Assembly: GCA_009929175.1 (NCBI GenBank)
Contig: SABC01000005.1
Coordinates: 1 to 64,000 of the forward strand
DNA length: 64,000 nucleotides
Origin: Bacteroidia bacterium
GTDB taxonomy: Bacteria; Bacteroidota; Bacteroidia; Bacteroidales; UBA932
Direction: 5' to 3'
Numbering within the stretch: the first letter of the stretch is position 1; every line of letters starts with the position of its first letter. The position numbers and the translations under genes are program-made. The notes below the pieces were generated by a model. The model searched no databases and was not told the DNA's origin. It saw nothing but the letters and a program-made list of their open reading frames with translations. Shown here one piece after another: positions 1-64,000 of this stretch.

Positions 1-105
1 GTTTGCATACAGATCATTCTCCCCGTCAATCAAGGCATGTATCTGAGGTATAAGTGAATCATATACCTGGGACTTGCTGCCTTTGGGTATTTCCAGTTTT
101 TCCAT
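1..105 (-). CDS. GAF domain protein, probable free methionine-(R)-sulfoxide reductase (5' end only)
   Basis: Only the first 35 codons lie inside the window; the gene runs off the left edge. The start MEKLEIPKGSK followed by an IPQIHALIDGENDLYAN-type stretch resembles the N-terminus of the small Bacteroidetes GAF proteins related to free methionine-(R)-sulfoxide reductase, where this helix precedes the GAF fold. The catalytic cysteines are outside the window, so the enzymatic call is inference from N-terminal similarity. It follows rlmI on the same strand after 41 bp with no visible terminator, so it is probably the last gene, or near the last, of the purM transcript. Confidence 0.6.
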   Translation of the reverse strand, partial: MEKLEIPKGSKSQVYDSLIPQIHALIDGENDLYAN

Positions 106-146
106 TTCTGTTATCTTTTAAGTAAAAAATTAAAGATAGTAAAAAA

Positions 147-1346
147 TCAATCCACCAGAAGAGCCAGCCCCTTCAGATACTCCCCTTCGGGGTGGAATAT
201 GTTTACAGGATGGTCGGATGGCTGACTTAGACGACCTACTATCCTGACTTTTCGGCGGCTCAGGGCTGCAGCCGAGAAAACAGCCTCAGCAAAAGAGATT
301 TTGTCCACAATTTGCGAGCAACTGAATGTAAAGATAAGCCCACCAGGAGCTATCTTACTGATTGCATTGAAATTTAGCCTTTGATAGGCTCTGAGTGCAT
401 TTTTGAGTGCATCCCTGTGTTTAGCAAATGCCGGCGGGTCCACGATCATCAAATCATACCTTCCCTCCTTGCTATTCTTAAGAAAATCAATAGCATCAGT
501 ACAATAGGAGTTGTGGGCAAAACCACCCTCACCGGAGTAGTTTGCTTTTATATTCAAATCCGTCATCTCTATGGCTTTTGACGAACTGTCCACCGAATGA
601 ACAAGGGAAGCCCCTCCCGCCATTGCATAAACCGAAAAACCACCAGTATAACAAAACAAATTCAAAACCCTCTTTCCATTTGAACAACTCTTTACCAAAG
701 CCCTGTTATCCCTCTGGTCCAGGAAAAAACCTGTCTTTTGACCCTCCTCCCAGTCGACACGGAATTTGAGTCCGTTTTCCAGTATAAAGCTTTGGTCAGC
801 GGCAAATCCACCCTTCTTATACAGATACCCTTCGGTCAAATCAATACCGGCCTTGAAAGGTGCAGTTGATGAACTTTTATCATAGACAGCCAGTAACATG
901 TTCCCTAAAACCCTTCTCAGGGCAGAGACAATTTTATCCCTTTCCCTGAGCATACCTGCAGAGTGGGCCTGCAAAACAACTACACCATTGTAGTAGTCCA
1001 GCACAAGACCAGGAAGCATATCCCCCTCACCATGTACAAGTCTGTATGCATTTGTATTGCTACCTGTTATCAATCCGGTTTTTTGACGAGCATCGAAGGC
1101 TTCCGCTATCCGTTGTTCCCAAAACCCGGGCTCCAGGGGAGAGTTGTCAAAAGCCAGTATCCTGACAGTGATTGACCCTACCTGGTAGTGGCCGCAACCC
1201 ATCAATTCCCTGTCACTCGAATAGACAGTGACAATATCACCTTCGGCTGGGTTTCCTTCGGTTTTTGCAACTGCTCCCGAAAATATCCAGGGATGGAACC
1301 GCAGGAGGGAAGATTCCCGGCCCTTTTTCAAAAATATTGAAGGCAT
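147..1346 (-). CDS. rlmI: 23S rRNA (cytosine-C5) methyltransferase, RlmI family
   Basis: SAM-dependent methyltransferase of the RlmI/YccW family, which in E. coli makes m5C1962 in 23S rRNA. The 399-residue protein has an N-terminal PUA-like RNA-binding region (residues about 1-80), a Rossmann core with VLNLFCYTGGFSVYA as SAM motif, and the DPPAFAK and FTFSCS motifs carrying the catalytic cysteine region. The ORF-track start at 1403 adds 19 residues that lie inside the upstream exonuclease gene. The ATG at 1346 gives MPSIFLKKGRE, the normal family start, and overlaps the upstream stop codon by one base (TAATG), which implies translational coupling. It sits in the purM-to-GAF minus-strand operon. 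Confidence 0.92.
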   Translation of the reverse strand: MPSIFLKKGRESSLLRFHPWIFSGAVAKTEGNPAEGDIVTVYSSDRELMGCGHYQVGSITVRILAFDNSPLEPGFWEQRIAEAFDARQKTGLITGSNTNAYRLVHGEGDMLPGLVLDYYNGVVVLQAHSAGMLRERDKIVSALRRVLGNMLLAVYDKSSSTAPFKAGIDLTEGYLYKKGGFAADQSFILENGLKFRVDWEEGQKTGFFLDQRDNRALVKSCSNGKRVLNLFCYTGGFSVYAMAGGASLVHSVDSSSKAIEMTDLNIKANYSGEGGFAHNSYCTDAIDFLKNSKEGRYDLMIVDPPAFAKHRDALKNALRAYQRLNFNAISKIAPGGLIFTFSCSQIVDKISFAEAVFSAAALSRRKVRIVGRLSQPSDHPVNIFHPEGEYLKGLALLVD

Positions 1347-1948
1347 TATAAGTTCTTTTTTGACTTGGGTGTACTGAGCAATTTGAGGTACATCTTTTGG
1401 CATATCCAGGCATCTATAGCTGCATAGTTCAATTGTGCGTTAGAGAGGTCCGATGATTCCCAGTTGGAAAGCTGTTGGGATTTGGATACCCTGACTCCTA
1501 TGATGATGGCAGCCATTTTCCTGACACTTTTTTCCAATACCCCCCAATTGGCAGCAATTGATTGCAGGTCAACAAAAGCTTTGGGCGTAAATTTGGAAAT
1601 CCTCTGCAAACCTTTGATATCGTCGTTAACCGCGGCACCCACTTTTATCACTTTCGAAGATGAAAGTATTGCAGCCAGTTCCATTGGCAAACCCAGTGCA
1701 TGGAGGCGGAATATAAATGCTTTGTCCCTGCCCGACAGCTGCAGTAAAGCTACGCTGTTCCGCTTGGTGTTTGCTGTAAAGGAGGGTTTTGTCTCAGTAT
1801 CAAATCCAATGATTTTTTGCTTACCCAAATATTCGATTGCCATCTGGTAGGTTTCGTTTTGCCCTTCTACCAAAAAAATCTCTCCATCGAATTCTGCCAC
1901 GGGCAGTTTTTCCAACTCTTCGGGTGTAATGGTCTCTTTATAATTCAT
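1346..1948 (-). CDS. 3'-5' exonuclease, DEDDy (RNase D-like) family
   Basis: A stand-alone 200-residue DnaQ-fold 3'-5' exonuclease. The metal-ligand pattern of the DEDDy class is visible: FDTE (Exo I, about residue 49), VNDD (Exo II, about 107) and YAAIDAW (Exo III, about 175), where the Tyr and the following Asp define the y subtype. There is no HRDC domain, so it is not full-length RNase D; it is closer to the short exonucleases common in Bacteroidetes. Substrate (RNA or DNA) cannot be told from sequence. It is coupled by a TAATG overlap to rlmI, suggesting a role in RNA metabolism, but that is inference. It follows the racemase-like gene by 3 bp. Confidence 0.85.
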   Translation of the reverse strand: MNYKETITPEELEKLPVAEFDGEIFLVEGQNETYQMAIEYLGKQKIIGFDTETKPSFTANTKRNSVALLQLSGRDKAFIFRLHALGLPMELAAILSSSKVIKVGAAVNDDIKGLQRISKFTPKAFVDLQSIAANWGVLEKSVRKMAAIIIGVRVSKSQQLSNWESSDLSNAQLNYAAIDAWICQKMYLKLLSTPKSKKNL

Positions 1949-1951
1949 TAT

Positions 1952-3409
1952 TTAATTTAAATTCTTCTCAATAAGGGAATATGATAACGGTAACCGCACC
2001 ATTATCCTTGTAAGGTTTTCGCGGTTTATGTTCTCCTTGGAAAATGGAACCACAGTGACTGCCGATTTTTCTGAACCGGTATCCCTCCCGTATTTGAAAT
2101 TGAAAAGCAGGTTTCCGGCACCATCAGTAACACTGTCAGGCAGCTCTTTGCTGGGGACCGAAATAAAGGCATTCAATTTGCCCTTGTCATTACTCCTTTT
2201 TAATAAATCAGCCTCCTTGAGTGCTAAATAGGTCTCTTTTGCCGTATTCACAGCAGGATCAACAAACTTCATATTATCATCGATCAAGCCGGCAAATACT
2301 TTGGTGCCTTGAACCTCATACCGGCGTAGTTCCTCGGTTACCTTGACCAAAGTATCCAGCAGGTAAGGGTAATGTGTGCAACCAAGTATAACACCCTTCA
2401 TCCTGATACCCGGGTTGCTTTCCCTATGCTTTTGCATCATGGTGACCATGTGGAAACGAGCATAGTTGCCGGCAGAATTCAATTGCATGTCAATAATTTC
2501 CCCGTTGGTTCCGGTTTTGATCAAAAGGCCGCTCCGGTCAAAATTGTACATAGGCAACAAATCAGGCTTGATACCCAGGGAGTCCCCCCATTTTGGACCG
2601 CGGTAATTGTCTCGGACCGAAGTTGCCGAAACAGAAATGTAGTCGGGCTCGGAATCCACCGCCTCTGCAAATCCCAAACCACCTTGGGCAACAACCCTGA
2701 GGTCTCCGTCATATCCGTTTGCAGCAGCATGCGAAACTATACTGTTTTGGTACCCTTTGGACGAAATTGTCCCTACGGTGGCCAGAACTCCGATTGCAAA
2801 GCTTTTCTCTGCCGTGTTTATGGATTCAAAAACACCCTCTACACCGGCATTGATAACACCGATAGTCCTGATGCCGGTACCGCTGTATTCCAAAAGAGCC
2901 TTCACATCGTCAAGACCGTATGCTGTTGCCGTATTACAGGCAATCACAACTATCTTTGTGCGGTTTGGCTCGGTAGTAAGGAAAAGGGCATCCTTTATTA
3001 TCAGCTCTTTCAGATAATCCTCCTTTTGTTGGGAAGAGTATACCCCGTAAGGCATGTTGGCCTGGTCTGCAAGATATATAAAATCCTCTGCTCCAAAATC
3101 GGGTATACCGTCACTCTTTTGCTCTCCTGTCTTGTTGTCAAACATATCCATGGCAAGGAATTGCTCCAGTACTGTTAGCCCGCCGGTTCCGGAATCAAAC
3201 ATCCCTACCGGCAACTCCCGTCTGTTGGATGGGTAACCGGCATAATCTGCATAGTAGACCGAAGAGTTGTCGTCAAGAGCTTTGGATACAATCCAAGGTA
3301 AACCCTCCTCCCTTGTGGCCTGCCCCTGTTTGCAGGAGAAGGCACCAAAAAGCGACGCTGCCACAAACAGCGCAGCGAAGCCTTTCTTGATGATTTGATC
3401 AGTTTTCAT
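1952..3409 (-). CDS. MurI-like glutamate/aspartate racemase with lipoprotein signal
   Basis: The mature part carries the full PLP-independent Asp/Glu racemase signature: FDSGTGGLTVLE near residue 72, YLADQANMPYG, IACNTATA with the first catalytic Cys, GVLATVGTISS, and LGCTHYPYL with the second catalytic Cys and His. Unlike cytoplasmic MurI (about 260-280 residues), it is 485 residues long and begins with MKTDQ, a basic stretch and a hydrophobic segment ending LFGAFSC, a lipoprotein-type signal. Acidic residues do not follow the Cys, so a periplasm-facing location is likelier than the surface. The track start at 3424 is a TTG; the ATG at 3409 overlaps the purM stop by 11 bp. Inserts lie between the two Cys motifs and at the C-terminus. 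Racemase activity and export are inferred; the substrate is unknown. Confidence 0.75.
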   Translation of the reverse strand: MKTDQIIKKGFAALFVAASLFGAFSCKQGQATREEGLPWIVSKALDDNSSVYYADYAGYPSNRRELPVGMFDSGTGGLTVLEQFLAMDMFDNKTGEQKSDGIPDFGAEDFIYLADQANMPYGVYSSQQKEDYLKELIIKDALFLTTEPNRTKIVVIACNTATAYGLDDVKALLEYSGTGIRTIGVINAGVEGVFESINTAEKSFAIGVLATVGTISSKGYQNSIVSHAAANGYDGDLRVVAQGGLGFAEAVDSEPDYISVSATSVRDNYRGPKWGDSLGIKPDLLPMYNFDRSGLLIKTGTNGEIIDMQLNSAGNYARFHMVTMMQKHRESNPGIRMKGVILGCTHYPYLLDTLVKVTEELRRYEVQGTKVFAGLIDDNMKFVDPAVNTAKETYLALKEADLLKRSNDKGKLNAFISVPSKELPDSVTDGAGNLLFNFKYGRDTGSEKSAVTVVPFSKENINRENLTRIMVRLPLSYSLIEKNLN

Positions 3410-4586
3410 AGTTAAATTCTCCAAATTCAGTTTTAAGGATCACTTTTTTGCCATTGTAAGGTTCAACTTTGCCTATTATTTTGGCCTCCACACCAAATTT
3501 CTCAGATATTGCGATGATTTTGGAAGCAACTCCGGCAGTGGTGTAAAGCTCCATCCTGTGGCCCATGTTAAATACCTTGTACATCTCTTGCCAACTGGTA
3601 CCCGACTCCTTTTGCAGATGGCGGAACAGTGGAGGTACCGGGAAAAGGTTCTCTTTTACTACACAGAGATCATCAATGAAGTTAAGTACTTTGGTCTGTC
3701 CACCACCCGAGCAGTGCACCATTCCGTGAATATCTGTTCTGTATTTGTCGAGGATTACCTTGATAACCGGTGCATAAGTACGTGTGGGCGAAAGCAGCAA
3801 CTTACCAAAAGTCATACCGGTGAGGGAATCTGTCTCATCCAGTCTGCGGCTGCCGGTATAGGCAAGCTCTTTTGGAACAAGGTCGCAATAACTTTCAGGA
3901 TATTTGACTCCGACATAAGAATCAAACAGGTCATGTCTTGCAGAGGTCAAACCATTGCTTCCGGTTCCTCCGTTGTATTCATCTTCGTAAACAGCCTTGC
4001 CGTATGAAGAGAGGCCAACAACCACGTCGCCTTCACAAATGCGGGAGTTGTCAATGACCTCCGAACGTTTGATCCTGGCACAAACAGTACTGTCCACAAT
4101 GATTGTCTGTACCAAATCCCCAACATCGGCAGTCTCCCCGCCGGTAAGGATTATGTTCACGCCGTATCCTGCCATCCTGGAGGCAAAATTTTCGGACCCC
4201 TCAATTATTGCAGAGATAACCTCCCCTGGAACCCTTTGTTTGCTACGGCCAATGGTAGAGGACAACAGGATGTTTCCCGTAACCCCGACGCAAAGCAGGT
4301 CGTCGGTGTTCATTACAATGGCATCCTGTGCAATGCCGCCCCAAACACTCATATCTCCGGTCTCTTTCCAGTAGACGTATGCAAGTGAAGATTTGGTCCC
4401 GGCACCATCTGCATGCATAACAATGCAATAATCGGGATCATTGGAAAGAAGGTCAGGCACAATCTTGCAAAAAGCACCCGGAAACAACCCCTTGTCAATG
4501 TTTTTAATTGCATTGTGCACATCTTCCTTGGACGAGGAGACTCCTCTCATTGCATATTTTGCAGCATCCTTATTCTTTTCGGTCAT
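3399..4586 (-). CDS. purM: Phosphoribosylformylglycinamidine cyclo-ligase (AIR synthase)
   Basis: PurM converts FGAM plus ATP to AIR, the fifth step of purine synthesis, in the cytoplasm. The 395-residue protein is of the longer Bacteroidetes type, beginning RGVSSSKEDVHNAIKNIDKG, with HADGAGTKSSLAYVY, TGGETADVGD and MVHCSGGGQTKVL matching the PurM ATP- and substrate-binding regions. The track start at 4589 is a GTG; the immediately following ATG at 4586 is chosen. A -7 box (TATTTTTG, minus strand) lies about 23 bp upstream, making this the first gene of the operon purM-racemase-exonuclease-rlmI-GAF. purD is also in the window, but in a different transcript. Confidence 0.93.
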   Translation of the reverse strand: MTEKNKDAAKYAMRGVSSSKEDVHNAIKNIDKGLFPGAFCKIVPDLLSNDPDYCIVMHADGAGTKSSLAYVYWKETGDMSVWGGIAQDAIVMNTDDLLCVGVTGNILLSSTIGRSKQRVPGEVISAIIEGSENFASRMAGYGVNIILTGGETADVGDLVQTIIVDSTVCARIKRSEVIDNSRICEGDVVVGLSSYGKAVYEDEYNGGTGSNGLTSARHDLFDSYVGVKYPESYCDLVPKELAYTGSRRLDETDSLTGMTFGKLLLSPTRTYAPVIKVILDKYRTDIHGMVHCSGGGQTKVLNFIDDLCVVKENLFPVPPLFRHLQKESGTSWQEMYKVFNMGHRMELYTTAGVASKIIAISEKFGVEAKIIGKVEPYNGKKVILKTEFGEFNYEN

Positions 4587-4608
4587 CACATTTTTTTGTA
4601 AATAATTG

Positions 4609-4616
4609 CAAAAATA
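4609..4616 (-). promoter_or_regulatory. Promoter -7 box for purM operon
   Basis: The minus strand reads TATTTTTG, an exact match to the Bacteroidetes TAnnTTTG box, 23 bp upstream of the purM ATG. No TTTG is found at the expected 19 bp spacing, so only the -7 half is supported. Confidence 0.55.
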
Positions 4617-4622
4617 ACAAGA

Positions 4623-6809
4623 TTATCTCCAAAAGAGCAATTCCCTGTATTTTGGCAATGGCCAAAGCTCATCATCCACTACCATTTCGAGTTTGTCTAC
4701 GGTAGTGCGGATCTTTGACATATAGGGCAGTACGTTGGCAGAATAGCTTGCAGCACGCTCCGGATATGAAGGAATTGAATTTGCAACTTTACGGGCTTGG
4801 ATAAGGGCATGGGCATCTTCCCGCAACGATTGAATATATCCCGAAATCTTCCTTATGCTGAGTATTTGCCTTTCGGACATGGTCCTGAACTCTGTTTCCC
4901 CAAAGATTTCCTTGATACCCAAGACATTTTGTATCAAGGAATTTTGGAACTTTATAGCGGTAGGAATAATATGGTTTATAGTCAAATCCCCCAAAACCCT
5001 TGCCTCTATTTGCAATTTCTTAATGAACAATTCGTTGAGCACCTCATACCTGGCTTCTAGTTCCCTTTCGCAAAGTACATCCATGCCGACCATCAGATTG
5101 CGGGTCTTTTTGTCCAGGAATACCTTGAAGGTTTCCGGAATATCCCCTATTCCTTTGAGCCCTCTCCGCTCTGCCTCTTTGTGCCACTCTTCGCTATAAC
5201 CGTTCCCTTCAAACAGTATATCTTTGGATTCCTTTATATATTGCCTTATTACCTTAAGTGCCGCTTCGTCCTTTGACAAACCACCCTCAATCTCCTTTTC
5301 GACCAGCTCCCTGAATCTTACAAGTTGCTGGGCTACAGCTGTATTCAACACAAACATAGAGGACGCAACGTTCACCGAAGATCCTACTGCACGAAATTCA
5401 AAGCGGTTACCGGTAAAGGCAAAAGGCGAAGTCCTGTTACGGTCGGTATTGTCGGGAAGAATTTCCGGAATCTTGTTTACTATATTGAGTTTTATCGCTT
5501 GGTTTTCCTTACTGTCCGGAGAAATAACAGTCTTCTCTATTGAGTTAAGAACATCCGTAAGTGTCTTGCCTACAAACACTGACATGATGGCAGGAGGGGC
5601 TTCGCTGCCACCCAGCCTGTAGAGGTTACCCAATGATGCAGTGCTTGCCATCAAAAGGTGGTGGTGTTCGTAAACAGCCCTGATTACCGATACAAAGAAA
5701 CTGAGGAATTTGATGTTTGTGCTCGGGGTTTTTCCTGGAGACAAAAGGTTTTCACCTCTGTTGGTTACCATAGACCAGTTACAATGTTTTCCCGAACCAT
5801 TAATACCGGCAAAAGGCTTTTCATGGAAAACAACCTTTAGTTTGTGTTTCTTGGCAATCTTTCTCATCAGGATCATCATCATAAGATTGTGATCTATTGA
5901 AAGGTTGGCCTCCTCAAAATAGGGAGCAAACTCAAATTGATTGGGAGCAACCTCGTTATGCCTGGTTTTTAACACAACACCCAATTTAAAGGCTTCGGTC
6001 TCAAAGTCCTTCATAAAGCACATAACCCTGGAAGGTATGGCACCAAAGTAATGGTCTTCCAGCTGCTGGTCTTTGGCTGCAGTATGGCCAATCAAGGTCC
6101 TGTTGCAAAGCATAAGGTCCGGCCTTGCCCTGTAGAGTGCCTCATCAACAACAAAATACTCCTGCTCAATACCAAGCATTACATTGACCCGTGAGGTTTT
6201 GTTATCAAATATCCTGGCCAAGTCAACAGCAGCTTTGTCCAATTGCTGCAATGATTTGAGATGGGGTGCTTTCATATCGAGCGACTCCCCGGTGTAAGCC
6301 ACAAAAACCGAAGGTATGCAAAGTGTATCGTCAATTATGAATGCCGGGGAAGTAGGATCCCATGCAGTATATCCCCTTGCCTCGAAAGTGTTCCTCAGCC
6401 CTCCGTTGGGAAAGCTGGAAGCGTCCGGCTCCTGTTGTACCAACGCTTCTCCCTTGAAATTTTCAAAAACACCTCCGTTTTTGGAAGGATCCACAAAAGC
6501 TTCGTGTTTTTCGGCTGTGGCATCTGTCAGCGGATGAAACCAGTGAGTATAATGAGTAGCTCCCCTTTCTATGGCCCATGCTTTCATTCCGGAAGCAATT
6601 TGGTTTGCAACCTTCCTGTCAATTTTAACACCCTCGTTTATTGCCATTTGGACTGCATCGAAAGCTTCAGATGAGAGATACCTTCTCATCTTTTCTACAT
6701 CGAAGACATTTTGCCCAAAATACTGCGAAACAGGCTGGTTTTCAAAGTAAAACCTCTCGGCCTTATGGCCCGAAAATTCATCTAATGCTCTTTTCCTGAA
6801 ACTACTCAT
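4623..6809 (-). CDS. glnN: Glutamine synthetase type III
   Basis: ATP-dependent glutamate-ammonia ligase of the GSIII (GlnN) class, used by Bacteroidetes for ammonium assimilation. The 728-residue length fits GSIII (about 700-730, versus about 450 for GSI). Visible family blocks are RGYTAWDPTSPAFI near the N-terminal third, GIEQEYFVVDE (metal-binding Glu), KTRHNEVAPNQFEFAP, NGSGKHCNWSM and NRTSPFAFTGNRFEFRAVGSS. The start MSSFRKRALDEF is typical. Its own -7 box (TACATTTG) lies 23 bp upstream, divergent from the dacB promoter. No GlnB or ammonium-transporter gene is adjacent. Confidence 0.96.
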   Translation of the reverse strand: MSSFRKRALDEFSGHKAERFYFENQPVSQYFGQNVFDVEKMRRYLSSEAFDAVQMAINEGVKIDRKVANQIASGMKAWAIERGATHYTHWFHPLTDATAEKHEAFVDPSKNGGVFENFKGEALVQQEPDASSFPNGGLRNTFEARGYTAWDPTSPAFIIDDTLCIPSVFVAYTGESLDMKAPHLKSLQQLDKAAVDLARIFDNKTSRVNVMLGIEQEYFVVDEALYRARPDLMLCNRTLIGHTAAKDQQLEDHYFGAIPSRVMCFMKDFETEAFKLGVVLKTRHNEVAPNQFEFAPYFEEANLSIDHNLMMMILMRKIAKKHKLKVVFHEKPFAGINGSGKHCNWSMVTNRGENLLSPGKTPSTNIKFLSFFVSVIRAVYEHHHLLMASTASLGNLYRLGGSEAPPAIMSVFVGKTLTDVLNSIEKTVISPDSKENQAIKLNIVNKIPEILPDNTDRNRTSPFAFTGNRFEFRAVGSSVNVASSMFVLNTAVAQQLVRFRELVEKEIEGGLSKDEAALKVIRQYIKESKDILFEGNGYSEEWHKEAERRGLKGIGDIPETFKVFLDKKTRNLMVGMDVLCERELEARYEVLNELFIKKLQIEARVLGDLTINHIIPTAIKFQNSLIQNVLGIKEIFGETEFRTMSERQILSIRKISGYIQSLREDAHALIQARKVANSIPSYPERAASYSANVLPYMSKIRTTVDKLEMVVDDELWPLPKYRELLFWR

Positions 6810-6831
6810 TGTATTAAATTTATTAACCGGG

Positions 6832-6839
6832 CAAATGTA
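6832..6839 (-). promoter_or_regulatory. Promoter -7 box for glnN
   Basis: The minus strand reads TACATTTG, matching TAnnTTTG, 23 bp before the glnN ATG. There is no clear TTTG at 19 bp. It is divergent from the dacB box about 33 bp away. Confidence 0.55.
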
Positions 6840-6871
6840 ATTATATTTTTAAAAAAAGAGATCTTTTTTAG

Positions 6872-6879
6872 TACTTTTG
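6872..6879 (+). promoter_or_regulatory. Promoter -7 box for dacB
   Basis: TACTTTTG matches TAnnTTTG and ends 24 bp before the dacB ATG at 6904. The ORF-track start TTG at 6877 falls inside this box, which argues against that start. Confidence 0.6.
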
Positions 6880-6903
6880 CCTAACGATCAAAAACAACTC
6901 AAA

Positions 6904-8364
6904 ATGAAACAGATTCTTACTTTCCTGATTTTTTTCACAACCCTTCTCTCTCCTCTGCATTTGTTTGCCCAAAACAACATCCAGAGGTATATCGAGAACC
7001 TTAAGAAAGACACTTTGTTTATCAACTCCGTTACAGGAATCATGGTAATGGACTCAAAGGGGAAGAGCATTGCATCCTGGAACCCAGACATGCCTCTCCT
7101 CACTGCTTCCACAATGAAGACTGTAACAACGGGGATTGCACTCAAGGTACTTGGTCCTGACTTCCGTTTCAAAACCAGGCTGGCCTATAACGGATTTATT
7201 GAAAACGGAGTCCTGTACGGCAACCTTTTTATAATAGGAGGTGGCGACCCTACCCTTGGCTCTGTTGACACCCTGGGTATTCCTGTCGACACCCTGTTCG
7301 GTCAATGGAAAGAGGCCCTTGAAAAAACCGGGATTAAGAGGATCAACGGTCATATCGTTGCAGATGATCGCTTTTTTGAGCATGAGATAGTTCCTACCAG
7401 CTGGTCTTGGAGCAATCTTGGGCCATCGTACGGGAGCGGCACAAGCGGATTGTCTTTTAACGAAAACCTGCAGTATTTCACATTTGTCCCAGGCATAAAC
7501 ATCGGTGATGCAGTGTTCATGAAGACTCACTACCCGCACATTCCCGGAATGAATTACAAGAACACCCTTCTTACCGGTGGCAACCGTACCGGGAACCGCA
7601 GCTCATATTACGTTTCGGACCTCTCTAAAGATGCACTTTTCCGGGGCAGTCTTGCAAGTGGCAGCGATTCCGTACTTATTACTGTTTCCAATAAGTTCCC
7701 GCATCTCAGTTGTGCTTTTGAATTCCGGGAATACCTGGAAAAAAGTGGCATCTATTCTAAAAAAGAAATTTTGGATGCCAAGGAGTTCAATGCCCCTGGC
7801 GAGTATGAACTCACAATAATTACAGAGACATTATCAGAACCCCTTCACAGGATAGTAAATGTTACAAACAGGATAAGCAATAATTTTTATGCAGAGACAT
7901 TGCTCAAGATGATAGGCAAGAAAATGACAGGAACCGGCTCATACGACTCGGCAAGGGTTGCTGTTGTGAGGGTTCTTGGCGAGATGGATGTCCCTGTAAG
8001 GGGTTTCACACAAAGTGATGGCAGCGGACTTTCAAGGATGAACCTGGTCTCCCCTCGTTTCTTTTGCCACTATTACGCTGCTCTGGAAAAGAGCGAGGTT
8101 TTCCCTTACTTCTTCAACAGTCTGCCTGTACCGGGAGGCCCTGGCACATTAAAGAGCGTTTTACAAAACCAGGACCAAAAGCGTAAGCAGAGGATTCATG
8201 CCAAAAGTGGTTCATTGGGAAATGTAAGGTGTTACGCAGGCTATGTCGTAAGAGCCAACGGAGAGCATCTCTATTTTGCAATCCTGGCCAATAATTACCC
8301 CGCACGAACAGCTCAGATGCAAGTTGGTATAGAGGGCTTTATGAACGAGCTGACAAAATATTGA
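6904..8364 (+). CDS. dacB: D-alanyl-D-alanine carboxypeptidase/endopeptidase (PBP4, peptidase S13)
   Basis: Periplasmic class C penicillin-binding protein that trims D-Ala or cuts peptidoglycan cross-links. After a signal peptide (MKQILTFLIFFTTLLSPLHLFAQ, cleavage after AQ) the three penicilloyl-serine motifs appear in order: STMK (SxxK, about residue 66), SNN (SxN, about 327) and KSG (KTG box, about 435). The long insert between SxxK and SxN is typical of the S13 family, and 486 residues is the usual length. The start is ATG 6904, not the TTG at 6877 inside the promoter. It is a single-gene transcript divergent from glnN. Confidence 0.93.
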   Translation: MKQILTFLIFFTTLLSPLHLFAQNNIQRYIENLKKDTLFINSVTGIMVMDSKGKSIASWNPDMPLLTASTMKTVTTGIALKVLGPDFRFKTRLAYNGFIENGVLYGNLFIIGGGDPTLGSVDTLGIPVDTLFGQWKEALEKTGIKRINGHIVADDRFFEHEIVPTSWSWSNLGPSYGSGTSGLSFNENLQYFTFVPGINIGDAVFMKTHYPHIPGMNYKNTLLTGGNRTGNRSSYYVSDLSKDALFRGSLASGSDSVLITVSNKFPHLSCAFEFREYLEKSGIYSKKEILDAKEFNAPGEYELTIITETLSEPLHRIVNVTNRISNNFYAETLLKMIGKKMTGTGSYDSARVAVVRVLGEMDVPVRGFTQSDGSGLSRMNLVSPRFFCHYYAALEKSEVFPYFFNSLPVPGGPGTLKSVLQNQDQKRKQRIHAKSGSLGNVRCYAGYVVRANGEHLYFAILANNYPARTAQMQVGIEGFMNELTKY

Positions 8365-8472
8365 TATCTAATTTTACAGTTTGACAAATTTACCCTAATT
8401 TAGTTCTTTATTTCAATTACAATCCTAAACCGATTAGTACGAAATCATAACTAAAATTAAAATATTTTCAAG

Positions 8473-9672
8473 ATGTTAACACTTTCAAGAAAGGCCGACA
8501 AAATGCCTGCATCACCAATCAGGAAACTGGTTCCTTATGCAGAAGAGGCAAAAAAAAGAGGAGTAAAGGTTTACCACCTTAACATAGGACAACCTGACAT
8601 CGACTCACCCAAAGAGGCACTGGATGCAGTTCGCAACCTAAAAGAGACTTACATTCCTTACCCTCACTCAGCAGGAATAGAGAGTTACAGGAAAGGTCTT
8701 GCCAAATACTACCAAAACATTAACATAAACGTTAACGAGAACGAAATCAACATTACTACAGGTGGCAGCGAATCTCTCCAGATAGCACTTGCAGTTACCT
8801 GCAACCCTGAGGATGAGGTAATAGTTATTGAACCTTTTTACACCAACTACAACTCGTTTGCGGTCCAAAACGATATCGTGCTCAAGCCATTTTCCACCAA
8901 GATTGAAGATGGTTTCGCACTCCCTTCTGTGGATGAATTCCGCAAAGTGATTACCCCAAAGACTAAAGGTATTATCATATGCAATCCAGGCAATCCTACT
9001 GGAACCCTTTACACCAAAGAGTCCCTTATAGAACTGGGCAAAATCGCCAAGGAAAACAACCTGTACATCTATTCCGACGAAGTTTACAGGGAGTTCTGCT
9101 ATACCGATGAACCCCATTTTTCATGTATGCACCTGGAAGGGCTGGAGCAAAACGTTATCCTTCTTGATTCGGTATCCAAGAGGTACAGCATGTGTGGTGT
9201 GCGTATCGGAGCCATTGTTTCCAAAAACAAAGCTGTCATGAATGCTGTCCTGCGTTATGCCCAGGCAAGGCTTTGCTCCCCTGCCATAGGACAGATTGCC
9301 GCAGAGGGTGCCCTTCAAACTCCCCAATCCTATTTCGATGCTGTGAGGGAGGAGTACATCAACCGCAGGGATGTGATGATAGAGGCACTCAACAAAATGG
9401 AAGGAGTGTTGTCACCCATGCCTATGGGAGCGTTCTATACAATTGCAAGGCTGCCTGTTGACGACAGTGACAAATTTGCCCAATGGCTGCTTGAGGAGTT
9501 CCAATACGAAAACCAGACAGTCATGGTGGCCCCTGCTGCCGGTTTTTATGCCACTCCCGGCAAAGGTCGCGACGAAGTCAGGATCGCTTATGTCCTCAAA
9601 ATAGAAGATTTGAAAAACGCAATGAAATGCCTGGAGGTAGCTCTTAAGCAATATCCCGGAAGGACCATCTAG
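8473..9672 (+). CDS. Aspartate/aromatic aminotransferase family protein (class I, PLP)
   Basis: Fold-type I aminotransferase of 399 residues, resembling the bacterial AspB/AspC I-gamma group. Visible motifs are the N-terminal NIGQPDIDSP, a TTGGSESLQIAL cofactor loop, CNPGNPTGTLY, YSDEVYREF (PLP ring Asp) and the Schiff-base lysine in SVSKRYSMCGVRIG near residue 236. The likely reaction is aspartate plus 2-oxoglutarate, but related enzymes accept aromatic or branched substrates, so the substrate is open. It stands alone with an intrinsic terminator downstream. A second, different aminotransferase is encoded at 26.7 kb. Confidence 0.88.
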   Translation: MLTLSRKADKMPASPIRKLVPYAEEAKKRGVKVYHLNIGQPDIDSPKEALDAVRNLKETYIPYPHSAGIESYRKGLAKYYQNININVNENEINITTGGSESLQIALAVTCNPEDEVIVIEPFYTNYNSFAVQNDIVLKPFSTKIEDGFALPSVDEFRKVITPKTKGIIICNPGNPTGTLYTKESLIELGKIAKENNLYIYSDEVYREFCYTDEPHFSCMHLEGLEQNVILLDSVSKRYSMCGVRIGAIVSKNKAVMNAVLRYAQARLCSPAIGQIAAEGALQTPQSYFDAVREEYINRRDVMIEALNKMEGVLSPMPMGAFYTIARLPVDDSDKFAQWLLEEFQYENQTVMVAPAAGFYATPGKGRDEVRIAYVLKIEDLKNAMKCLEVALKQYPGRTI

Positions 9673-9706
9673 GCAACTGCTGTTTCCATTTCCAAACATT
9701 TGACTC

Positions 9707-9739
9707 AAGACCGGCTGTTAATTACAGTCGGTCTTTTTT
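9707..9739 (+). terminator. Intrinsic terminator after the aminotransferase
   Basis: AAGACCG-CTGT pairs with ACAG-CGGTCTT around a TAATT loop and is followed by a T run; one mismatched pair interrupts the stem. It lies 35 bp after the stop codon. Confidence 0.85.
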
Positions 9740-9769
9740 AAAACCCTGCAGCCATCGATTTCTTTTTGT

Positions 9770-9777
9770 TAAATTTG
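9770..9777 (+). promoter_or_regulatory. Promoter -7 box for nitrilase-family gene
   Basis: TAAATTTG matches TAnnTTTG, 15 bp before the ATG at 9793. The 19-bp-spaced TTTG is absent. Confidence 0.5.
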
Positions 9778-9792
9778 TAAAAACCAACCAAA

Positions 9793-10764
9793 ATGAAAAC
9801 AATAAAGATTACCACCGCTCAATTCGAAAACCGTTCAGGAGACAAAGGCTACAACCTTGCTGCCATTGAGAGGATTGCAGCCGAAGCTGCTGCAGAAGGT
9901 TCTGATATTGTGGCTTTCCATGAGTGTTCGGTTACCGGCTACACATTTGCAAAAGACCTTGATAAAAAGGATTTGTTAAAGATTGCTGAGTTCATACCCG
10001 GAGGTGAAAGCATAGAAAACCTTACCGAAATTGCAACAGAGTACAACATTGCAATATTGGCAGGTCTTTTTGAAAAGGACAAGGAAAACAACATTTACAA
10101 GGCCCACGTATGTGTGACATCCGATGGCCTTGTTGCCAAACACCGTAAACTGCACCCTTTTATCAACAACAACATTATTCCAGGCAACAGCTACACCGTT
10201 TTTGACCTTAATGGGTGGAGGTGTGGTATTCTGATCTGCTATGATAACAACATAATAGAGAATGTCAGGGCCACCAAGCTCCTTGGGGCTGATATCATTT
10301 TTATGCCCCACGTTACAATGTGTACCCCTTCGGACAGGCCCGGGGCTGGTTTTGCAGACCCAAAATTGTGGAGTAACCGGGAAAACGATCCAACCTCTTT
10401 AAGACAGGAGTTTGACGGGCCAAAAGGGAGGGAATGGCTTATGAAGTGGCTACCCTCAAGGGCTTACGACAACAGTATCTATGCAGTTTTCTCCAACCCG
10501 ATAGGAATGGACCACGACCAGCTGAAAAACGGATGTTCAATGATCCTGGACCCTTTTGGGGACATAATTGCCGAGTGCAGGAACCTTGGTGACGACTATG
10601 TTACTGCCACGATTACCCCGGACAAACTGACAAGGGCAGGTGGTTACCGCTACACCATGGCTCGCCGACCTGGTTTGTACGGTCAAATCATCTCTGCCGG
10701 TCACAATCCTGTCCAAAAGGTTGCATGGATGTCTCACCACGACGGTAAAGACCAGAAAGGGTAA
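9793..10764 (+). CDS. Carbon-nitrogen hydrolase (nitrilase superfamily)
   Basis: Cytoplasmic hydrolase of amides or nitriles with the Glu-Lys-Cys triad visible: Glu in AFHECSVTGY (about residue 43), Lys in KHRKLHP (about 117) and Cys in GILICYDN (about 153). The length of 323 residues is normal. The wide gap between the Cys and SRAYDN, containing a region rich in Pro, Asn and Asp, suggests a specific branch of the superfamily, but the substrate cannot be named. Its 3' end overlaps the convergent prephenate dehydratase gene by 77 bp, so both C-termini are encoded by the same DNA. Confidence 0.85.
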   Translation: MKTIKITTAQFENRSGDKGYNLAAIERIAAEAAAEGSDIVAFHECSVTGYTFAKDLDKKDLLKIAEFIPGGESIENLTEIATEYNIAILAGLFEKDKENNIYKAHVCVTSDGLVAKHRKLHPFINNNIIPGNSYTVFDLNGWRCGILICYDNNIIENVRATKLLGADIIFMPHVTMCTPSDRPGAGFADPKLWSNRENDPTSLRQEFDGPKGREWLMKWLPSRAYDNSIYAVFSNPIGMDHDQLKNGCSMILDPFGDIIAECRNLGDDYVTATITPDKLTRAGGYRYTMARRPGLYGQIISAGHNPVQKVAWMSHHDGKDQKG

Positions 10765-11584
10765 CGTTCCCGGTAGCTGCTACAACCTCATCAAGCGCTT
10801 GTTGACAAGCCAGCTTATCTTCGAAAACAAAATCTGCAAAAAACTTGTATTCCCACTCTTTACCCGGGAGTGGAAGGGATTGGATCATTGTCATGTTGAG
10901 GTTGTGTTTCGAAAATATGCTCAACACTTTGCACAACATACCAGGCTCATGCCTGAGGGTAAACGATAAAGATGCTTTGTTGTTTTGACCCTTTTTGGAA
11001 ATTGCGTGTTTTGTGTTGCCGGCTCTCTTTTCAATTACCAGAAACCTTGTAAAATTCCGCGGGTTGCTCTCTATCCCCTCCTGGATTATCTCAAGACCAT
11101 AGAGTTTTGCTGCCAGCTCTCCCGCAACTGCCGCAACACCGACAAGCTGGTTATCACGAATAGCTTTGGCAGAAAGTGCTGTATCTTCGCTTTCGGCAAT
11201 CGAGACACCTTTGCTTCTGAGTCTGCTCAAAAAAAGATGGCACTGCCTTAAGGCAATAGGATGTGACCTCACCTCCTTGACATCGTGAAGTGTGGTGCCC
11301 GGGAGGGCCATCAGGTTCTGTACAATCCTCAGATAATGCTCTCCGACTATCTGCATAGAGTACTCATTGAGCAGGAAGAAATTGTGTGATAGTATGCCGG
11401 CTACCGAATTTTCGGCGGCAACAACTCCGTAATCACACCCTCCATTGTCCAACAAAGCAAAAAGATCTTCGAAGGTCATACATGGAACGATATCTATTTT
11501 TTTATCCTTGAAATACTCCCTTGCAGCAGTATCATGGAAAGCTCCGGCAACTCCTTGTATCGCAACTTTGATAATATTTTTCAC
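10688..11584 (-). CDS. pheA: Prephenate dehydratase (with C-terminal ACT domain)
   Basis: Converts prephenate to phenylpyruvate for phenylalanine synthesis. Features are the N-terminal IQGVAGAFHDTAA (family GxxGsfs), AAENSVAGILSHN, a catalytic-loop SHPIALRQC, an ESNPRNFTRFLVI motif and a C-terminal ACT domain beginning SLSFTLRHEPGMLCKVLSIF with ESxP-like MIQSLPLPGKEWEY, which is the Phe-binding regulatory region. The track start at 11629 lies in the terminator hairpin of the preceding gene. The GTG at 11584 gives MKNIIKVAIQG, the normal family start, so GTG is chosen (298 residues). No chorismate mutase domain is fused. Confidence 0.9.
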   Translation of the reverse strand: MKNIIKVAIQGVAGAFHDTAAREYFKDKKIDIVPCMTFEDLFALLDNGGCDYGVVAAENSVAGILSHNFFLLNEYSMQIVGEHYLRIVQNLMALPGTTLHDVKEVRSHPIALRQCHLFLSRLRSKGVSIAESEDTALSAKAIRDNQLVGVAAVAGELAAKLYGLEIIQEGIESNPRNFTRFLVIEKRAGNTKHAISKKGQNNKASLSFTLRHEPGMLCKVLSIFSKHNLNMTMIQSLPLPGKEWEYKFFADFVFEDKLACQQALDEVVAATGNVTLSGLYRRGETSMQPFGQDCDRQR

Positions 11585-11602
11585 AATTTTGTGGGTTAAA
11601 TG

Positions 11603-11627
11603 AAAAAAGGGCCCCATAAAGGAGCCC
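11603..11627 (-). terminator. Intrinsic terminator after the M20 dipeptidase
   Basis: On the minus strand GGGCTCC-TTTAT-GGGGCCC is followed by TTTTTT. It ends the seven-gene minus-strand string, 34 bp after the dipeptidase stop. A -7 box for pheA directly abuts its upstream edge. Confidence 0.9.
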
Positions 11628-11634
11628 AAAGTTA
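11627..11634 (-). promoter_or_regulatory. Possible -7 box for pheA, abutting the terminator
   Basis: The minus strand reads TAACTTTG, an exact TAnnTTTG match, immediately before the terminator hairpin. Initiation a few bases downstream would start the transcript inside the 5' arm of the hairpin, so promoter-derived RNA would not fold it fully. There is no TTTG at 19 bp. Confidence 0.45.
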
Positions 11635-11660
11635 AGATTTAGTCTGAATACTTGACGCCC

Positions 11661-13016
11661 CTACTCGGTGTAATATCTATAAAACAATGCAATTGACTCA
11701 ATTCCATTGAAAAACTGGCTCAACAGGTAACTCTCGTTGGGAGAGTGTATAACATCCCTCTCCAGGCCAAATCCCATCAAAAGAGGATTGGCATTGAGTA
11801 TCTGCTGGAGATCGGCTAGTACAGGGATGCTGCCACCTCCACGGCTGGGGACAGGATCTATTCCGTACACCTCTCCTATGGCCCTTGCTGCCGATTTATA
11901 AACATTTGAAGATATGGGACATAAGAAACCCTGGCCACCATGGTGAGGTGTAACCTTTACTTTGACTCCTTTAGGTGCCAACGACAAGAAGTGCTCTTCG
12001 AAAAGTTTTGCAATTTTCTTGTTGTCCTGGTTTGGCACTATCCTCATAGAAATCTTGGCAAATGCTTTGGAAGGGAGAACCGTTTTTGCACCTTCGCCGG
12101 TATAACCTCCCCAAATCCCGTTCACATCGAGGCATGGACGTATTCCGGTCCTCTCCATGGTTGTGTAGCCCTCTTCTCCGGTAACTGAATCGACATCCAG
12201 GAATTTTTTGAATTCATCTTCGTCAAAAGGAGCCCTGCCTAGCATCTCCCGTTCTTCTTTGGTCAGTTCCACCACATCGTCGTAAAATCCTTTTATGGTA
12301 ATCCTTCCTTTATCGTCTATGAGTTTATCAATCATTCCTGCAAGGACATTAATCGGGTTAGCTATAGCACCACCGTAATGACCAGAGTGAAGGTCTTTAT
12401 TTGGTCCTGTCACCTCAACCTCCATATATGACAGACCTCTCATCCCTACATTAATTGATGGGATCTTTTCATCTATCATTGTGGTATCCGACACAAGGAT
12501 ATCATCGCAGGAAAGCATATCCTTGTTTGCAATAGCCCATTCGGGAAGGCTTGGCGAACCAATCTCCTCTTCTCCGTCTATTATGAACTTGACATTGCAA
12601 TTCAGCTGGCCTGTCCTGACCAGGTACTCAAATGCCTTTATATGCATAAAACCTTGGCCTTTGTCGTCATTGGCCCCTCGGGCATAAATCGCACCATCCC
12701 TGATCTGAGGTTCGAAAGGTGGTGTTGTCCACAGGTTGAGCGGGTCTGCCGGCTGGACATCGTAGTGGGCATAAACCAAGATTGTAGGTTTGTTCTTGTC
12801 GATGATTTTTTCGGCAAAAACAACAGGGTGTCCTTTGGTAGGGTAAACCTCTGCCCTGTCACAGCCAGCTGCCAAGAGAACCTCTGCATACTTTGCTGCA
12901 GCCTTCTCCATATCGGGTTTGTGTTGTGCCATGGAGCTAATCGAAGGAATCCTGAGCAGCTCGAATAATTCATTGAGGAAACGATCTTTGTTTTCCTGGA
13001 TATAATTCTTAATCAT
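11661..13016 (-). CDS. M20 family dipeptidase/metallopeptidase
   Basis: Zinc-dependent peptidase of the M20/M25/M40 family. HYDVQPAD (metal His and Asp), GANDDKGQG (bridging Asp), DGEEEIGS (catalytic Glu pair), LHSGHYGG in the lid domain and HSPNES at the C-terminal end (metal His) are all visible. The 451-residue length and these motifs fit the CNDP/DUG1-type dipeptidases found in Bacteroidetes, acting in the cytoplasm (no signal peptide). It is the last gene of the minus-strand run starting at the DUF4296 gene and is followed by a strong intrinsic terminator. Confidence 0.92.
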   Translation of the reverse strand: MIKNYIQENKDRFLNELFELLRIPSISSMAQHKPDMEKAAAKYAEVLLAAGCDRAEVYPTKGHPVVFAEKIIDKNKPTILVYAHYDVQPADPLNLWTTPPFEPQIRDGAIYARGANDDKGQGFMHIKAFEYLVRTGQLNCNVKFIIDGEEEIGSPSLPEWAIANKDMLSCDDILVSDTTMIDEKIPSINVGMRGLSYMEVEVTGPNKDLHSGHYGGAIANPINVLAGMIDKLIDDKGRITIKGFYDDVVELTKEEREMLGRAPFDEDEFKKFLDVDSVTGEEGYTTMERTGIRPCLDVNGIWGGYTGEGAKTVLPSKAFAKISMRIVPNQDNKKIAKLFEEHFLSLAPKGVKVKVTPHHGGQGFLCPISSNVYKSAARAIGEVYGIDPVPSRGGGSIPVLADLQQILNANPLLMGFGLERDVIHSPNESYLLSQFFNGIESIALFYRYYTE

Positions 13017-13031
13017 ACTAATATGTGTTTT

Positions 13032-13487
13032 TTATAATGTAAATCTGACTGTGAGTCCAAAATTGTCCGGTTTGAAACCGGCATTTGTAATGATCTGTAC
13101 TTTTGGGTTCCAGTCAAATGCAAGCACTACAGGTACGTTATGGAATTTGTATTCTATCCCTACCATTCCGTCTATAGCCATCAGAAAGCCGCTGTTGTCG
13201 CCAACGTATATACCGGCAGATGCTCCAGGTCCGGCGTACCAAGACAACCCGTCAACATCAATATTGAAATGGAATTGGTAGATCCCTGTCACTTTTAGTT
13301 TCATCTGGTCCTTTTCCAAAATATCCAGGTCCAGTATTCCCTCTATTGCCCTGTCCGGATTCATGAATTGTTTGTAACTGGCACCAATGCTTGAGCCAAT
13401 CCTCAGACCAATCGCCTTTGTGTAGTCCTGTGCAAACAATCCCCCTGCAAACAGGGAAATTAAAAATACAAGAAATGTCTTTTTCAT
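13032..13487 (-). CDS. Small secreted beta-barrel-like outer-membrane protein
   Basis: A 151-residue protein with a clear signal peptide (MKKTFLVFLISLFAGGLFAQ, cleavage after AQ). The mature part alternates short beta strands with Gly-rich turns (GLRIGSSIGASY, WYAGPGASAGIY) and ends in a strand finishing LTVRFTL with a C-terminal hydrophobic residue, as outer-membrane barrel proteins do. It resembles the small porin-like barrels often left as hypothetical in Bacteroidales. No specific function can be assigned. It sits between deoC (36 bp) and the dipeptidase gene (15 bp). Confidence 0.75.
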   Translation of the reverse strand: MKKTFLVFLISLFAGGLFAQDYTKAIGLRIGSSIGASYKQFMNPDRAIEGILDLDILEKDQMKLKVTGIYQFHFNIDVDGLSWYAGPGASAGIYVGDNSGFLMAIDGMVGIEYKFHNVPVVLAFDWNPKVQIITNAGFKPDNFGLTVRFTL

Positions 13488-13523
13488 AAAATAATCTATT
13501 TAAATTACTAATTTTAAATGCTT

Positions 13524-14360
13524 TTAGAAATAATTAACATCGTGCTCCTCCAACTTTGAAAGCAGGTTGTTGGCAAGCCTGCTGGCTCCTATCCTAAATA
13601 GCATACTATTTAACCACTGATCACCCAAAATTGTTTGGACTATTGAATAATAAAGTACTGCATCTTCGGGGGAGACTATGCCTCCGGCTGGTTTAAAACC
13701 AACTTTCTTCCCGCTTTTTTTGTGGAAATCGGCAATGGCAGTACACATGGCAATGGCAGCTTCGGGTGTTGCTGCCGGTTCAGTTTTGCCGGTAGAGGTC
13801 TTGATAAAATCGGCACCATGTTCCATAGCCAACATAGAGGCGTTGTAGATCATTTGCTCATCACCGATTGAACCGCTTTCCAGGATGACCTTTAGGTGTG
13901 AATCGCCTATTGCCCCTTTTATCCGGGCTATCTCTTTCCCTGCTCCGTCCAGGTCGCCCTCTAGGAATTTACCAAGCGACAAGACAATATCCACTTCGTC
14001 AGCGCCTTGGGCGGCGGCCATTTCGCATTCGGCCACTTTGATGGATGTAAAGCTCTGAGAACTTGGGAACACCCCCGCAACTACAGCGATTTTCACCTCT
14101 GTATCCTTCAAATGCTCTTTTACTACCGAAGCAAAGTTCGGAAAGACACAAATTGCAGCCACTTGAGGCCTTCCGGGGAATTCGGCTTTAAAACGATTGA
14201 CCTTGTTTGTCATCTTGACTATTTTCGAAATAGTGTCGGTGGTGTTTAGTGAAGTGAGGTCTATCATTGAGAGGGCTTTTGCATATACACCTGCATTCAT
14301 GTTGCTCTTTGCAACATTGGTGGCAACCCTTAGGTTATCTTTAATATTAATCTTTGTCAT
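13524..14360 (-). CDS. deoC: Deoxyribose-phosphate aldolase
   Basis: Class I aldolase cleaving 2-deoxyribose-5-phosphate to glyceraldehyde-3-phosphate and acetaldehyde, in deoxynucleoside salvage. Recognisable segments are AAICVFPNF, VAVVAGVFPSSQ-type region, ADEVDIVLSLG, LKVILESGSIGDEQ (catalytic Lys region), DFIKTSTGK (Schiff-base Lys, about residue 190) and GFKPAGGI. The track start at 14411 would run through the dtd gene; the ATG at 14360 (MTKINIKDN) overlaps the dtd stop by one base (TAATG) and is chosen, giving 278 residues. Confidence 0.93.
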   Translation of the reverse strand: MTKINIKDNLRVATNVAKSNMNAGVYAKALSMIDLTSLNTTDTISKIVKMTNKVNRFKAEFPGRPQVAAICVFPNFASVVKEHLKDTEVKIAVVAGVFPSSQSFTSIKVAECEMAAAQGADEVDIVLSLGKFLEGDLDGAGKEIARIKGAIGDSHLKVILESGSIGDEQMIYNASMLAMEHGADFIKTSTGKTEPAATPEAAIAMCTAIADFHKKSGKKVGFKPAGGIVSPEDAVLYYSIVQTILGDQWLNSMLFRIGASRLANNLLSKLEEHDVNYF

Positions 14361-14836
14361 TATTGTTGTATTTCTTTTTTTACTCCAAGATTTTCCATTG
14401 TATCTATCCATATTGTAACAGGTCCGTCGTTCAACAGGGAGACCTTCATGTCTGCACCAAAAACCCCGGCAGGTACTCTTCTTCCCAATGAGAATTCTAG
14501 TGATTGGTGGAACTGGTTGTAAAGGGGAATTGCAACAGACGGAGGTGCCGCTTTGATATAAGAAGGTCGGTTTCCTTTTTTTGTGGAGGCATGAAGTGTG
14601 AACTGGCTAACTAAAAGCAACTCCCCTCCCGTTTCCAGCAACGACTTGTTCATCACCCCGTTTTCGTCGTCAAAAATCCGGAGGTTCAATATCTTTTTGA
14701 CAGCATAATCCAAATGTTGCCGGGAATCGGCCTCCTCAAAGCCGGCCAACACAAGCAACCCAACTCCTATCGAACCGGTCAGCACCCCGTCCGAGACCAC
14801 GGAAGCTTCCTTTACCCGTTGAATCAACACTCTCAT
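14360..14836 (-). CDS. dtd: D-aminoacyl-tRNA deacylase
   Basis: Removes D-amino acids (and glycine from tRNA-Ala) mischarged on tRNA. The 158-residue protein begins MRVLIQRVKEASV, has the catalytic SQFTLHA motif (about residue 79) and ends with NDGPVTIWID, the DTD-specific Gly-cisPro motif neighbourhood. It is coupled to deoC by a TAATG overlap and lies 10 bp after the radical SAM gene. Confidence 0.95.
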   Translation of the reverse strand: MRVLIQRVKEASVVSDGVLTGSIGVGLLVLAGFEEADSRQHLDYAVKKILNLRIFDDENGVMNKSLLETGGELLLVSQFTLHASTKKGNRPSYIKAAPPSVAIPLYNQFHQSLEFSLGRRVPAGVFGADMKVSLLNDGPVTIWIDTMENLGVKKEIQQ

Positions 14837-14846
14837 CTCTTTCTAT

Positions 14847-15620
14847 TTATCCACTTACCGAAACCTTGTATCCCTGCGCCCTTAAAGGTGCGGCAATCTC
14901 TTCCATTTGGGATACGGAAACCTTTTGCAAGCTCTTGAGAGGAGTCTCCCTGTCAATTGTGTATATCATGATTTCCCTCGGATAGATACGTCCCACAAGC
15001 TTGTACCAGGCCTCAACCTCCTCCGTGGTAGTGTTGTCAATTATTCCATCCGGAGATTCTCCACGGAGGAACATTGTCTGCAAAACAAATTTACCTTTGA
15101 AAGGGGCAAGCATAGCAACCATGTTTTCTACAGAATAGTTGAACATTGGCCTGTCGATTGCGTACACTGTACCGTCAAGCGCCGAATCAATTTTGATGAT
15201 TGCATTGTCTACTTTAAGCAGAGCCTCAGCAACATCCTTTACACCAATCCTGGATCCGTTGGTCAACACAGAGACCTTGGCTTGCGGCGCAAATTTTTCC
15301 CTTAACTCTAGTGTTTTAACGATTATTTTGGAAAACTCCGGGTGCAGCGTAGGCTCTCCGTTTCCCGAAAAAGTAATTGTATCAATATTTCCAATACTTG
15401 GATCATGGTTTTTAAATTTGGCTTCCATGGCATTTGCAACCTCCTCCCGGGTCGGCAAGCAGAGATCCCCTTTTCCATCTTTATTGAAACCGCATTCACA
15501 GTAAATACAGTCGAAGTTGCACCATTTTCCGTGCAGAGGCAGTAAATTTACTCCCAGAGAAACACCCAGCCGCCGGCTTTTGATGGGTCCAAATACAATT
15601 TCGTTGAATAAAATAGTCAT
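14847..15620 (-). CDS. Radical SAM protein (COG0731-like)
   Basis: A 257-residue radical SAM enzyme with the 4Fe-4S ligands in CNFDCIYCEC near residue 34 and the usual downstream TFSGNGEPTLHPEF (SAM-binding GGE-like), SVLTNGSR and IIKIDSALDG segments. The N-terminus FGPIKSRRLGVSLGVNLLP is characteristic of the COG0731-related single-domain proteins. No SPASM or other accessory domain is present and the substrate is unknown. Its position upstream of dtd and deoC, with a 10 bp gap, indicates co-transcription rather than a shared pathway. Confidence 0.85.
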   Translation of the reverse strand: MTILFNEIVFGPIKSRRLGVSLGVNLLPLHGKWCNFDCIYCECGFNKDGKGDLCLPTREEVANAMEAKFKNHDPSIGNIDTITFSGNGEPTLHPEFSKIIVKTLELREKFAPQAKVSVLTNGSRIGVKDVAEALLKVDNAIIKIDSALDGTVYAIDRPMFNYSVENMVAMLAPFKGKFVLQTMFLRGESPDGIIDNTTTEEVEAWYKLVGRIYPREIMIYTIDRETPLKSLQKVSVSQMEEIAAPLRAQGYKVSVSG

Positions 15621-15637
15621 TTCCTTGAATAATTTGG

Positions 15638-16825
15638 TTAAACCAGCCTCACCGTCTTGCTTTTGGTTGTAAGCTGCATTTTTTTCCAGTCAATATCGCT
15701 TATAAGTACAATCCCCGGTTTTTTCCCGGGTTCTATGGATCCCAGGTTGCTCTCCTTGCCCAGGAATCTTGCTCCGTTGATAGTAGCCCATTCGATTATC
15801 TGTTCGAGAGGTATCGAGGGATAGTAGTCGTGGAGGCATTTGATCTCTGCAGCCATTGAAAGCAGATCGTTGGACGAAAGGGAATCTGTACCCAATGTTA
15901 TCACAGCTCCCTCTTCCATCATCATGGCCAATGGAGGCAGTGACTTATGAATAAACAAGTTGGAAAGAGGGCAAATTGCCCAGTACAAATTTTTGACAAG
16001 ATTGATTGCCTCCTTCACACTCTCCCTGGTGGCAGAAGTATTGTGAACAAGTAAAATTCTTTGATCCCCTACCTGTCCGGCATTTTTGAGCCTTTCCAGA
16101 AAGTAGAACAGTGAAGGCTTCCCGGTTATGGGCGGAGTGCTCAATGAGCGGCTGCGATACTCCTCTGCAAGAGGCCCTTGTCCTGAGATCAAAAGCTCCT
16201 CCTCCTCCCAACTCTCCTGATTGTGGTATGAGAGCCATCCTGCACTCAGGGCATGCGCCGAAACCTCTTCCAGCAACTTGGGGCTCATTGTATAACAAGA
16301 GTGCGGGGTAGGAGCAGCATCAATCCCTGCAATGGTTGCTTTGGCATTGAGTTCAACCACTCCTTCCACAATGGAGCTGGCAGAGTCTGGTTCGGTTCCA
16401 AACACCTCAAGGAAAGTCCTTGTATACATTTTGGAATTAGCCTTGGCAATAAAGCTCTCTTCACAATTACTGATATCGGCCATTGCAGAAACACCCGATT
16501 CGTAAAGCTGGTCCATCTGCTGTGACAATGCATGGATCCTCTCCTCTTTTGGGGAGCTCTCCCTGAGACTGTTTATCTGCCTGATGAAGCCAGCCATACC
16601 CGACCCTTTGCAGAACCTGCCCTTTAGATGGGAAAGTTCTATGTGGCAATGGGAGTTTACAAACCCGGGGACCAACAATCCGTCGTAAAACTCAGTACTC
16701 TCCTCCTCGTGCTCCATTTGCCTTACCTCGAGGACAGTTCCGTCATCGTCTAGTACTACCAGCCCTTTTTTCAAAGGTTTCCCGCAATTTGAGGGTATTA
16801 TGCAGTGTGCGGCGATCTTTCTCAT
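15638..16825 (-). CDS. Amidohydrolase, possible aminofutalosine deaminase-like
   Basis: A 395-residue metal-dependent hydrolase: N-terminal composite beta sandwich, then VPGFVNSHCHIELSHL (HxH metal motif, about residue 58), TPHSCYTMS, SYHNQES, LVHNTSAT and TLGTDSLSSND (metal Asp, about 319). The VNSHCHIELS, VHN, CPLSN and GTDSLSSN pattern resembles aminofutalosine deaminases, and MqnE is encoded elsewhere in this window, so a menaquinone role is plausible. Other TatD/SsnA-type deaminase functions are not excluded. Its start overlaps the DUF4296 gene by 83 bp in another frame. Confidence 0.75.
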   Translation of the reverse strand: MRKIAAHCIIPSNCGKPLKKGLVVLDDDGTVLEVRQMEHEEESTEFYDGLLVPGFVNSHCHIELSHLKGRFCKGSGMAGFIRQINSLRESSPKEERIHALSQQMDQLYESGVSAMADISNCEESFIAKANSKMYTRTFLEVFGTEPDSASSIVEGVVELNAKATIAGIDAAPTPHSCYTMSPKLLEEVSAHALSAGWLSYHNQESWEEEELLISGQGPLAEEYRSRSLSTPPITGKPSLFYFLERLKNAGQVGDQRILLVHNTSATRESVKEAINLVKNLYWAICPLSNLFIHKSLPPLAMMMEEGAVITLGTDSLSSNDLLSMAAEIKCLHDYYPSIPLEQIIEWATINGARFLGKESNLGSIEPGKKPGIVLISDIDWKKMQLTTKSKTVRLV

Positions 16826-17399
16826 CCTTAAATGTAATATATTGTGTTCTTATGCTATCCTTTTGGAAATTGTTTTGCCACCACTTTACCATTTGGGGTG
16901 TTTCGTAGATATGCATCAGTGAATCGTTGTAAATGACCTTTAAAACAGGATGGGTATTGGGGGAGACTATCCACCGGAAGGCCCTTTCCCGGCCCAGGGT
17001 ATGCTTAATTGTCGTTGAATCCGAAAGAATTTCCAAAAAACGTGCTTTGTGCAGCTCCTCCCTGCTTTTGGTCTCTATTGCCGACTTGACAACAGCCTGT
17101 TCTTCCTGGACAATAGCCAAGGCCTCCTGGTAAAACTGCTTGAGTTTGGATGGCCTCCACAAATGGTGTTCAATTGTATTTATCAGCTGCTCCGAAGTGT
17201 AGCCGTAGTTATTGAGGACACTTTCGTATATCCTGGTAGTGTCGGATTTGAGGGTCAGCATATAATCCGAACTCATGTACCTGTCGGTTTTATATATCTC
17301 GGCAATGATGCGCGGCATATCATTGTCGGGAATCAGCCCCCGGGAACAGGATACAATCAGTAAAGAGAGCAGTAAAAAAGCGACTCTAAAATAGTTCAT
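16743..17399 (-). CDS. DUF4296 domain lipoprotein
   Basis: A 218-residue lipoprotein: MNYFRVAFLLLSLLIVSCSRG gives a signal with a lipobox cysteine at about residue 18. The following region (DNDMPRIIAEIYKTDRYM) and a YGYTSEQLINTIEHHL helix match the DUF4296 pattern common in Bacteroidetes. Function is unknown. The track start is ATG 17408, but a TAACTTTG -7 box ends at 17419, leaving almost no leader, so ATG 17399 is preferred. The C-terminus runs 83 bp into the amidohydrolase gene. This is the first gene of the seven-gene minus-strand operon ending at 11661. Confidence 0.8.
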   Translation of the reverse strand: MNYFRVAFLLLSLLIVSCSRGLIPDNDMPRIIAEIYKTDRYMSSDYMLTLKSDTTRIYESVLNNYGYTSEQLINTIEHHLWRPSKLKQFYQEALAIVQEEQAVVKSAIETKSREELHKARFLEILSDSTTIKHTLGRERAFRWIVSPNTHPVLKVIYNDSLMHIYETPQMVKWWQNNFQKDSIRTQYITFKDEKDRRTLHNTLKLRETFEKRAGSTRR

Positions 17400-17418
17400 A
17401 CTTAACATATCGTTCCTG

Positions 17419-17426
17419 CAAAGTTA
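17419..17426 (-). promoter_or_regulatory. Promoter -7 box for DUF4296 operon
   Basis: The minus strand reads TAACTTTG, an exact TAnnTTTG match, 19 bp before ATG 17399. It is divergent from the purD box at 17439-17446; the two -7 boxes are only 12 bp apart. Confidence 0.6.
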
Positions 17427-17438
17427 ATTTTTTATTGT

Positions 17439-17446
17439 TATTTTTG
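17439..17446 (+). promoter_or_regulatory. Promoter -7 box for purD
   Basis: TATTTTTG matches TAnnTTTG and ends 13 bp before the purD ATG at 17460. The -33 region would overlap the divergent DUF4296 promoter. Confidence 0.6.
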
Positions 17447-17459
17447 CCCAAAAATAGAT

Positions 17460-18731
17460 ATGAGAGTTCTAATAATCGGAGGGGGCGGAAGGGAAAATGC
17501 CATTGCATGGAAAGTTTCACAGAGTAATTTGCTTACCTCCCTTTTTTGTGCTCCAGGCAATCCCGGCACATCTGGAATCGCTCGCAACCTAGAGATAGAT
17601 TTGAAGGATTTCAACTCCATAAAAGAGGCAGTAACCACCCATAACATAGGTATGGTGATTGTTGGGCCCGAAGAGCAGTTGGTTGACGGTCTCCGGGATT
17701 TCTTCGAAAATGACTCTCAGTTGAAACATGTTATGTTTGTTGGTCCAGGAAAGGAAGGTGCACAACTGGAAGGCAGCAAGGATTTTGCCAAAGAGTTCAT
17801 GAAAAGGCACAGTATACCTACAGCTGCCTACAAAACATTTACTGCAAACGAAATGGATCACGCCAGGAATTTTTTGGCAACCCTCTCACCCCCTTTTGTT
17901 TTGAAGGCAGACGGTCTTGCGGCCGGGAAAGGGGTGATAATCCCAGACAACATTGATGATGCCCGGATTGCTGTTGACCAGATTCTTGGAGGCAAATTCG
18001 GGAGTGCCGGCAACAAGGTAGTAATCGAAGAATTCCTGCACGGCATAGAGTTATCTGTTTTTGTGCTCACAAACGGAAAAGAGTACATGATCCTGCCAGA
18101 AGCCAAGGACTACAAAAGAATTTGGGATGGGGACAAAGGTCCCAACACCGGAGGAATGGGAGCTGTATCCCCGGTACCGTTTGCCGGCAAAGAATTCCTG
18201 GATAAGGTAGAAAAACGGATAGTGAAACCGACCCTTGAAGGGCTGAGCAAAGATGGCATCAGCTACAAAGGTTTTATCTTTATCGGTCTGATGAATTGCG
18301 GAGGCGACCCCTATGTTATCGAGTACAATGTGAGGATGGGCGATCCCGAGACAGAGGCAGTCATGCCTCGTATAAAAAGTGATCTGCTGTCACATTTGAT
18401 AGCCATGGAAAACGGGGTTCTCTCCAATGAAATACTGGAGATAGATTCACAAACAGCAGTAACTTTGGTCATGGTTTCGGACGGATATCCCGGAGATTAC
18501 AAAAAAGGAATCCCTGTGGACCTTTCAAAACTTACAGGAGACACACTCCTTTTCCACTCAGGGACAAAGGAAAAGGATGGCAAACTTGTAACATCCGGAG
18601 GGAGGGTTTTGGCCTTGACTCATGTTGGCACCTGTATCAGCGAATGCCGGGAAAAACTTTACAAGACAGCTGCCAGCATTGGATTCGACGGTTGCTCCTA
18701 CCGCAAAGACTTGGGATTGGATTTGAATTGA
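17460..18731 (+). CDS. purD: Phosphoribosylamine--glycine ligase (GAR synthetase)
   Basis: ATP-grasp enzyme joining phosphoribosylamine and glycine in purine synthesis. Key features in 423 residues are the N-terminal MRVLIIGGGGRENAIAWK, VVGPEEQLVDGL, the ATP-grasp segment LKADGLAAGKGV (about residue 148), NTGGMGAVSP and the metal-binding EYNVRMGDPETEAV. The start is well supported by the -7 box 13 bp upstream. It is followed 10 bp later by a membrane-protein gene. purM is at 3.4 kb on the other strand, so pur genes are dispersed. Confidence 0.96.
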   Translation: MRVLIIGGGGRENAIAWKVSQSNLLTSLFCAPGNPGTSGIARNLEIDLKDFNSIKEAVTTHNIGMVIVGPEEQLVDGLRDFFENDSQLKHVMFVGPGKEGAQLEGSKDFAKEFMKRHSIPTAAYKTFTANEMDHARNFLATLSPPFVLKADGLAAGKGVIIPDNIDDARIAVDQILGGKFGSAGNKVVIEEFLHGIELSVFVLTNGKEYMILPEAKDYKRIWDGDKGPNTGGMGAVSPVPFAGKEFLDKVEKRIVKPTLEGLSKDGISYKGFIFIGLMNCGGDPYVIEYNVRMGDPETEAVMPRIKSDLLSHLIAMENGVLSNEILEIDSQTAVTLVMVSDGYPGDYKKGIPVDLSKLTGDTLLFHSGTKEKDGKLVTSGGRVLALTHVGTCISECREKLYKTAASIGFDGCSYRKDLGLDLN

Positions 18732-18741
18732 CTTTGGACTT

Positions 18742-19731
18742 ATGGCAACCGGTGACTATCAATATAAATTTGTCTGTTCCCCCCTTTTCTTAGGGCTCTA
18801 TATGTTATCGCTTTTAGTCACTTCGCTGTACCTGAGCGGCTCGGCATACTCCCCGCCTCAGCAGATCTGGATACCACTTTTAAGTGGTTTCACCGATCCA
18901 TCATTCTATTCAGCCTCTACATCTGTACTGCTCACTCTTGCCATAACCGGCGTCTCTGCGACAATTGTGTTCATGATCAACAGCAATTACCTTGGAAACG
19001 AAAAGAAGTCAATCACACTTATACTACTGTACCTTATCATTGTGATGACAGTCCCCGGAACAATATTCCTTCGTGGAAGTACCCTTGCTGCCCCTTTTTT
19101 CTTAATGGCCGTATACAATGCAATCAAAACCAGCGAGAGCGAAAAAAGCATTTTCAACGCAGGGTTCCTCACCGCTGCGGCATCCCTGTTTGACCCACAT
19201 ATATTGGCTACCCTTCCCTTCATTTTCTATTTCACTTTGGTAAGCAGTTCTTTTTCTTTTCGCAGTATTGCATTGTTCATGACTTCGGTATTCCTCCCTT
19301 TTCTGTTTCTTTTCGCTCTGAGGTACATAGTCTTTGACGACGCACTACTTTTTGCCGAACTATTCAAAGACCATTTGTTGTCGGCATCATCCCCGACAAT
19401 CAAGATAGAGAGTGTTGCAGACCTTTTCCTGGTCCTCTTTTCGTTTTATCTTGCGTACAGGGCTGTCTCAAACCTGCTTGGAAGGCTTAGCACATTTAAA
19501 ATAACCAACGCCTTAACTATCACCAGATTCACGGTTGTACTGGTGGTTTTTCTGGTACTTGCAACAATCAATCCCGATTTACAGGACGGATTCATGTATT
19601 TGCTGGCCATACCATCGGCCTTCATACTAAATGAATATCTAAGCAATTCCCGGGACGACAAAATAAAAAGAGTAGAATTATTAATCCTACTCATTTTGAT
19701 TTCTGTTTCCAGAGTATCTGAATTCCTTTAG
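18742..19731 (+). CDS. Polytopic membrane protein, unknown function
   Basis: A 329-residue hydrophobic protein with about nine or ten predicted membrane spans (for example LGLYMLSLLVTSLYLSG, ITLILLYLIIVMTVPGTIF, TRFTVVLVVFLVLAT, ELLILLILISVSRV). FLRGSTLAAPFFLMAVYNAIKTSE and FDPHILATLPF lie in the middle. The overall pattern resembles the DUF6427-like membrane proteins of Bacteroidetes, but I do not recognise it with confidence. It is co-transcribed with purD (10 bp gap) and ends 7 bp from the convergent clpX stop. Confidence 0.7.
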   Translation: MATGDYQYKFVCSPLFLGLYMLSLLVTSLYLSGSAYSPPQQIWIPLLSGFTDPSFYSASTSVLLTLAITGVSATIVFMINSNYLGNEKKSITLILLYLIIVMTVPGTIFLRGSTLAAPFFLMAVYNAIKTSESEKSIFNAGFLTAAASLFDPHILATLPFIFYFTLVSSSFSFRSIALFMTSVFLPFLFLFALRYIVFDDALLFAELFKDHLLSASSPTIKIESVADLFLVLFSFYLAYRAVSNLLGRLSTFKITNALTITRFTVVLVVFLVLATINPDLQDGFMYLLAIPSAFILNEYLSNSRDDKIKRVELLILLILISVSRVSEFL

Positions 19732-19738
19732 GGAATAT

Positions 19739-20977
19739 CTATTTTTCAGGCTCTGGTGCAAGGGTACCTGTAAACTTATCTATCATCTTTTTGGCGTACG
19801 GGAGCTTGATTGCCATGCTTTTTTTATTTTGGGATGGGATGTTGTACATGGCATCAACCATGATAGCTTCACAAATTGACCTCAACCCCCTGGCTCCTAG
19901 CCTGAACTCAACTGCTGTCTCTACAATGTATTCCAGCACATCATCTTCGAAGGTAAGCTTAACTCCGTCCAGGTCGAATAGCTTGACATATTGCTTTACA
20001 AGTGCATTCTTGGGTTTAGTGAGGATATCCCTGAGTGCAGTCCTGTCAAGTGGTTCCAGGTAGGTCAGTACAGGTAACCTCCCGATGATCTCCGGAATCA
20101 GCCCATACGACCTGAGGTCCTGTGGTGCAATGTATTTTAGCATGTTCTGTCTGTCCACCTTATCTTTGATAACCGAAGTACCGTAACCAACGACCTGGGT
20201 GTTGAGCCTTTGGGATATCTTCCTGTCTATACCCTCGAAGGCTCCTCCGCAAATAAAGAGGATGTTCTTGGTATTAACAGGTATCAGCCTTTGTTCGGGA
20301 TGCTTCCTGCCTCCTTGGGGTGGTACGTTCACCACACTACCTTCCAACAATTTAAGCATAGCCTGCTGTACACCTTCTCCGGAAACGTCCCTGGTAATGG
20401 ATGGGTTGTCGCTTTTACGGGAAATCTTGTCAATCTCGTCTATGAACACAATTCCCCTTTGGGCCCGTTCCACGTCGTAATCGGCCTCTTGCAACAGCCT
20501 TGTAAGGATTGTTTCGACATCTTCGCCCACATATCCTGCCTCGGTGAGTACTGTGGCATCGACAATTGTAAAAGGCACATCAAGCATCCTGGCTATAGTC
20601 CTGGCAAGTAAAGTCTTACCTGTTCCGGTCGGGCCTACAAGCAAAATATTGGATTTCTCAAGGTCCAGTTCGTCATCACCAGGGTGGTTTATCCTTTTGT
20701 AATGATTGTATACAGCCACAGCAAGGTACTTTTTCGCCTGATCCTGACCTATCACGTATTGGTCCAAAAAGCGGGTTATTTCCTGGGGCTTTAACAGCTT
20801 GGAGTTTCCCTGGGGGCTCTTAGGTTTGCTCTTGGACATGGCCTCCTTTGAAAAATCGATAGCCTGTTGTGCACATTCATTGCAAATTGCGGCAATGTCC
20901 CCGGCGATAAGAACATCTACCTCTTCCCTTCCCCGCCCGCAAAAAGAGCAGAAGTCATTGTATTTGGATGAAGGCAT
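19739..20977 (-). CDS. clpX: ATP-dependent Clp protease ATP-binding subunit ClpX
   Basis: AAA+ unfoldase feeding ClpP. The 412-residue protein has an N-terminal zinc-binding domain (CSFCGR...CNEC, residues about 11-36), Walker A GPTGTGKT (about 115), Walker [10 protein letters not shown] (about 175), a pore-loop-region GYVGEDVE, and a sensor-2 GARGLRS. It starts directly after the clpP stop (ATG 20977, clpP stop codon 20978-20980), so the two are co-translated. The order tig-clpP-clpX on one strand is the common bacterial arrangement. Confidence 0.97.
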
Positions 20978-21652
20978 CTATTTCTTTTTTGGGTTAGTCA
21001 AAATTTCGTCAATCATACCGTACTCCTTAGCCTCTTGTGCCCTCATCCAGTAATCCCTGTCAGCATCCTTTTCTATCTGCTTCACGTTTTTGCCGGTATG
21101 AAAGGAGATGATTTCGTACAACTCTTTTTTGATAGTAACAATCTGTTTGGCTGTGATTTCAATATCACTTGCCTGTCCCTCTGCACCTCCCATCGGCTGG
21201 TGAATCATTACCCTTGAATGAGGTAATACCGACCGCTTTCCTTTGGCTCCTGCCGTCAGCAAAACGGCCGACATGGATGCGGCCATTCCTGTGCAAATAG
21301 TTGCAACATCCGAAGATACCAGCTGCATTGTGTCATAAATGCCAAGCCCTGCATAAACACTGCCTCCGGGAGAGTTTATGTAAAGCTGGATGTCCGACTT
21401 GCTCTCTGTGGAATCCAGGTAGAGCAACTGAGCCTGGATAATGTTAGCTACGTCGTCGTTGATAGGCACCCCCAGGAAAATGATCCTGTCCATCATCAAT
21501 CTGGAGAATACATCCATGGCTGCAACATTCAGCTGCCTCTCTTCTATGATGGTCGGGTTAATATATGCACCGTAAAGCGAATTTATCCTGTGAAGGGATA
21601 GACTGCTAATACCTCTGTGCTTGATTGCATATTTTTCAAAATCGGTAGCCAT
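20978..21652 (-). CDS. clpP: ATP-dependent Clp protease proteolytic subunit
   Basis: Serine protease forming the tetradecameric barrel. GMAASMSAVLL contains the nucleophilic Ser (about residue 105), SRVMIHQPMGG the catalytic His (about 130), and the Asp lies in the YWMRAQEAKEYGMID region. The 224 residues include a slightly long N-terminus (MATDFEKYAIKHRGISSLSLHR) that would be removed as propeptide. It lies 20 bp downstream of tig and abuts clpX. Confidence 0.97.
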   Translation of the reverse strand: MATDFEKYAIKHRGISSLSLHRINSLYGAYINPTIIEERQLNVAAMDVFSRLMMDRIIFLGVPINDDVANIIQAQLLYLDSTESKSDIQLYINSPGGSVYAGLGIYDTMQLVSSDVATICTGMAASMSAVLLTAGAKGKRSVLPHSRVMIHQPMGGAEGQASDIEITAKQIVTIKKELYEIISFHTGKNVKQIEKDADRDYWMRAQEAKEYGMIDEILTNPKKK

Positions 21653-21672
21653 AAACCTTTTTTTTTGAATTG

Positions 21673-22998
21673 TTAATTTGTTAGTTCACGAAGCTTCTCA
21701 GGGGAGATGCTTTTTTTATCGAGTGTGATAACCGAACGTACATATCCCAGTACAAGGTCCTCCTCTACTTTTTCGTAAATCCTGCGTCCTTCCTTTTCAT
21801 TAGCCAAAAGTGACTCTGCATATTTGTCAATTTGGTCTTGTGGAGCGTTGTTAAGCCCGTACATCGCAAACTGGTAGTTTGCCACTTTTCTTGCGTGGTC
21901 CAGAAGGTCTTCACGGGTCACTGTAAGTTTTTGCTCACGGGTAATGCCCTGGCGTATCAACTGCCAGCGGAAATCCTTCAGGAACAGTCCAAAGTCCTTT
22001 TCAATCTCCTCCATTGTAAACTTGCCTTCGTTGGCAGTGAACAACCATCTTTTGAGGAACTCCTCCGGTAATGCTATTGCTGCTTTTTCGATCAGGGAAT
22101 CCCTGGCATCAAGCATGAACCTGTAATCGCTCTCTTGCTCATACTCACCTTGCATCCTTTCAGTTATCTTAGCATCAAACTCATCTTTGCTATTAACTGA
22201 TCCTGGACCGAAAACCCTGTCGTAAAACTCCTGGTTCTCCTCGGCATCCTTAAAGCGTTTGACCTCTTGGATTACTACGGTATAGATCGGAGACAATCCT
22301 TCCAGCTCCTCTTTCTTAACCTTGAGCATTGCAGCCCTGTCGGTTTCGTTTTCGAAAGTCTTATTGACATCTATTTCGAAGCTGTCACCACTCTTCTTTC
22401 CGATGAACTGCTCTTTTGCAGAGGCATCGGTTATAGAGCGTAAAGCAATGTAAGTACCTTCTACCCTGTTCTCTTCCTGGACCAAATCGGCGATAATGAA
22501 ATCATCCTCCTCTACACTCTCAGTGTTTTCAAGTGTTCCAAACTGCTTCCTTAGGTTGGAGACATATTGCTCCCTCTCTTTTTCAGAAATCTCAACCTCA
22601 TAATATGGGATTTTGTCTTCAGAAGTGAGGGATAGCTCAAACTTAGGAGCTAGGGCAAGATCAAATGAGACTGAGAATTCTTCGTCTTTTTCCCAGTCAA
22701 TAGGTTTTTGCTCACTTTCGTTCGGGAGAGGTTCTCCAATGATATTGAGTTTGTTTTCGGTAATATAATTGTTAAGACCGTCAGAAATGACACCATTAAC
22801 TGCATCCAGCATAGCTGAATGGCCATGCATCTTTTCTATCAGGGAAACAGGAGCCATCCCTTTGCGGAAACCTTTGATATCGGCATCGCGGCGAAACTTT
22901 TTGAGAATATCCTTTTTCTTTTCGGCATAATCCTCTTTTCCAATGTTTAAGGTGACTACCAAGGTCAAGTCATCTACATTTTTTTGTGTGATTTTCAT
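21673..22998 (-). CDS. tig: Trigger factor
   Basis: Ribosome-associated chaperone. The 441-residue protein has the N-terminal ribosome-binding segment FRRDADIKGFRKGMAPVSLIEK (counterpart of the GFRxGKxP signature), a middle region in the place of the PPIase domain and a long helical C-terminal arm (FLKRWLFTANEGKF, GITREQKLTVTREDLLDHARKVA). As in many Bacteroidetes, the PPIase region is divergent, so isomerase activity is uncertain. It heads the tig-clpP-clpX operon. Confidence 0.93.
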   Translation of the reverse strand: MKITQKNVDDLTLVVTLNIGKEDYAEKKKDILKKFRRDADIKGFRKGMAPVSLIEKMHGHSAMLDAVNGVISDGLNNYITENKLNIIGEPLPNESEQKPIDWEKDEEFSVSFDLALAPKFELSLTSEDKIPYYEVEISEKEREQYVSNLRKQFGTLENTESVEEDDFIIADLVQEENRVEGTYIALRSITDASAKEQFIGKKSGDSFEIDVNKTFENETDRAAMLKVKKEELEGLSPIYTVVIQEVKRFKDAEENQEFYDRVFGPGSVNSKDEFDAKITERMQGEYEQESDYRFMLDARDSLIEKAAIALPEEFLKRWLFTANEGKFTMEEIEKDFGLFLKDFRWQLIRQGITREQKLTVTREDLLDHARKVANYQFAMYGLNNAPQDQIDKYAESLLANEKEGRRIYEKVEEDLVLGYVRSVITLDKKSISPEKLRELTN

Positions 22999-23033
22999 AA
23001 AATATCTAATTTTGTCAATATCAGCTTAATAAG

Positions 23034-23069
23034 TAAAAAGCAGATATCCCAAAGGGAATCTGCCTTTTA
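23034..23069 (-). terminator. Intrinsic terminator after tRNA-Leu
   Basis: On the minus strand GCAGAT..CCC-TTT-GGG..ATCTGC forms a stem with a small asymmetric bulge, followed by TTTTT. It lies directly after the tRNA 3' end and 36 bp before the tig start. Confidence 0.8.
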
Positions 23070-23072
23070 TTG

Positions 23073-23154
23073 TGCGGGCAAAGGGACTCGAACCCCCACG
23101 CCTCTCGGCACCAGATCCTAAGTCTGGCGCGGCTACCAATTACGCCATGCCCGC
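23073..23154 (-). tRNA. tRNA-Leu (UAG anticodon)
   Basis: An 82-nt class II tRNA: acceptor GCGGGCA pairs with TGCCCGC, discriminator A, anticodon stem CCAGA/TCTGG with loop CTTAGGA giving anticodon UAG, a long variable arm (TGCCGAGAGGC) and T-loop TTCGAGT. The long variable arm plus A discriminator fit leucine. CCA is not encoded. It has its own promoter (23169-23199) and terminator, inserted between tig and prmA. Confidence 0.95.
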
Positions 23155-23168
23155 TTCTTTGAGGATTG

Positions 23169-23199
23169 CAAAGGTAAGCCTTTTTTTTTGTTGTGCAAT
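23169..23199 (-). promoter_or_regulatory. Promoter for tRNA-Leu
   Basis: The -7 box is TACCTTTG (23169-23176, exact TAnnTTTG) and the -33 is ATTG (one mismatch to TTTG) with a 19 bp spacer, 14 bp upstream of the mature tRNA 5' end. Confidence 0.75.
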
Positions 23200-23219
23200 A
23201 CCTGCTCCTCAAAAAAAAA

Positions 23220-24068
23220 TCAACTTTTTACCAGTTTCAGCATGGCCCAGTTCTCTTTTTCTTGTACGCAGAGAAGTTGTAATCCAAACTCCGCTGCCTT
23301 TGTGCATATGGTATCCTTGTCTTGGGTATAAAAACCACTCAGCAAAAGCGTACCGGCAGATCTAAGCCCGGCTGAGTATGATTCCATATGTGAAAGAATG
23401 ATGTTCCTGTTTATGTTGGCCAATATTATATCATATTTATCTGTCTCTATGAAAGTTTCGTCACCAGTAATAACCAAAACTGCATCCCCCACTCCGTTAA
23501 CCAAGCTGTTCTCAATAGCGGAGGAGGTTGCATCGGGATCGTTATCGATGGCTGTTACCGGATGTGCCGCACCTTTCAAGACTGACAGGATTGCAAGTAT
23601 GCCTGTTCCACACCCCATATCCATAACCGTTTTCCCGGCCATATCCGTATCCAGGACAGCCTCAATCATAAGTGATGTAGTCTGGTGGTGTCCTGTTCCG
23701 AACGCCATCTTGGGATCTATCACGATATTGTATTGGGTTGGTGGTAAATCTTTATGGAAACCAGCCTTGACCGTACACCTGCCGGCAACGGTGATCGGAG
23801 GAAAATTCTTTTCCCACTCTTCGTTCCAATTCCTTGACTCCGTTCTGGAGACTTGATAGTTTAGGGCAAAAGGGATTATTGCTTCAAAGGAAGAGACCTT
23901 TGAACTCAGCTTGTCAAGATCAAACCGCGAAGATGGCATATAAGCCTTGACATACGGCTCTTCGTAGACAAAACTCTCAAAAGGGAGTTCATCCAAAAAA
24001 GCAGCCAATATATCGGCATACTCATCATTGCAAGGTTGCAAACTGAATATTACCTCGTGATAATCCAT
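23220..24068 (-). CDS. prmA: Ribosomal protein L11 methyltransferase
   Basis: SAM-dependent methyltransferase of ribosomal protein uL11. The 282-residue protein starts MDYHEVIFSL, as in Bacteroidetes PrmA. AFGTGHHQTTSLM (family GTGxHxTT, about residue 125), VMDMGCGTGILAIL (SAM motif) and DIILANINRNII (catalytic motif IV, usually NI) are visible. Its ATG overlaps the tpiA stop by one base (TGATG), so it is translationally coupled to tpiA. Confidence 0.94.
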   Translation of the reverse strand: MDYHEVIFSLQPCNDEYADILAAFLDELPFESFVYEEPYVKAYMPSSRFDLDKLSSKVSSFEAIIPFALNYQVSRTESRNWNEEWEKNFPPITVAGRCTVKAGFHKDLPPTQYNIVIDPKMAFGTGHHQTTSLMIEAVLDTDMAGKTVMDMGCGTGILAILSVLKGAAHPVTAIDNDPDATSSAIENSLVNGVGDAVLVITGDETFIETDKYDIILANINRNIILSHMESYSAGLRSAGTLLLSGFYTQDKDTICTKAAEFGLQLLCVQEKENWAMLKLVKS

Positions 24069-24826
24069 CAGAAAGACTTGATGATTGCTGCAAAATCCTG
24101 GGCAATCAGGGATGCACCACCAATCAAGCCTCCATCAACATTTTCCATGGAAAAGAGCTCTTTTGCATTGGATGGTTTGCAGCTGCCTCCGTATAAAACA
24201 GGAGTCTGATCGGCATAGGAGGGGAACTTGTCTGCAATCACTCTCCTTATATAGGCATGCATCTCCTCTGCCTGGTCCGAAGTGGCTGTTTTACCTGTGC
24301 CAATTGCCCAGACAGGTTCGTATGCTACCACCACGTTAGCCAGTTCCACTCCTCTAAGCTTGTAGAGTACCTCCTTTATCTGGCTGGCCACAACCTCAAA
24401 ATGTCGGTTTGACTCACGTTCTTCCAGCTTTTCTCCCACACAAAAGATTGGGTGAAGTCCGGCAGCGAGTACCAAATTGATCTTTTTGAGCAAAATTTCG
24501 TTAGTTTCACCATAATATTCCCTTCTTTCGGAGTGGCCAAGAATCACATACTTGCAGGACAGCTCCTTGAGCATGTTTACAGAGACCTCTCCGGTATAGG
24601 CTCCTGACTCTGTGCTGGCGCAGTTTTGGGCGGCAAGGATTACACGGCTTTTCTCCTCTTTAAGTATCCTGCCTACGCTCTCGAGATGTGTAAAAGGGGG
24701 TGATATGATAATCTCTGCAGGTGTCTCCATTTCCCTGGCCAAAAAACATATCTGTTTTGCCAAAAGTGCCCCCTCGGCAACAGTAGTGTTCATTTTCCAA
24801 TTTCCGGCAACTATTTTCTTTCTCAT
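24068..24826 (-). CDS. tpiA: Triose-phosphate isomerase
   Basis: Glycolytic interconversion of DHAP and glyceraldehyde-3-phosphate. The 252-residue TIM barrel shows VAGNWKMNTT (Lys), YVILGHSERREY (His, about residue 96), VVAYEPVWAIGTGKTAT (Glu and flexible loop) and VLYGGSCKPSNAKELF (phosphate grip). A -7 box (TAATTTTG) lies 35 bp upstream, divergent from the permease gene. Confidence 0.97.
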   Translation of the reverse strand: MRKKIVAGNWKMNTTVAEGALLAKQICFLAREMETPAEIIISPPFTHLESVGRILKEEKSRVILAAQNCASTESGAYTGEVSVNMLKELSCKYVILGHSERREYYGETNEILLKKINLVLAAGLHPIFCVGEKLEERESNRHFEVVASQIKEVLYKLRGVELANVVVAYEPVWAIGTGKTATSDQAEEMHAYIRRVIADKFPSYADQTPVLYGGSCKPSNAKELFSMENVDGGLIGGASLIAQDFAAIIKSF

Positions 24827-24861
24827 ATTATTTGATAGTTAAGTTATTTCACTGTGAACCG

Positions 24862-24869
24862 CAAAATTA
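24862..24869 (-). promoter_or_regulatory. Promoter -7 box for tpiA-prmA
   Basis: The minus strand reads TAATTTTG, an exact TAnnTTTG match, 35 bp before the tpiA ATG. It lies inside the region between the ORF-track GTG and the preferred TTG start of the divergent permease. Confidence 0.5.
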
Positions 24870-24937
24870 CAAAAATAAAATCAAAGCGTTTTATCTTTTT
24901 TTCCACTATCTTAGCAGCCAAAAAGATAACCAAAGCA

Positions 24938-25960
24938 TTGAACAATAAAGGCAAATATATAACCAGTTATACAGTAATAGCAATTTCACTTGTTATATTT
25001 ATAACCCTTAACCTGTTACTTGGTTCAGTGTTGCTGCCGGCAAAAGAGATCATAGCTGCCCTTACGGGAGGCGATGCCCCCTTACCTGTTCAAAACATAA
25101 TGTTTTCCCACAGAATACCAAAGGCAATCACTGCGCTGTTGGCAGGAGCTGCGTTATCGGTCTGTGGATTGCAGATGCAGACCTTATTCCGTAATCCTCT
25201 TGCAGATCCGTACATACTTGGGATAAGTTCGGGGGCAGGACTCGGCGTAGCTCTGTTTGTAATGGGTTTTTCGGCGTTTGGGATTTCCCTCTCCTCCTCT
25301 TTTGCTGCAAACATGGGAATTGTCTTTGCTGCATGGCTGGGGGCATTTGGAGTGACCCTCCTTATCCTGCTGGTCTCATCCAGGCTCAAGGACAACATCT
25401 CGTTGCTCATATTCGGTATAATGATTGCGAGTGTCACTGGTGCAATAATTTCACTGATCCAGTATTTCTCTTCCTCTGCCGACCTCAAAATATTTGTACT
25501 CTGGACAATGGGTAGCTTTTCCGGAATTTCAAAAGAGGGAATATGGATCATGTTCATGATTGTACTTGCCGGGAGTGCACTATCGGTATACAATATAAAA
25601 GACCTCAACGCCCTTTTGTTGGGAGAGGCCTATGCAAAAAGCTTAGGGGTGAACCTGGATTACACCCGTAAAAGGATACTCATAGCTACCACACTGTTGG
25701 CTGGCAGTGTCACAGCATTCTGCGGCCCCATTGGATTCATAGGTATAGCTGTGCCCCATATTGCAAGGATGATCTTCCGTAACGCCGACCATAAAGTACT
25801 GTTACCAGCCACTGCCCTATTAGGTGCATCGCTTATGATAATTGCAGATACCATTTCCCAGATGCCGGGACAACCTGAAGTTCTACCGATAAATACCGTC
25901 AGTGCTTTGCTTGGAGTACCGGTAATCCTGGTCATAATCCTAAAGAGTAAATTCTTGTAA
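24938..25960 (+). CDS. FecCD/BtuC-type ABC transporter permease
   Basis: Inner-membrane permease for siderophore, heme or cobalamin uptake. The hydrophobic protein has GLQMQTLFRNPLADPYILGISSGAGLGVAL (core FecCD signature, quoted in part), GEAYAKSLGVNLDYTR (EAA-like ATPase-coupling loop) and CGPIGFIGIAVPHIARM. The track start GTG 24854 would place the tpiA promoter inside the gene. A TTG at 24938 gives 340 residues, the family's usual length, and is preferred, though not certain. The ATPase gene follows 2 bp later. No substrate-binding protein or outer-membrane receptor is adjacent, so the ligand is unknown. Confidence 0.85.
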   Translation: MNNKGKYITSYTVIAISLVIFITLNLLLGSVLLPAKEIIAALTGGDAPLPVQNIMFSHRIPKAITALLAGAALSVCGLQMQTLFRNPLADPYILGISSGAGLGVALFVMGFSAFGISLSSSFAANMGIVFAAWLGAFGVTLLILLVSSRLKDNISLLIFGIMIASVTGAIISLIQYFSSSADLKIFVLWTMGSFSGISKEGIWIMFMIVLAGSALSVYNIKDLNALLLGEAYAKSLGVNLDYTRKRILIATTLLAGSVTAFCGPIGFIGIAVPHIARMIFRNADHKVLLPATALLGASLMIIADTISQMPGQPEVLPINTVSALLGVPVILVIILKSKFL

Positions 25961-25962
25961 CC

Positions 25963-26739
25963 ATGGCAGAGCAACTTATACGAGAGGGGGAAATCCTAAG
26001 ACTGGAGCAGTTGTCACTTGGATACAACAAAACCATCTACAGCAACATCAACGCTGGTGCTTTGGTTTCCGAAATGATAGGGGTGGTAGGGGCAAACGGA
26101 ACCGGTAAAAGCACACTGCTCCGTTCAATATCGGGAATATTACCTTACCGCTCGGGTAAAATTGAACTTTTTGGAAAAAGGATAGAGAAGTACAAAGGGA
26201 GCACACTTGCCTCAGTCATATCCTTTGTCCCATCACAAAGCCCCAGGGCCAGGAATTTCTCATTGGAGGATATGCTGGCAACAAGTTGTTACAGTAGGAC
26301 CAACTGGATAGGCAATATAACCCGCAAAGACCAACTGGTTATCCAGGAGTCAATTGCCAAGGTTGGGCTGGAAGGATATGAAAAAAGAGATATATCCACA
26401 CTGAGTGACGGGGAGTTCCAGCGGGCTGCCATTGCCAGGAGTCTGGCACAAGACAGCCGGATTATTTTGCTTGACGAACCTACTGCATTTTTGGACATTG
26501 CCAATAAAATAGTGATCACAAAACTATTGCGGAACATTTGCAACAACGAGCACAAAGCTATCATTTTCTCAACCCATGACCTGCAGCAAGCCGTGAAGAT
26601 GTGTGACAGGATATGGATAATGGGGCACGATCGGTTTTTTGACGGCACACCGGATGAACTCATGGAAAAAGGAGCCTTTGAACACATGTTCAAAGACTCC
26701 TCACTAAAATTCGACAAAAGTCTATTTACCTTCGTTTAG
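25963..26739 (+). CDS. ABC transporter ATP-binding protein (FecE/BtuD-like)
   Basis: The ATPase partner of the preceding permease. The 258 residues show Walker A GANGTGKST (about residue 44), a Q-loop at SFVPSQ, the signature LSDGEFQRAAIARSL (LSGGQ variant with D and E), Walker B IILLDEPTAFLD and the switch His in FSTHD. It begins 2 bp after the permease stop and ends inside the convergent aminotransferase gene (18 bp overlap). Confidence 0.9.
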   Translation: MAEQLIREGEILRLEQLSLGYNKTIYSNINAGALVSEMIGVVGANGTGKSTLLRSISGILPYRSGKIELFGKRIEKYKGSTLASVISFVPSQSPRARNFSLEDMLATSCYSRTNWIGNITRKDQLVIQESIAKVGLEGYEKRDISTLSDGEFQRAAIARSLAQDSRIILLDEPTAFLDIANKIVITKLLRNICNNEHKAIIFSTHDLQQAVKMCDRIWIMGHDRFFDGTPDELMEKGAFEHMFKDSSLKFDKSLFTFV

Positions 26740-27918
26740 CATCCTGCCAATTGCCTTCGAGAGTCTTTTTACCCCCTCTTCGGTCTTCTCTTCGTCCATA
26801 AATGAGAAATTGATTCTCATAGTGTTTTTACCGGTACCATCACAATGGAAAGCCTCTCCAATAACAAAGGCAACATCTTCCTTGATGGCAACATTGAACA
26901 GTTCGGTAGCGTCATAACCCTCGGGAAGGGTGACAAACAAGAACAAACCACCTTCGGGCCTTGTCCAGCTGACACCTTCGGGCATATATTTTTCGAAACA
27001 AGAGAGCATATGATCCCTTTTCTTCTTGTACAAATCAATTGTCTTTCCCAGATTCTTTTCGAAAAGTCCCTTTTCAAAATAGCGGGCTGCAACCGCTTGG
27101 TCAAACACAGGTGTGCAAAGATCGGCAGATTGCTTGGCCACCACAAGGCGGTCGATGATCACTTCCGGGGCAATGATCCATCCGATACGGAATCCCGGAA
27201 GTACTGTTTTGGACAATGTCCCGAAAAGCATAACCCTTTCGTTGTTCATGGAGTATAGCAGCGGTTGTGGATCACCCTCAAAACGGATTTCACGGTAAGG
27301 ACTGTCTTCGATTATCAGCAAATCGTACTTTTCGGCAACTTCCAGCACCATCCTCCTCTGCTCCATGTTCATGGTAACTCCCGAAGGGTTCTGGAAATCG
27401 GGTATGGTGTATATGAACTTGGGTCTGCGGCCACTTTCAATCAGGGCGGTCACAACAGCTTCCAGCTCCTCATCCTTCCTGACTCCTATAGGTTTTGCCT
27501 GGTAACTCCAAAAAGCCTGAAGTGCACCTAAATAAGATGGCAAACCACATACGATTGTATCGCCCGGACTGATGAATATCCTGGATGTGAGATCGATAGC
27601 TTGCTGAGAAGAGGTTGTGATCAGGATGTTGTTTTTTGTAATATCCAAACCTTGGGCCCTGTACCTCTGGGCAAGGATTTCACGAAGCTTTGCGTTACCT
27701 TCGGTCGGTCCATATTGAAGGGCAGAAGTACTCTCTACCTCAAGGACTTCCTGCATGATCAGCTTGAGATCTTCTACAGGAAAAGTTCCGGGATTGGGGA
27801 ATCCTCCCGCAAATGAAATTACTTCGGGTCTGTTGGCAACGCTTAAAAGATCGCGGATAGCAGATCTCCTCATGCTTTTTGCGTTGTCCGACAAAATGTT
27901 TTGAATGTTAATAGCCAT
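26722..27918 (-). CDS. PLP-dependent aminotransferase (2-aminoadipate/MocR-like class I)
   Basis: A 398-residue fold-type I aminotransferase of the LysN/AraT-like branch: ISFAGGFPNPGTFP at the N-terminus, LQYGPTEGNAKLRE, QNPSGVTM, IIEDSPYREIRF and the Schiff-base Lys in GTLSKTVLPGFRIGW (about residue 232). There is no N-terminal GntR helix-turn-helix, so it is an enzyme rather than a MocR regulator. The track start at 27924 is TTG; ATG 27918 (MAINIQ) follows a perfect promoter and is chosen. The substrate (2-aminoadipate, aromatic or branched chain) is open. Confidence 0.86.
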   Translation of the reverse strand: MAINIQNILSDNAKSMRRSAIRDLLSVANRPEVISFAGGFPNPGTFPVEDLKLIMQEVLEVESTSALQYGPTEGNAKLREILAQRYRAQGLDITKNNILITTSSQQAIDLTSRIFISPGDTIVCGLPSYLGALQAFWSYQAKPIGVRKDEELEAVVTALIESGRRPKFIYTIPDFQNPSGVTMNMEQRRMVLEVAEKYDLLIIEDSPYREIRFEGDPQPLLYSMNNERVMLFGTLSKTVLPGFRIGWIIAPEVIIDRLVVAKQSADLCTPVFDQAVAARYFEKGLFEKNLGKTIDLYKKKRDHMLSCFEKYMPEGVSWTRPEGGLFLFVTLPEGYDATELFNVAIKEDVAFVIGEAFHCDGTGKNTMRINFSFMDEEKTEEGVKRLSKAIGRMLNEGK

Positions 27919-27938
27919 GTCCAAGTTTTTATTTTCAA

Positions 27939-27969
27939 CAAAATTACTAATTTGTTATATAAATTCAAA
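27939..27969 (-). promoter_or_regulatory. Consensus promoter for aminotransferase gene
   Basis: The minus strand reads TTTG-N19-TAATTTTG, matching both halves of the Bacteroidetes consensus with exact 19 bp spacing, 20 bp before the ATG. Confidence 0.85.
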
Positions 27970-28085
27970 CTTTTATTAATTTTATTAATGAATTTAAAAC
28001 CATCTTCTAAATATATTCTGTTTTTGATAGATTTTATTATCAAGATTGTAATACAGTAAAAATTCAATCTCTGCAAAATATTTAA

Positions 28086-28093
28086 TACTTTTG
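28086..28093 (+). promoter_or_regulatory. Promoter -7 box for queD-polA
   Basis: TACTTTTG matches TAnnTTTG and ends 10 bp before the queD ATG. The -33 region (TTCA) is weak. The 185 bp between the divergent genes is AT-rich and holds nothing else I recognise. Confidence 0.6.
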
Positions 28094-28103
28094 TACAAAA
28101 AAT

Positions 28104-28553
28104 ATGTCAATAATAAGAGTAACAAAAGAATTCCGGTTTGAGGGGGCACACGCCCTGACCGATTATGACGGGAAATGTCGTTTCATACACGGCCACTCCT
28201 ACCGGATGTTTGTCACCCTCAGGGGAAAACCTGTAGAAAAGCAGGGCGACCCTAAATCGGGAATGGTGATTGACTTTTCCCAACTGAAGGATATTGTCAA
28301 CCAACATATAACTGATATTTACGACCATGCTTTGCTACTAAGGGAAGATGCCGTTTTGGCCGACGAAATTGCATCTGCATATTGCAATGTATTCAAGACT
28401 CCTTTCCAGCCCACCTGCGAAAACCTGGCAATACATTTTGCCGGGATCCTTCAACGAGAGTTGCCGGGCCATCTGGAGCTATACAGCATCAAGCTTTACG
28501 AAACAGCCACCTCCTACGTGGAGTGGGTTGCACAAGACAACATGCAAAAATGA
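28104..28553 (+). CDS. queD: 6-carboxytetrahydropterin synthase (QueD/PTPS family)
   Basis: Zinc enzyme converting 7,8-dihydroneopterin triphosphate to 6-carboxy-tetrahydropterin for queuosine/deazapurine synthesis. The 149 residues have the zinc His triad in EGAHAL (His16) and FIHGHSY (His29, His31), DFSQLKDIV, DHALLL and PTCENLAI with the catalytic Cys/Glu region. Other members make tetrahydropterin, so the assignment rests on family. Its stop overlaps the polA start (ATGA). Confidence 0.9.
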   Translation: MSIIRVTKEFRFEGAHALTDYDGKCRFIHGHSYRMFVTLRGKPVEKQGDPKSGMVIDFSQLKDIVNQHITDIYDHALLLREDAVLADEIASAYCNVFKTPFQPTCENLAIHFAGILQRELPGHLELYSIKLYETATSYVEWVAQDNMQK

Positions 28554-31198
28554 AAAAACTCATCTTGATAGACGGACACGCATTGATATTCAAAATGTAC
28601 TATGCGTTTCTCAGACGTCCCATGGTCAACTCAAAAGGGGCAGACACATCCATCCTTTTCGGATTTACCAAAACAATTCTGGAGCTCATCCTAAAAGAGA
28701 AACCAACTCATTTTGCTGTAGCCTTTGACCCACCGGCCAAAACCTTCCGCCACGAAATATTTCCCGATTACAAAGCCAACAGGAGCGAAACTCCTGAGCT
28801 GATCAAGGCGTCACTGGAGCCACTATGCGCACTGATGGAGGCAATCTCGGTACCTGTACTGATGAAGGAGGGATTCGAGGCAGATGATGTGATAGGGACT
28901 TTTGCAAAAAAAGCAGAAAAAGAGGGCCATCTGGTTTATATGGTAACTCCCGATAAAGACTACGGACAGTTGGTTTCCGATAAAATTTTCCAGTACAAAC
29001 CGGGAAAAGGCGGGAGCCAGGACGAACTTTTGGGAAAGGAGCAGATTTGTTCAATGTACGGGATCGAAGAACCTGTCAGTGTAATAGATATTCTCTCTAT
29101 CTGGGGGGATGCATCTGACAACATACCAGGAGTAAAAGGAGTCGGCGAAATTGGAGCAAAAAAACTGATATCCAAGTATAAAACCTTGGAAAACATATAC
29201 AAAAACCTGGAAGAGTTGCCCGACAGGCAGAGAGAGTCGTTCATCGAAGCAAAACCTTACATATCCCTTTCAAAAAAACTTGTTACAATAGAGACCAACG
29301 TTGATCTGGAATGGAATGAAAAGGATCTGGAATTGAGCACACCCCATTTCACAAAAATAAAAGAGCTTTTCGCCGAACACGAATTCTCCTCCCTCTCCAG
29401 GATGTTACCACAACTGGAAAAACTGTTTGACGCAAAACCCGGGGATGATCACTCATTTTCCAATGATAGTAATGCGAGATCAAACCAGGAGGTCGCCCCT
29501 TGGGAGCTGTCCGATGCAATTTCGGTTGCCAAAATTGCGAAACAAGAGGGCTATATCTCCTTCGCTTTGTCGGGGGAGGTGTTGCTTGCAGGTTCGGGAT
29601 CGGTTGCAACAATACTTGATGACAAAGCATTCGGGCTGCTAGGTGAGTTGATCAGCGACCCGGCAATAATCAAAACCGGCTACGACCTCAAGTCAATGGT
29701 CTTTGCATCGAGGGAGGCCCGGGTATGCCCGGCAGGTTACCTGGCCGACATAGAGTTGATGCATTATGTGATTACCCCCGAAAGGTCCCACAAACTAGAT
29801 ACCCTCTCCAAAAGCTACCTTGACATCTCTGTCGCCACCGAGAATTCTCCGGCCGACCTTTTTTCGGAACTGCCTCCGGAACTTCCGTATGCCAGGGCCC
29901 TTGGAGAGCTCCCTCTGCTATACCCGCTAAGCCGGGAACTTTCCGGAGAACTTGAAAAGGAAAAGATGGCAGATCTTTACAACAAGATAGAGATGCCACT
30001 GATAGTGGTTCTGTCCGACATGGAACGGGAAGGTGTCAAAATCGATACCGGATTGCTCGCTGAGTACAGCAAGGAGCTGACAAGTGAACTTGCGGGAATT
30101 GAGTCAAATGTAAGGGAAATGGCCGGAGAACCAACTCTAAATATCTCCTCTCCAAAGCAACTGGGTGTGGTATTGTACGAAAAGCTCCAGCTTGTCAAAA
30201 ATGCCAAACGCACATCAAAGAGAAACTACTCAACAGACGAAGAGACCCTCTCTTCCATACTGGATACCCATCCCATAATTCCTCTGATCCTTGAGTACAG
30301 GAACATAAAAAAACTTCTCTCTACATACATAGACCCCCTCCCCTATCTGATATCTCCGGTTACAGGCAAAATACACACCACATACAACCAGGCACTTACC
30401 TCAACCGGTAGATTGAGTTCCGTAAAACCTAACCTTCAAAACATTCCGATCAGGACCGAAAGGGGCAGGGAAATTCGCAAGGCTTTCATCCCCTCCAACC
30501 CCGGAGGAGTTATAATGTCTGCAGACTACTCCCAGATAGAGCTTCGTTTAATGGCCCATATGAGCCAGGACCCCCATTTTATTGAGGCCTTCCGTGCAGG
30601 TAAGGACATCCATGCAGCAACCGCCTCAAAAATATTCGGGATTCCCGAGGAGGATTTGAGCAGGGAGCAGAGGAACCGTGCAAAAGTAGCCAATTTTGGA
30701 ATCATTTACGGAATCTCTGCCTTTGGTCTTTCCCAAAGACTGGCAATTCCCAGGGGTGAATCTAAAAAACTTATTGAAGACTATTTTGCCAACTACCCTC
30801 AAGTGGAGGATTATATGAACCAAATGATTTCCAAGGCTAAGGAGGTTGGTTATGTTACCACGCTATACGGAAGGAAAAGATATCTGCCCGACATTACCTC
30901 CCGCAATCCTGTTGTAAGGGGTTTGGCCGAAAGGAACGCAATCAATGCTCCTATCCAGGGGAGTGCTGCCGATATCATAAAGGTAGCAATGATCAATGTT
31001 GCAAAACGCCTCCAAAAGGAGAATCTGAAAAGCAGGATGATACTTCAGGTCCACGACGAACTCGTCTTTGATGCTTTTGAAGAGGAAGTGGAGAAGCTCA
31101 TGATTCTTGTCAGACAAGAGATGGAGAGTGTGATTGAACTTAGTGTCCCTCTGACTGTTGAATGTAACTGGGGTGCTAACTGGCTGGAAGCGCACTGA
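28550..31198 (+). CDS. polA: DNA polymerase I, proofreading domain degenerate
   Basis: Repair and Okazaki-fragment polymerase, 882 residues. The N-terminal 5'-3' exonuclease domain (residues 1-290) has LILIDGHALIF, AFDPPAKTFRHE, EADDVIG and GDASDNIPGVKGVGE. The C-terminal polymerase domain has ADYSQIELRLMAH (motif A), RNRAKVANFGIIYG (motif B) and LQVHDELVFDA (motif C). The middle 3'-5' exonuclease region lacks the DxE (Exo I) and NxxYD (Exo II) metal motifs, so proofreading is probably lost. The track start at 28382 reads through queD; ATG 28550 overlaps its stop (ATGA) and gives the standard MKKLILIDG start. Confidence 0.95.
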   Translation: MKKLILIDGHALIFKMYYAFLRRPMVNSKGADTSILFGFTKTILELILKEKPTHFAVAFDPPAKTFRHEIFPDYKANRSETPELIKASLEPLCALMEAISVPVLMKEGFEADDVIGTFAKKAEKEGHLVYMVTPDKDYGQLVSDKIFQYKPGKGGSQDELLGKEQICSMYGIEEPVSVIDILSIWGDASDNIPGVKGVGEIGAKKLISKYKTLENIYKNLEELPDRQRESFIEAKPYISLSKKLVTIETNVDLEWNEKDLELSTPHFTKIKELFAEHEFSSLSRMLPQLEKLFDAKPGDDHSFSNDSNARSNQEVAPWELSDAISVAKIAKQEGYISFALSGEVLLAGSGSVATILDDKAFGLLGELISDPAIIKTGYDLKSMVFASREARVCPAGYLADIELMHYVITPERSHKLDTLSKSYLDISVATENSPADLFSELPPELPYARALGELPLLYPLSRELSGELEKEKMADLYNKIEMPLIVVLSDMEREGVKIDTGLLAEYSKELTSELAGIESNVREMAGEPTLNISSPKQLGVVLYEKLQLVKNAKRTSKRNYSTDEETLSSILDTHPIIPLILEYRNIKKLLSTYIDPLPYLISPVTGKIHTTYNQALTSTGRLSSVKPNLQNIPIRTERGREIRKAFIPSNPGGVIMSADYSQIELRLMAHMSQDPHFIEAFRAGKDIHAATASKIFGIPEEDLSREQRNRAKVANFGIIYGISAFGLSQRLAIPRGESKKLIEDYFANYPQVEDYMNQMISKAKEVGYVTTLYGRKRYLPDITSRNPVVRGLAERNAINAPIQGSAADIIKVAMINVAKRLQKENLKSRMILQVHDELVFDAFEEEVEKLMILVRQEMESVIELSVPLTVECNWGANWLEAH

Positions 31199-31215
31199 CC
31201 TGAAAGAGGGAAAAC

Positions 31216-31773
31216 ATGACAGAAAACGATTACAACGAAACCTTGATTATCGAGTTGGCTTCCCAAGGAGACAGGGAAGCATGCAACATTCTTGTAGAGA
31301 GGTATAATGATTCTCTTTTGGGATATATTTCCAAGATAATTCCCAACACCGAGGATGCAAGGGATATTTGCCAGGAGAGTTTTCAGAAGTGTTTCCGTAA
31401 CCTCTCTCAATACAACAACCGATATGCCTTTTCTACCTGGCTATACACAATTGCTCAAAACAGCGCATTGGACTTTTTGCGAAAAAGGAGGATTCCGCCT
31501 GCCTCATCGATTAACGAAGAAAGCCATGGTAACCAGCCAATAAACAGCATGGTACCTAGTCCCGAGGAGGACATGATCAACGACCAGGCTATAGAGAGGC
31601 TCATCAGGGCAATACAAAAAATGCCCGACATATACAGGAGGGTTGCCGAGTTGAGATTCATACACGACTATCCGCTGGACGAAATTGCAAAAGAGCTCAG
31701 CCTGCCGCTCAACACTGTGAAGACCAGGGTAAACCGATCAAAAAAACAACTGCATAAAATATGGAAGAGCTGA
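31216..31773 (+). CDS. ECF-type RNA polymerase sigma factor
   Basis: A 185-residue sigma-70 family protein of the extracytoplasmic-function group. Region 2 (YNDSLLGYISKII...DARDICQESFQKCFRNL...FSTWLYTIAQN) covers residues about 25-95 and region 4 (YRRVAELRFIHDYPLDEIAKELSLPLNTVKTRVNRSKKQL), with a clear helix-turn-helix, covers 130-180. No anti-sigma gene is adjacent, and it lies 17 bp after polA with rsmG overlapping its end by 13 bp. The regulon is unknown. Confidence 0.92.
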   Translation: MTENDYNETLIIELASQGDREACNILVERYNDSLLGYISKIIPNTEDARDICQESFQKCFRNLSQYNNRYAFSTWLYTIAQNSALDFLRKRRIPPASSINEESHGNQPINSMVPSPEEDMINDQAIERLIRAIQKMPDIYRRVAELRFIHDYPLDEIAKELSLPLNTVKTRVNRSKKQLHKIWKS

Positions 31774-32402
31774 TATTCAAATACTTTCCCGAACTAACCC
31801 CGCTCCAAAAAGAACAAATAAAAACACTTGCCTCAGTTTACAAGGAGTGGAACGCTAAGGTGAATGTGATATCCCGGAAAGATATCGACAATCTGTACCT
31901 GCACCACGTCCTCCACTCCCTTGCAATAGCAAAGCATACAAAGTTCCCTCATGGAAGCAGCGTCTTGGATGTTGGCACAGGCGGGGGATTTCCTGGAATT
32001 CCACTGGCCATCCTTTTTCCCGGGACAAATTTTTTCCTTTGTGATTCAATCTCCAAAAAGGTAAAGGTCGTAAACGAAGTTATAAAGGTGCTGGGGTTAA
32101 AAAATGCAGAGGCAAAACACACAAGGGCACAGGAGGTCAACTACGAATTCGATTTTGTGGTATCCAGGGCTGTTACGGATCTCGCCCAGTTTATCCCTTG
32201 GGTGTGGAACAAAATCATTCCATCCGGGAATCAACTTTCGAGGGGAATAATCTACTTAAAAGGGGGAGATCTTGACCAAGAAATTGCACAAGCCTTGAAA
32301 ATCAACAATATAAACTCAAAATGCATATCAAGGAGCAACGTATCTGAATGGTTCGAAGAGGAGTGGTTCCTGGAAAAAGAGGTGATATTTATTAAACGAT
32401 AA
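31761..32402 (+). CDS. rsmG: 16S rRNA (guanine-N7) methyltransferase RsmG
   Basis: Methylates G527 of 16S rRNA. The 213-residue protein has WNAKVNVISRKDID, the SAM motif VLDVGTGGGFPGIPLAI (about residue 69), DSISKKVKVV and VVSRAVTDL (catalytic region). It overlaps the ECF sigma gene by 13 bp and is followed by the independent rpmH promoter. Confidence 0.96.
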   Translation: MEELIFKYFPELTPLQKEQIKTLASVYKEWNAKVNVISRKDIDNLYLHHVLHSLAIAKHTKFPHGSSVLDVGTGGGFPGIPLAILFPGTNFFLCDSISKKVKVVNEVIKVLGLKNAEAKHTRAQEVNYEFDFVVSRAVTDLAQFIPWVWNKIIPSGNQLSRGIIYLKGGDLDQEIAQALKINNINSKCISRSNVSEWFEEEWFLEKEVIFIKR

Positions 32403-32410
32403 GATAAATA

Positions 32411-32441
32411 TTTGCTATTAAAAACATTTTATATATCTTTG
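32411..32441 (+). promoter_or_regulatory. Consensus promoter for rpmH
   Basis: TTTG (32411-32414), a 19 bp spacer and TATCTTTG (32434-32441) match the Bacteroidetes consensus exactly; the rpmH ATG is 41 bp after the box. Confidence 0.88.
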
Positions 32442-32481
32442 CACTCCCTTTTGATAAATAAAACAAATCAGTATACATAAT

Positions 32482-32634
32482 ATGAAACGCACTTTCCAAC
32501 CATCACAACGCAAGCGTCGTAACAAGCACGGATTCCGTGAGCGTATGTCTACACCCAACGGACGCAGAGTACTTGCAGCTCGCCGTCGTCGCGGACGCAA
32601 GAAACTTACAGTATCATCTGAAGATCGTTTCTAG
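32482..32634 (+). CDS. rpmH: 50S ribosomal protein bL34
   Basis: A 50-residue very basic protein, too short for the ORF track. [18 protein letters not shown] followed by [22 protein letters not shown] is diagnostic of bL34; a C-terminal SSEDRF extension is typical of Bacteroidetes. It has its own consensus promoter and a terminator. The usual rnpA neighbour is not here: the next gene is mqnE. Confidence 0.97.
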
Positions 32635-32662
32635 TAAGGGATATCATAGATTTCAGCAGAAC

Positions 32663-32688
32663 AAAGGCGCCATTGTGCGTCTTTTTTT
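32663..32688 (+). terminator. Intrinsic terminator after rpmH
   Basis: AAAGGCGC-CATTGT-GCGTCTTT (one G-T pair) followed by TTTT, 28 bp after the rpmH stop. The ORF-track TTG start of mqnE lies inside it. Confidence 0.78.
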
Positions 32689-32699
32689 GTTTATTTGCC

Positions 32700-33770
32700 A
32701 TGCAAACCAATAATGAAATGGCACAAAGAATATATACAAACGAAGCAATAGGGCTCTACAGCTCTCCGGACATCAATGTTTTGTCCCGCATGGCAACCTC
32801 CATCAGGGAGGAATTGAACGGCAAGACTGTATGGTACAACAAGAATTTCCATCTCGAACCCAGCAATGTCTGCATACACAACTGCAAATTTTGTTCTTAC
32901 CGCAGGGGTAATGATTTCGAACCGGGAGCATGGACCATGGACCTGGAGCAGATCAAAGGATATTGCCTGGATAAATTTACCGATGATGTTACCGAGGTAC
33001 ACGTGGTCGGCAGCGTACACCCGTCCAAGGATGTAGGTTATTACCTAAATGTGATTGAAACTATCCGCAAAACCCTGCCACCACACGTAACCATAAAGGC
33101 CTACTCGGCTGTGGAAATTGATGATATGTGCAACAACTCCGGAATGACTCCCCTAACTCTCCTTGAACGTCTTAAAGAACTGGGAGTCTCAGCCCTTCCC
33201 GGGGGAGGGGCCGAAATCTTCAACCCCGGAGTAAGGGCACAGATCTGTCCCGACAAAGCCGATGGTCAAAGGTGGCTGGAGATACATGAAATTGCCCACA
33301 GCCTGGGTATGAGGAGCAATGCCACCATGCTTTTCGGGCATATAGAAACCAGGGCACACCGAATAGAGCACCTTATGATGCTACGTGAGCTGCAAGACCG
33401 CACAGGAGGATTTGATGCATTCATCCCTTTACTGTTCAAAGCATCCAACAACACTTTGTCATACCTTGGGGAGGCAGATACCATTGAAATCCTGAGAACA
33501 TTTGCCATCTCCAGGATAGTTCTGGACAATTTCCGGCATATCAAATCATACTGGCCGATGCTGGGCAGGGAACAAAGTCAGCTGGCCCTGTTGTACGGTG
33601 CAGATGATGTTGACGGCACCATTAACGACAGCACCAAAATATACAGCATGGCCGGTTCCAAGGAACAAAAACCCGTGATGACAGCACAGGACCTGGAAGC
33701 CATGGCTGCACAATGTGGTTACGTTGCACTAGAGAGGGACAGCTTTTATAGACAAGTGATAAAAAAGTAG
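32700..33770 (+). CDS. mqnE: Aminofutalosine synthase (radical SAM)
   Basis: Radical SAM enzyme of the futalosine route to menaquinone, making aminofutalosine from the MqnA product. The Fe-S ligands are in CIHNCKFCSY (about residue 60), followed by TEVHVVGSVHP, ALPGGGAEIF, ATMLFGHIE and PLLFKASNNTL, all as in MqnE/MqnC-family proteins. The 356-residue length fits. The track start TTG 32673 is in the rpmH terminator; ATG 32700 is used, and ATG 32718 (MAQRIYTNEAIG) is a close alternative. MqnE and MqnC are related, but the C-terminus and GGGAEIF favour MqnE. Confidence 0.87.
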   Translation: MQTNNEMAQRIYTNEAIGLYSSPDINVLSRMATSIREELNGKTVWYNKNFHLEPSNVCIHNCKFCSYRRGNDFEPGAWTMDLEQIKGYCLDKFTDDVTEVHVVGSVHPSKDVGYYLNVIETIRKTLPPHVTIKAYSAVEIDDMCNNSGMTPLTLLERLKELGVSALPGGGAEIFNPGVRAQICPDKADGQRWLEIHEIAHSLGMRSNATMLFGHIETRAHRIEHLMMLRELQDRTGGFDAFIPLLFKASNNTLSYLGEADTIEILRTFAISRIVLDNFRHIKSYWPMLGREQSQLALLYGADDVDGTINDSTKIYSMAGSKEQKPVMTAQDLEAMAAQCGYVALERDSFYRQVIKK

Positions 33771-33778
33771 TATTTTTG
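33771..33778 (+). promoter_or_regulatory. Promoter -7 box for PASTA-rluD operon
   Basis: TATTTTTG matches TAnnTTTG, directly after the mqnE stop and 17 bp before the PASTA-protein ATG at 33796. The upstream TTTT is a near match to the -33. Confidence 0.6.
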
Positions 33779-33795
33779 CCCCAAACTTGATTGGT

Positions 33796-34575
33796 ATGAA
33801 AAAAGAGAACTGGATAGTCAAAAACCTTCTCCTCGGAGCAGTGGCAGTAACCGCAATCCTTTTACTGGCAATAATAACCCTTAAAGTTATAACCCGTCAT
33901 AACCAGGAGCTGGAAGTTCCTGAATTTTCCGGCATGACAATGGAGCAAGCATCGGAAGTGGCAAAACAATCACATTTGAGGCTTGAGGTTACGGACTCTG
34001 TTTTCCTTCCCAGGATGGGCAGGGGTGAGATATTCCGCCAAAATCCCCAGTCAGGCAGCATGGTCAAGAAAAACAGAAGGATATTACTCACCATCAATTC
34101 ATTACAACCAAAGAAAGTAAATATGCCATCCATAACAGGCTACTCACTGCGGCAGGCAAAAGCCGAGCTCTCTGCAAGGCAATTGAATGTGGGCAGGCTG
34201 TTCTACGTTGAGGATATGGCTACCAATAATGTTTTGGCACAACTTTACAAAGGAAGTGAGATTGCATCAGGCACTCTTATCGAGACAGAGAGTGAAATTG
34301 ACCTTAGGCTGGGAATGAGTCCCGACAATATGTATACATCCATTCCATTGGTTACGGGGTTTTCTTTGGTTACAGCAAAGGATATACTTACTGACAATTC
34401 CCTTAACCTTGGTAAGCTAACCTACGATAACACTGTGAAAACCTACTCTGATTCACTCTCCAGCTTTGTAATAAAACAAAATCCCCTCCCTTCCGAAGCA
34501 TCTGCTTACCCATTGGGAACCAGGGTTGAGCTTGTTCTAAGCACAGACAGGAGTAAGTTGGAGAGGGCAAATTGA
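33796..34575 (+). CDS. Membrane-anchored PASTA domain protein
   Basis: A 259-residue protein with one N-terminal membrane helix (NLLLGAVAVTAILLLAIITLKVI) and three PASTA-like repeats: VPEFSGMTMEQASEVAKQ (about residues 42-108), MPSITGYSLRQAKAELSA (about 112-180) and IPLVTGFSLVTAKDILTD (about 184-255). PASTA repeats bind peptidoglycan-like ligands, but no Ser/Thr kinase or PBP domain is attached. The track start TTG 33787 is replaced by ATG 33796. It lies just before the RluD gene, a frequent Bacteroidetes arrangement. Confidence 0.87.
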   Translation: MKKENWIVKNLLLGAVAVTAILLLAIITLKVITRHNQELEVPEFSGMTMEQASEVAKQSHLRLEVTDSVFLPRMGRGEIFRQNPQSGSMVKKNRRILLTINSLQPKKVNMPSITGYSLRQAKAELSARQLNVGRLFYVEDMATNNVLAQLYKGSEIASGTLIETESEIDLRLGMSPDNMYTSIPLVTGFSLVTAKDILTDNSLNLGKLTYDNTVKTYSDSLSSFVIKQNPLPSEASAYPLGTRVELVLSTDRSKLERAN

Positions 34576-34576
34576 A

Positions 34577-35713
34577 ATGATTTCAAATACAAACAGAGGG
34601 GAAGCCCTGAGTTCCCGAAACGGCAAACATCCCGGCGAAGAGCAACCGGACGTCAATATGGATTATGTTGACAACGATATGGAAGAGGGGGATGAGGAGG
34701 TTGAGAACGAAGCATCCTTCGAACATTACCGTTTTGTTTCGGACAAAGGCCAAGCCCTTACCAGGGTAGACAAATTCCTGACATCCAGGATGGAAAAGAC
34801 CTCGCGCAACCGGATACAGCTTGCTATTGCAGCAGGATATGTACTTGTTGACGGAAGGCAGGTGAAAGCAAATTACCAGGTGAAACCCCTGGAGGTGGTA
34901 ACTGTAGTTTTGCCATACAAGAGGCGGGGGCTTGAGATAAAGCCCGAAAACATCCCGCTCGATATCCCTTACGAAGATGAGGATCTCCTGTTGGTAAACA
35001 AACCGGCAGGTCTTGTCGTGCATCCCGGACACGGACACTACACAGGAACGTTGGTAAATGCATTGGCTTTCCACCTTGGCCTTTCCCAGCCTGCCGATGC
35101 AGAAGACGAAAGGATGGGAATACTGGTCCACAGGATTGACAAGAACACCTCAGGCCTGTTGCTTGTAGCCAAAAATGACAGTGCACAACTGTTTCTGGCA
35201 AAACAGTTCTTTGAACACACAATAGAGAGAAAATATGTAGCGCTGGTTTGGGGCAACATCAAAGAGGACTCCGGGACAATTACCGGCCATATTGGCCGTG
35301 ATCCCAACGACAGATTGCGATTTAAAGTATTCCCGGACGGCTCTTCCGGCAAACATGCCATTACCCATTACAAGGTTCTTGACAGATTCGGATACACAAC
35401 CCTTGTGGAGTGTGTCCTGGAAACCGGCAGGACTCACCAGATCAGGGTTCATATGGATTGGATGGGACACCCTCTTTTCAATGACGACAGGTATGGAGGC
35501 GACAAGATTGTAAAAGGGACTATTTACACCAAGTACCGCCAGTTTGTAGAAAACTGTTTCCAATTGATGCCCAGGCATGCATTACATGCCAAGACTTTAG
35601 GATTCATACACCCGGCTTCAAAGAAACAGCTTTTATTCTCCAGTGAGATCCCGCAGGACCTGGCATCAGTGATAGGAAAGTGGCGTAATTTTTCACAAGG
35701 AAGTAAACAGTAA
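34577..35713 (+). CDS. Pseudouridine synthase, RluA/RluD family
   Basis: Modifies U residues of 23S rRNA (RluD-like). The 378 residues contain an acidic, low-complexity N-terminal extension (residues 1-50, for example DNDMEEGDEEVENEASFE), an S4 RNA-binding domain (residues about 60-110: ALTRVDKFLTSRMEKTSRNRI), the catalytic-Asp motif HRIDKNTSGLLL (about 178) and GRTHQIRVHM. It starts 1 bp after the PASTA gene stop, in one transcript. RluD is the nearest E. coli counterpart, but RluA-type specificity is not proven. Confidence 0.92.
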   Translation: MISNTNRGEALSSRNGKHPGEEQPDVNMDYVDNDMEEGDEEVENEASFEHYRFVSDKGQALTRVDKFLTSRMEKTSRNRIQLAIAAGYVLVDGRQVKANYQVKPLEVVTVVLPYKRRGLEIKPENIPLDIPYEDEDLLLVNKPAGLVVHPGHGHYTGTLVNALAFHLGLSQPADAEDERMGILVHRIDKNTSGLLLVAKNDSAQLFLAKQFFEHTIERKYVALVWGNIKEDSGTITGHIGRDPNDRLRFKVFPDGSSGKHAITHYKVLDRFGYTTLVECVLETGRTHQIRVHMDWMGHPLFNDDRYGGDKIVKGTIYTKYRQFVENCFQLMPRHALHAKTLGFIHPASKKQLLFSSEIPQDLASVIGKWRNFSQGSKQ

Positions 35714-35715
35714 TC

Positions 35716-35750
35716 AACAAGGGCACCGGAGATTAACCGGGGCCCTTGTT
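35716..35750. terminator. Convergent (bidirectional) terminator hairpin
   Basis: AACAAGGGC-CCGG pairs with CCGG-GCCCTTGTT around AGATTAA, with one A/G mismatch. It lies between the rluD-type stop and the convergent barrel-protein stop. T runs are short on both sides, so strength is uncertain. Confidence 0.65.
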
Positions 35751-35772
35751 CCAGTAAGTATGGGGAGGAGTG

Positions 35773-38571
35773 TTAAAACCTCCTGTGGCCGCCAGGCATC
35801 ATACCTCGTCCAGAACCTCTGGAACCCGATGAGCTGCCTCCGAATGTCCCGAACCTGAAGGTCAGGCTCAGCATGAAATATTGACCAAGGGTGTTGTTCT
35901 GTATATCCTCAATATAGTTATCGGTAGTGTTCCTCCATATGTTGCGGGATTGGTCCAGTATGTCGTAAACCTTGAAACTAAGTGTTCCCATATTCTTGAA
36001 CAGCAATTTTGAAAATTCTGCATTCCATACAGTGGAGGGTTCGTTCATCCCCTCTTCGTATCCAATGTAAAACATATGGTTCAGATCACTTACCACATTA
36101 AATCCTGCTGGCAATGTCCAGTTAAGGTAGAGGCTCACAGAGTTGTTCCATGTTGCAGGCTTAATATTGTTTTCAATTGTATACCAAGCATATGAATATG
36201 ATGCCCTGCCCCCTGCACTGGCCTCGAGTTTCTCTCCCCTGTAAGTCAAACGCAACATCTCCGAAAGGGATATGCTTGTGGTTTTGTTTCTCACCTGATT
36301 GGAGTAGTTTACCCCGTTGTTGAGCGAAAGCCTTGTATTTGACATAAAGTAAAATTTGGACTTTTTGATCGGAGTATTGTACATAAGGTTGGAAAAAACA
36401 GAGTATACTCCGTCTTCGTTGACAGGTTTGCTATACCTGACACCACCCTCATCGTACCAGTTCATGTTCACGATCTTGTCCATTGTGTAGTTGGCACCCA
36501 GCCGCATGTTCAGGGAGCGGAAGGTTGCCCTTTCGTTGTTACGGAAATCCACCCACAACCTATGGTTGAATTCGGGCATCAGGTCGGGATTACCCAACGG
36601 GATATACAGGGGATTGGAATTATCCGGAACAGGTTGCAGCTGGTTTATGGAGGGTTGATTTGTGTTTCCCCGGTAGCTGACCCTGATGCTCTTGACATCG
36701 CTGAAGTTATAATCAAACTGTGCCGAGGGTGAGAAGTTTACCACACTACGGGAGAGGATGGTGGTATCCCCCTTACTTTCGGTTGAGGAGGGCTGGACAT
36801 TGAATCCCAACGTATAACTATATTTCTCCTCGTTCTTCCTGATATTTACCTCAGCCCTTTGGTTGATGAAAGTATTCTTGTATATGTTGGAGTACTCTTC
36901 GTCAAACAGGTCATATTTGCCGGTTACCGTATTGAAATCATAGGAGTTTTTTTCGGAGTTGTTTACGCTGAGGTTGTACCTGTATGCAAGTTCGAGGTAG
37001 AAATTCCTTCCGAGAGGTTCGGTATAAGATGCCCTGGCTCCCAACGAGTAGCTGTTGTTATTGAGGTCAAACCTTTGGTCAATTACATTTCGGACAATAT
37101 TGGAACCATAACGGTTGGTTTCGGATTTGTTTGATCCGTCAAGATCGTTGTTGGAGTATGAGTAGGTGAAGTTTACCGAAAAGGTCCTTCCCGGTTTGCC
37201 TAACCTTTGGCGGAAAAGCAGGTCGCCGCCCAACGACTGTGACTCGTTATCGCCTGTGGAGAGGCTGTTTCCATCGTTAATTTTGGTTCCGTACAGTCCC
37301 TGAGTGGAGTAGCGGTTCTCTTCCCGGAACGAGCCATAACCCAAGCTAACATTAGGACGGAATAAGATAGATGTTTTTTCGGAAATATTCCACTCCATCT
37401 CCATTGCCACCCTGTGGCCATCTGAAATATTATTTGACAAAGTTGTGTCCCTGTTAAAAAAGCTGCTGTCTGTGAGGAAATTCTGACGGGCACGGATTCC
37501 TTCGGCAAGGTTGTCAGTACTTCCGTAAAAATAGTTCCCCCCAATTTTGAAATTGCCGTTTTTAGACTCGGTGTTTGCATTGACACCTCCCATCCAAGAG
37601 GTTGTTATACCATTTCCGCCAAAGTTAAGTGTGGTACCACCTACCCTGATACCTCCTCCGCCTCCGCCCATTGAGCCGCGCATACTTCTCATCATTCCAC
37701 CTGCAATATCGGAAAAAGCCCTGTTGTTGGTGTTGTTACCATTGGCTATCACACTAATCTGGTGCCTTTCCGTGAAATTACCCACCATACCGGCAGTCTG
37801 GTATCGTTCGTCAGAACCATATCCTCCTGTAACATTTCCAAACCATCCGTTCATCATCCCCGGACGTATGGACAGGTCAATCACCGTCTCTTCGTTTCCA
37901 TCATCAATGCCGGTAAATCGGGCTTGTTCGGATTGTCTCTCCACCACCCTGACCTTCTCAACGATCTTTGCCGGGAGGTTTTTGGTTGCAAGGGATGGGT
38001 CATCCAGGAAAAAAGTCTTTCCGTCTATCATGATCTTGGTGATCTCCTTTCCATTGGCAGTGATTTTCCCGTCAGCATCGACTTCGACGCCCGGAAGTTT
38101 TTTTAAAAGTTCTTCCAGCATATCGCTGTCAGTGCTTTTAAAAGAACCGGCATTATACTCGATTGTATCTTTCTTGACTATCACCGGATTTCCCAAGGCT
38201 GTGACAACCACTTGGTCCAACAGGTTTACCTGCTCTATCATATTTATGTAGCCCAGCTCGACAATTCTTTGACTGCCTATTAAAATATCTTTTTCTACTG
38301 TTGTGTAACCCATGAACTCTACTTTGAGCCTGTACTCACCCGACGGTACTCCGGTTATTTCAAACTTCCCTTCGGTATCGGAAAGTGCATATTTGGAAGG
38401 TTGTTCTTCCCCCTTGCGAATCAGGGCAGCTGTGGCAAACTGGACGACCTCGTTCCTGATGCTGTCGACAAGCGCTCCGCGTACCCGGTGGTCCCTGGTC
38501 TGGGAATAAACCACATTGTTTGCAAACAAGATTAGTGCAAAAAAAAGAAGGAGTGTTTTTGTATATCTCAT
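35773..38571 (-). CDS. TonB-dependent receptor-like outer-membrane beta-barrel protein
   Basis: A 932-residue outer-membrane protein: signal peptide (MRYTKTLLLFFALILFANNVVYSQ), a CarboxypepD-regulatory-like domain (residues about 25-105, with GEYRLKVEFMGYTTVEKDI), a plug-like domain with IDGKTFFLDDPSL and VRVVERQSEQARFTG, and a long barrel of alternating strands ending near FMLSLTFRFG. The C-terminal tail is Gly/Ser/Arg-rich. The pattern fits the Bacteroidetes OMP_b-brl_3 family. The track start at 38625 is upstream of the natural signal; ATG 38571 is chosen. No SusD-like partner is adjacent, so the ligand is unknown. Confidence 0.85.
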   Translation of the reverse strand: MRYTKTLLLFFALILFANNVVYSQTRDHRVRGALVDSIRNEVVQFATAALIRKGEEQPSKYALSDTEGKFEITGVPSGEYRLKVEFMGYTTVEKDILIGSQRIVELGYINMIEQVNLLDQVVVTALGNPVIVKKDTIEYNAGSFKSTDSDMLEELLKKLPGVEVDADGKITANGKEITKIMIDGKTFFLDDPSLATKNLPAKIVEKVRVVERQSEQARFTGIDDGNEETVIDLSIRPGMMNGWFGNVTGGYGSDERYQTAGMVGNFTERHQISVIANGNNTNNRAFSDIAGGMMRSMRGSMGGGGGGIRVGGTTLNFGGNGITTSWMGGVNANTESKNGNFKIGGNYFYGSTDNLAEGIRARQNFLTDSSFFNRDTTLSNNISDGHRVAMEMEWNISEKTSILFRPNVSLGYGSFREENRYSTQGLYGTKINDGNSLSTGDNESQSLGGDLLFRQRLGKPGRTFSVNFTYSYSNNDLDGSNKSETNRYGSNIVRNVIDQRFDLNNNSYSLGARASYTEPLGRNFYLELAYRYNLSVNNSEKNSYDFNTVTGKYDLFDEEYSNIYKNTFINQRAEVNIRKNEEKYSYTLGFNVQPSSTESKGDTTILSRSVVNFSPSAQFDYNFSDVKSIRVSYRGNTNQPSINQLQPVPDNSNPLYIPLGNPDLMPEFNHRLWVDFRNNERATFRSLNMRLGANYTMDKIVNMNWYDEGGVRYSKPVNEDGVYSVFSNLMYNTPIKKSKFYFMSNTRLSLNNGVNYSNQVRNKTTSISLSEMLRLTYRGEKLEASAGGRASYSYAWYTIENNIKPATWNNSVSLYLNWTLPAGFNVVSDLNHMFYIGYEEGMNEPSTVWNAEFSKLLFKNMGTLSFKVYDILDQSRNIWRNTTDNYIEDIQNNTLGQYFMLSLTFRFGTFGGSSSGSRGSGRGMMPGGHRRF

Positions 38572-38613
38572 AAAGTTTAAAAATTCTAAAATTGATGTGT
38601 TTTTCAAATAACA

Positions 38614-38643
38614 AACCTTTGACATCAGAAACAGCCAAAGGTT
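38614..38643. promoter_or_regulatory. Perfect inverted repeat upstream of barrel-protein gene
   Basis: AACCTTTG-N14-CAAAGGTT is a perfect 8-bp inverted repeat 43 bp upstream of the barrel-protein ATG. It may be an operator, or two TA-less -7-like boxes facing each other (the minus strand reads TAACCTTTG, one base longer than consensus). Confidence 0.4.
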
Positions 38644-38662
38644 AAATGCAATTGAAAAAAAA

Positions 38663-39244
38663 TTATTTGACGCGGCCCGGATTGCTCTTCAGGAAGTCTT
38701 CCCAACCTTTACTCCGGCCATTTTGTTTACGACTTTTGTCATTTGCCCGGACTTCAAGCGGAACCGACCCCGAAAGAAAATGGCACAAGGCAGCTGCAAG
38801 GCCATCCGTGGCATCATATGAGTCAGGAATCTGCTCCACCTTAAGGATAGCACGCACTACTGCAGAGACTTGCTCTTTGGAAGCTGCCCCTTTTCCGGTA
38901 ATGGAGAGTTTGATTTTCCTGGGAGCGTACTCACATACCGGAAGGCCGGCCCCCAAAGCTGCAGCAATGGCAATTCCCTGTGCCCTGCCCAGTTTGAGCA
39001 TTGACTGGACATTCTTCCCGTAAAATGGAGACTCAATTGCAAACTCAGTGGGTGAGTATTTATTGATCAAGCCGGATATCTCTTCGAAAATCCGGCCCAG
39101 ACGGGCAAAATGATCCTTGTTTGATTTCAGTGAGACCACTCCCATTGCAACAAAGAGAGGACGATTGTTTATAACCCTGATTACACCCCAACCTATCAAC
39201 TGTGTACCCGGGTCAATTCCTAGTATGGTACGTTCCTGATTCAT
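38663..39244 (-). CDS. ruvC: Crossover junction endodeoxyribonuclease RuvC
   Basis: Resolves Holliday junctions. The 193 residues start MNQERTILGIDPGTQ (catalytic Asp in GIDPG), with AIESPFYGKN (Glu, about residue 69), a YAPRKIKLSITGKGAASKEQV segment and SYDATDGLAAALCH (two Asp). The track start 39340 runs into serS; ATG 39244 is 4 bp after the serS stop and starts the conserved fold. RuvA/B are not here. Confidence 0.95.
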   Translation of the reverse strand: MNQERTILGIDPGTQLIGWGVIRVINNRPLFVAMGVVSLKSNKDHFARLGRIFEEISGLINKYSPTEFAIESPFYGKNVQSMLKLGRAQGIAIAAALGAGLPVCEYAPRKIKLSITGKGAASKEQVSAVVRAILKVEQIPDSYDATDGLAAALCHFLSGSVPLEVRANDKSRKQNGRSKGWEDFLKSNPGRVK

Positions 39245-39248
39245 TTGG

Positions 39249-40517
39249 TTAATCCAGGAATTGGAAACCTGTATAAGGTACCAAAACCTCAGGGATTGCA
39301 ATTTTGTCTGCCTGTTGGTTGTTTTCCAGCAAAGCTGCAACTATCCTGGGCAGAGCAAGTGAACTTCCGTTAAGGGTGTGGGCTGCAACAGGCTTGCCAT
39401 TCTCATCTTTATATCTCAATTTAAGGCGATTGGACTGGAAAGTTTCAAAATTGGACACGGAGCTGACCTCCAGCCATCTCTGCTGAGCAGCAGACCAAAC
39501 TTCAAAATCATAAGTAAGGGCCGATGTAAAACTCATGTCACCACCACAAAGTCTGAGTATCCGGTAAGGAAGACCCAAAGAGCTGACCAGACCCTCCACA
39601 TGGGAGACCATACCCTCAAGTGCATCGTAGGAATCTCCTGGATGAGCTATCTGTACAATTTCCACTTTATCAAACTGGTGCAACCTGTTTAACCCACGTA
39701 CGTCTTTACCATATGAACCGGCCTCCCTGCGGAAACAAGGAGTATAGGCTGTAAGTTTGACAGGAAGTTCGGATTCGGAAAGGATCACATCACGGAATAT
39801 ATTGGTCACAGGAACCTCTGCAGTAGGAATAAGATAGAAATTGTCCAGCCCCACATGATACATCTGTTCCCCTTTATCTGGCAATTGCCCTGTTCCGTAA
39901 CCAGAGGCTTCATTGACCATCAATGGGGGCATTACTTCGTTGTAACCAGCCTTGGTGTTGTAATCCAGGAAATAAGAGATCAGAGCCCTTTGCAGTCTTG
40001 CACCCTTGCCTTTGTAAACAGGAAAGCCTGCACCTGTCAGCTTGACACCTAGGTCAAAATCAATTATCTCATATTTCTTTGCCAATTCCCAGTGTGGCAT
40101 ATTTTCTTTCAAATCAGGCATCACTCCCCCTTCCCTGACAATCTCGTTATCTTGGGCAGATTTGCCCGAAGGGACAGATGAGTGAGGGAGGTTTGGCAAT
40201 TGTACCAAAAGCTCGTTGAGAAGTTGGGAAAATTTATCCATTTCTCCCTCAAGTTCTTTTGACCTCTCTTTAAGGGAAGCCACCTTGGACTTGAGAGCCT
40301 CAGCCTTCTCCCGTTCTCCGGACTTCATCAATTGTCCGATTTCCCTGGCCATTGTATTTTGTCCGGAAAGAATTGAATCCAGTTCAGTCTGTATGTTCCT
40401 TCTTTTCAAATCAGAATCCAGTATCGAATCAATGATAACGGTGGCGTCAAAATTCTTTACCAACAGTCTCTCTTTTACAAAACGGGAATCGTCCCTGAGG
40501 AGTTTAATGTTAAGCAT
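39249..40517 (-). CDS. serS: Seryl-tRNA synthetase
   Basis: Class II synthetase charging tRNA-Ser. The 422 residues contain the N-terminal coiled-coil arm (about 30-110, KSGEREKAEALKSKVASLKERSK), PTAEVPVTNIFRD, motif 2 FRREAGSYGKDVRGLNRLHQF and motif 3 HTLNGSSLALPRIVAALLE. It is followed 4 bp later by ruvC, giving a two-gene operon. Confidence 0.97.
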   Translation of the reverse strand: MLNIKLLRDDSRFVKERLLVKNFDATVIIDSILDSDLKRRNIQTELDSILSGQNTMAREIGQLMKSGEREKAEALKSKVASLKERSKELEGEMDKFSQLLNELLVQLPNLPHSSVPSGKSAQDNEIVREGGVMPDLKENMPHWELAKKYEIIDFDLGVKLTGAGFPVYKGKGARLQRALISYFLDYNTKAGYNEVMPPLMVNEASGYGTGQLPDKGEQMYHVGLDNFYLIPTAEVPVTNIFRDVILSESELPVKLTAYTPCFRREAGSYGKDVRGLNRLHQFDKVEIVQIAHPGDSYDALEGMVSHVEGLVSSLGLPYRILRLCGGDMSFTSALTYDFEVWSAAQQRWLEVSSVSNFETFQSNRLKLRYKDENGKPVAAHTLNGSSLALPRIVAALLENNQQADKIAIPEVLVPYTGFQFLD

Positions 40518-40531
40518 TGTCTATTTATTGT

Positions 40532-40552
40532 CAAAATTAGTTGTCAAAGTTA
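40532..40552 (-). promoter_or_regulatory. Candidate promoter(s) for serS-ruvC
   Basis: Two TAnnTTTG matches on the minus strand, TAACTTTG (40545-40552) and TAATTTTG (40532-40539), lie 14-35 bp before the serS ATG. Neither has a TTTG at 19 bp, so which is used cannot be told. Confidence 0.5.
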
Positions 40553-40641
40553 AAAAAATTAATCATCCCAATATTAAAAAAGAAATAAAATATAGAATTC
40601 CATAAAACAAAAACAACTTTATACAAACCTGTTTAAAAGGG

Positions 40642-40672
40642 TTTTACAATGCCAAAAGGGTAGTTAGATTTG
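40642..40672 (+). promoter_or_regulatory. Promoter of the fimbrial operon
   Basis: TTTT (near-consensus -33), 19 bp spacer, then TAGATTTG (40665-40672, exact TAnnTTTG). The first ATG is only 5 bp after the box, so the mRNA is expected to have little or no leader. Confidence 0.7.
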
Positions 40673-40677
40673 CAACC

Positions 40678-41553
40678 ATGAAAAGGAAGTACATACAAAT
40701 TGCTTTGCTTGCAGCCATGTTTTTCGGGTGCGGGAAGGAAGATCATGAGACACTGTACAAAATCCGTTTCACATCGTTGTACGATCCTCATACTAAAAAC
40801 AGATACTACTTTTTGCCTGCAGGCACCAAAGCCCTTTTGTCGATATTTGACAAGAACAGGCCACATTTGGGCAATATTACGGAAAACCTGCATATTACAT
40901 CTGACGGGTCGGGTTATATGTTTTCTTATGGCTACTATATGACATTGAGAAGCAGCACCTATGATATATTTTCCTTGTCTGAGAACAGGGATTATGTCTC
41001 TCCTCTGTTTTTTTACAACAACCGTTACGCACAACCCGAAAATGGTGTGGATTACATATGGGCGGCTGTGAAGGATGTGCAAATAAACGGACCATCCGAC
41101 GTAAATCTGCTATATCGTCACATTGCAAGTAAAATTGACTTGACAGTTACAATTCCAAATACATATAGTTCCATGACAATCCGGTACATCAAGCTCACCC
41201 TGCCCAATCCCTCCTCTTCCTACCTTGATTTGGAAAACGGAACCATTTACCCTGCCGAACAATTAACCGGTCCAGTTATCCTTGAGGGATCTGGGAACAG
41301 CCGGGAAATATATTTGCTTCCTTGCCAGCCACACCTCACAGTAGAGGTGTCATATAATGCCTTATTGACTAATGGTCAGGAATTAAGTGCTATTGCAACA
41401 GGTACTGTTCCTGTCCAGATGCAGGGAGGTATCCGCTATGAGGTCAATGTCGAACCGGGTAGTATTCCTGAGGCAACGGTCACCGTATATGCAGAGGACT
41501 GGGTGTATGTCCCGGAAACAATAGAGTACTCAAAACTAAAACAATCAAAATGA
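40678..41553 (+). CDS. Fimbrillin-family lipoprotein, operon gene 1
   Basis: A 291-residue lipoprotein with signal MKRKYIQIALLAAMFFGC (Cys18). The residues after Cys (GKEDHE) are acidic, as in surface-export (LES-type) signals. The mature part matches the fimbrillin-fold pattern shared with the next three genes: YDIFSLSEN, NGVDYIWAA, LLYRHIASKIDLTV and a C-terminal EDW (AEDWVYVPETIEY). It is the first gene of an eight-gene operon, with an ATGA overlap to gene 2. I do not recognise a specific named pilin, and major versus accessory role is not decided by sequence. Confidence 0.78.
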   Translation: MKRKYIQIALLAAMFFGCGKEDHETLYKIRFTSLYDPHTKNRYYFLPAGTKALLSIFDKNRPHLGNITENLHITSDGSGYMFSYGYYMTLRSSTYDIFSLSENRDYVSPLFFYNNRYAQPENGVDYIWAAVKDVQINGPSDVNLLYRHIASKIDLTVTIPNTYSSMTIRYIKLTLPNPSSSYLDLENGTIYPAEQLTGPVILEGSGNSREIYLLPCQPHLTVEVSYNALLTNGQELSAIATGTVPVQMQGGIRYEVNVEPGSIPEATVTVYAEDWVYVPETIEYSKLKQSK

Positions 41554-42383
41554 AAGGCCCTCTTTATTTGTTCACATTAATTTTCATTTTCAGTTGCATT
41601 GGAGAGAAGCTGGAGTTGTGCCCTGATTACGGTAAATACAGGGTGGAATTCCGTGAAGCAGAGTTCCTGCAATGTAATGAGAGAGGGATTATGGTGATGC
41701 TGTACGACTCTGCAGGCAAAAAAAACATCATGGATTCGTACAGTTACTATTTGGATATCAATGATTCGTTGTTCCGGAATGACAAGGTGTTGAAACTATT
41801 TCCCGGCAACTACAAATTTTATTCAATACTCACTTCAAAAGAGCAAGATTTGTTGTTGGAGCTACCTTTAAAAAACGGCACAAGATACCTCCGGTCAGAA
41901 TCTGATGCCGTTATTGTCAAAAGCTACTCAAACATCGTAGAGCTCAGGCACCGCTTGGCCAATAGTATGGTAGTTTTTATATGTAAAGGCGACAACCTTA
42001 ATAATGAACATATTGTCAGTCTTGAATATTCACCGCCATGTGAAGAATACGGGTGTGTCAACCTGGTTACCGGAAACTGTAGTTATGAAAACCAGGTCAG
42101 CGGGTTTTTGATACCGGCCTTTTTTGACGATTTGCATGAAGAGTGGTACTCGTACTGTAATCCTATGACATCCGGGAGCGAAATTTTGATCAGGATAACA
42201 CTGCAAAACCTTGACAACCACACCAAGAGAACACTGACAACAAGAGCTGGACTGGCTTCGGGGTTTGTACAAGGTAAGGTCCACAATATTTTACTTGAGG
42301 TAACACCAATGGAAATCAATGTAGTATTGTCAGGCATAATAGACTGGGAAGATCACCTCCATGACAAGGTGGTCCAATTATAA
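41550..42383 (+). CDS. Fimbrillin-like lipoprotein, operon gene 2
   Basis: A 277-residue lipoprotein (MKGPLYLFTLIFIFSC, Cys16, then IGEKLE). It shares the fimbrillin-type arrangement in divergent form: NYKFYSILTS, KNGTRYLRSESDAV, ELRHRLANSMVVF and a terminal IIDWEDHLHD. The FimB/Mfa2 (anchor) lineage is a possibility, given the position between fimbrillins and divergent sequence, but I cannot establish it. It overlaps gene 1 by 4 bp and is separated from gene 3 by 28 bp. Confidence 0.7.
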   Translation: MKGPLYLFTLIFIFSCIGEKLELCPDYGKYRVEFREAEFLQCNERGIMVMLYDSAGKKNIMDSYSYYLDINDSLFRNDKVLKLFPGNYKFYSILTSKEQDLLLELPLKNGTRYLRSESDAVIVKSYSNIVELRHRLANSMVVFICKGDNLNNEHIVSLEYSPPCEEYGCVNLVTGNCSYENQVSGFLIPAFFDDLHEEWYSYCNPMTSGSEILIRITLQNLDNHTKRTLTTRAGLASGFVQGKVHNILLEVTPMEINVVLSGIIDWEDHLHDKVVQL

Positions 42384-42411
42384 AACAAACAAACATTTAA
42401 AATCAAACAAA

Positions 42412-43305
42412 ATGAAACAGTCAAGAGCTTTATGTTTTGCGCTTTGCGCATTTGCACTCTTAACTTCTTGTGAAAAAGAGCAAAGAGTAGAGAATGGGAA
42501 GATGGAAGCAGTCAGGTTTTTTGCAAGCTACGAAGGAGAGATCGCAACAAAAGCCACTAATCCATTCACGGTCGGATACAAATCCACTATCATAGCCTAT
42601 CAGTCGGGAGAGTCTCCTCTCACATCAACACCCATGGCAGGAACCCCTTTGGAAGCCACATCATCCACTGGGAGTGTGCTGACTCCGGAGAATCCTTTAT
42701 ACGTGCCAAAAGGGATCTATGACTTTTATTCGGTTTCCCTAAACTCTACCGTTTCTCCCGGAATTACATTCACCTCCGGAGTCTCTGCCCAACTTGCAAA
42801 CAATAAAGATTACCTGTGGGCAAAAGTCCCCTCTGTGAACGAAGGTGGGAATGTTGGGTTTGCTTACAGACACAAAGCTGTAGGTATAGAAATCAACCTG
42901 TCCCAAGGGAGCGGGATCAGCGGACTTACAGTCACATCAATAAAATTCACACCTTCAAAGGCAGATGCTTCGTCCAAAATGTCCCTTGCCACAGGCGAAA
43001 TAGGAAAGGCTGCCCAAAAGGATGTACTGACCGAAATGGCACTAAGTGGCAGCAAAGGCAGCTACATAATGGTTCCTCTGGGTAGCTTATCGCTTGATAT
43101 TGAAATTACTGCGAATCTCACAATCGGAGGCACACCTGTCACCGGAAAGAAATATCTGGCATCAATACCTGCAAGGAGTTACGAAGGTGGTACTCTTTAC
43201 ACGCTCAACCTCAGCGTTTCGGCTACATCATTGACATTTACCAGTACTGTACTGGAAGATTGGACATCACAGACAATCACAGGTGTTACATTAACAGAAC
43301 AATAG
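42412..43305 (+). CDS. Fimbrillin-family lipoprotein, operon gene 3
   Basis: A 297-residue lipoprotein: signal MKQSRALCFALCAFALLTSC (Cys20) followed by EKEQR. The early GEIATKATNPF and YVPKGIYDFYSVSLN, GVSAQLANNKDYLWAK, FAYRHKAVGIEINL and VLEDWTSQTITGV match Bacteroidales fimbrillins. This is the best-conserved fimbrillin of the four and may be the major subunit. The track start at 42361 is upstream of the signal; ATG 42412 is chosen. Gene 4 starts 2 bp after its stop. Confidence 0.82.
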   Translation: MKQSRALCFALCAFALLTSCEKEQRVENGKMEAVRFFASYEGEIATKATNPFTVGYKSTIIAYQSGESPLTSTPMAGTPLEATSSTGSVLTPENPLYVPKGIYDFYSVSLNSTVSPGITFTSGVSAQLANNKDYLWAKVPSVNEGGNVGFAYRHKAVGIEINLSQGSGISGLTVTSIKFTPSKADASSKMSLATGEIGKAAQKDVLTEMALSGSKGSYIMVPLGSLSLDIEITANLTIGGTPVTGKKYLASIPARSYEGGTLYTLNLSVSATSLTFTSTVLEDWTSQTITGVTLTEQ

Positions 43306-43307
43306 CC

Positions 43308-44201
43308 ATGAGGCGGAGTCCCTTGATAATATCACTTATTGCTGCCCTTCTGTACTTTTCCTGTACAGAAGAGGTATGCAATTGTTCTGATCCGGGGAAT
43401 TTGCAATACATGGTAAACTTCCGTGGAGAAGTGCCATTCACCAAGGCTCCGGTCCCCTTCAAACAAGGTGTGGTGGTCTCGATATTCGGATACCTGCACA
43501 AAGAGAATCCGCTCCAGAAACAATCATGGCCAGGCACTCCGTTTATAGCCGTATCGGGGAGTTATGGACAATTTTCACCGGTTGCACAAGAGAAGTTGAT
43601 TGTTCCTGGCGGAGTCTATGACTTTTATGCAATTTCGGCAAACAGCCCGGACAACGAATCTCCTGTATTTTCAAAAGGAGTCTCCGCTCCTCTTTGTAAC
43701 GGAAAGGACTACCTTTATGCAAAACACACTGGAGTAATCGTAGATGATGATCTTTTGGTGCCTCTTGTTTTCAACCATTTATGTGCTACTATTGAATTAA
43801 AAATCACATCCGACCCACCATCAATGATTCACGAAATCAGCGTGGTTTCACTCACACCTCCTCAGGAAGGAGGCTCCCTTGTTTTGTCGACAGGCAAGAT
43901 AACACCAGCCACCAGGTCACTGGATGTGTTCCTCCCCATGGAATATGTAAAAGGCAGAGCAAAAATGATAATCCTGCCAACTACCGACCAGCCGGAAATC
44001 AAAATCAGGATTGTAACAGGAGAAGGTGGCAACAGTATCTCAAACTATAAAGAGGGAGTCATACCAACTCCCAATGGGGGGTACAGCAGCGGGAAAAGAT
44101 ACATCTATATGGTTTTGTTGACATATGATAACATACGGTTTACGGGGAGCAGTATCGAAGATTGGAAGCATGAGCCAATTAACAACATTGAGTTAAAATG
44201 A
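43308..44201 (+). CDS. Fimbrillin-family lipoprotein, operon gene 4
   Basis: A 297-residue lipoprotein, the same length as gene 3: MRRSPLIISLIAALLYFSC (Cys19), then TEEVCNCSD (acidic, with two more Cys). It carries FRGEVPFTKAPVPF, IVPGGVYDFYAISANS, GVSAPLCNGKDYLYAK, LVFNHLCATIELKI and SIEDWKHEPINNI. It is a paralogue of gene 3 by these segments. The track start 43260 lies within gene 3; ATG 43308 starts 2 bp after its stop. It ends with an ATGA overlap to the DUF3575 gene. Confidence 0.8.
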   Translation: MRRSPLIISLIAALLYFSCTEEVCNCSDPGNLQYMVNFRGEVPFTKAPVPFKQGVVVSIFGYLHKENPLQKQSWPGTPFIAVSGSYGQFSPVAQEKLIVPGGVYDFYAISANSPDNESPVFSKGVSAPLCNGKDYLYAKHTGVIVDDDLLVPLVFNHLCATIELKITSDPPSMIHEISVVSLTPPQEGGSLVLSTGKITPATRSLDVFLPMEYVKGRAKMIILPTTDQPEIKIRIVTGEGGNSISNYKEGVIPTPNGGYSSGKRYIYMVLLTYDNIRFTGSSIEDWKHEPINNIELK

Positions 44202-44755
44202 TATTCAAAGCCGTCAAAGAATCGTCTTTCTCCTTGTTAATGGTTGTTTTGATGTTAACAGCCATACCTAGAGCTGTGAGCCAGTCAAAGTCTGTTTCTG
44301 TGAACATCCCGGCTCTTCTGTTGGGGTGCTACAATATTGAACCATCGTTTATGGTTAGCGGGAAAGTTTCGTTGCATGCACCGGTTTCATGGAGTCCTCA
44401 CACATTCAAAAACAACATTCGAATAAAGCATGTAATTGTTATGGCCGGGGCAAGATGGTGGAAATGGCACGGGTACTCAGGTCTTTTTACCGGAGGATAT
44501 CTTGCATATTCCAAATACAACATCAGCCCCGGGAAATACAGGTACGAAGGAAACGCAAAAGGCCTGACAATTACGGCGGGTTATGCAAAAATGTTGTCCA
44601 GGAGCTGGAATATTGAGATGCAGGCGGGACTTTTCGCAGGTGCCGCAAAACACGACAAATTCGAAAAGAAGATGTGTGGAGATTACCTGGACAGCACATC
44701 ACAAATCGTGATTTTACCTTCCGGAATATCTGTTTCATTGGTTTACTTGTTTTGA
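44198..44755 (+). CDS. DUF3575 protein of the fimbrial operon
   Basis: A 185-residue secreted protein with an N-terminal hydrophobic signal (MIFKAVKESSFSLLMVVLMLTAIPRAVSQ). The mature part (VSVNIPALLLGCYNIEPSFMV, VIVMAGARWWKWHGYSGLFTGGYLAYSKYNISP, ITAGYAKMLSRSWNIEMQAGLFAG) fits the DUF3575 pattern, an outer-membrane-type beta protein regularly found next to Bacteroidales fimbrillins. Ends VSLVYLF, a terminal aromatic strand. Probable assembly or anchoring component; exact role unknown. Confidence 0.78.
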   Translation: MIFKAVKESSFSLLMVVLMLTAIPRAVSQSKSVSVNIPALLLGCYNIEPSFMVSGKVSLHAPVSWSPHTFKNNIRIKHVIVMAGARWWKWHGYSGLFTGGYLAYSKYNISPGKYRYEGNAKGLTITAGYAKMLSRSWNIEMQAGLFAGAAKHDKFEKKMCGDYLDSTSQIVILPSGISVSLVYLF

Positions 44756-44756
44756 G

Positions 44757-46706
44757 ATGAAAGCCTTACCCTTTATATTGGCCATTACAATTTTGTGTGC
44801 ATGCAACCGTTCAATCATAAAGAGTGTCCGGCAAGGCATTCCCCCAGGCATAAGCCATGCGAATCCTAAACACAATTATGGCACAAGCCGGGAGTTATCA
44901 GAAAAAAGAGATTCTTCCGTGACGTTTACATATGTGACAAAAGAGGGAAAGGAGATATACTTTAGCTCTGCAGTCACTGATTCGGCAAGCGGAGAGGTCA
45001 TGGCTTCAAGGGAGCTGGACCAGATCACAATTACGGCAAAGGCAAACAACATAGCAGAGAGAAACGGGATAATTTCTTTGGGGTTCATTGTTTCTGTCCC
45101 TGGTCTTTTGATGGATTCCAATTGGCAGACAGAGATAATTCCTGTTATGGGCAGAGGTTTAGACACGATTCCACTGCCGCCGATTATATTAAGTGGTACA
45201 TATTTCAAGAAAACCCAAAAAAGGGGATATCAAAGATTCGAAAAGTATTTGGAGAGCATTATCCCGGAAGATGCCCCTCTTTTGGAAAATTTTGCAAACC
45301 TGACCGATCTGGAAAGATTTCTGGAAAGGCATCTTCCACAATCGTTGGTCCTTTCGGGAATCAAAAACGAAAACCTCAGAACCCCCTTCGGTGTATCAGA
45401 GCAGGAAATCATAGAGAATTATTTGAAAAAAAAGCAAATAGAAAGGAACAAACGAAAAATAGCACAAAAGGAAAAGGTTTTTTCAAAATATGTAAAAACA
45501 CCATACACATCGGGAGCAAGGCTTGACTCAATCCTGGTTAACCTGAGAAACGGAATGGATTATCACTATACACAGGAGATAGTTGCAAACGAACATTCTG
45601 ACAAGATCAAACTCTGGATTACAGGAAGGATCGTAAACAGAACGGGAATGGCAGCGGTATTGCCGGTGTCCGAAACAATTGAGTACAGTGTTTCATCGGT
45701 AAGCGCATTCACCCAGGATATCATCCGTTACAAAACAAAAGTAATTGAGAAAAAGTCAGTTTTTTGTTTCGATTCCAGGATATCATTTGAGAAAGGCAAA
45801 CATACGTTGGACTCTTTGGTTCCAGGCAACAAAGCAGAAATCGTCAAAATCAGGCAAATCCTTTTTCAAGTGTTCGAAGGTGATGTGTTTGACACAGATT
45901 CTGTGGTTATCACCTCTTCCTCCTCACCGGAAGGGAGTTACAGGTCCAATACTAAACTATCCTCGCTTCGTGCAGAATCCATAAAAAGATTCCTGCTCCA
46001 GGAGGTCAACTCAATTATCAAAAACCTGCCTTCCCGCTTATCCTTGGTAAACGATAAGGAGATTGTCTACGATTGGCATCCAAATACGTATGATCCCGAC
46101 AAAATAATCACACGAACCATTGCCGAAGATTGGGGTGAACTATACCGACTTATTGTACTGGATTCAGTAATCATCAATAAAAATGCTATCCTACAACATT
46201 TTGAGGTAAAAGACCCCGACCGGAGGGAATCGTTGCTGGCCAGACATCGCATTGATTTCAAGCATATTAAAGAGAATCTCTATCCTAAACTGAGAAGGGT
46301 GACTTTCGAACTCAAGCTGGTACGCAGGGGAATGGTAAAGGATACGATCCATACTTCCGAACCAGATAGTTTGTACAGCAACGGTGTCGATTTCTTACGC
46401 AAAAGGGAGTACAACAAAGCATTGGCAGTGCTTTCTGATTACCGGGATATCAATACGGCGGTAGCCCACATCTCACTTGGGCACGACCACTCTGCCTTAG
46501 AAATATTGGCATCCCTGGAGGAGTGTGCCCAACAACAATACATGATTGCTATCGTAATGGCTAGACAGGGCAAGGAGGAGGAGGCTGTCCAACACTTCCT
46601 GAGGGCTAAGGAGCTTGACCCAAAGATGGCTTACCGGGGTGGATTGGATCCCGAAATCAGCTTCATTATAAACAAATACAACCTGAACAGAGATTTATTT
46701 GAATAA
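44757..46706 (+). CDS. Large OmpA-like/TPR lipoprotein of the fimbrial operon
   Basis: A 649-residue lipoprotein (MKALPFILAITILCAC, Cys16). The middle part has a long charged, possibly coiled stretch (ENYLKKKQIERNKRKIAQKEKV, quoted in part) and, near residues 380-430, SSSSPEGSYRSNTKLSSLRAESIKRFL, which resembles the OmpA-family C-terminal peptidoglycan-binding segment. The C-terminus has a TPR-like tail (SNGVDFLRKREYNKALAVLSD...EEEAVQHFLRAKELDP). DUF3868/OmpA-type proteins with this mix recur in Mfa-type clusters. It may connect the appendage to peptidoglycan; this is inference. Confidence 0.72.
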   Translation: MKALPFILAITILCACNRSIIKSVRQGIPPGISHANPKHNYGTSRELSEKRDSSVTFTYVTKEGKEIYFSSAVTDSASGEVMASRELDQITITAKANNIAERNGIISLGFIVSVPGLLMDSNWQTEIIPVMGRGLDTIPLPPIILSGTYFKKTQKRGYQRFEKYLESIIPEDAPLLENFANLTDLERFLERHLPQSLVLSGIKNENLRTPFGVSEQEIIENYLKKKQIERNKRKIAQKEKVFSKYVKTPYTSGARLDSILVNLRNGMDYHYTQEIVANEHSDKIKLWITGRIVNRTGMAAVLPVSETIEYSVSSVSAFTQDIIRYKTKVIEKKSVFCFDSRISFEKGKHTLDSLVPGNKAEIVKIRQILFQVFEGDVFDTDSVVITSSSSPEGSYRSNTKLSSLRAESIKRFLLQEVNSIIKNLPSRLSLVNDKEIVYDWHPNTYDPDKIITRTIAEDWGELYRLIVLDSVIINKNAILQHFEVKDPDRRESLLARHRIDFKHIKENLYPKLRRVTFELKLVRRGMVKDTIHTSEPDSLYSNGVDFLRKREYNKALAVLSDYRDINTAVAHISLGHDHSALEILASLEECAQQQYMIAIVMARQGKEEEAVQHFLRAKELDPKMAYRGGLDPEISFIINKYNLNRDLFE

Positions 46707-46713
46707 TACAGGC

Positions 46714-48507
46714 ATGAAAAATCTTGGTCATATTTTTTTAATACTTATCACGCAAACCTTCACGTGTTGCACACAAACCGATGAGATTCCCTACATTGCC
46801 GGCCCTGAGGAACAATCTGTTCCAATTACAGTAAGGGCAAAGGAATCTCTCATGGTTAAGAGTTCCGTCCCCGAATATTTCCACGACATCAACGTTTATG
46901 TTTTTGACTCGTATGGCAATCTGGAGAGCAGCATCTTTTCATCCGGTCAGAATCCTGTTACAATCTATATGAAAAAAGGGGTAAAGAGCATAGCAGCCAT
47001 AATCAACCTGGGTCAAGTCAGTTTAAACGGAGTAACGACATTGCCTGCTCTGAGGGAGGTTACATTGGACGGCATTACAGGATCCAACGGCAATATGGTT
47101 TTTGCAGGTGAGTGCGTGGCAACCGTGACAGGACAACCTTCCAACATCACCATCCCTGTCCAAAGGGTTGCAGCAAAATTCACTTTTGTTTTTGACAAGA
47201 GTCAGCTGGATCCTGCTACCAGCATTATGGTCACAGGCATTTCTATTAAAAACACTCCATTATCTGTCTCCTTGTTTTCTCCAAACCAGCCAAGCATCAA
47301 TAAAATTGACCATTCCGGCACCTATTTGTCCGGTTACCCGCTGGAACCATCTTCCCATGATGCAGCCGTACCTTTATATGTTGCAGAAAACATGCAAGGT
47401 ACAATCGGAGCTAACAGTGACCCCCGTAACAAACATCCCGGAATATCGGAAAACCTATGCACATACATCGAGGTCACAGCACAATACAATAGCCCATACA
47501 AAACCGGAGAGGTCAGGTTCCGCAGCTTCCCGGGGCTGAACAACACGAACAATTATGATATAGTAAGAGGACGACACTACATGGAAACAATAATATTCAA
47601 AGGGAGCTCAATTGCAGATATCACTTGGAGAACAGATATTTCGGGACTGAATGATGTTCTTTACAGCATTACAGCATCAGCATCTCCTCAAACAGGAGGT
47701 TATGTCACAGGTGCCGGACAGTATGGTTACGGAGAGACACCACTGCTCCGGGCCCATGCAAACCCACAGTACGAGTTCGCAGGGTGGGATAAGCCCTTGG
47801 CTCCGGTCAGCGGATCGGCACATTATAATGCTATTTTTAACTACGTACCAATTCAAGAACCTGACATTAAGGTAACAGGGATAACATTAACACCGGCTAA
47901 TGCTACCCTTTTGAAAGGGGAAACCACTCGACTTACAGCTGTATTGACCCCGTCCGATGCCACAAACAAAAATATCACTTGGAGCTCTTCCAATTCATAT
48001 GTGGCGAGCGTTTTGCCTGCCACAGGAATTATCACGGCACACTCTCCCGGTTCTGCAATAATCACGGCACTCACCGAAGATGGATCCTTTTCTGCTGCTG
48101 CATCAATTCAAGTATATGAGCAAATCAATGTTACCACAGGAAAATATCCTGTCACATATTATAATCCCGGTACAGGGCTGATAGACAACTGTATCATTGT
48201 CATATTTGCAAGACTGGACATACCTAGGCCATCGAACATGTATATTGTAAACACAATAGGTCCGGCAGTGCAAGTGAACGTTTTGTATGGATACATGGCA
48301 AACGGCAACTCTCTCTCAGGCTCGGCACAATTGTATCTTGACCAAATAGAAAACAACGATTACCCTTGGAGCAGGACAAACGGTCATATTGTAGTAAATA
48401 TTCAAGGTCCCGTCAGTGAAGAATATATCGATCAAATCATGGATTCTCTGATAATTGAGGTCATTCCCGGCAGTATCTACATAAATAACTGGTATATCAA
48501 CTGGTAG
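46714..48507 (+). CDS. FimA/DUF4906-like lipoprotein with InlB-like and BIG2 modules (candidate tip adhesin)
   Basis: A 597-residue lipoprotein (MKNLGHIFLILITQTFTCC). Residues about 35-300 look like a FimA/Mfa1-type module (FHDINVYVFDSYGNLES, MKKGVKSIAAIINLG, QRVAAKFTFVFD). Then comes an InlB-B-repeat-like segment (about 318-365: ASPQTGGYVTGAGQYGYGE, YEFAGWDKP), a BIG2 domain (about 385-467: ITLTPANATLLKGETTRLTAV, ITWSSSNSYVASV) and a unique tail ending NNWYINW. A polymerising module plus Ig-like repeats suggests a tip or accessory adhesin. The track TTG start 46699 overlaps the previous gene; ATG 46714 is chosen. Confidence 0.75.
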   Translation: MKNLGHIFLILITQTFTCCTQTDEIPYIAGPEEQSVPITVRAKESLMVKSSVPEYFHDINVYVFDSYGNLESSIFSSGQNPVTIYMKKGVKSIAAIINLGQVSLNGVTTLPALREVTLDGITGSNGNMVFAGECVATVTGQPSNITIPVQRVAAKFTFVFDKSQLDPATSIMVTGISIKNTPLSVSLFSPNQPSINKIDHSGTYLSGYPLEPSSHDAAVPLYVAENMQGTIGANSDPRNKHPGISENLCTYIEVTAQYNSPYKTGEVRFRSFPGLNNTNNYDIVRGRHYMETIIFKGSSIADITWRTDISGLNDVLYSITASASPQTGGYVTGAGQYGYGETPLLRAHANPQYEFAGWDKPLAPVSGSAHYNAIFNYVPIQEPDIKVTGITLTPANATLLKGETTRLTAVLTPSDATNKNITWSSSNSYVASVLPATGIITAHSPGSAIITALTEDGSFSAAASIQVYEQINVTTGKYPVTYYNPGTGLIDNCIIVIFARLDIPRPSNMYIVNTIGPAVQVNVLYGYMANGNSLSGSAQLYLDQIENNDYPWSRTNGHIVVNIQGPVSEEYIDQIMDSLIIEVIPGSIYINNWYINW

Positions 48508-48532
48508 TATTAATAATCCAAACAATTTTATC

Positions 48533-48997
48533 ATGAAAAACACAACAAAAGTCCTGATGTTAACAATGGCAATATGCCTGATTTCCTGTTCAAAGGTGGA
48601 CAAACAAAACAAGATTCAATGGAACGCCCTCTCTTTCACGGAATTCGCAATTGACGACTACAAACTTTACATGGACCTGCCCCATTTGAACCTGAGCTTT
48701 CCAAGTGAGTACCACGGAAGCAAGATCACATGTGTGGATGGAATATGGAAAGACGGACCCAACATTTACACTATTGTCTCCCACAACTGGACTGAAGGGA
48801 AAATAAACCTCAAGTTGATAAAGGCTGGGAATGTAGAAAAACAATACCAGATAACTCCGGATAATTCCATAGATCTGGAAATGGAGTTACAACCGGGAGA
48901 ATATAGTTTTGAAGCAGAGGTCACAGATTCCCGTGGTGTCACAAAGTTGAATGTTTATCCTCTGCATGGAACGAGCAATAAAATGGTAGTAAAATAA
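48533..48997 (+). CDS. Small lipoprotein at the end of the fimbrial operon
   Basis: A 154-residue lipoprotein (MKNTTKVLMLTMAICLISC, Cys19). The mature part (FAIDDYKLYMDLPHLNLSF, IWKDGPNIYTIVSHNWTEGKINL, MELQPGEYSFEAEVTDSRGVTKL) looks like a single beta-sandwich ending in a Lys-terminal strand. I do not recognise the family. It is 25 bp after the adhesin-like gene and before a strong hairpin, so it is the last gene of the operon and probably a specific accessory of the appendage. Confidence 0.65.
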   Translation: MKNTTKVLMLTMAICLISCSKVDKQNKIQWNALSFTEFAIDDYKLYMDLPHLNLSFPSEYHGSKITCVDGIWKDGPNIYTIVSHNWTEGKINLKLIKAGNVEKQYQITPDNSIDLEMELQPGEYSFEAEVTDSRGVTKLNVYPLHGTSNKMVVK

Positions 48998-49028
48998 AAA
49001 AAGGAGCCGCTTGCAACCAGCGGCTCCC
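48992..49028. terminator. Bidirectional terminator between fimbrial operon and ferredoxin
   Basis: GGAGCCGC pairs perfectly with GCGGCTCC around TTGCAACCA. On the minus strand it is followed by TTTTTTT, a strong terminator for the ferredoxin gene. On the plus strand the tail (CTTCTCTT) is weaker, so it may serve both convergent transcripts. Confidence 0.85.
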
Positions 49029-49049
49029 TTCTCTTATCATTTCTGATAA

Positions 49050-49217
49050 CTATTCGGGACTAATTGCACTAACGGGACATACATCTGCGCATGTGCCGCA
49101 GTCTGTACAAATATTTGGATCGATCAAATAGATGTCGCCCGGAGAGATAGCCTCTACAGGACACTCGTCAATACAAGTTCCGCAAGCAGTGCAGTCTTCT
49201 GAAATTTTGTAAGCCAT
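49050..49217 (-). CDS. 2[4Fe-4S] ferredoxin
   Basis: A 55-residue ferredoxin, too short for the ORF track. Two CxxCxxCxxxCP clusters are present: CTACGTCIDECP (residues 9-20) and CTDCGTCADVCP (37-48), with no other insert. This is the short clostridial-type ferredoxin, an electron carrier for pyruvate or other oxidoreductases in anaerobes. MAYKISEDC is the typical start. A consensus promoter lies 32 bp upstream and a strong terminator follows. Confidence 0.96.
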   Translation of the reverse strand: MAYKISEDCTACGTCIDECPVEAISPGDIYLIDPNICTDCGTCADVCPVSAISPE

Positions 49218-49249
49218 TATAACTAATTTTTAAATTGGTTTGATTGTTG

Positions 49250-49280
49250 CAAAGATAGAAAATAGGTTTAATAGAACAAA
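49250..49280 (-). promoter_or_regulatory. Consensus promoter for ferredoxin
   Basis: The minus strand reads TTTG (49277-49280), N19, TATCTTTG (49250-49257): a perfect consensus. Its -33 lies between the -33 and -7 boxes of the divergent DUF1573 promoter. Confidence 0.88.
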
Positions 49281-49297
49281 TACAATTCGTATCTTTG
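49267..49297 (+). promoter_or_regulatory. Promoter for DUF1573 gene, interlocked with ferredoxin promoter
   Basis: TTTA (49267-49270, one mismatch), N19, TATCTTTG (49290-49297). The two promoters overlap over 14 bp, so the two polymerases should compete. Confidence 0.8.
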
Positions 49298-49316
49298 TAA
49301 TAACAAATTGTGCACT

Positions 49317-50402
49317 ATGAGAAAAGCAAACTACTTACGACTACTGCTCCTTTCACTTACCATTATGTTTGTAAACACACTCATTGGTCAGCCTCAAAAT
49401 GTAAAATTCAACAAATTGGTTCACGATTTCGGGGACATAAGCCTTGCTTCCGGCCATCATAAATTTACCTTTACTTTCGAAAATAACGGGAAAGAGCCGG
49501 TACTGGTACAGACGGTAATCTCTTCTTGCGGTTGCACTACTCCGGTCTGGACAAAAAAACCGGTGATGCCCGGCGAAAAGGGTTCAATAGAGGTCACATT
49601 TCTCAACGACCAGGGCCCCTACCCCTTCGACAAAGCCCTCACTGTGTACATCACCGGAGAGATGCGTCCTGTTATCTTGAGGATAAAGGGTGTGGTTCAT
49701 GACAAACCCAAGCCTCTCGGTGTTCTGTTTCCCGAAAACTTCAGTGGTCTGTCCCTGCGCAAAAGCTACATAGACCTTGGGAATATACCTTTGGGTGAGA
49801 CCACATCTGAAACCGTGGAAGTTGCAAACACAACATCAAGAAACATCGACATCAAGATTGTCCCTAAAACCAAGGGGCTCATTGTGAATGTGAAGCCATC
49901 ACAGCTCAAACCCGGGCAAAAAGGAGAGATAGAGATTAAAATCAACAGTGCCGAAGCGGGCACATGGGGTAAATCCGGTTTCAAAACCGCTATATTTGTA
50001 AATGGTACAGAAGTTAAAAACAAGGAGTTTAAGATTACTGCATCCATACGGGATAACTTTTCCCGGCTCAGCAAAGAGGAGAAGGAGAATGCACCCCTGC
50101 CTATGGCAAGCGGCTCCAGCTACGACTTTGGCAAAGTAAAGGCTGGAACAATAGTCAGCTGCACGTTCGATATCAGGAACCTTGGAAGAAGGGACCTTTT
50201 GATCAGGAAGACAGAATCCGATAACCCTGCGTTGACATTCAAATATCCTGGAAAGATTCCTCCCGGTCAAACAGCAAAAATAGAGATAACACTCGACACA
50301 TCTGGAGAATACGGAGAAAAATCATATATTCTGACAATAATCAGCAACTCTCCGTCCAGGCCGGCAATGAACCTTATTGTGACCGGAAATGTTACCAGAT
50401 AA
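49317..50402 (+). CDS. DUF1573 domain protein, secreted
   Basis: A 361-residue exported protein. After the signal (MRKANYLRLLLLSLTIMFVNTLIGQPQ) a DUF1573 repeat begins VKFNKLVHDFGDISLASGHHKFTFTFENNGKEP with the SSCGCTTPVW Cys motif, followed by a second immunoglobulin-like unit (SYIDLGNIPLGETTSETVEVANTTS) and a third (SYDFGKVKAGTIVSCTFDIRNLG). ASPM/HYDIN-like tandem Ig units are usual. Function is unknown; the Cys-rich region could bind metal or form a disulfide. The track TTG start 49308 is replaced by ATG 49317. Confidence 0.85.
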   Translation: MRKANYLRLLLLSLTIMFVNTLIGQPQNVKFNKLVHDFGDISLASGHHKFTFTFENNGKEPVLVQTVISSCGCTTPVWTKKPVMPGEKGSIEVTFLNDQGPYPFDKALTVYITGEMRPVILRIKGVVHDKPKPLGVLFPENFSGLSLRKSYIDLGNIPLGETTSETVEVANTTSRNIDIKIVPKTKGLIVNVKPSQLKPGQKGEIEIKINSAEAGTWGKSGFKTAIFVNGTEVKNKEFKITASIRDNFSRLSKEEKENAPLPMASGSSYDFGKVKAGTIVSCTFDIRNLGRRDLLIRKTESDNPALTFKYPGKIPPGQTAKIEITLDTSGEYGEKSYILTIISNSPSRPAMNLIVTGNVTR

Positions 50403-50410
50403 CCATTTTT

Positions 50411-50418
50411 TATTTTTG
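50411..50418 (+). promoter_or_regulatory. Promoter -7 box for meaB
   Basis: TATTTTTG matches TAnnTTTG, 8 bp after the DUF1573 stop and only 5 bp before the meaB ATG. The message would be nearly leaderless if the box is used. No TTTG at 19 bp. Confidence 0.45.
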
Positions 50419-50423
50419 TACAA

Positions 50424-51524
50424 ATGCAAGAGAACGGCTTTGAGAGCGCACTTAAAGTAAACGAAGGAGTAGACCAGCCTCCCGTGGTCAATCCATATTT
50501 AGGAAATTTTTACAAGAAAAACAGGACCCGCCTTTTAACCGAAGAGGAGTACGTAAATGGGATAAAGGCCGGGAACACTACAATTTTGAGCCAAGCAATA
50601 ACACTTGTAGAAAGTTCACTTCCAGAACATAGGGAGTTGGCTCAAAAAATCATATCACGGTGTATTCATTTTGCCACCGACTCTATGCGTATTGGCATCA
50701 CAGGGGTGCCAGGTGCAGGGAAAAGCACTTTTATAGAGGCCTTTGGCTCTCTAATCACAAATAAAGGACACAAACTGGCAGTGCTTGCCATAGACCCAAG
50801 CAGCGAAAAAAGCAAGGGGAGCATACTTGGAGACAAAACCCGTATGGAAACCCTGTGCAACGACCCCAACGCATTTATAAGGCCAAGCCCTAGCAGTGGC
50901 TCGTTGGGAGGAGTGGCCCGCAAAACCAGGGAAAGCATTATTTTATGCGAAGCTGCCGGTTACGATGTTATTTTTATTGAAACTGTAGGAGTAGGGCAGT
51001 CCGAGACAGCAGTCCACTCCATGAGCGACTTCTTTTTGCTTCTTATGCTTGCCGGAGCCGGAGACGAATTGCAAGGTATTAAGAGGGGGATCATGGAGAT
51101 GTCCGACCTGATTGCAATCACAAAATCCGATGGAAACAACAGGGAGAAGGCCACCCTTGCAAGAGCCCTGTACAAAAACGCCCTTCACCTCTTCCCCCCT
51201 ACCGATTCGGGGTGGGAGCCTACTGCGGTCACTACATCTTCCGTCACCAGGGAGGGACTGGAAGATGTCCTCGAAATCATCCACAAATACTTTGAACTTA
51301 CCCGCGCAAACGGCTACTATTTGAATAAACGCAGGGAGCAGTCAAGATACTGGATGTACGAGACCATACAGGAAGATTTGCGCAACCGGTTTTATGAAAA
51401 CGAAGTTGTGAAGTCAAATCTCGGACATTACGAAAACATGGTCCTAGAAGGAAAATTAAGTTCTTTTGCAGCAGCAGGAGAACTGATAGAAAAATACAAT
51501 TCCACCCACAAGCATAACATTTAA
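50424..51524 (+). CDS. meaB: Methylmalonyl-CoA mutase-associated GTPase MeaB
   Basis: G3E-family GTPase that guards B12-dependent methylmalonyl-CoA mutase. The 366 residues show Walker A GVPGAGKSTFIE (about residue 93), switch-region AIDPSSEKSKGSILGDKTRM, FIRPSPSSGSLGGVARKTRE, ETVGVGQSE (Walker B/G3) and ITKSDGNN (G4-like). The mutase genes themselves are not in the window. It is followed 8 bp later by the metal-exporter-like gene. Confidence 0.92.
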   Translation: MQENGFESALKVNEGVDQPPVVNPYLGNFYKKNRTRLLTEEEYVNGIKAGNTTILSQAITLVESSLPEHRELAQKIISRCIHFATDSMRIGITGVPGAGKSTFIEAFGSLITNKGHKLAVLAIDPSSEKSKGSILGDKTRMETLCNDPNAFIRPSPSSGSLGGVARKTRESIILCEAAGYDVIFIETVGVGQSETAVHSMSDFFLLLMLAGAGDELQGIKRGIMEMSDLIAITKSDGNNREKATLARALYKNALHLFPPTDSGWEPTAVTTSSVTREGLEDVLEIIHKYFELTRANGYYLNKRREQSRYWMYETIQEDLRNRFYENEVVKSNLGHYENMVLEGKLSSFAAAGELIEKYNSTHKHNI

Positions 51525-51532
51525 ACCACAAC

Positions 51533-52837
51533 ATGCACACACTTCTCGAAGCATTGAAAAACAGTGTTCTCATAACCGGCCTGGTTATGATAATGATGAT
51601 ACTTATAGAATACATCAATATACAGTCCCACGGAGAGAGTTTCCGTAAACTCAAGAATTCCAATTTTCGGCAGGTTCTGCTGGCTGCTGGTCTTGGACTT
51701 ATCCCAGGTTGTGTGGGAGGTTTTGCAGTTGTATCACTTTACACCCACAGGTTGCTTAGCTTTGGGGCATTGGTTGCAATGATGATTGCCTCCTCCGGAG
51801 ACGAAGCATTCATAATGCTGGCAATGATTCCAAAAACCGCAATCATTTTGTTTGCCTCATTGTTTGCTATTGGCATAATCACTGGGGTGTTAGTCGATAA
51901 ATTTGTAAAAAAGGAGGTAGCTCCTTTCGATCCAAACCATTACGAAATCCACGAAAACTGCTGTGACTCCCATTCCCATTCAAAAAGAGGGATATTCAAC
52001 TCCACTTTCGGCGCTAATTTTGCAAAAGTCACCAAAGAGCGGGCTTTGATTCTTGCTGGCATTGCACTGTTTATTGCAGCTGTGGTGATGGGACTTTTAG
52101 AACACGACCACTCAGCACACGAGCTGAGCGACCATGCCGTACATTCAACTGTAGTCCATTCCGTATCTAGTAATGACCCTGATGTACTTTCTGATAATCA
52201 AACTATTGACGATAAAAGAATTTGCATTCAGGATGAACTTCACGAAGGTCACAACCACTCTACCCATAACCATGATCATGCTGATGCGACCCATAACCAC
52301 GACCACGCTCAACCAGCCCATGTGCATGAGCAGGAGCACAACCTTCATTCCCATGGGAATTTCAATATTTTTAGCGAAAGGTGGATCAATCTGATATTTG
52401 CCGGACTAAGTCTGGTTGTCCTGTTCATGACAGCAAAAGCAAATGAGCATTTTATAAAGGAACACCTGTGGAACCATGTAGTCAAAAAACACCTGAAATC
52501 AATATTCTTATGGACTTTTGGTGCTCTGCTTGTGATTCACTACGGGATGCAGTTCCTGCACCTGGAAGACTGGATTGCCAACAACATCTTCTTGGTTATT
52601 CTGCTTGCAGCAGCTATAGGTCTGATTCCCGAATCCGGACCACATATGATTTTCATAACCCTTTTTGCAGGAGGGATGGTTCCCTTTAGCGTGCTTATGG
52701 TGAGCTCTATTGTCCAGGACGGGCATACAGCATTGCCATTGTTGGCCGAAAGCAAAAAGAGCTTTGCCAAGGCAAAGCTCATAAACATGTGTATCGGAAT
52801 TATCGTGGGGATTTTGCTACATTTTGCAGGATTATAG
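51533..52837 (+). CDS. Putative 10-TM heavy-metal exporter (ArsP_2-like) with His-rich loop
   Basis: A 434-residue membrane protein with two homologous halves: AAGLGLIPGCVGGFAVVSLYTH (about residue 50) and AAAIGLIPESGPHMIFITLFAGG (about residue 364), each flanked by membrane spans. This inverted pair of GLIP motifs fits the putative 10-TM heavy-metal exporter (ArsP_2) family, sometimes called putative manganese transporter. Between the halves is a cytoplasmic-type loop with many His and Asp residues (HEGHNHSTHNHDHADATHNHDH, quoted in part), a likely metal-binding segment. Whether it exports Mn, Zn, As or other ions is not determined. No regulator is adjacent. Confidence 0.8.
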   Translation: MHTLLEALKNSVLITGLVMIMMILIEYINIQSHGESFRKLKNSNFRQVLLAAGLGLIPGCVGGFAVVSLYTHRLLSFGALVAMMIASSGDEAFIMLAMIPKTAIILFASLFAIGIITGVLVDKFVKKEVAPFDPNHYEIHENCCDSHSHSKRGIFNSTFGANFAKVTKERALILAGIALFIAAVVMGLLEHDHSAHELSDHAVHSTVVHSVSSNDPDVLSDNQTIDDKRICIQDELHEGHNHSTHNHDHADATHNHDHAQPAHVHEQEHNLHSHGNFNIFSERWINLIFAGLSLVVLFMTAKANEHFIKEHLWNHVVKKHLKSIFLWTFGALLVIHYGMQFLHLEDWIANNIFLVILLAAAIGLIPESGPHMIFITLFAGGMVPFSVLMVSSIVQDGHTALPLLAESKKSFAKAKLINMCIGIIVGILLHFAGL

Positions 52838-52852
52838 CAGTTGCGGCAAAAA

Positions 52853-54763
52853 CTACTCTCCGTTCATTGAGAGTAAAAACTCCGTATTGTTTTCTGTCCT
52901 TAGCAGGCGGGTCTTCATGAATTCCATTGCCTCCACAGAGTTCATGTCTGCAAGGTAATTTCTGAGGATCCAAATCCTGTTTAGTGTCTCTTTGTCAAAT
53001 AACAGATCCTCCCTCCTTGTGCTGCTTAGTGTGACATCAACTGCGGGGAATACACGTTTGTTGGAGAGTTTCCTGTCCAGTTGCAACTCCATATTGCCGG
53101 TACCCTTGAACTCTTCAAAAATCACTTCGTCCATCTTGGAGCCGGTTTCGGTAAGGGCTGTTGCAAGTATAGTCAAGGAACCGCCATTCTCTATGTTACG
53201 GGCAGCTCCGAAAAACCTCTTTGGTTTGTGAAGGGCATTGGCATCGACACCACCGCTCAACACCTTACCCGATGCAGGTTGCACTGTATTGAAAGCTCTG
53301 GCAAGCCGCGTGATCGAATCCAAAAGGATAACAACATCATGACCACACTCCACAAGCCTTTTTGCCTTTTCGAGTACGATGTTTGCAACTTTCACATGTC
53401 TCTCAGCCGGCTCATCAAAAGTAGAGGCAATCACTTCTCCCCTGACACTACGTGCCATGTCTGTAACCTCTTCGGGACGTTCATCAATCAAAAGAACAAT
53501 CATATACACCTCCGGATGGTTGTCAGCAATTGCATTTGCAATATCCTTCAAAAGGACAGTCTTTCCGGTTTTGGGTTGAGCTACAATAAGCCCCCTTTGA
53601 CCCTTACCTATTGGCGCAAACATATCCACAACCCTTGTAGAAAGGCTGTTATGGCCATTGGATGTGATATTGAACTTCTCGTTTGGGAACAATGGAGTCA
53701 GAAAATCAAAAGGAACCCTGTCCCTAATGAACTCGGGACTCCTTCCATTGATCTGTTTTACCTTTACCAGAGGAAAGTATTTATCCCCCTCTTTTGGAGG
53801 CTTAATCTCTCCGGTAAGTGAATCCCCTGTTTTAAGTCCGTATAGTTTAATCTGGGACTGGGAAACGTAAATATCATCGGGAGAATTGAGGTAGTTGTAG
53901 TCCGAAGATCTTAAAAACCCGTAACCATCGGGCATAATCTCCAAAACACCTGTGGCATCTACAACCCCTTCGAATTCAAATTTAGGTTTACCATTTGGGG
54001 TATTCTCATGTTTCTTCTGGAATTCCTTCTTTTCTTGTTGAGGAACAGAATGTCCCTTTTGCTCCGGAACAGCATTGGAACTATTTTGAGTTACAGAAGG
54101 ATTTGAATCTTTTGGCTGGTTGGTTTTTTGTTCCTGAGGGGTGTTTTGCCTTGGGTCCCTTTGGTTGGGATGATTATGGTGTTGGGGGCCCATTTGTTTT
54201 GGTTCCTGAACAACGTTATCTGAAGCTACTGGTGATTGTTGTTCTGTACTTGCAACCTTATCTTTGACAGTATTTGGCTGGGAAGGCTTTCTCCCCCTCC
54301 TGGACCTTAATTGTTTGTCGGATTTGTCTGCTATAGGTTGCTGGACGCTCTTAACCTCTTTGTTATCGCTTTCTTTTGGAGCCGGAGTATCATTTTGGAT
54401 TGCTGCAACCGTTGGTCTGGGTTGGCTAACTGCTGCAGGAACTGTAGCTGTTGGCTTTGATTCCAAAGCTTCGTTGGACTTTGCTTCGGGTTTGGATGCA
54501 GGCCTTCCCCGTTTTTTTTGAGGTCTCTCTTTATCTGCCAACTCTTTTGTATTGTTTTGGCGAGGTGGTTTTACCTCCCTTTTAATAACAGGTCTCCGGA
54601 TTGGAGGTTCAGAAGATAAGCTTCCTACTTTTGCCTGCTCGTCCAGGATTTCGTATATTAAATCCTCCCGGGAAAAGCCTTTTGCTTTTGCAATCTTCAG
54701 ATTATCGGCAATGGCAACCAGCTCTTCCTGATTTTTCTTGCTTAATTCTTGTATGTCGTACAT
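52853..54763 (-). CDS. rho: Transcription termination factor Rho with long disordered insert
   Basis: Hexameric RNA helicase that terminates transcription. The 636 residues are longer than the usual about 420. The C-terminal half is canonical: [26 protein letters not shown] (primary RNA site), [21 protein letters not shown] (Walker A), [16 protein letters not shown] (Walker B region) and [22 protein letters not shown] (Q-loop). Between the N-terminal SAP-like segment (residues 1-45) and the RNA-binding domain is a low-complexity Q/N/P/K-rich region of about 200 residues. Such inserts are characteristic of Bacteroidetes Rho and drive condensate formation in Bacteroides. It has a perfect promoter. 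Confidence 0.97.
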
Positions 54764-54789
54764 TGATTAATTGTGTGGATGTGAATTAC

Positions 54790-54805
54790 CCCTATGAATA
54801 TAGGG
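54790..54805. promoter_or_regulatory. Hairpin in the rho 5' leader
   Basis: CCCTAT-GAAT-ATAGGG is a perfect 6-bp stem-loop between the rho promoter and the rho ATG. A leader hairpin could take part in Rho autoregulation; that is speculation. Confidence 0.35.
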
Positions 54806-54821
54806 TCTCTAAACCTTGCTG

Positions 54822-54852
54822 CAAAAATAAGGTTTTTAGTGGAAAAAACAAA
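54822..54852 (-). promoter_or_regulatory. Consensus promoter for rho
   Basis: The minus strand reads TTTG (54849-54852), N19, TATTTTTG (54822-54829): perfect consensus, 58 bp upstream of the ATG. It lies just after the ridA stop. Confidence 0.88.
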
Positions 54853-54868
54853 ATAATTGGAAGGAAAT

Positions 54869-55246
54869 CTATTTGCAGGCAATAACATCTATTTCAATCA
54901 AAGCCCCTTTTGGCAAGCCGACCACAGCAAAAGCAACCCGTGCCGGGAAAGGTTCGGTATAAAAGCTTGCGTAAACTTCGTTCATAGCAACAAAATCAGC
55001 CATGTTTGTCAAATATACCGTGGATTTTACCACGTCCGAAAAAGTGTATCCTGCCTTCTCAAGGATATAGCCAATATTCTTAAGGACCTGTTGTGCCTGC
55101 TCTTTTACACCTCCCGGAACAAACTCTCCGGTATTGGCATCAACCGGCAGTTGACCCGAAACATACAGAAAACCATTTACCTCAACTGCCTGACTGTATG
55201 GGCCTACTGCTTTAGGAGCATTCTCTGTGGAAATTACTTTTTTCAT
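54869..55246 (-). CDS. ridA: RidA family 2-iminobutanoate/2-iminopropanoate deaminase
   Basis: Hydrolyses reactive enamine/imine intermediates of PLP enzymes. The 125 residues show NAPKAVGPYSQAV, YVSGQLPVDANTGE, STVYLTNMADFVAMNEVYASFY and PFPARVAFAV with the key Arg (about residue 105). The final ALIEIDVIACK is standard. It lies 42 bp after lptD on the same strand, a common Bacteroidetes pair. Confidence 0.94.
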   Translation of the reverse strand: MKKVISTENAPKAVGPYSQAVEVNGFLYVSGQLPVDANTGEFVPGGVKEQAQQVLKNIGYILEKAGYTFSDVVKSTVYLTNMADFVAMNEVYASFYTEPFPARVAFAVVGLPKGALIEIDVIACK

Positions 55247-55288
55247 GATAACTATATAAAATTTACATTAATAAAATAAGGATTCACT

Positions 55289-58012
55289 CTAGAAACCTGC
55301 ACCGCGATCCCAGTAACTGGCATTTTTCTTGAACTGCAGAAGGTCTGCCAGTGCAGATGCCTTTGCGTTGATACGGAAACTCCAGCTTTCAAACATTCCT
55401 GAAGGCACCCAGGATACCGAAATCAGGAAACAGTGGAGGTCGTAGGTTGCACTCAGTTGGGTTGTGGTGAGTGCCATCTTCATCATGTCTATACCTGTGT
55501 TTACATTTATATTCAAATCCTTGCCCAGTTTTACCTGTGCCGACACACCAAGGGTTTGCATATGAGAGTGGTTGGTTGTCAAAAGACCACCAATATTGGA
55601 ATAATTCCTGCTGTAGGAGTAATTGTAGTTGAAGTTGACAGACCATGGATTGGACGGGTCAAGGTAGTAAACCCATCCGCCAGGGATATACTCGCCAGTA
55701 ACAGGATGATTATAAACCCTCACATAATCTGACCCAGGTTCGGGACTCCCGTCGGGAAGCCCCATTCCGGCTCCCTTTCTTTCACCTCCGCCCGAAAGTT
55801 GGTATGAGAGGGAAACACTTGCATTGGTAAGCCTGGCAAGCTGGCCCAGACCATGTTCCATAAAATTGAGTTTGTTATATGTACGCCCCTGGTTATCCAC
55901 TGCATAAGGGTTGAAGGTAGCATTGGCATTAAAAGCCAGCGAACCAAATATAGTGGTGCTCATTGAGGCTGATATATTGGACAGCTTTAGCGAGTCTGCA
56001 AGGAAATTATATGAACCGCTGAAATTCAGGTTGTCAATTAGTTTGATTTTCTTGAATCCCCCATCGGTTGTATCACTTTGACTAACAACTTTGGCTTCGA
56101 AGTTGTTGCCCAAAGAAAAATTCATAGATGCGCTGCTTCCCTTAGACGGAAAACCAAAAACCATGTTTTCGTATATGTTGTAATCTTGTCTCTTTTCAAC
56201 ACCGTTATTATCCACATACGTCAGAGTGCGGTAACCGTTTCCGGGAGTACCTTGTTCTGGACGGTAACTCAAGCTGACGGATGGCTTTACCATATGGCGG
56301 ATTGTCTTTATTTTGGATCTCGGACCGAAGTTGAAAAACCCGTAAATTGTTGTAGACATAGACATTGAAGCAGAAAAGTCGGTAGTTGCCCCAAAATGTG
56401 AGAAGATATCCCCTATTTCACTCTGAACGGTACCGGTCTCTGAGTCATAAAACTTCTCATTTTGCTGGAAAAACCAGTTCATACCATATGTGACACCGGG
56501 AGAAAACTGCAGGTAATTCAACAAGTTGAATGTTGGCAATCCAATCTGGAAATTATGCTGCATACCGCTCCTGAATTTGGAAAGGAAATCATCCCCCCCG
56601 AACTCACTTGCCTTAAAATTGACTTTGTTGTTAAGATTGGAATTATAGTGAAACGAAATTTTTTCGTAAAAACGCTCTTTGCCTACTGCCTCTTTTCTTT
56701 TGAACGGATAAATACGGTTTACTGTAAATGTAAGGTTTGGAACTGTGAAAGCGTACGAGCTGTCCAGTGAATTTTGGCTATGGAGCAAGTTGAGTGAAAA
56801 GGAGAACGGAGTGCCATCAAAGGTCCTCCCGTAAGATACCGAAGAAGATATCTGGTTTTGCAGGCTCTGCTGGATGTCGTACGAATTGAATCGATCATTC
56901 ATTGGGGTGGCAAAGTTCACAGAGGCCCTGAATGTTGTACCGGGGCGTGCCTTTGGATCCTGAGAATGACTCCATCGTACTGCAAAATCTTTTGATCTGT
57001 AAAAGTCGGGGGCATCCTTCTCCCCTACCTGGTTAACAGAATAGTTCAAACTGAGATCGCCATTATATTTGTACCGTTTACGATAGCGTGAGGTGAGCAT
57101 TGCATTCCAGGAACCAAGTGTATAAATATCGGTTGTAAGTGTAGCATCAAAATGATCCCCGAATACAAAATAATAGCCAAGCCCTTTCAATGAGAACCCT
57201 CGGCTTGCTTCGTCGTTGAAAGTAGGAATAAGAATGCCGCTGGCCCTGGTTACCTGGTTAGGAACAAATCCGAATGGCAAGGCAAAAGGGGTCGGGACAT
57301 CTTCAAGGACCAGGTATGCAGGACCAAACACCGTGGTCCTGTTTGGTTTGTTTATCACCTTTGCATTTGTCAGTTTGAGGTAAAAGTGGGGGTGTTCATG
57401 GTCGCACGTCGTATATTTGCCCCCAGCTATATTGATGGAGTTGTCGGCCATCTTCTTGAGTTTTGTTCCGTGAAGGAAACCCTCAGACTCCTGGGTTATC
57501 ATGTTCCTGAAAAGAGCTTTGCGGGATTCGAAATTATAGTAAACATCTTCCATTTCGAATTTGTCTGCTCCTTCTGTCACTACCGGCTTGCCCTGGAGGA
57601 TACCGGCAGTATCCTTTATTCCTGAGGCAAATACGGTTTTGGAAGTCATATCATACGACATATAGGCCGACTTGATCTCAAGGCTGCCATAATTAACCGC
57701 AACATCGCCATAATAATAGATAATCCTGTTACGGACATCCTCGACAATTGAGTCATTGGCTCCCGAAAATATCGGATAAAGAAGGGTACCCCTCCTTGCA
57801 GCCGAATCAGACGCAGTCATTCTGAGGCTGTCTTTAAAAGCCAGGGTATCTGTTTGAGACAAGGTGTCTTTACGGACCACAACAAGAGAATCCTGCGACC
57901 TTTTCGAAATAGTGTCCTGCTGAGCCCTTGAGGGTGTTCCATAGGAGGCAGAACCAGCCCCAAAGAGCATGCATATCAGTATCGCAAAGGACAACCACAA
58001 CTCACTTCTCAA
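55289..58012 (-). CDS. lptD: LPS-assembly protein LptD
   Basis: Outer-membrane translocon of LPS, about 907 residues. After the signal region (SFAILICMLFGAGSASYG) come a disordered Ser/Thr segment, the OstA-like jellyroll domain (residues about 95-270: IYYYGDVAVNYGSLEIKSAYMSYD, KLTNAKVINKPNRTTVFGPAY) and the LptD barrel with FGFVPNQVTRASGILIPTFND and terminal SVSWVPSGMFESWSFRI. The track start 58063 is inside a promoter box; of the in-frame TTGs, 58012 is preferred, but the exact start is uncertain. It is divergent from the amidase gene. Confidence 0.9.
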   Translation of the reverse strand: MRSELWLSFAILICMLFGAGSASYGTPSRAQQDTISKRSQDSLVVVRKDTLSQTDTLAFKDSLRMTASDSAARRGTLLYPIFSGANDSIVEDVRNRIIYYYGDVAVNYGSLEIKSAYMSYDMTSKTVFASGIKDTAGILQGKPVVTEGADKFEMEDVYYNFESRKALFRNMITQESEGFLHGTKLKKMADNSINIAGGKYTTCDHEHPHFYLKLTNAKVINKPNRTTVFGPAYLVLEDVPTPFALPFGFVPNQVTRASGILIPTFNDEASRGFSLKGLGYYFVFGDHFDATLTTDIYTLGSWNAMLTSRYRKRYKYNGDLSLNYSVNQVGEKDAPDFYRSKDFAVRWSHSQDPKARPGTTFRASVNFATPMNDRFNSYDIQQSLQNQISSSVSYGRTFDGTPFSFSLNLLHSQNSLDSSYAFTVPNLTFTVNRIYPFKRKEAVGKERFYEKISFHYNSNLNNKVNFKASEFGGDDFLSKFRSGMQHNFQIGLPTFNLLNYLQFSPGVTYGMNWFFQQNEKFYDSETGTVQSEIGDIFSHFGATTDFSASMSMSTTIYGFFNFGPRSKIKTIRHMVKPSVSLSYRPEQGTPGNGYRTLTYVDNNGVEKRQDYNIYENMVFGFPSKGSSASMNFSLGNNFEAKVVSQSDTTDGGFKKIKLIDNLNFSGSYNFLADSLKLSNISASMSTTIFGSLAFNANATFNPYAVDNQGRTYNKLNFMEHGLGQLARLTNASVSLSYQLSGGGERKGAGMGLPDGSPEPGSDYVRVYNHPVTGEYIPGGWVYYLDPSNPWSVNFNYNYSYSRNYSNIGGLLTTNHSHMQTLGVSAQVKLGKDLNINVNTGIDMMKMALTTTQLSATYDLHCFLISVSWVPSGMFESWSFRINAKASALADLLQFKKNASYWDRGAGF

Positions 58013-58034
58013 AACCGGATGGTATAAGGTTTGA

Positions 58035-58064
58035 CAAAAATATGTTACATTTGTGACCCACAAA
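58035..58064 (-). promoter_or_regulatory. Promoter for lptD
   Basis: The minus strand reads TTTG, N18, TATTTTTG (58035-58042), within one base of ideal spacing. A second box, TAACTTTG (58061-58068), overlaps the -33. Both are incompatible with a start codon at 58063. Confidence 0.65.
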
Positions 58065-58087
58065 GTTAATTATATTTAGCAACAATT

Positions 58088-59194
58088 ATGCCTTTGAAAG
58101 CTCTTTTGGTCATTTTTTGCCTGTACCTGTCCTGCAACCTCACAGCTCAGGAGGGCTCCTCTGTGAGTATCCGAAAAGTGGTCATAGACGCAGGCCACGG
58201 AGGAAAGGACCCCGGCACGGTCAGTCCCGACGGCAGGGTCAAGGAAAAAGATATTACATTGGCTGTTGCTTTGAGACTGGGAGAGTTGATTTCCAAAAAG
58301 CATCCTCATATAGAAGTAATATATACAAGGAAAAGTGATGTGGCGGTTGCACTGGACAAACGTTCAGCAATTGCAAACAAAAGCAAAGCGGACCTTTTCA
58401 TTTCCATCCATGTAAATGGAGCCCGTTCCCGGGCAGCAACAGGGACCGAAACATTTGTTATGGGACCCGATAAGTCTAGCTCTAACCTGGAAGTCACTAT
58501 GCTGGAAAACAGCGTAATACTGCTCGAAGGAGATGATTATCATACCAGGTACGAAGGTTTTAACCCAAACGACCCCGAATCGTACATTATATTCACCCTT
58601 TTACAAAACGCTCATCTGGAACAAAGCCTTATCATGGCATCTCTGGTACAGAGTGCATTTGACAAAGGACCTATCAAAATAAACAGAGGTATAAAGCAAG
58701 CTCCATTTTTGGTTCTTTGGAGAACCAGCATGCCCTCTGTCCTCGTTGAGCTTGGGTTTATCTCAAATTCAAATGACCTCAGGTATCTCCGTGACAAGAA
58801 GCACCAGGATCAATTCGCCTCTCTCATTTTTGAAGCCTTTGAAAAATACAAGCAACAATATGACAAAGGTTACAACAATCTGGATTACGTCACACCTGCC
58901 GGATTAAAAGATGAAGGGAGCAATGCAGGAAAATCAGATTCAGAGCAGGATGAGCAACAGGAAATCCATTACAGGGTGCAGATTATGGCTGTCAACAAAC
59001 CTCTTGCAGCCGGGTCAAAAGAGTTCAAAGGAGAAAAGAATATCGGACACATCATATCGGGAAACCTTTACAAATACACCGTAGGGGAATACCTCTCCCT
59101 TGAGGAGGCAAGGAGTGCCCGGGCAAAAATATCCGAAAAGTTCCCTCAGGCATTTATAATAAAGGTCCAAAAAGGGAAAATCATACCATTGTAA
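58088..59194 (+). CDS. N-acetylmuramoyl-L-alanine amidase with C-terminal SPOR-like domain
   Basis: Periplasmic zinc amidase that cleaves peptidoglycan amide bonds. The 368 residues contain a signal (MPLKALLVIFCLYLSCNLTAQ), the amidase_3 start IDAGHGGKDPGTVSPDG (zinc His), LFISIHVNGARS (zinc His), ENSVILLEG and LVELGFISNSNDL (catalytic Glu). After a linker of Gly, Ser, Asp and Glu, residues about 295-368 (YRVQIMAVNKPL ... YKYTVGEYLSLEEARSARAKI) resemble a SPOR domain, which directs septal enzymes. The MCE gene follows 19 bp later. Confidence 0.93.
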   Translation: MPLKALLVIFCLYLSCNLTAQEGSSVSIRKVVIDAGHGGKDPGTVSPDGRVKEKDITLAVALRLGELISKKHPHIEVIYTRKSDVAVALDKRSAIANKSKADLFISIHVNGARSRAATGTETFVMGPDKSSSNLEVTMLENSVILLEGDDYHTRYEGFNPNDPESYIIFTLLQNAHLEQSLIMASLVQSAFDKGPIKINRGIKQAPFLVLWRTSMPSVLVELGFISNSNDLRYLRDKKHQDQFASLIFEAFEKYKQQYDKGYNNLDYVTPAGLKDEGSNAGKSDSEQDEQQEIHYRVQIMAVNKPLAAGSKEFKGEKNIGHIISGNLYKYTVGEYLSLEEARSARAKISEKFPQAFIIKVQKGKIIPL

Positions 59195-59213
59195 TAATTG
59201 AGAAACAGAACAT

Positions 59214-60134
59214 ATGTCTAAATTCAAACCCACACGTGAACAAAAAATCGGGCTATTTGCAATAGTAACCCTATTGTCCCTATATATTACGGTAAACTAT
59301 CTGAAAGGAAAGGATCTTTTTAGCAACAGGAATACCTATTACTCTTATTTCCATGATGTAGAGGGACTAACACCAACCGGCCCCATATACATAAGAGGGC
59401 TCAAGGTTGGCACTATAGAAGAGATAGCTTACAACCCACAGAGAGATAATTTTACCATCACAATGAAGGTAAGCAACCGTTACCGGATTCCGTCAAACTC
59501 CATTGCAACCGCATACAGTGCCGACCTTCTCGGCACCAAAGCTATTAAAATTGAGATGGGCGACAATTCCGGGTTTCTCTCCAACAAAGGAACCATGGTC
59601 AGCTCCTCTCAAGCCGGGATGGTGGAGATGATCTCAGCCGAGTTCAAACCAATTTTGAATGACATTTCCAAACTTATCCAAACCTTGGATACCACACTCA
59701 ACAATATAAATTCAGTTATTGACCAAGATGCCAGGCGTAATATTGCCGGCTCGCTGTCAAATCTTAACGCCACCCTGGAAGCAACAAGAAGGCTTGCACA
59801 GTCCCTTGGCAACAGTGGTCCCCAAATAAATGAGGTGATCTCAAACGTGAACCAACTAACAAGCCAACTCAACCAAGGAACCACATCCCTTAACCGGAGC
59901 CTTGACAACGTATCGAGGATAACCGACTCACTTAGCAAAGCCGACTTGGCAGGCACTGTAAATTCATTCAAGGTTCTTTTGGAAAAGTTATCCGATCCTG
60001 ACGGAAGCGTAGGGAAACTTATCTCCAGCGACACTCTCCACAACTCCGTCGAAGAGTTGATAAAAGAGCTGGATCAGTTGATAGGCAACATAAACAGCAA
60101 TCCAAAAAAATATATCAGGATAAGTGTGTTTTAA
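59214..60134 (+). CDS. MCE/MlaD family lipid-transport protein
   Basis: A 306-residue inner-membrane-anchored substrate-binding protein: one N-terminal helix (IGLFAIVTLLSLYITVNYL), the MCE domain (residues about 38-115: TYYSYFHDVEGLTPTGPIYIRGLKVGTIEEIAY, quoted in part) and a long helical region rich in leucine and asparagine (about 140-285). It belongs to phospholipid/retrograde lipid transport systems. MlaE and MlaF are not adjacent. It shares a transcript with the amidase. Confidence 0.9.
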   Translation: MSKFKPTREQKIGLFAIVTLLSLYITVNYLKGKDLFSNRNTYYSYFHDVEGLTPTGPIYIRGLKVGTIEEIAYNPQRDNFTITMKVSNRYRIPSNSIATAYSADLLGTKAIKIEMGDNSGFLSNKGTMVSSSQAGMVEMISAEFKPILNDISKLIQTLDTTLNNINSVIDQDARRNIAGSLSNLNATLEATRRLAQSLGNSGPQINEVISNVNQLTSQLNQGTTSLNRSLDNVSRITDSLSKADLAGTVNSFKVLLEKLSDPDGSVGKLISSDTLHNSVEELIKELDQLIGNINSNPKKYIRISVF

Positions 60135-60152
60135 TTAAAAAATTTGTTTATA

Positions 60153-60187
60153 TTTTGCTGTTTTTTAAGAAATTAAAATCAGCAAAA
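60153..60187 (+). terminator. Weak inverted repeat after the MCE gene
   Basis: TTTTGCTG ... CAGCAAAA (8 bp arms, about 19 bp loop) is followed by A residues rather than T. It could stop transcription but is weak. Confidence 0.3.
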
Positions 60188-60316
60188 AAAACTAACATTT
60201 TTTTGGATTGAAAGACAACCAATTGTAATATTTTTAAATTTTGCAACTGATTTTACTTTTTTTTAACAAGAATTTATCCCCAAATTTGTTTTCCAAACTT
60301 AACCTTCACTCAAAAT
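60188..60316. other. AT-rich leader of dnaA, possible origin-related region
   Basis: A very AT-rich stretch upstream of dnaA holding one near-consensus DnaA box (TTATCCCCA, one mismatch to TTATCCACA at about 60277) and no more. A single box plus AT-richness is insufficient to call oriC; autoregulation of dnaA is a plausible use of the box. Confidence 0.35.
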
Positions 60317-61732
60317 ATGACTGATGCCAAACATACCCTGGTATGGAATAATTGTCTCCGTATAGTACGTGACATTATCCGTCCACAGAGCTTCAGGACA
60401 TGGTTTGAGCCAATAAAAGCAGTTAAGCTTGCCGGATCTGTACTAACAATTGAGGTCCCTTCCAACTTCTTCCGGGAATACCTGGAAGAACACTACATCG
60501 ACCTTATTGGGAAAGCTCTGAAAAGAGTTCTGGGAAAGGAGGCAAAGCTGGAATACAACGTAAGGGTTGTATCGGGAGAAGAACTTGTCACATATCCGCA
60601 ACAACCTGCCGGGGAGATTCGCAACAAATCGGTACCATTCCCCAACCAGGCTCTCAACATCTCCAACCCATTTGTAATTCCCGGGCTGCAACAACTGGAA
60701 ATTGACCCTCAGCTAAACTCACACTACTCATTCGAAAACTTCATAGAGGGAGAGTGCAACCGTCTGGCACGCTCGGCAGGCCTCAACATTGCAGCCAACC
60801 CTGGTAAGGGCACATTCAATCCTTTGTTCCTGTACGGGGGCTCCGGACTGGGAAAGACCCACCTTGCACAGGCCATTGGTATTGCCATCAAAAGGGAGTT
60901 CCCCGAAAAGATAGTGCTGTATGTAAGTGCCAACCGTTTCATGACACAGTACATGGACGCCACAACAGTAAAGAACAAACTTACCGACTTCCTCCACTTT
61001 TATCAGATGATGGATGTCCTGATAATAGACGACGTTCATGAGTTTTCGGGAAAAGCAGGTACCCAAAATGCCTTCTTCCATATATTCAGCCACCTCCATT
61101 CAATTGGAAAACAACTTATACTGACATCCGACAAAGCTCCGGTAGATCTCCAGGACCTGGAACAGAGGCTCCTCTCCCGGTTCAAATGGGGTCTGCTTGC
61201 AGAGCTGCTGCCTCCGGACTACAATACCAGGGTTGAGATCCTCAAGGCCAAAAGCTACAAGGACGGCATCTCGCTTCCCGAAGAGGTGATTTCTTATGTT
61301 GCCAACAGGGTAAGCACAAACGTCAGGGAGCTGGAAGGTACGCTTATTTCTCTTTTGGCCCACTCTACCCTCACCAACAGAAAGATAGACCTGGACCTTG
61401 CCGAAAGCCTTATAGAAAAACTGGTTACAAGGAACAAACCCGAAATCACAATAGACCGTATCCAAAAGATTGTTTGCGACTATTTTAAAATAGATTCGGA
61501 CAAATTCCTAAGCTCATCCCGCAAACGGGAATTGGTGCAGGCTCGCCAGATTGCTATGTACCTGAGCCGCAATCACACCAATAATTCGCTTGCCTCAATA
61601 GGCTCACTTACCGGTGGCAGGGACCATGCAACAGTGCTTCACGCATACAACACTGTTTGCGATCTTTTGGATACCGACAGATCTTTCCGTAAATTCGTTG
61701 TCGACATAGAGACCCAGCTAAAATCCGGCTAA
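60317..61732 (+). CDS. dnaA: Chromosomal replication initiator protein DnaA
   Basis: AAA+ initiator that binds DnaA boxes and opens oriC. The 471-residue protein has the N-terminal helicase-loading domain (residues about 1-90: SFRTWFEPIKAVKL), the Walker A GGSGLGKTHLAQAIG (about 172), Walker B VLIIDDVHEFSGK, a sensor-II RVSTNVRELEGTL and the DnaA box-binding domain with LTGGRDHATVLHA (about 435). It stands alone, followed by pepD; dnaN is not adjacent. Confidence 0.97.
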   Translation: MTDAKHTLVWNNCLRIVRDIIRPQSFRTWFEPIKAVKLAGSVLTIEVPSNFFREYLEEHYIDLIGKALKRVLGKEAKLEYNVRVVSGEELVTYPQQPAGEIRNKSVPFPNQALNISNPFVIPGLQQLEIDPQLNSHYSFENFIEGECNRLARSAGLNIAANPGKGTFNPLFLYGGSGLGKTHLAQAIGIAIKREFPEKIVLYVSANRFMTQYMDATTVKNKLTDFLHFYQMMDVLIIDDVHEFSGKAGTQNAFFHIFSHLHSIGKQLILTSDKAPVDLQDLEQRLLSRFKWGLLAELLPPDYNTRVEILKAKSYKDGISLPEEVISYVANRVSTNVRELEGTLISLLAHSTLTNRKIDLDLAESLIEKLVTRNKPEITIDRIQKIVCDYFKIDSDKFLSSSRKRELVQARQIAMYLSRNHTNNSLASIGSLTGGRDHATVLHAYNTVCDLLDTDRSFRKFVVDIETQLKSG

Positions 61733-61779
61733 CGGGATTCAATGGTTTCTGATTTATTAACACCCAAATAACTTCTATC

Positions 61780-63216
61780 ATGGAGAGTTCCAAAATATTT
61801 TCATTATTTGACCAAATCACAAAGATTCCGAGGGAGAGTGGAAAAGAGGAAAAAATCATTGCTTACCTGATTGATTTTGCAAAGAGCAGGTCTCTTGAAT
61901 ATAAAAAAGATGATGCAGGCAACGTGCTGATCACCAAACCTGGTACTCCAGGCATGGAAAATGCGCCAACCGTGGTTTTGCAAAGCCATTCCGACATGGT
62001 ATGTGAAAAGAACTCCGACAGTAATTTCAATTTTGATACCGATCCCATCCAATATGTTGAGGAAAACGGATGGCTGATAGCAAAAGAGACGACCCTTGGT
62101 GCAGATTGTGGAATAGGTATGGCGGCACAGCTGGCCATACTGGATTCGGATGATTTGGCGCATGGTCCGCTGGAAGCGCTCTTCACAACCGAAGAGGAGA
62201 CCGGCCTGACCGGAGCACAATCCCTAAAACCAGGCTTTATTACCGGGAAAATACTTATCAACCTGGACTCCGAAGACGAGGGAGAACTCTTCATAGGATG
62301 TGCAGGAGGTATCGACACTACTGCTTTGTTTGAATACAAACCCGTGGCAGTGCCCGGAGGTATGCATTTTTTCAAAGCAGGTTTCTACGGTGCTACTGGC
62401 GGCCACAGTGGAGATGATATTGAAAAGAACCGTGCCAATGCCAACCAGCTCCTTTTCCGATTCCTTTTTGAGCTATCCAAAAAAGGTGAATTTTTACTTT
62501 GTCATGTGGACGGCGGGAACAAAAGGAACGCAATTGCCAGGGAGGCATATGCAGTAATAGCATTTGAAGGTGCTATGGAGAGTGTTGCCAAAGAGCTTTT
62601 TGAAAAGTGCGAAAAAGAGGTAAGGGAAGAGTACCTGGTTTCCGACCCCGAACTGTACGGCAAAATTGAAACAAACGAAAGCATCGATAAGTCCATAGAC
62701 AGCCATACCGCAAACAGACTTATCCTGGCCATGAACGGAGTCCCACACGGCGTTCTGGCAATGAGCCAGGAGATACCGGGTCTTGTAGAAACCTCAACAA
62801 ACCTGGCTTCAATTAAAATGATCGGCAACGGCACCATAAGGATAGGAACCAGCCAGAGAAGTTCCATAAACTCTGCACGTTATAATGCCGCAAACCGGAT
62901 AGAGGCTTTGTTTACGCTGGCTGGAGCCAAAGTCAGCCATGAGAGTGAATACCCTGGATGGAAGCCCAGGACAGACTCACCCCTTCTGGAGATAAGCGTG
63001 GACTCATACACCAGGTTGTTCGGGAACAAGCCGGTTGTGAGGGCAATCCATGCCGGGCTGGAATGCGGGATGTTTCTAAAGACCTATCCTTATCTGGATA
63101 TGATCTCATTTGGCCCTACAATCAAAAGGGCGCATGCTCCGGGAGAACGGCTCGAAATATCGACTGTGGACAAATTCCGCAGATTGCTCGAGGATGTACT
63201 TGCTAATTTAAAATAA
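61780..63216 (+). CDS. pepD: Aminoacyl-histidine dipeptidase (cytosol non-specific dipeptidase)
   Basis: M20C metallopeptidase hydrolysing carnosine-type and other dipeptides. The 478 residues show VLQSHSDMVCEKN (metal His, Asp), TLGADCGIGMA (metal Asp), FTTEEETGLTGA (catalytic Glu), INLDSEDEGELFIGCAGG and FYGATGGHSGDDI. It belongs to the PepD class (longer than M20 dipeptidases such as the gene at 11.7 kb). It lies 47 bp after dnaA and 8 bp before rpe. Confidence 0.94.
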   Translation: MESSKIFSLFDQITKIPRESGKEEKIIAYLIDFAKSRSLEYKKDDAGNVLITKPGTPGMENAPTVVLQSHSDMVCEKNSDSNFNFDTDPIQYVEENGWLIAKETTLGADCGIGMAAQLAILDSDDLAHGPLEALFTTEEETGLTGAQSLKPGFITGKILINLDSEDEGELFIGCAGGIDTTALFEYKPVAVPGGMHFFKAGFYGATGGHSGDDIEKNRANANQLLFRFLFELSKKGEFLLCHVDGGNKRNAIAREAYAVIAFEGAMESVAKELFEKCEKEVREEYLVSDPELYGKIETNESIDKSIDSHTANRLILAMNGVPHGVLAMSQEIPGLVETSTNLASIKMIGNGTIRIGTSQRSSINSARYNAANRIEALFTLAGAKVSHESEYPGWKPRTDSPLLEISVDSYTRLFGNKPVVRAIHAGLECGMFLKTYPYLDMISFGPTIKRAHAPGERLEISTVDKFRRLLEDVLANLK

Positions 63217-63224
63217 AAACAATT

Positions 63225-63875
63225 ATGGCCACAATGATAGCGCCGTCCATGCTCTCTGCAGATTTCGGGAACCTGGAGAGGGACATAGAGATGATCAACA
63301 AAAGCAAAGCCCATCTTTTCCATCTGGATATCATGGACGGAGTTTTTGTCCCCAATATTTCATACGGATTCCCTGTCATCTCTGCAATCGCGAAAAAAGC
63401 AAAAAAACCGATGGATGCCCATCTGATGATTGTCGATCCCGACAGGTACTTGGAAAACTTTGCCGTAGCAGGTGTCGAGTACCTGAGTGTCCACTACGAG
63501 GCATGTACACACCTGCACCGAACACTCCAAAGAATAAAATCACTGGGCATGAAAGCAGGGATTGCCCTCAACCCTCATACTCCGGTGGAAAATATCACAG
63601 ATATCCTAGACCAGGCCCATTTTGTTCTGCTCATGTCGGTAAACCCAGGGTTTGGAGGACAAAGCTTCATTGAACACACTTACAATAAAATTGCAAGGTT
63701 ACGCAAGATGATTGACTCCCGTAATTTGGATACACTGATTGAAGTTGACGGCGGAGTCTCACAAAAAAATGCCCCGCTTTTGGTTGAAAGCGGAGCAGAT
63801 ATACTGGTTGCCGGTAATGCTGTATTTTCCACTGCAGACCCTTTAAAGACAATAGAAGAGTTTTGCAGGGTGTGA
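63225..63875 (+). CDS. rpe: Ribulose-phosphate 3-epimerase
   Basis: Interconverts ribulose-5-phosphate and xylulose-5-phosphate in the pentose phosphate pathway. The 216-residue TIM barrel has MIAPSMLSADFGNL, FHLDIMDGVFVPN (metal and acid residues), MDAHLMIVDP, LLMSVNPGFGGQSF and IEVDGGVSQKNAPLL. It starts 8 bp after pepD and ends 4 bp before the convergent birA stop. Confidence 0.97.
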   Translation: MATMIAPSMLSADFGNLERDIEMINKSKAHLFHLDIMDGVFVPNISYGFPVISAIAKKAKKPMDAHLMIVDPDRYLENFAVAGVEYLSVHYEACTHLHRTLQRIKSLGMKAGIALNPHTPVENITDILDQAHFVLLMSVNPGFGGQSFIEHTYNKIARLRKMIDSRNLDTLIEVDGGVSQKNAPLLVESGADILVAGNAVFSTADPLKTIEEFCRV

Positions 63876-63879
63876 TTGC

Positions 63880-64000
63880 CTAGCTGATCAAATACTTGAT
63901 TTCCTTGAAGTGGTACCTTTTCACGGTACCATCTTCTTTTTCCAGCAAAAGGCAGGCATTTTCGTCAATTCCTGTTATACGGGCCTCAATCACATTACCG
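63880..64000 (-). CDS. birA: Biotin--protein ligase C-terminal part (partial)
   Basis: The reverse strand encodes a C-terminal segment GNVIEARITGIDENACLLLEKE ending with HFKEIKYLIS and a stop at 63880 (quoted in part). This beta-rich end, GxIxGIdexG-LLLE-dGtvkry-FKEi-yL, matches the small C-terminal domain of biotin protein ligase (BirA). The ligase domain lies beyond the right edge, so the call rests on about 40 residues. Confidence 0.62.
   Translation of the reverse strand, partial: GNVIEARITGIDENACLLLEKEDGTVKRYHFKEIKYLIS

Follow-up and report, generated by a model that had tools for sequence, protein, structure and literature searches.

In the Mfa1 fimbriae of P. gingivalis, shaft and tip subunits undergo cleavage at a basic residue that follows the first strand, and the anchor is left uncut; shaft and anchor carry a Trp near the C-terminus, and in the tip protein Mfa3 the chain continues past the Trp (PMC5789003). 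No chaperone or usher has been described for the type V fimbriae of this organism (PMC5789003). We analyzed a 64,000-nucleotide stretch of DNA from a Bacteroidia bacterium, in the following called the window, that contains an eight-gene operon resembling these fimbriae. The stretch is part of contig C78 in a draft assembly of 2.59 Mb and 342 contigs, for which contamination was estimated at 6.6%. As in Mfa1 and FimA fimbriae (PMC5789003), the pilins are lipoproteins, and from their sequences we read a basic maturation residue in the putative shaft and tip, a presumably uncleaved anchor, and a Trp before the C-terminus. The operon differs in gene order and number, in having a Lys instead of an Arg at the maturation site, and in the genes for a DUF3575 protein and an OmpA/TPR lipoprotein that lie within it. 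Neither the textbook fimA-B-C-D-E nor the mfa1-2-3-4-5 order was found in the window or its relatives, where the pilins come first; this agrees with a first reading made from the letters only (the sequence-only reading), which had described the layout as unlike either.

Two further types of loci can be compared. The DUF3575-DUF3868-Mfa1-FimB/Mfa2 loci of Bacteroides and Parabacteroides (NZ_OY725905, NZ_OY725758) likewise encode a DUF3575 and an OmpA-like protein, here before the pilin and anchor genes, and their OmpA segment is homologous to that of the window OmpA/TPR protein. In contrast to these loci, the window operon has its pilins first, with Mfa_like_1 instead of Mfa1 proteins, and its OmpA/TPR lipoprotein is longer, with another N-terminal domain and a TPR tail. 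Modules on Bacteroides plasmids (B. ovatus NZ_CP041396, pBUN1, pBFS01_1, pBspL04_2) also contain Mfa_like_1 fimbrillins, and they carry the nearest OmpA/TPR relatives of the window's genus on the protein tree. On the plasmids, however, the DUF3575 and OmpA/TPR genes come first, the anchor candidates are DUF5119 or Mfa2-like proteins, and long BACON-type proteins are encoded, with tra/T4SS genes nearby.

Operon layout and genomic setting

Eight co-oriented genes on the plus strand (40678–48997) form one operon in the order F1, F2, F3, F4, DUF3575, OmpA/TPR, FimBIG and LP (Table 1). All open reading frames claimed by the sequence-only reading were present, with intergenic gaps from F1 to LP of −4, 28, 2, −4, 1, 7 and 25 bp, i.e., none above the 28 bp it had given; the ATGA overlaps, which it had called several, occur at two junctions. 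The shared promoter that it had proposed corresponds to TAGATTTG, 5′ of the first gene. Its motif, TAnnTTTG, was present within about 60 bp 5′ of gene 1 in 6/6 serS-linked copies examined, where the window rate predicts about 0.04 occurrences per copy, and was not found upstream of gene 1 in tra-linked copies. Since only 5 bp separate TAGATTTG from the chosen F1 ATG in the window, either the transcript is nearly leaderless or the true F1 start lies elsewhere. The strong hairpin at which the operon had been said to end is real; its T-run, however, follows on the minus strand, and the hairpin (49003–49027) hence serves at least, and mainly, the convergent ferredoxin gene (49050–49217), although it may be bidirectional. 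Rfam revealed no RNA element in the operon region, and NCBIfam gave a useful name for none of the eight proteins.

Table 1. Features of the fimbrial operon, with positions in the window and the basis of each assignment.
Feature	Position	Strand	Basis
TAGATTTG, Bacteroidota-type −7 promoter element (TAnnTTTG)	40665..40672	+	motif kept in serS-linked copies
F1, fimbrillin-like lipoprotein (putative minor pilin)	40678..41553	+	PF13149, Lys site, Trp
F2, probable anchor pilin (FimB/Mfa2-like role)	41550..42383	+	predicted fold, F3 homology, residue pattern
F3, probable shaft (stalk) pilin	42412..43305	+	PF13149, 3ufi, conservation
F4, fimbrillin-like lipoprotein (putative minor pilin)	43308..44201	+	PF13149, 3ufi, 4k4k
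DUF3575 protein, predicted small outer-membrane β-barrel	44198..44755	+	PF12099
OmpA/TPR lipoprotein: N-terminal domain, OmpA-like domain, TPR tail	44757..46706	+	weak OmpA/TPR matches, model, DUF3868 homology
FimBIG, tip-like subunit: FimA/Mfa2/DUF4906 pilin domain, then InlB and BIG2 repeats	46714..48507	+	Pfam, PDB profiles, hhalign
LP, small lipoprotein, no family match	48533..48997	+	kept in relatives
Hairpin between operon and convergent ferredoxin gene	49003..49027	.	9 bp stem, minus-strand T-run

On one side the operon is flanked by serS and ruvC; the genes on its other side encode a ferredoxin, a DUF1573-like protein and a MeaB-like GTPase (all named from sequence, not by profile search). 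For this genome it is hence true that the operon stands alone among housekeeping genes. Of 25 genomes of the genus, 12 gave a strong match to the OmpA/TPR protein, counting the one that contains the window; Bacteroidales bacterium CF and several metagenome bins are among the same-genus relatives. Seven copies, the window included, lie beside serS/ruvC or DUF1573/MeaB-like genes and five lie elsewhere. That separate genomes share this location makes a contaminating contig less likely. In relatives for which the full stretch was available, the order F1 F2 F3 F4 DUF3575 OmpA/TPR FimBIG was identical, and from this conservation we conclude that the genes are not a chance row of reading frames. In one relative (L023) the genus-trained profile, which under-detects this family, did not pick up the DUF3575 gene.

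LP closes the operon in five relatives and is absent from others; residues W30-N31-A32 are invariant in the window and in the five relatives that have LP at the same place. As the sequence-only reading had it, LP is an unrecognised lipoprotein, with no convincing Pfam match and no result from a PDB sequence search. An extra gene for a lipoprotein of 179 residues precedes F1 in all five non-serS copies (e.g., L020 4042–4581, L023 4081–4620, L024 4329–4868); this protein shows 50–52% identity between groups and is without Pfam match.

Pilin subunits and a probable type V pilus

Pfam assigned F1 (3.2e-10), F3 (1.5e-24) and F4 (4.2e-14) to PF13149 (Mfa_like_1). In PDB profile searches F1 weakly matched 4k4k, F3 matched 3ufi (1.4e-7), and F4 matched both 3ufi (5e-12) and 4k4k (8e-10), i.e., Bacteroides cell-adhesion proteins with solved structures. 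For F2, there was no Pfam match and a PDB sequence search gave nothing. A pilin fold was predicted in its AlphaFold2 model (pLDDT 83), for which the best 19 Foldseek matches in the PDB were all Bacteroidales cell-adhesion or fimbrial proteins, and the F2 and F3 profiles aligned end to end (E 8.9e-8). Membership of F2 in the DUF5119 or Mfa2 families was considered and dropped; hhalign against the plasmid anchor candidates gave no alignment.

A lipobox Cys is present in F1, F2, F3, F4 and FimBIG. About 20–40 residues after this lipid Cys, where P. gingivalis pilins have their maturation site, F1, F3, F4 and FimBIG contain a Lys, typically within TK[AS]; the window variants are VKS in FimBIG and the less usual HTKN in F1. 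No TK[AS] site exists in F2. An invariant Trp is located 11–16 residues from the C-terminus in F1–F4 (16 in F1, 11 in F2), and in FimBIG, a protein of 597 residues, W305 is followed by 292 residues. This sequence pattern of Lys site and Trp corresponds to the definitions of shaft, tip and anchor in Mfa1-3. Of the pilins, F3 shows the strongest conservation, with an invariant TKA and an almost fixed C-terminal tail after DW; conservation and tail make it the probable shaft pilin. F2 has five conserved Cys, the lipid Cys counted, which could lock its first strand by analogy with Mfa2. From its predicted fold and residue pattern F2 is the probable anchor subunit, and F1 and F4 would be minor subunits. 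The four consecutive fimbrillin-like lipoproteins of the sequence-only reading are thus retained, with F2 better read as an anchor.

FimBIG, which had been taken for a FimA-like BIG2/InlB protein, proved to be just that: in Pfam it matched Big_2, DUF4906 and Flg_new_2, with Mfa2 just below the cut-off, and in PDB profile searches FimA chains and the Mfa4 structure 5dhm; hhalign related it to a FimA-rich neighbour family (E 4.7e-15). Among its relatives the number of BIG2 units differs and the InlB part is missing in some. With a FimA-like domain joined to InlB and BIG2 parts, FimBIG appears to be a tip-like subunit. Apart from the operon, the genome has two more genes for fimbrillin-family proteins with long C-terminal extensions or domains; they lie on a short contig of 3.9 kb (C133, L117) that has no anchor gene.

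Three Mfa_like_1 proteins, the predicted pilin fold of F2, the FimA-like seventh gene and the pattern of maturation site, Trp and lipobox argue strongly for a pilus and bear out the type V-like fimbria of the sequence-only reading; the roles of DUF3575, OmpA/TPR and LP we infer. We consider it likely that the product of the operon is a type V (FimA/Mfa-like) pilus in which subunits and accessory pair act as set out here. The five lipoprotein pilins would reach the outer membrane, and the first β-strand of F1, F3, F4 and FimBIG would be cut off at the conserved Lys, perhaps by a clostripain-like lipoprotein. Such a protein is encoded elsewhere in the genome and also in most genus relatives. It speaks against this step that in P. 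gingivalis the fimbrial precursors are processed at Arg; a gingipain search gave no match, with the controls silent too. The groove would then be filled by a strand of the next pilin, probably the C-terminal one. F3 would build the shaft, with F1 and F4 as minor subunits, FimBIG with its InlB/BIG2 domains would form the adhesive tip, and the uncleaved F2 would keep its lipid and anchor the fibre. The DUF3575 barrel and the OmpA/TPR lipoprotein would probably form an accessory complex in the outer membrane which, at the foot of the pilus, keeps the fibre in place, exports it or orders it. These fimbriae are not known to require a platform in the outer membrane, as no chaperone or usher is described in P. 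gingivalis, and this counts against the accessory role.

The DUF3575 and OmpA/TPR pair

The identity of both proteins in the sequence-only reading was upheld. DUF3575 matched PF12099 (7.8e-38) and, weakly, an Autotransporter barrel family in Pfam, and some of its relatives match OMP_b-brl; a PDB sequence search gave nothing. The OmpA/TPR protein had weak OmpA and TPR matches in profile searches. With its AlphaFold2 model (pLDDT 83) Foldseek found OmpA C-terminal domains (4rha, 3td3, 6top) and PorE, i.e., an OmpA-like fold is present in the predicted structure; for the modelled N-terminal β/α region, none of the top structural hits was a clear match. Homology to DUF3868 proteins (E 6e-19) was found for the OmpA-like segment and is limited to it. 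Among the families that had been suggested for profile searches, PF13149, DUF3575 and DUF4906 were matched, whereas DUF3868 (PF12984) was not matched by the window OmpA/TPR protein and only weakly by 1/74 relatives. Judged by the shared segment, OmpA/TPR is a longer counterpart of the DUF3868 proteins.

Ser390-Pro391, Gly393, Asn398 and Arg405 of OmpA/TPR are kept in 71/71 sequences. As known from A. baumannii OmpA, an Asp and an Arg hold the diaminopimelate of peptidoglycan. Ser390, 15 residues before Arg405, occupies the position of this Asp in OmpA proteins; the peptidoglycan-binding Asp is hence absent from all 71 OmpA/TPR sequences, with the Arg invariant.

In other Bacteroidales, the gene 5′ of OmpA/TPR encodes DUF3575 at 29/50 loci. 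This count is from a Pfam scan, which was used because the genus-trained DUF3575 profile under-detects (27/63 loci). The 3′ neighbour matched P_gingi_FimA in 21/45 cases; 6 matched Mfa2 and 3 matched Mfa_like_1, and these counts may overlap. In annotated records of Bacteroides and Parabacteroides, the OmpA/TPR slot is taken by a DUF3868 protein, before Mfa1 and FimB/Mfa2 genes. From the recurring neighbours and the annotated loci we conclude that the DUF3575-OmpA/TPR pair recurs next to fimbrial loci, as can already be seen in public annotation; the neighbourhood comparison that had been suggested across Bacteroidales thus shows the linkage to DUF3575 and fimbrillins to recur.

At 11 of the 50 loci, a small single-strand DNA-binding protein gene and not DUF3575 lies 5′ of OmpA/TPR (e.g., L044, L045, L056, L064, L065, L082, L101), and several of these loci share the gene of a small Cys-rich protein alongside. 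Elsewhere in the window's genome, a weak DUF3868-like match (C290:29765–30034) was found that also occurs in several relatives. A second, weaker DUF3575 match (C219:226–486; L002, L029) is located apart from fimbrillin genes. Two unannotated faecal Bacteriophage sp. records (MT835678, MT837009) encode an OmpA/TPR relative of 32–33% identity; they are possibly misassigned plasmid or element DNA.

The proposal of an undescribed assembly system stands in part. DUF3575 and OmpA-type proteins beside fimbrillins are widespread, and the system is not wholly undescribed, as DUF3575-DUF3868-mfa1-mfa2 is already annotated in Bacteroides and Parabacteroides. A role for DUF3575 and OmpA-type/DUF3868 proteins, on the other hand, was not assigned in the accessible text of the literature searched, papers mentioning these domains included. 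New are the longer OmpA/TPR form, the pilins-first order, the replacement of the peptidoglycan-binding Asp by an invariant Ser, and the attachment to tra genes of conjugation, which occurs in several separate parts of the tree.

Possible link to conjugation and alternative readings

The module might primarily serve conjugative elements in mating contact or biofilm formation, with the chromosomal copy a descendant that settled by serS. This is compatible with a pilus and concerns its purpose and origin. In three cousins tra genes lie directly 5′ of the operon, with gaps of a few bases, and encode TraJ- to TraN-like proteins (TraM and DUF4138 by Pfam, TraJ–L by position). Among other Bacteroidales, TraG, TraJ and TraO are upstream in L074 and TraG, TraM and DUF4138 in L088, and on Bacteroides plasmids the module adjoins T4SS/tra genes. 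On a tree of 74 OmpA/TPR proteins (midpoint root, short search) the genus clade groups with the plasmid clade, and the tra label needs at least four changes; the direction of movement, however, is not rooted by this tree. Better adhesion to surfaces was described for a strain carrying pMMCAT, a conjugative plasmid that has fimbriae genes, though not necessarily the present pair (PMC8102008, PMC12056005). Against a primary function in mating, no tra gene is adjacent to the operon in the window, most other-Bacteroidales copies have no recognisable tra genes in the flanks read, and plasmid cargo genes need not serve transfer. We therefore regard such a purpose and origin as possible but tentative.

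Alternatively, the lipoproteins could be surface adhesins that do not polymerise into a fibre but gather in a short complex around OmpA/TPR and the DUF3575 barrel. Several different fimbrillin-like subunits of similar size would fit such a complex, the descriptions of the closest solved structures go no further than putative cell-adhesion proteins, and polymerisation is here deduced from sequence. However, shaft, anchor and tip have separate signatures, maturation sites occur only where expected, and the C-terminal tail after the Trp is conserved in F3, so that we consider a complex of this kind improbable compared with a fibre. It is similarly unlikely that DUF3575 and OmpA/TPR are independent cell-envelope proteins merely beside fimbrillin genes, as, although some OmpA/TPR genes are without adjacent DUF3575 or fimbrillin, the linkage recurs with Mfa_like_1, P_gingi_FimA and Mfa1/Mfa2 pilins on chromosomes and plasmids.

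We hence retain the type V pilus as the preferred reading. As a more speculative extension, DUF3575 together with OmpA/TPR (or DUF3868) might be a dedicated outer-membrane base for type V pili, a class with neither usher nor platform described, and, at the same time, the module might have been taken up several times by conjugative elements of Bacteroidales, in which it would keep mating cells in contact. Found with pilins of different families, both on chromosomes and on plasmids of Bacteroidales from gut, rumen and environment, the pair is a testable candidate for the missing outer-membrane part; in this role, it would tie piliation to gene transfer.
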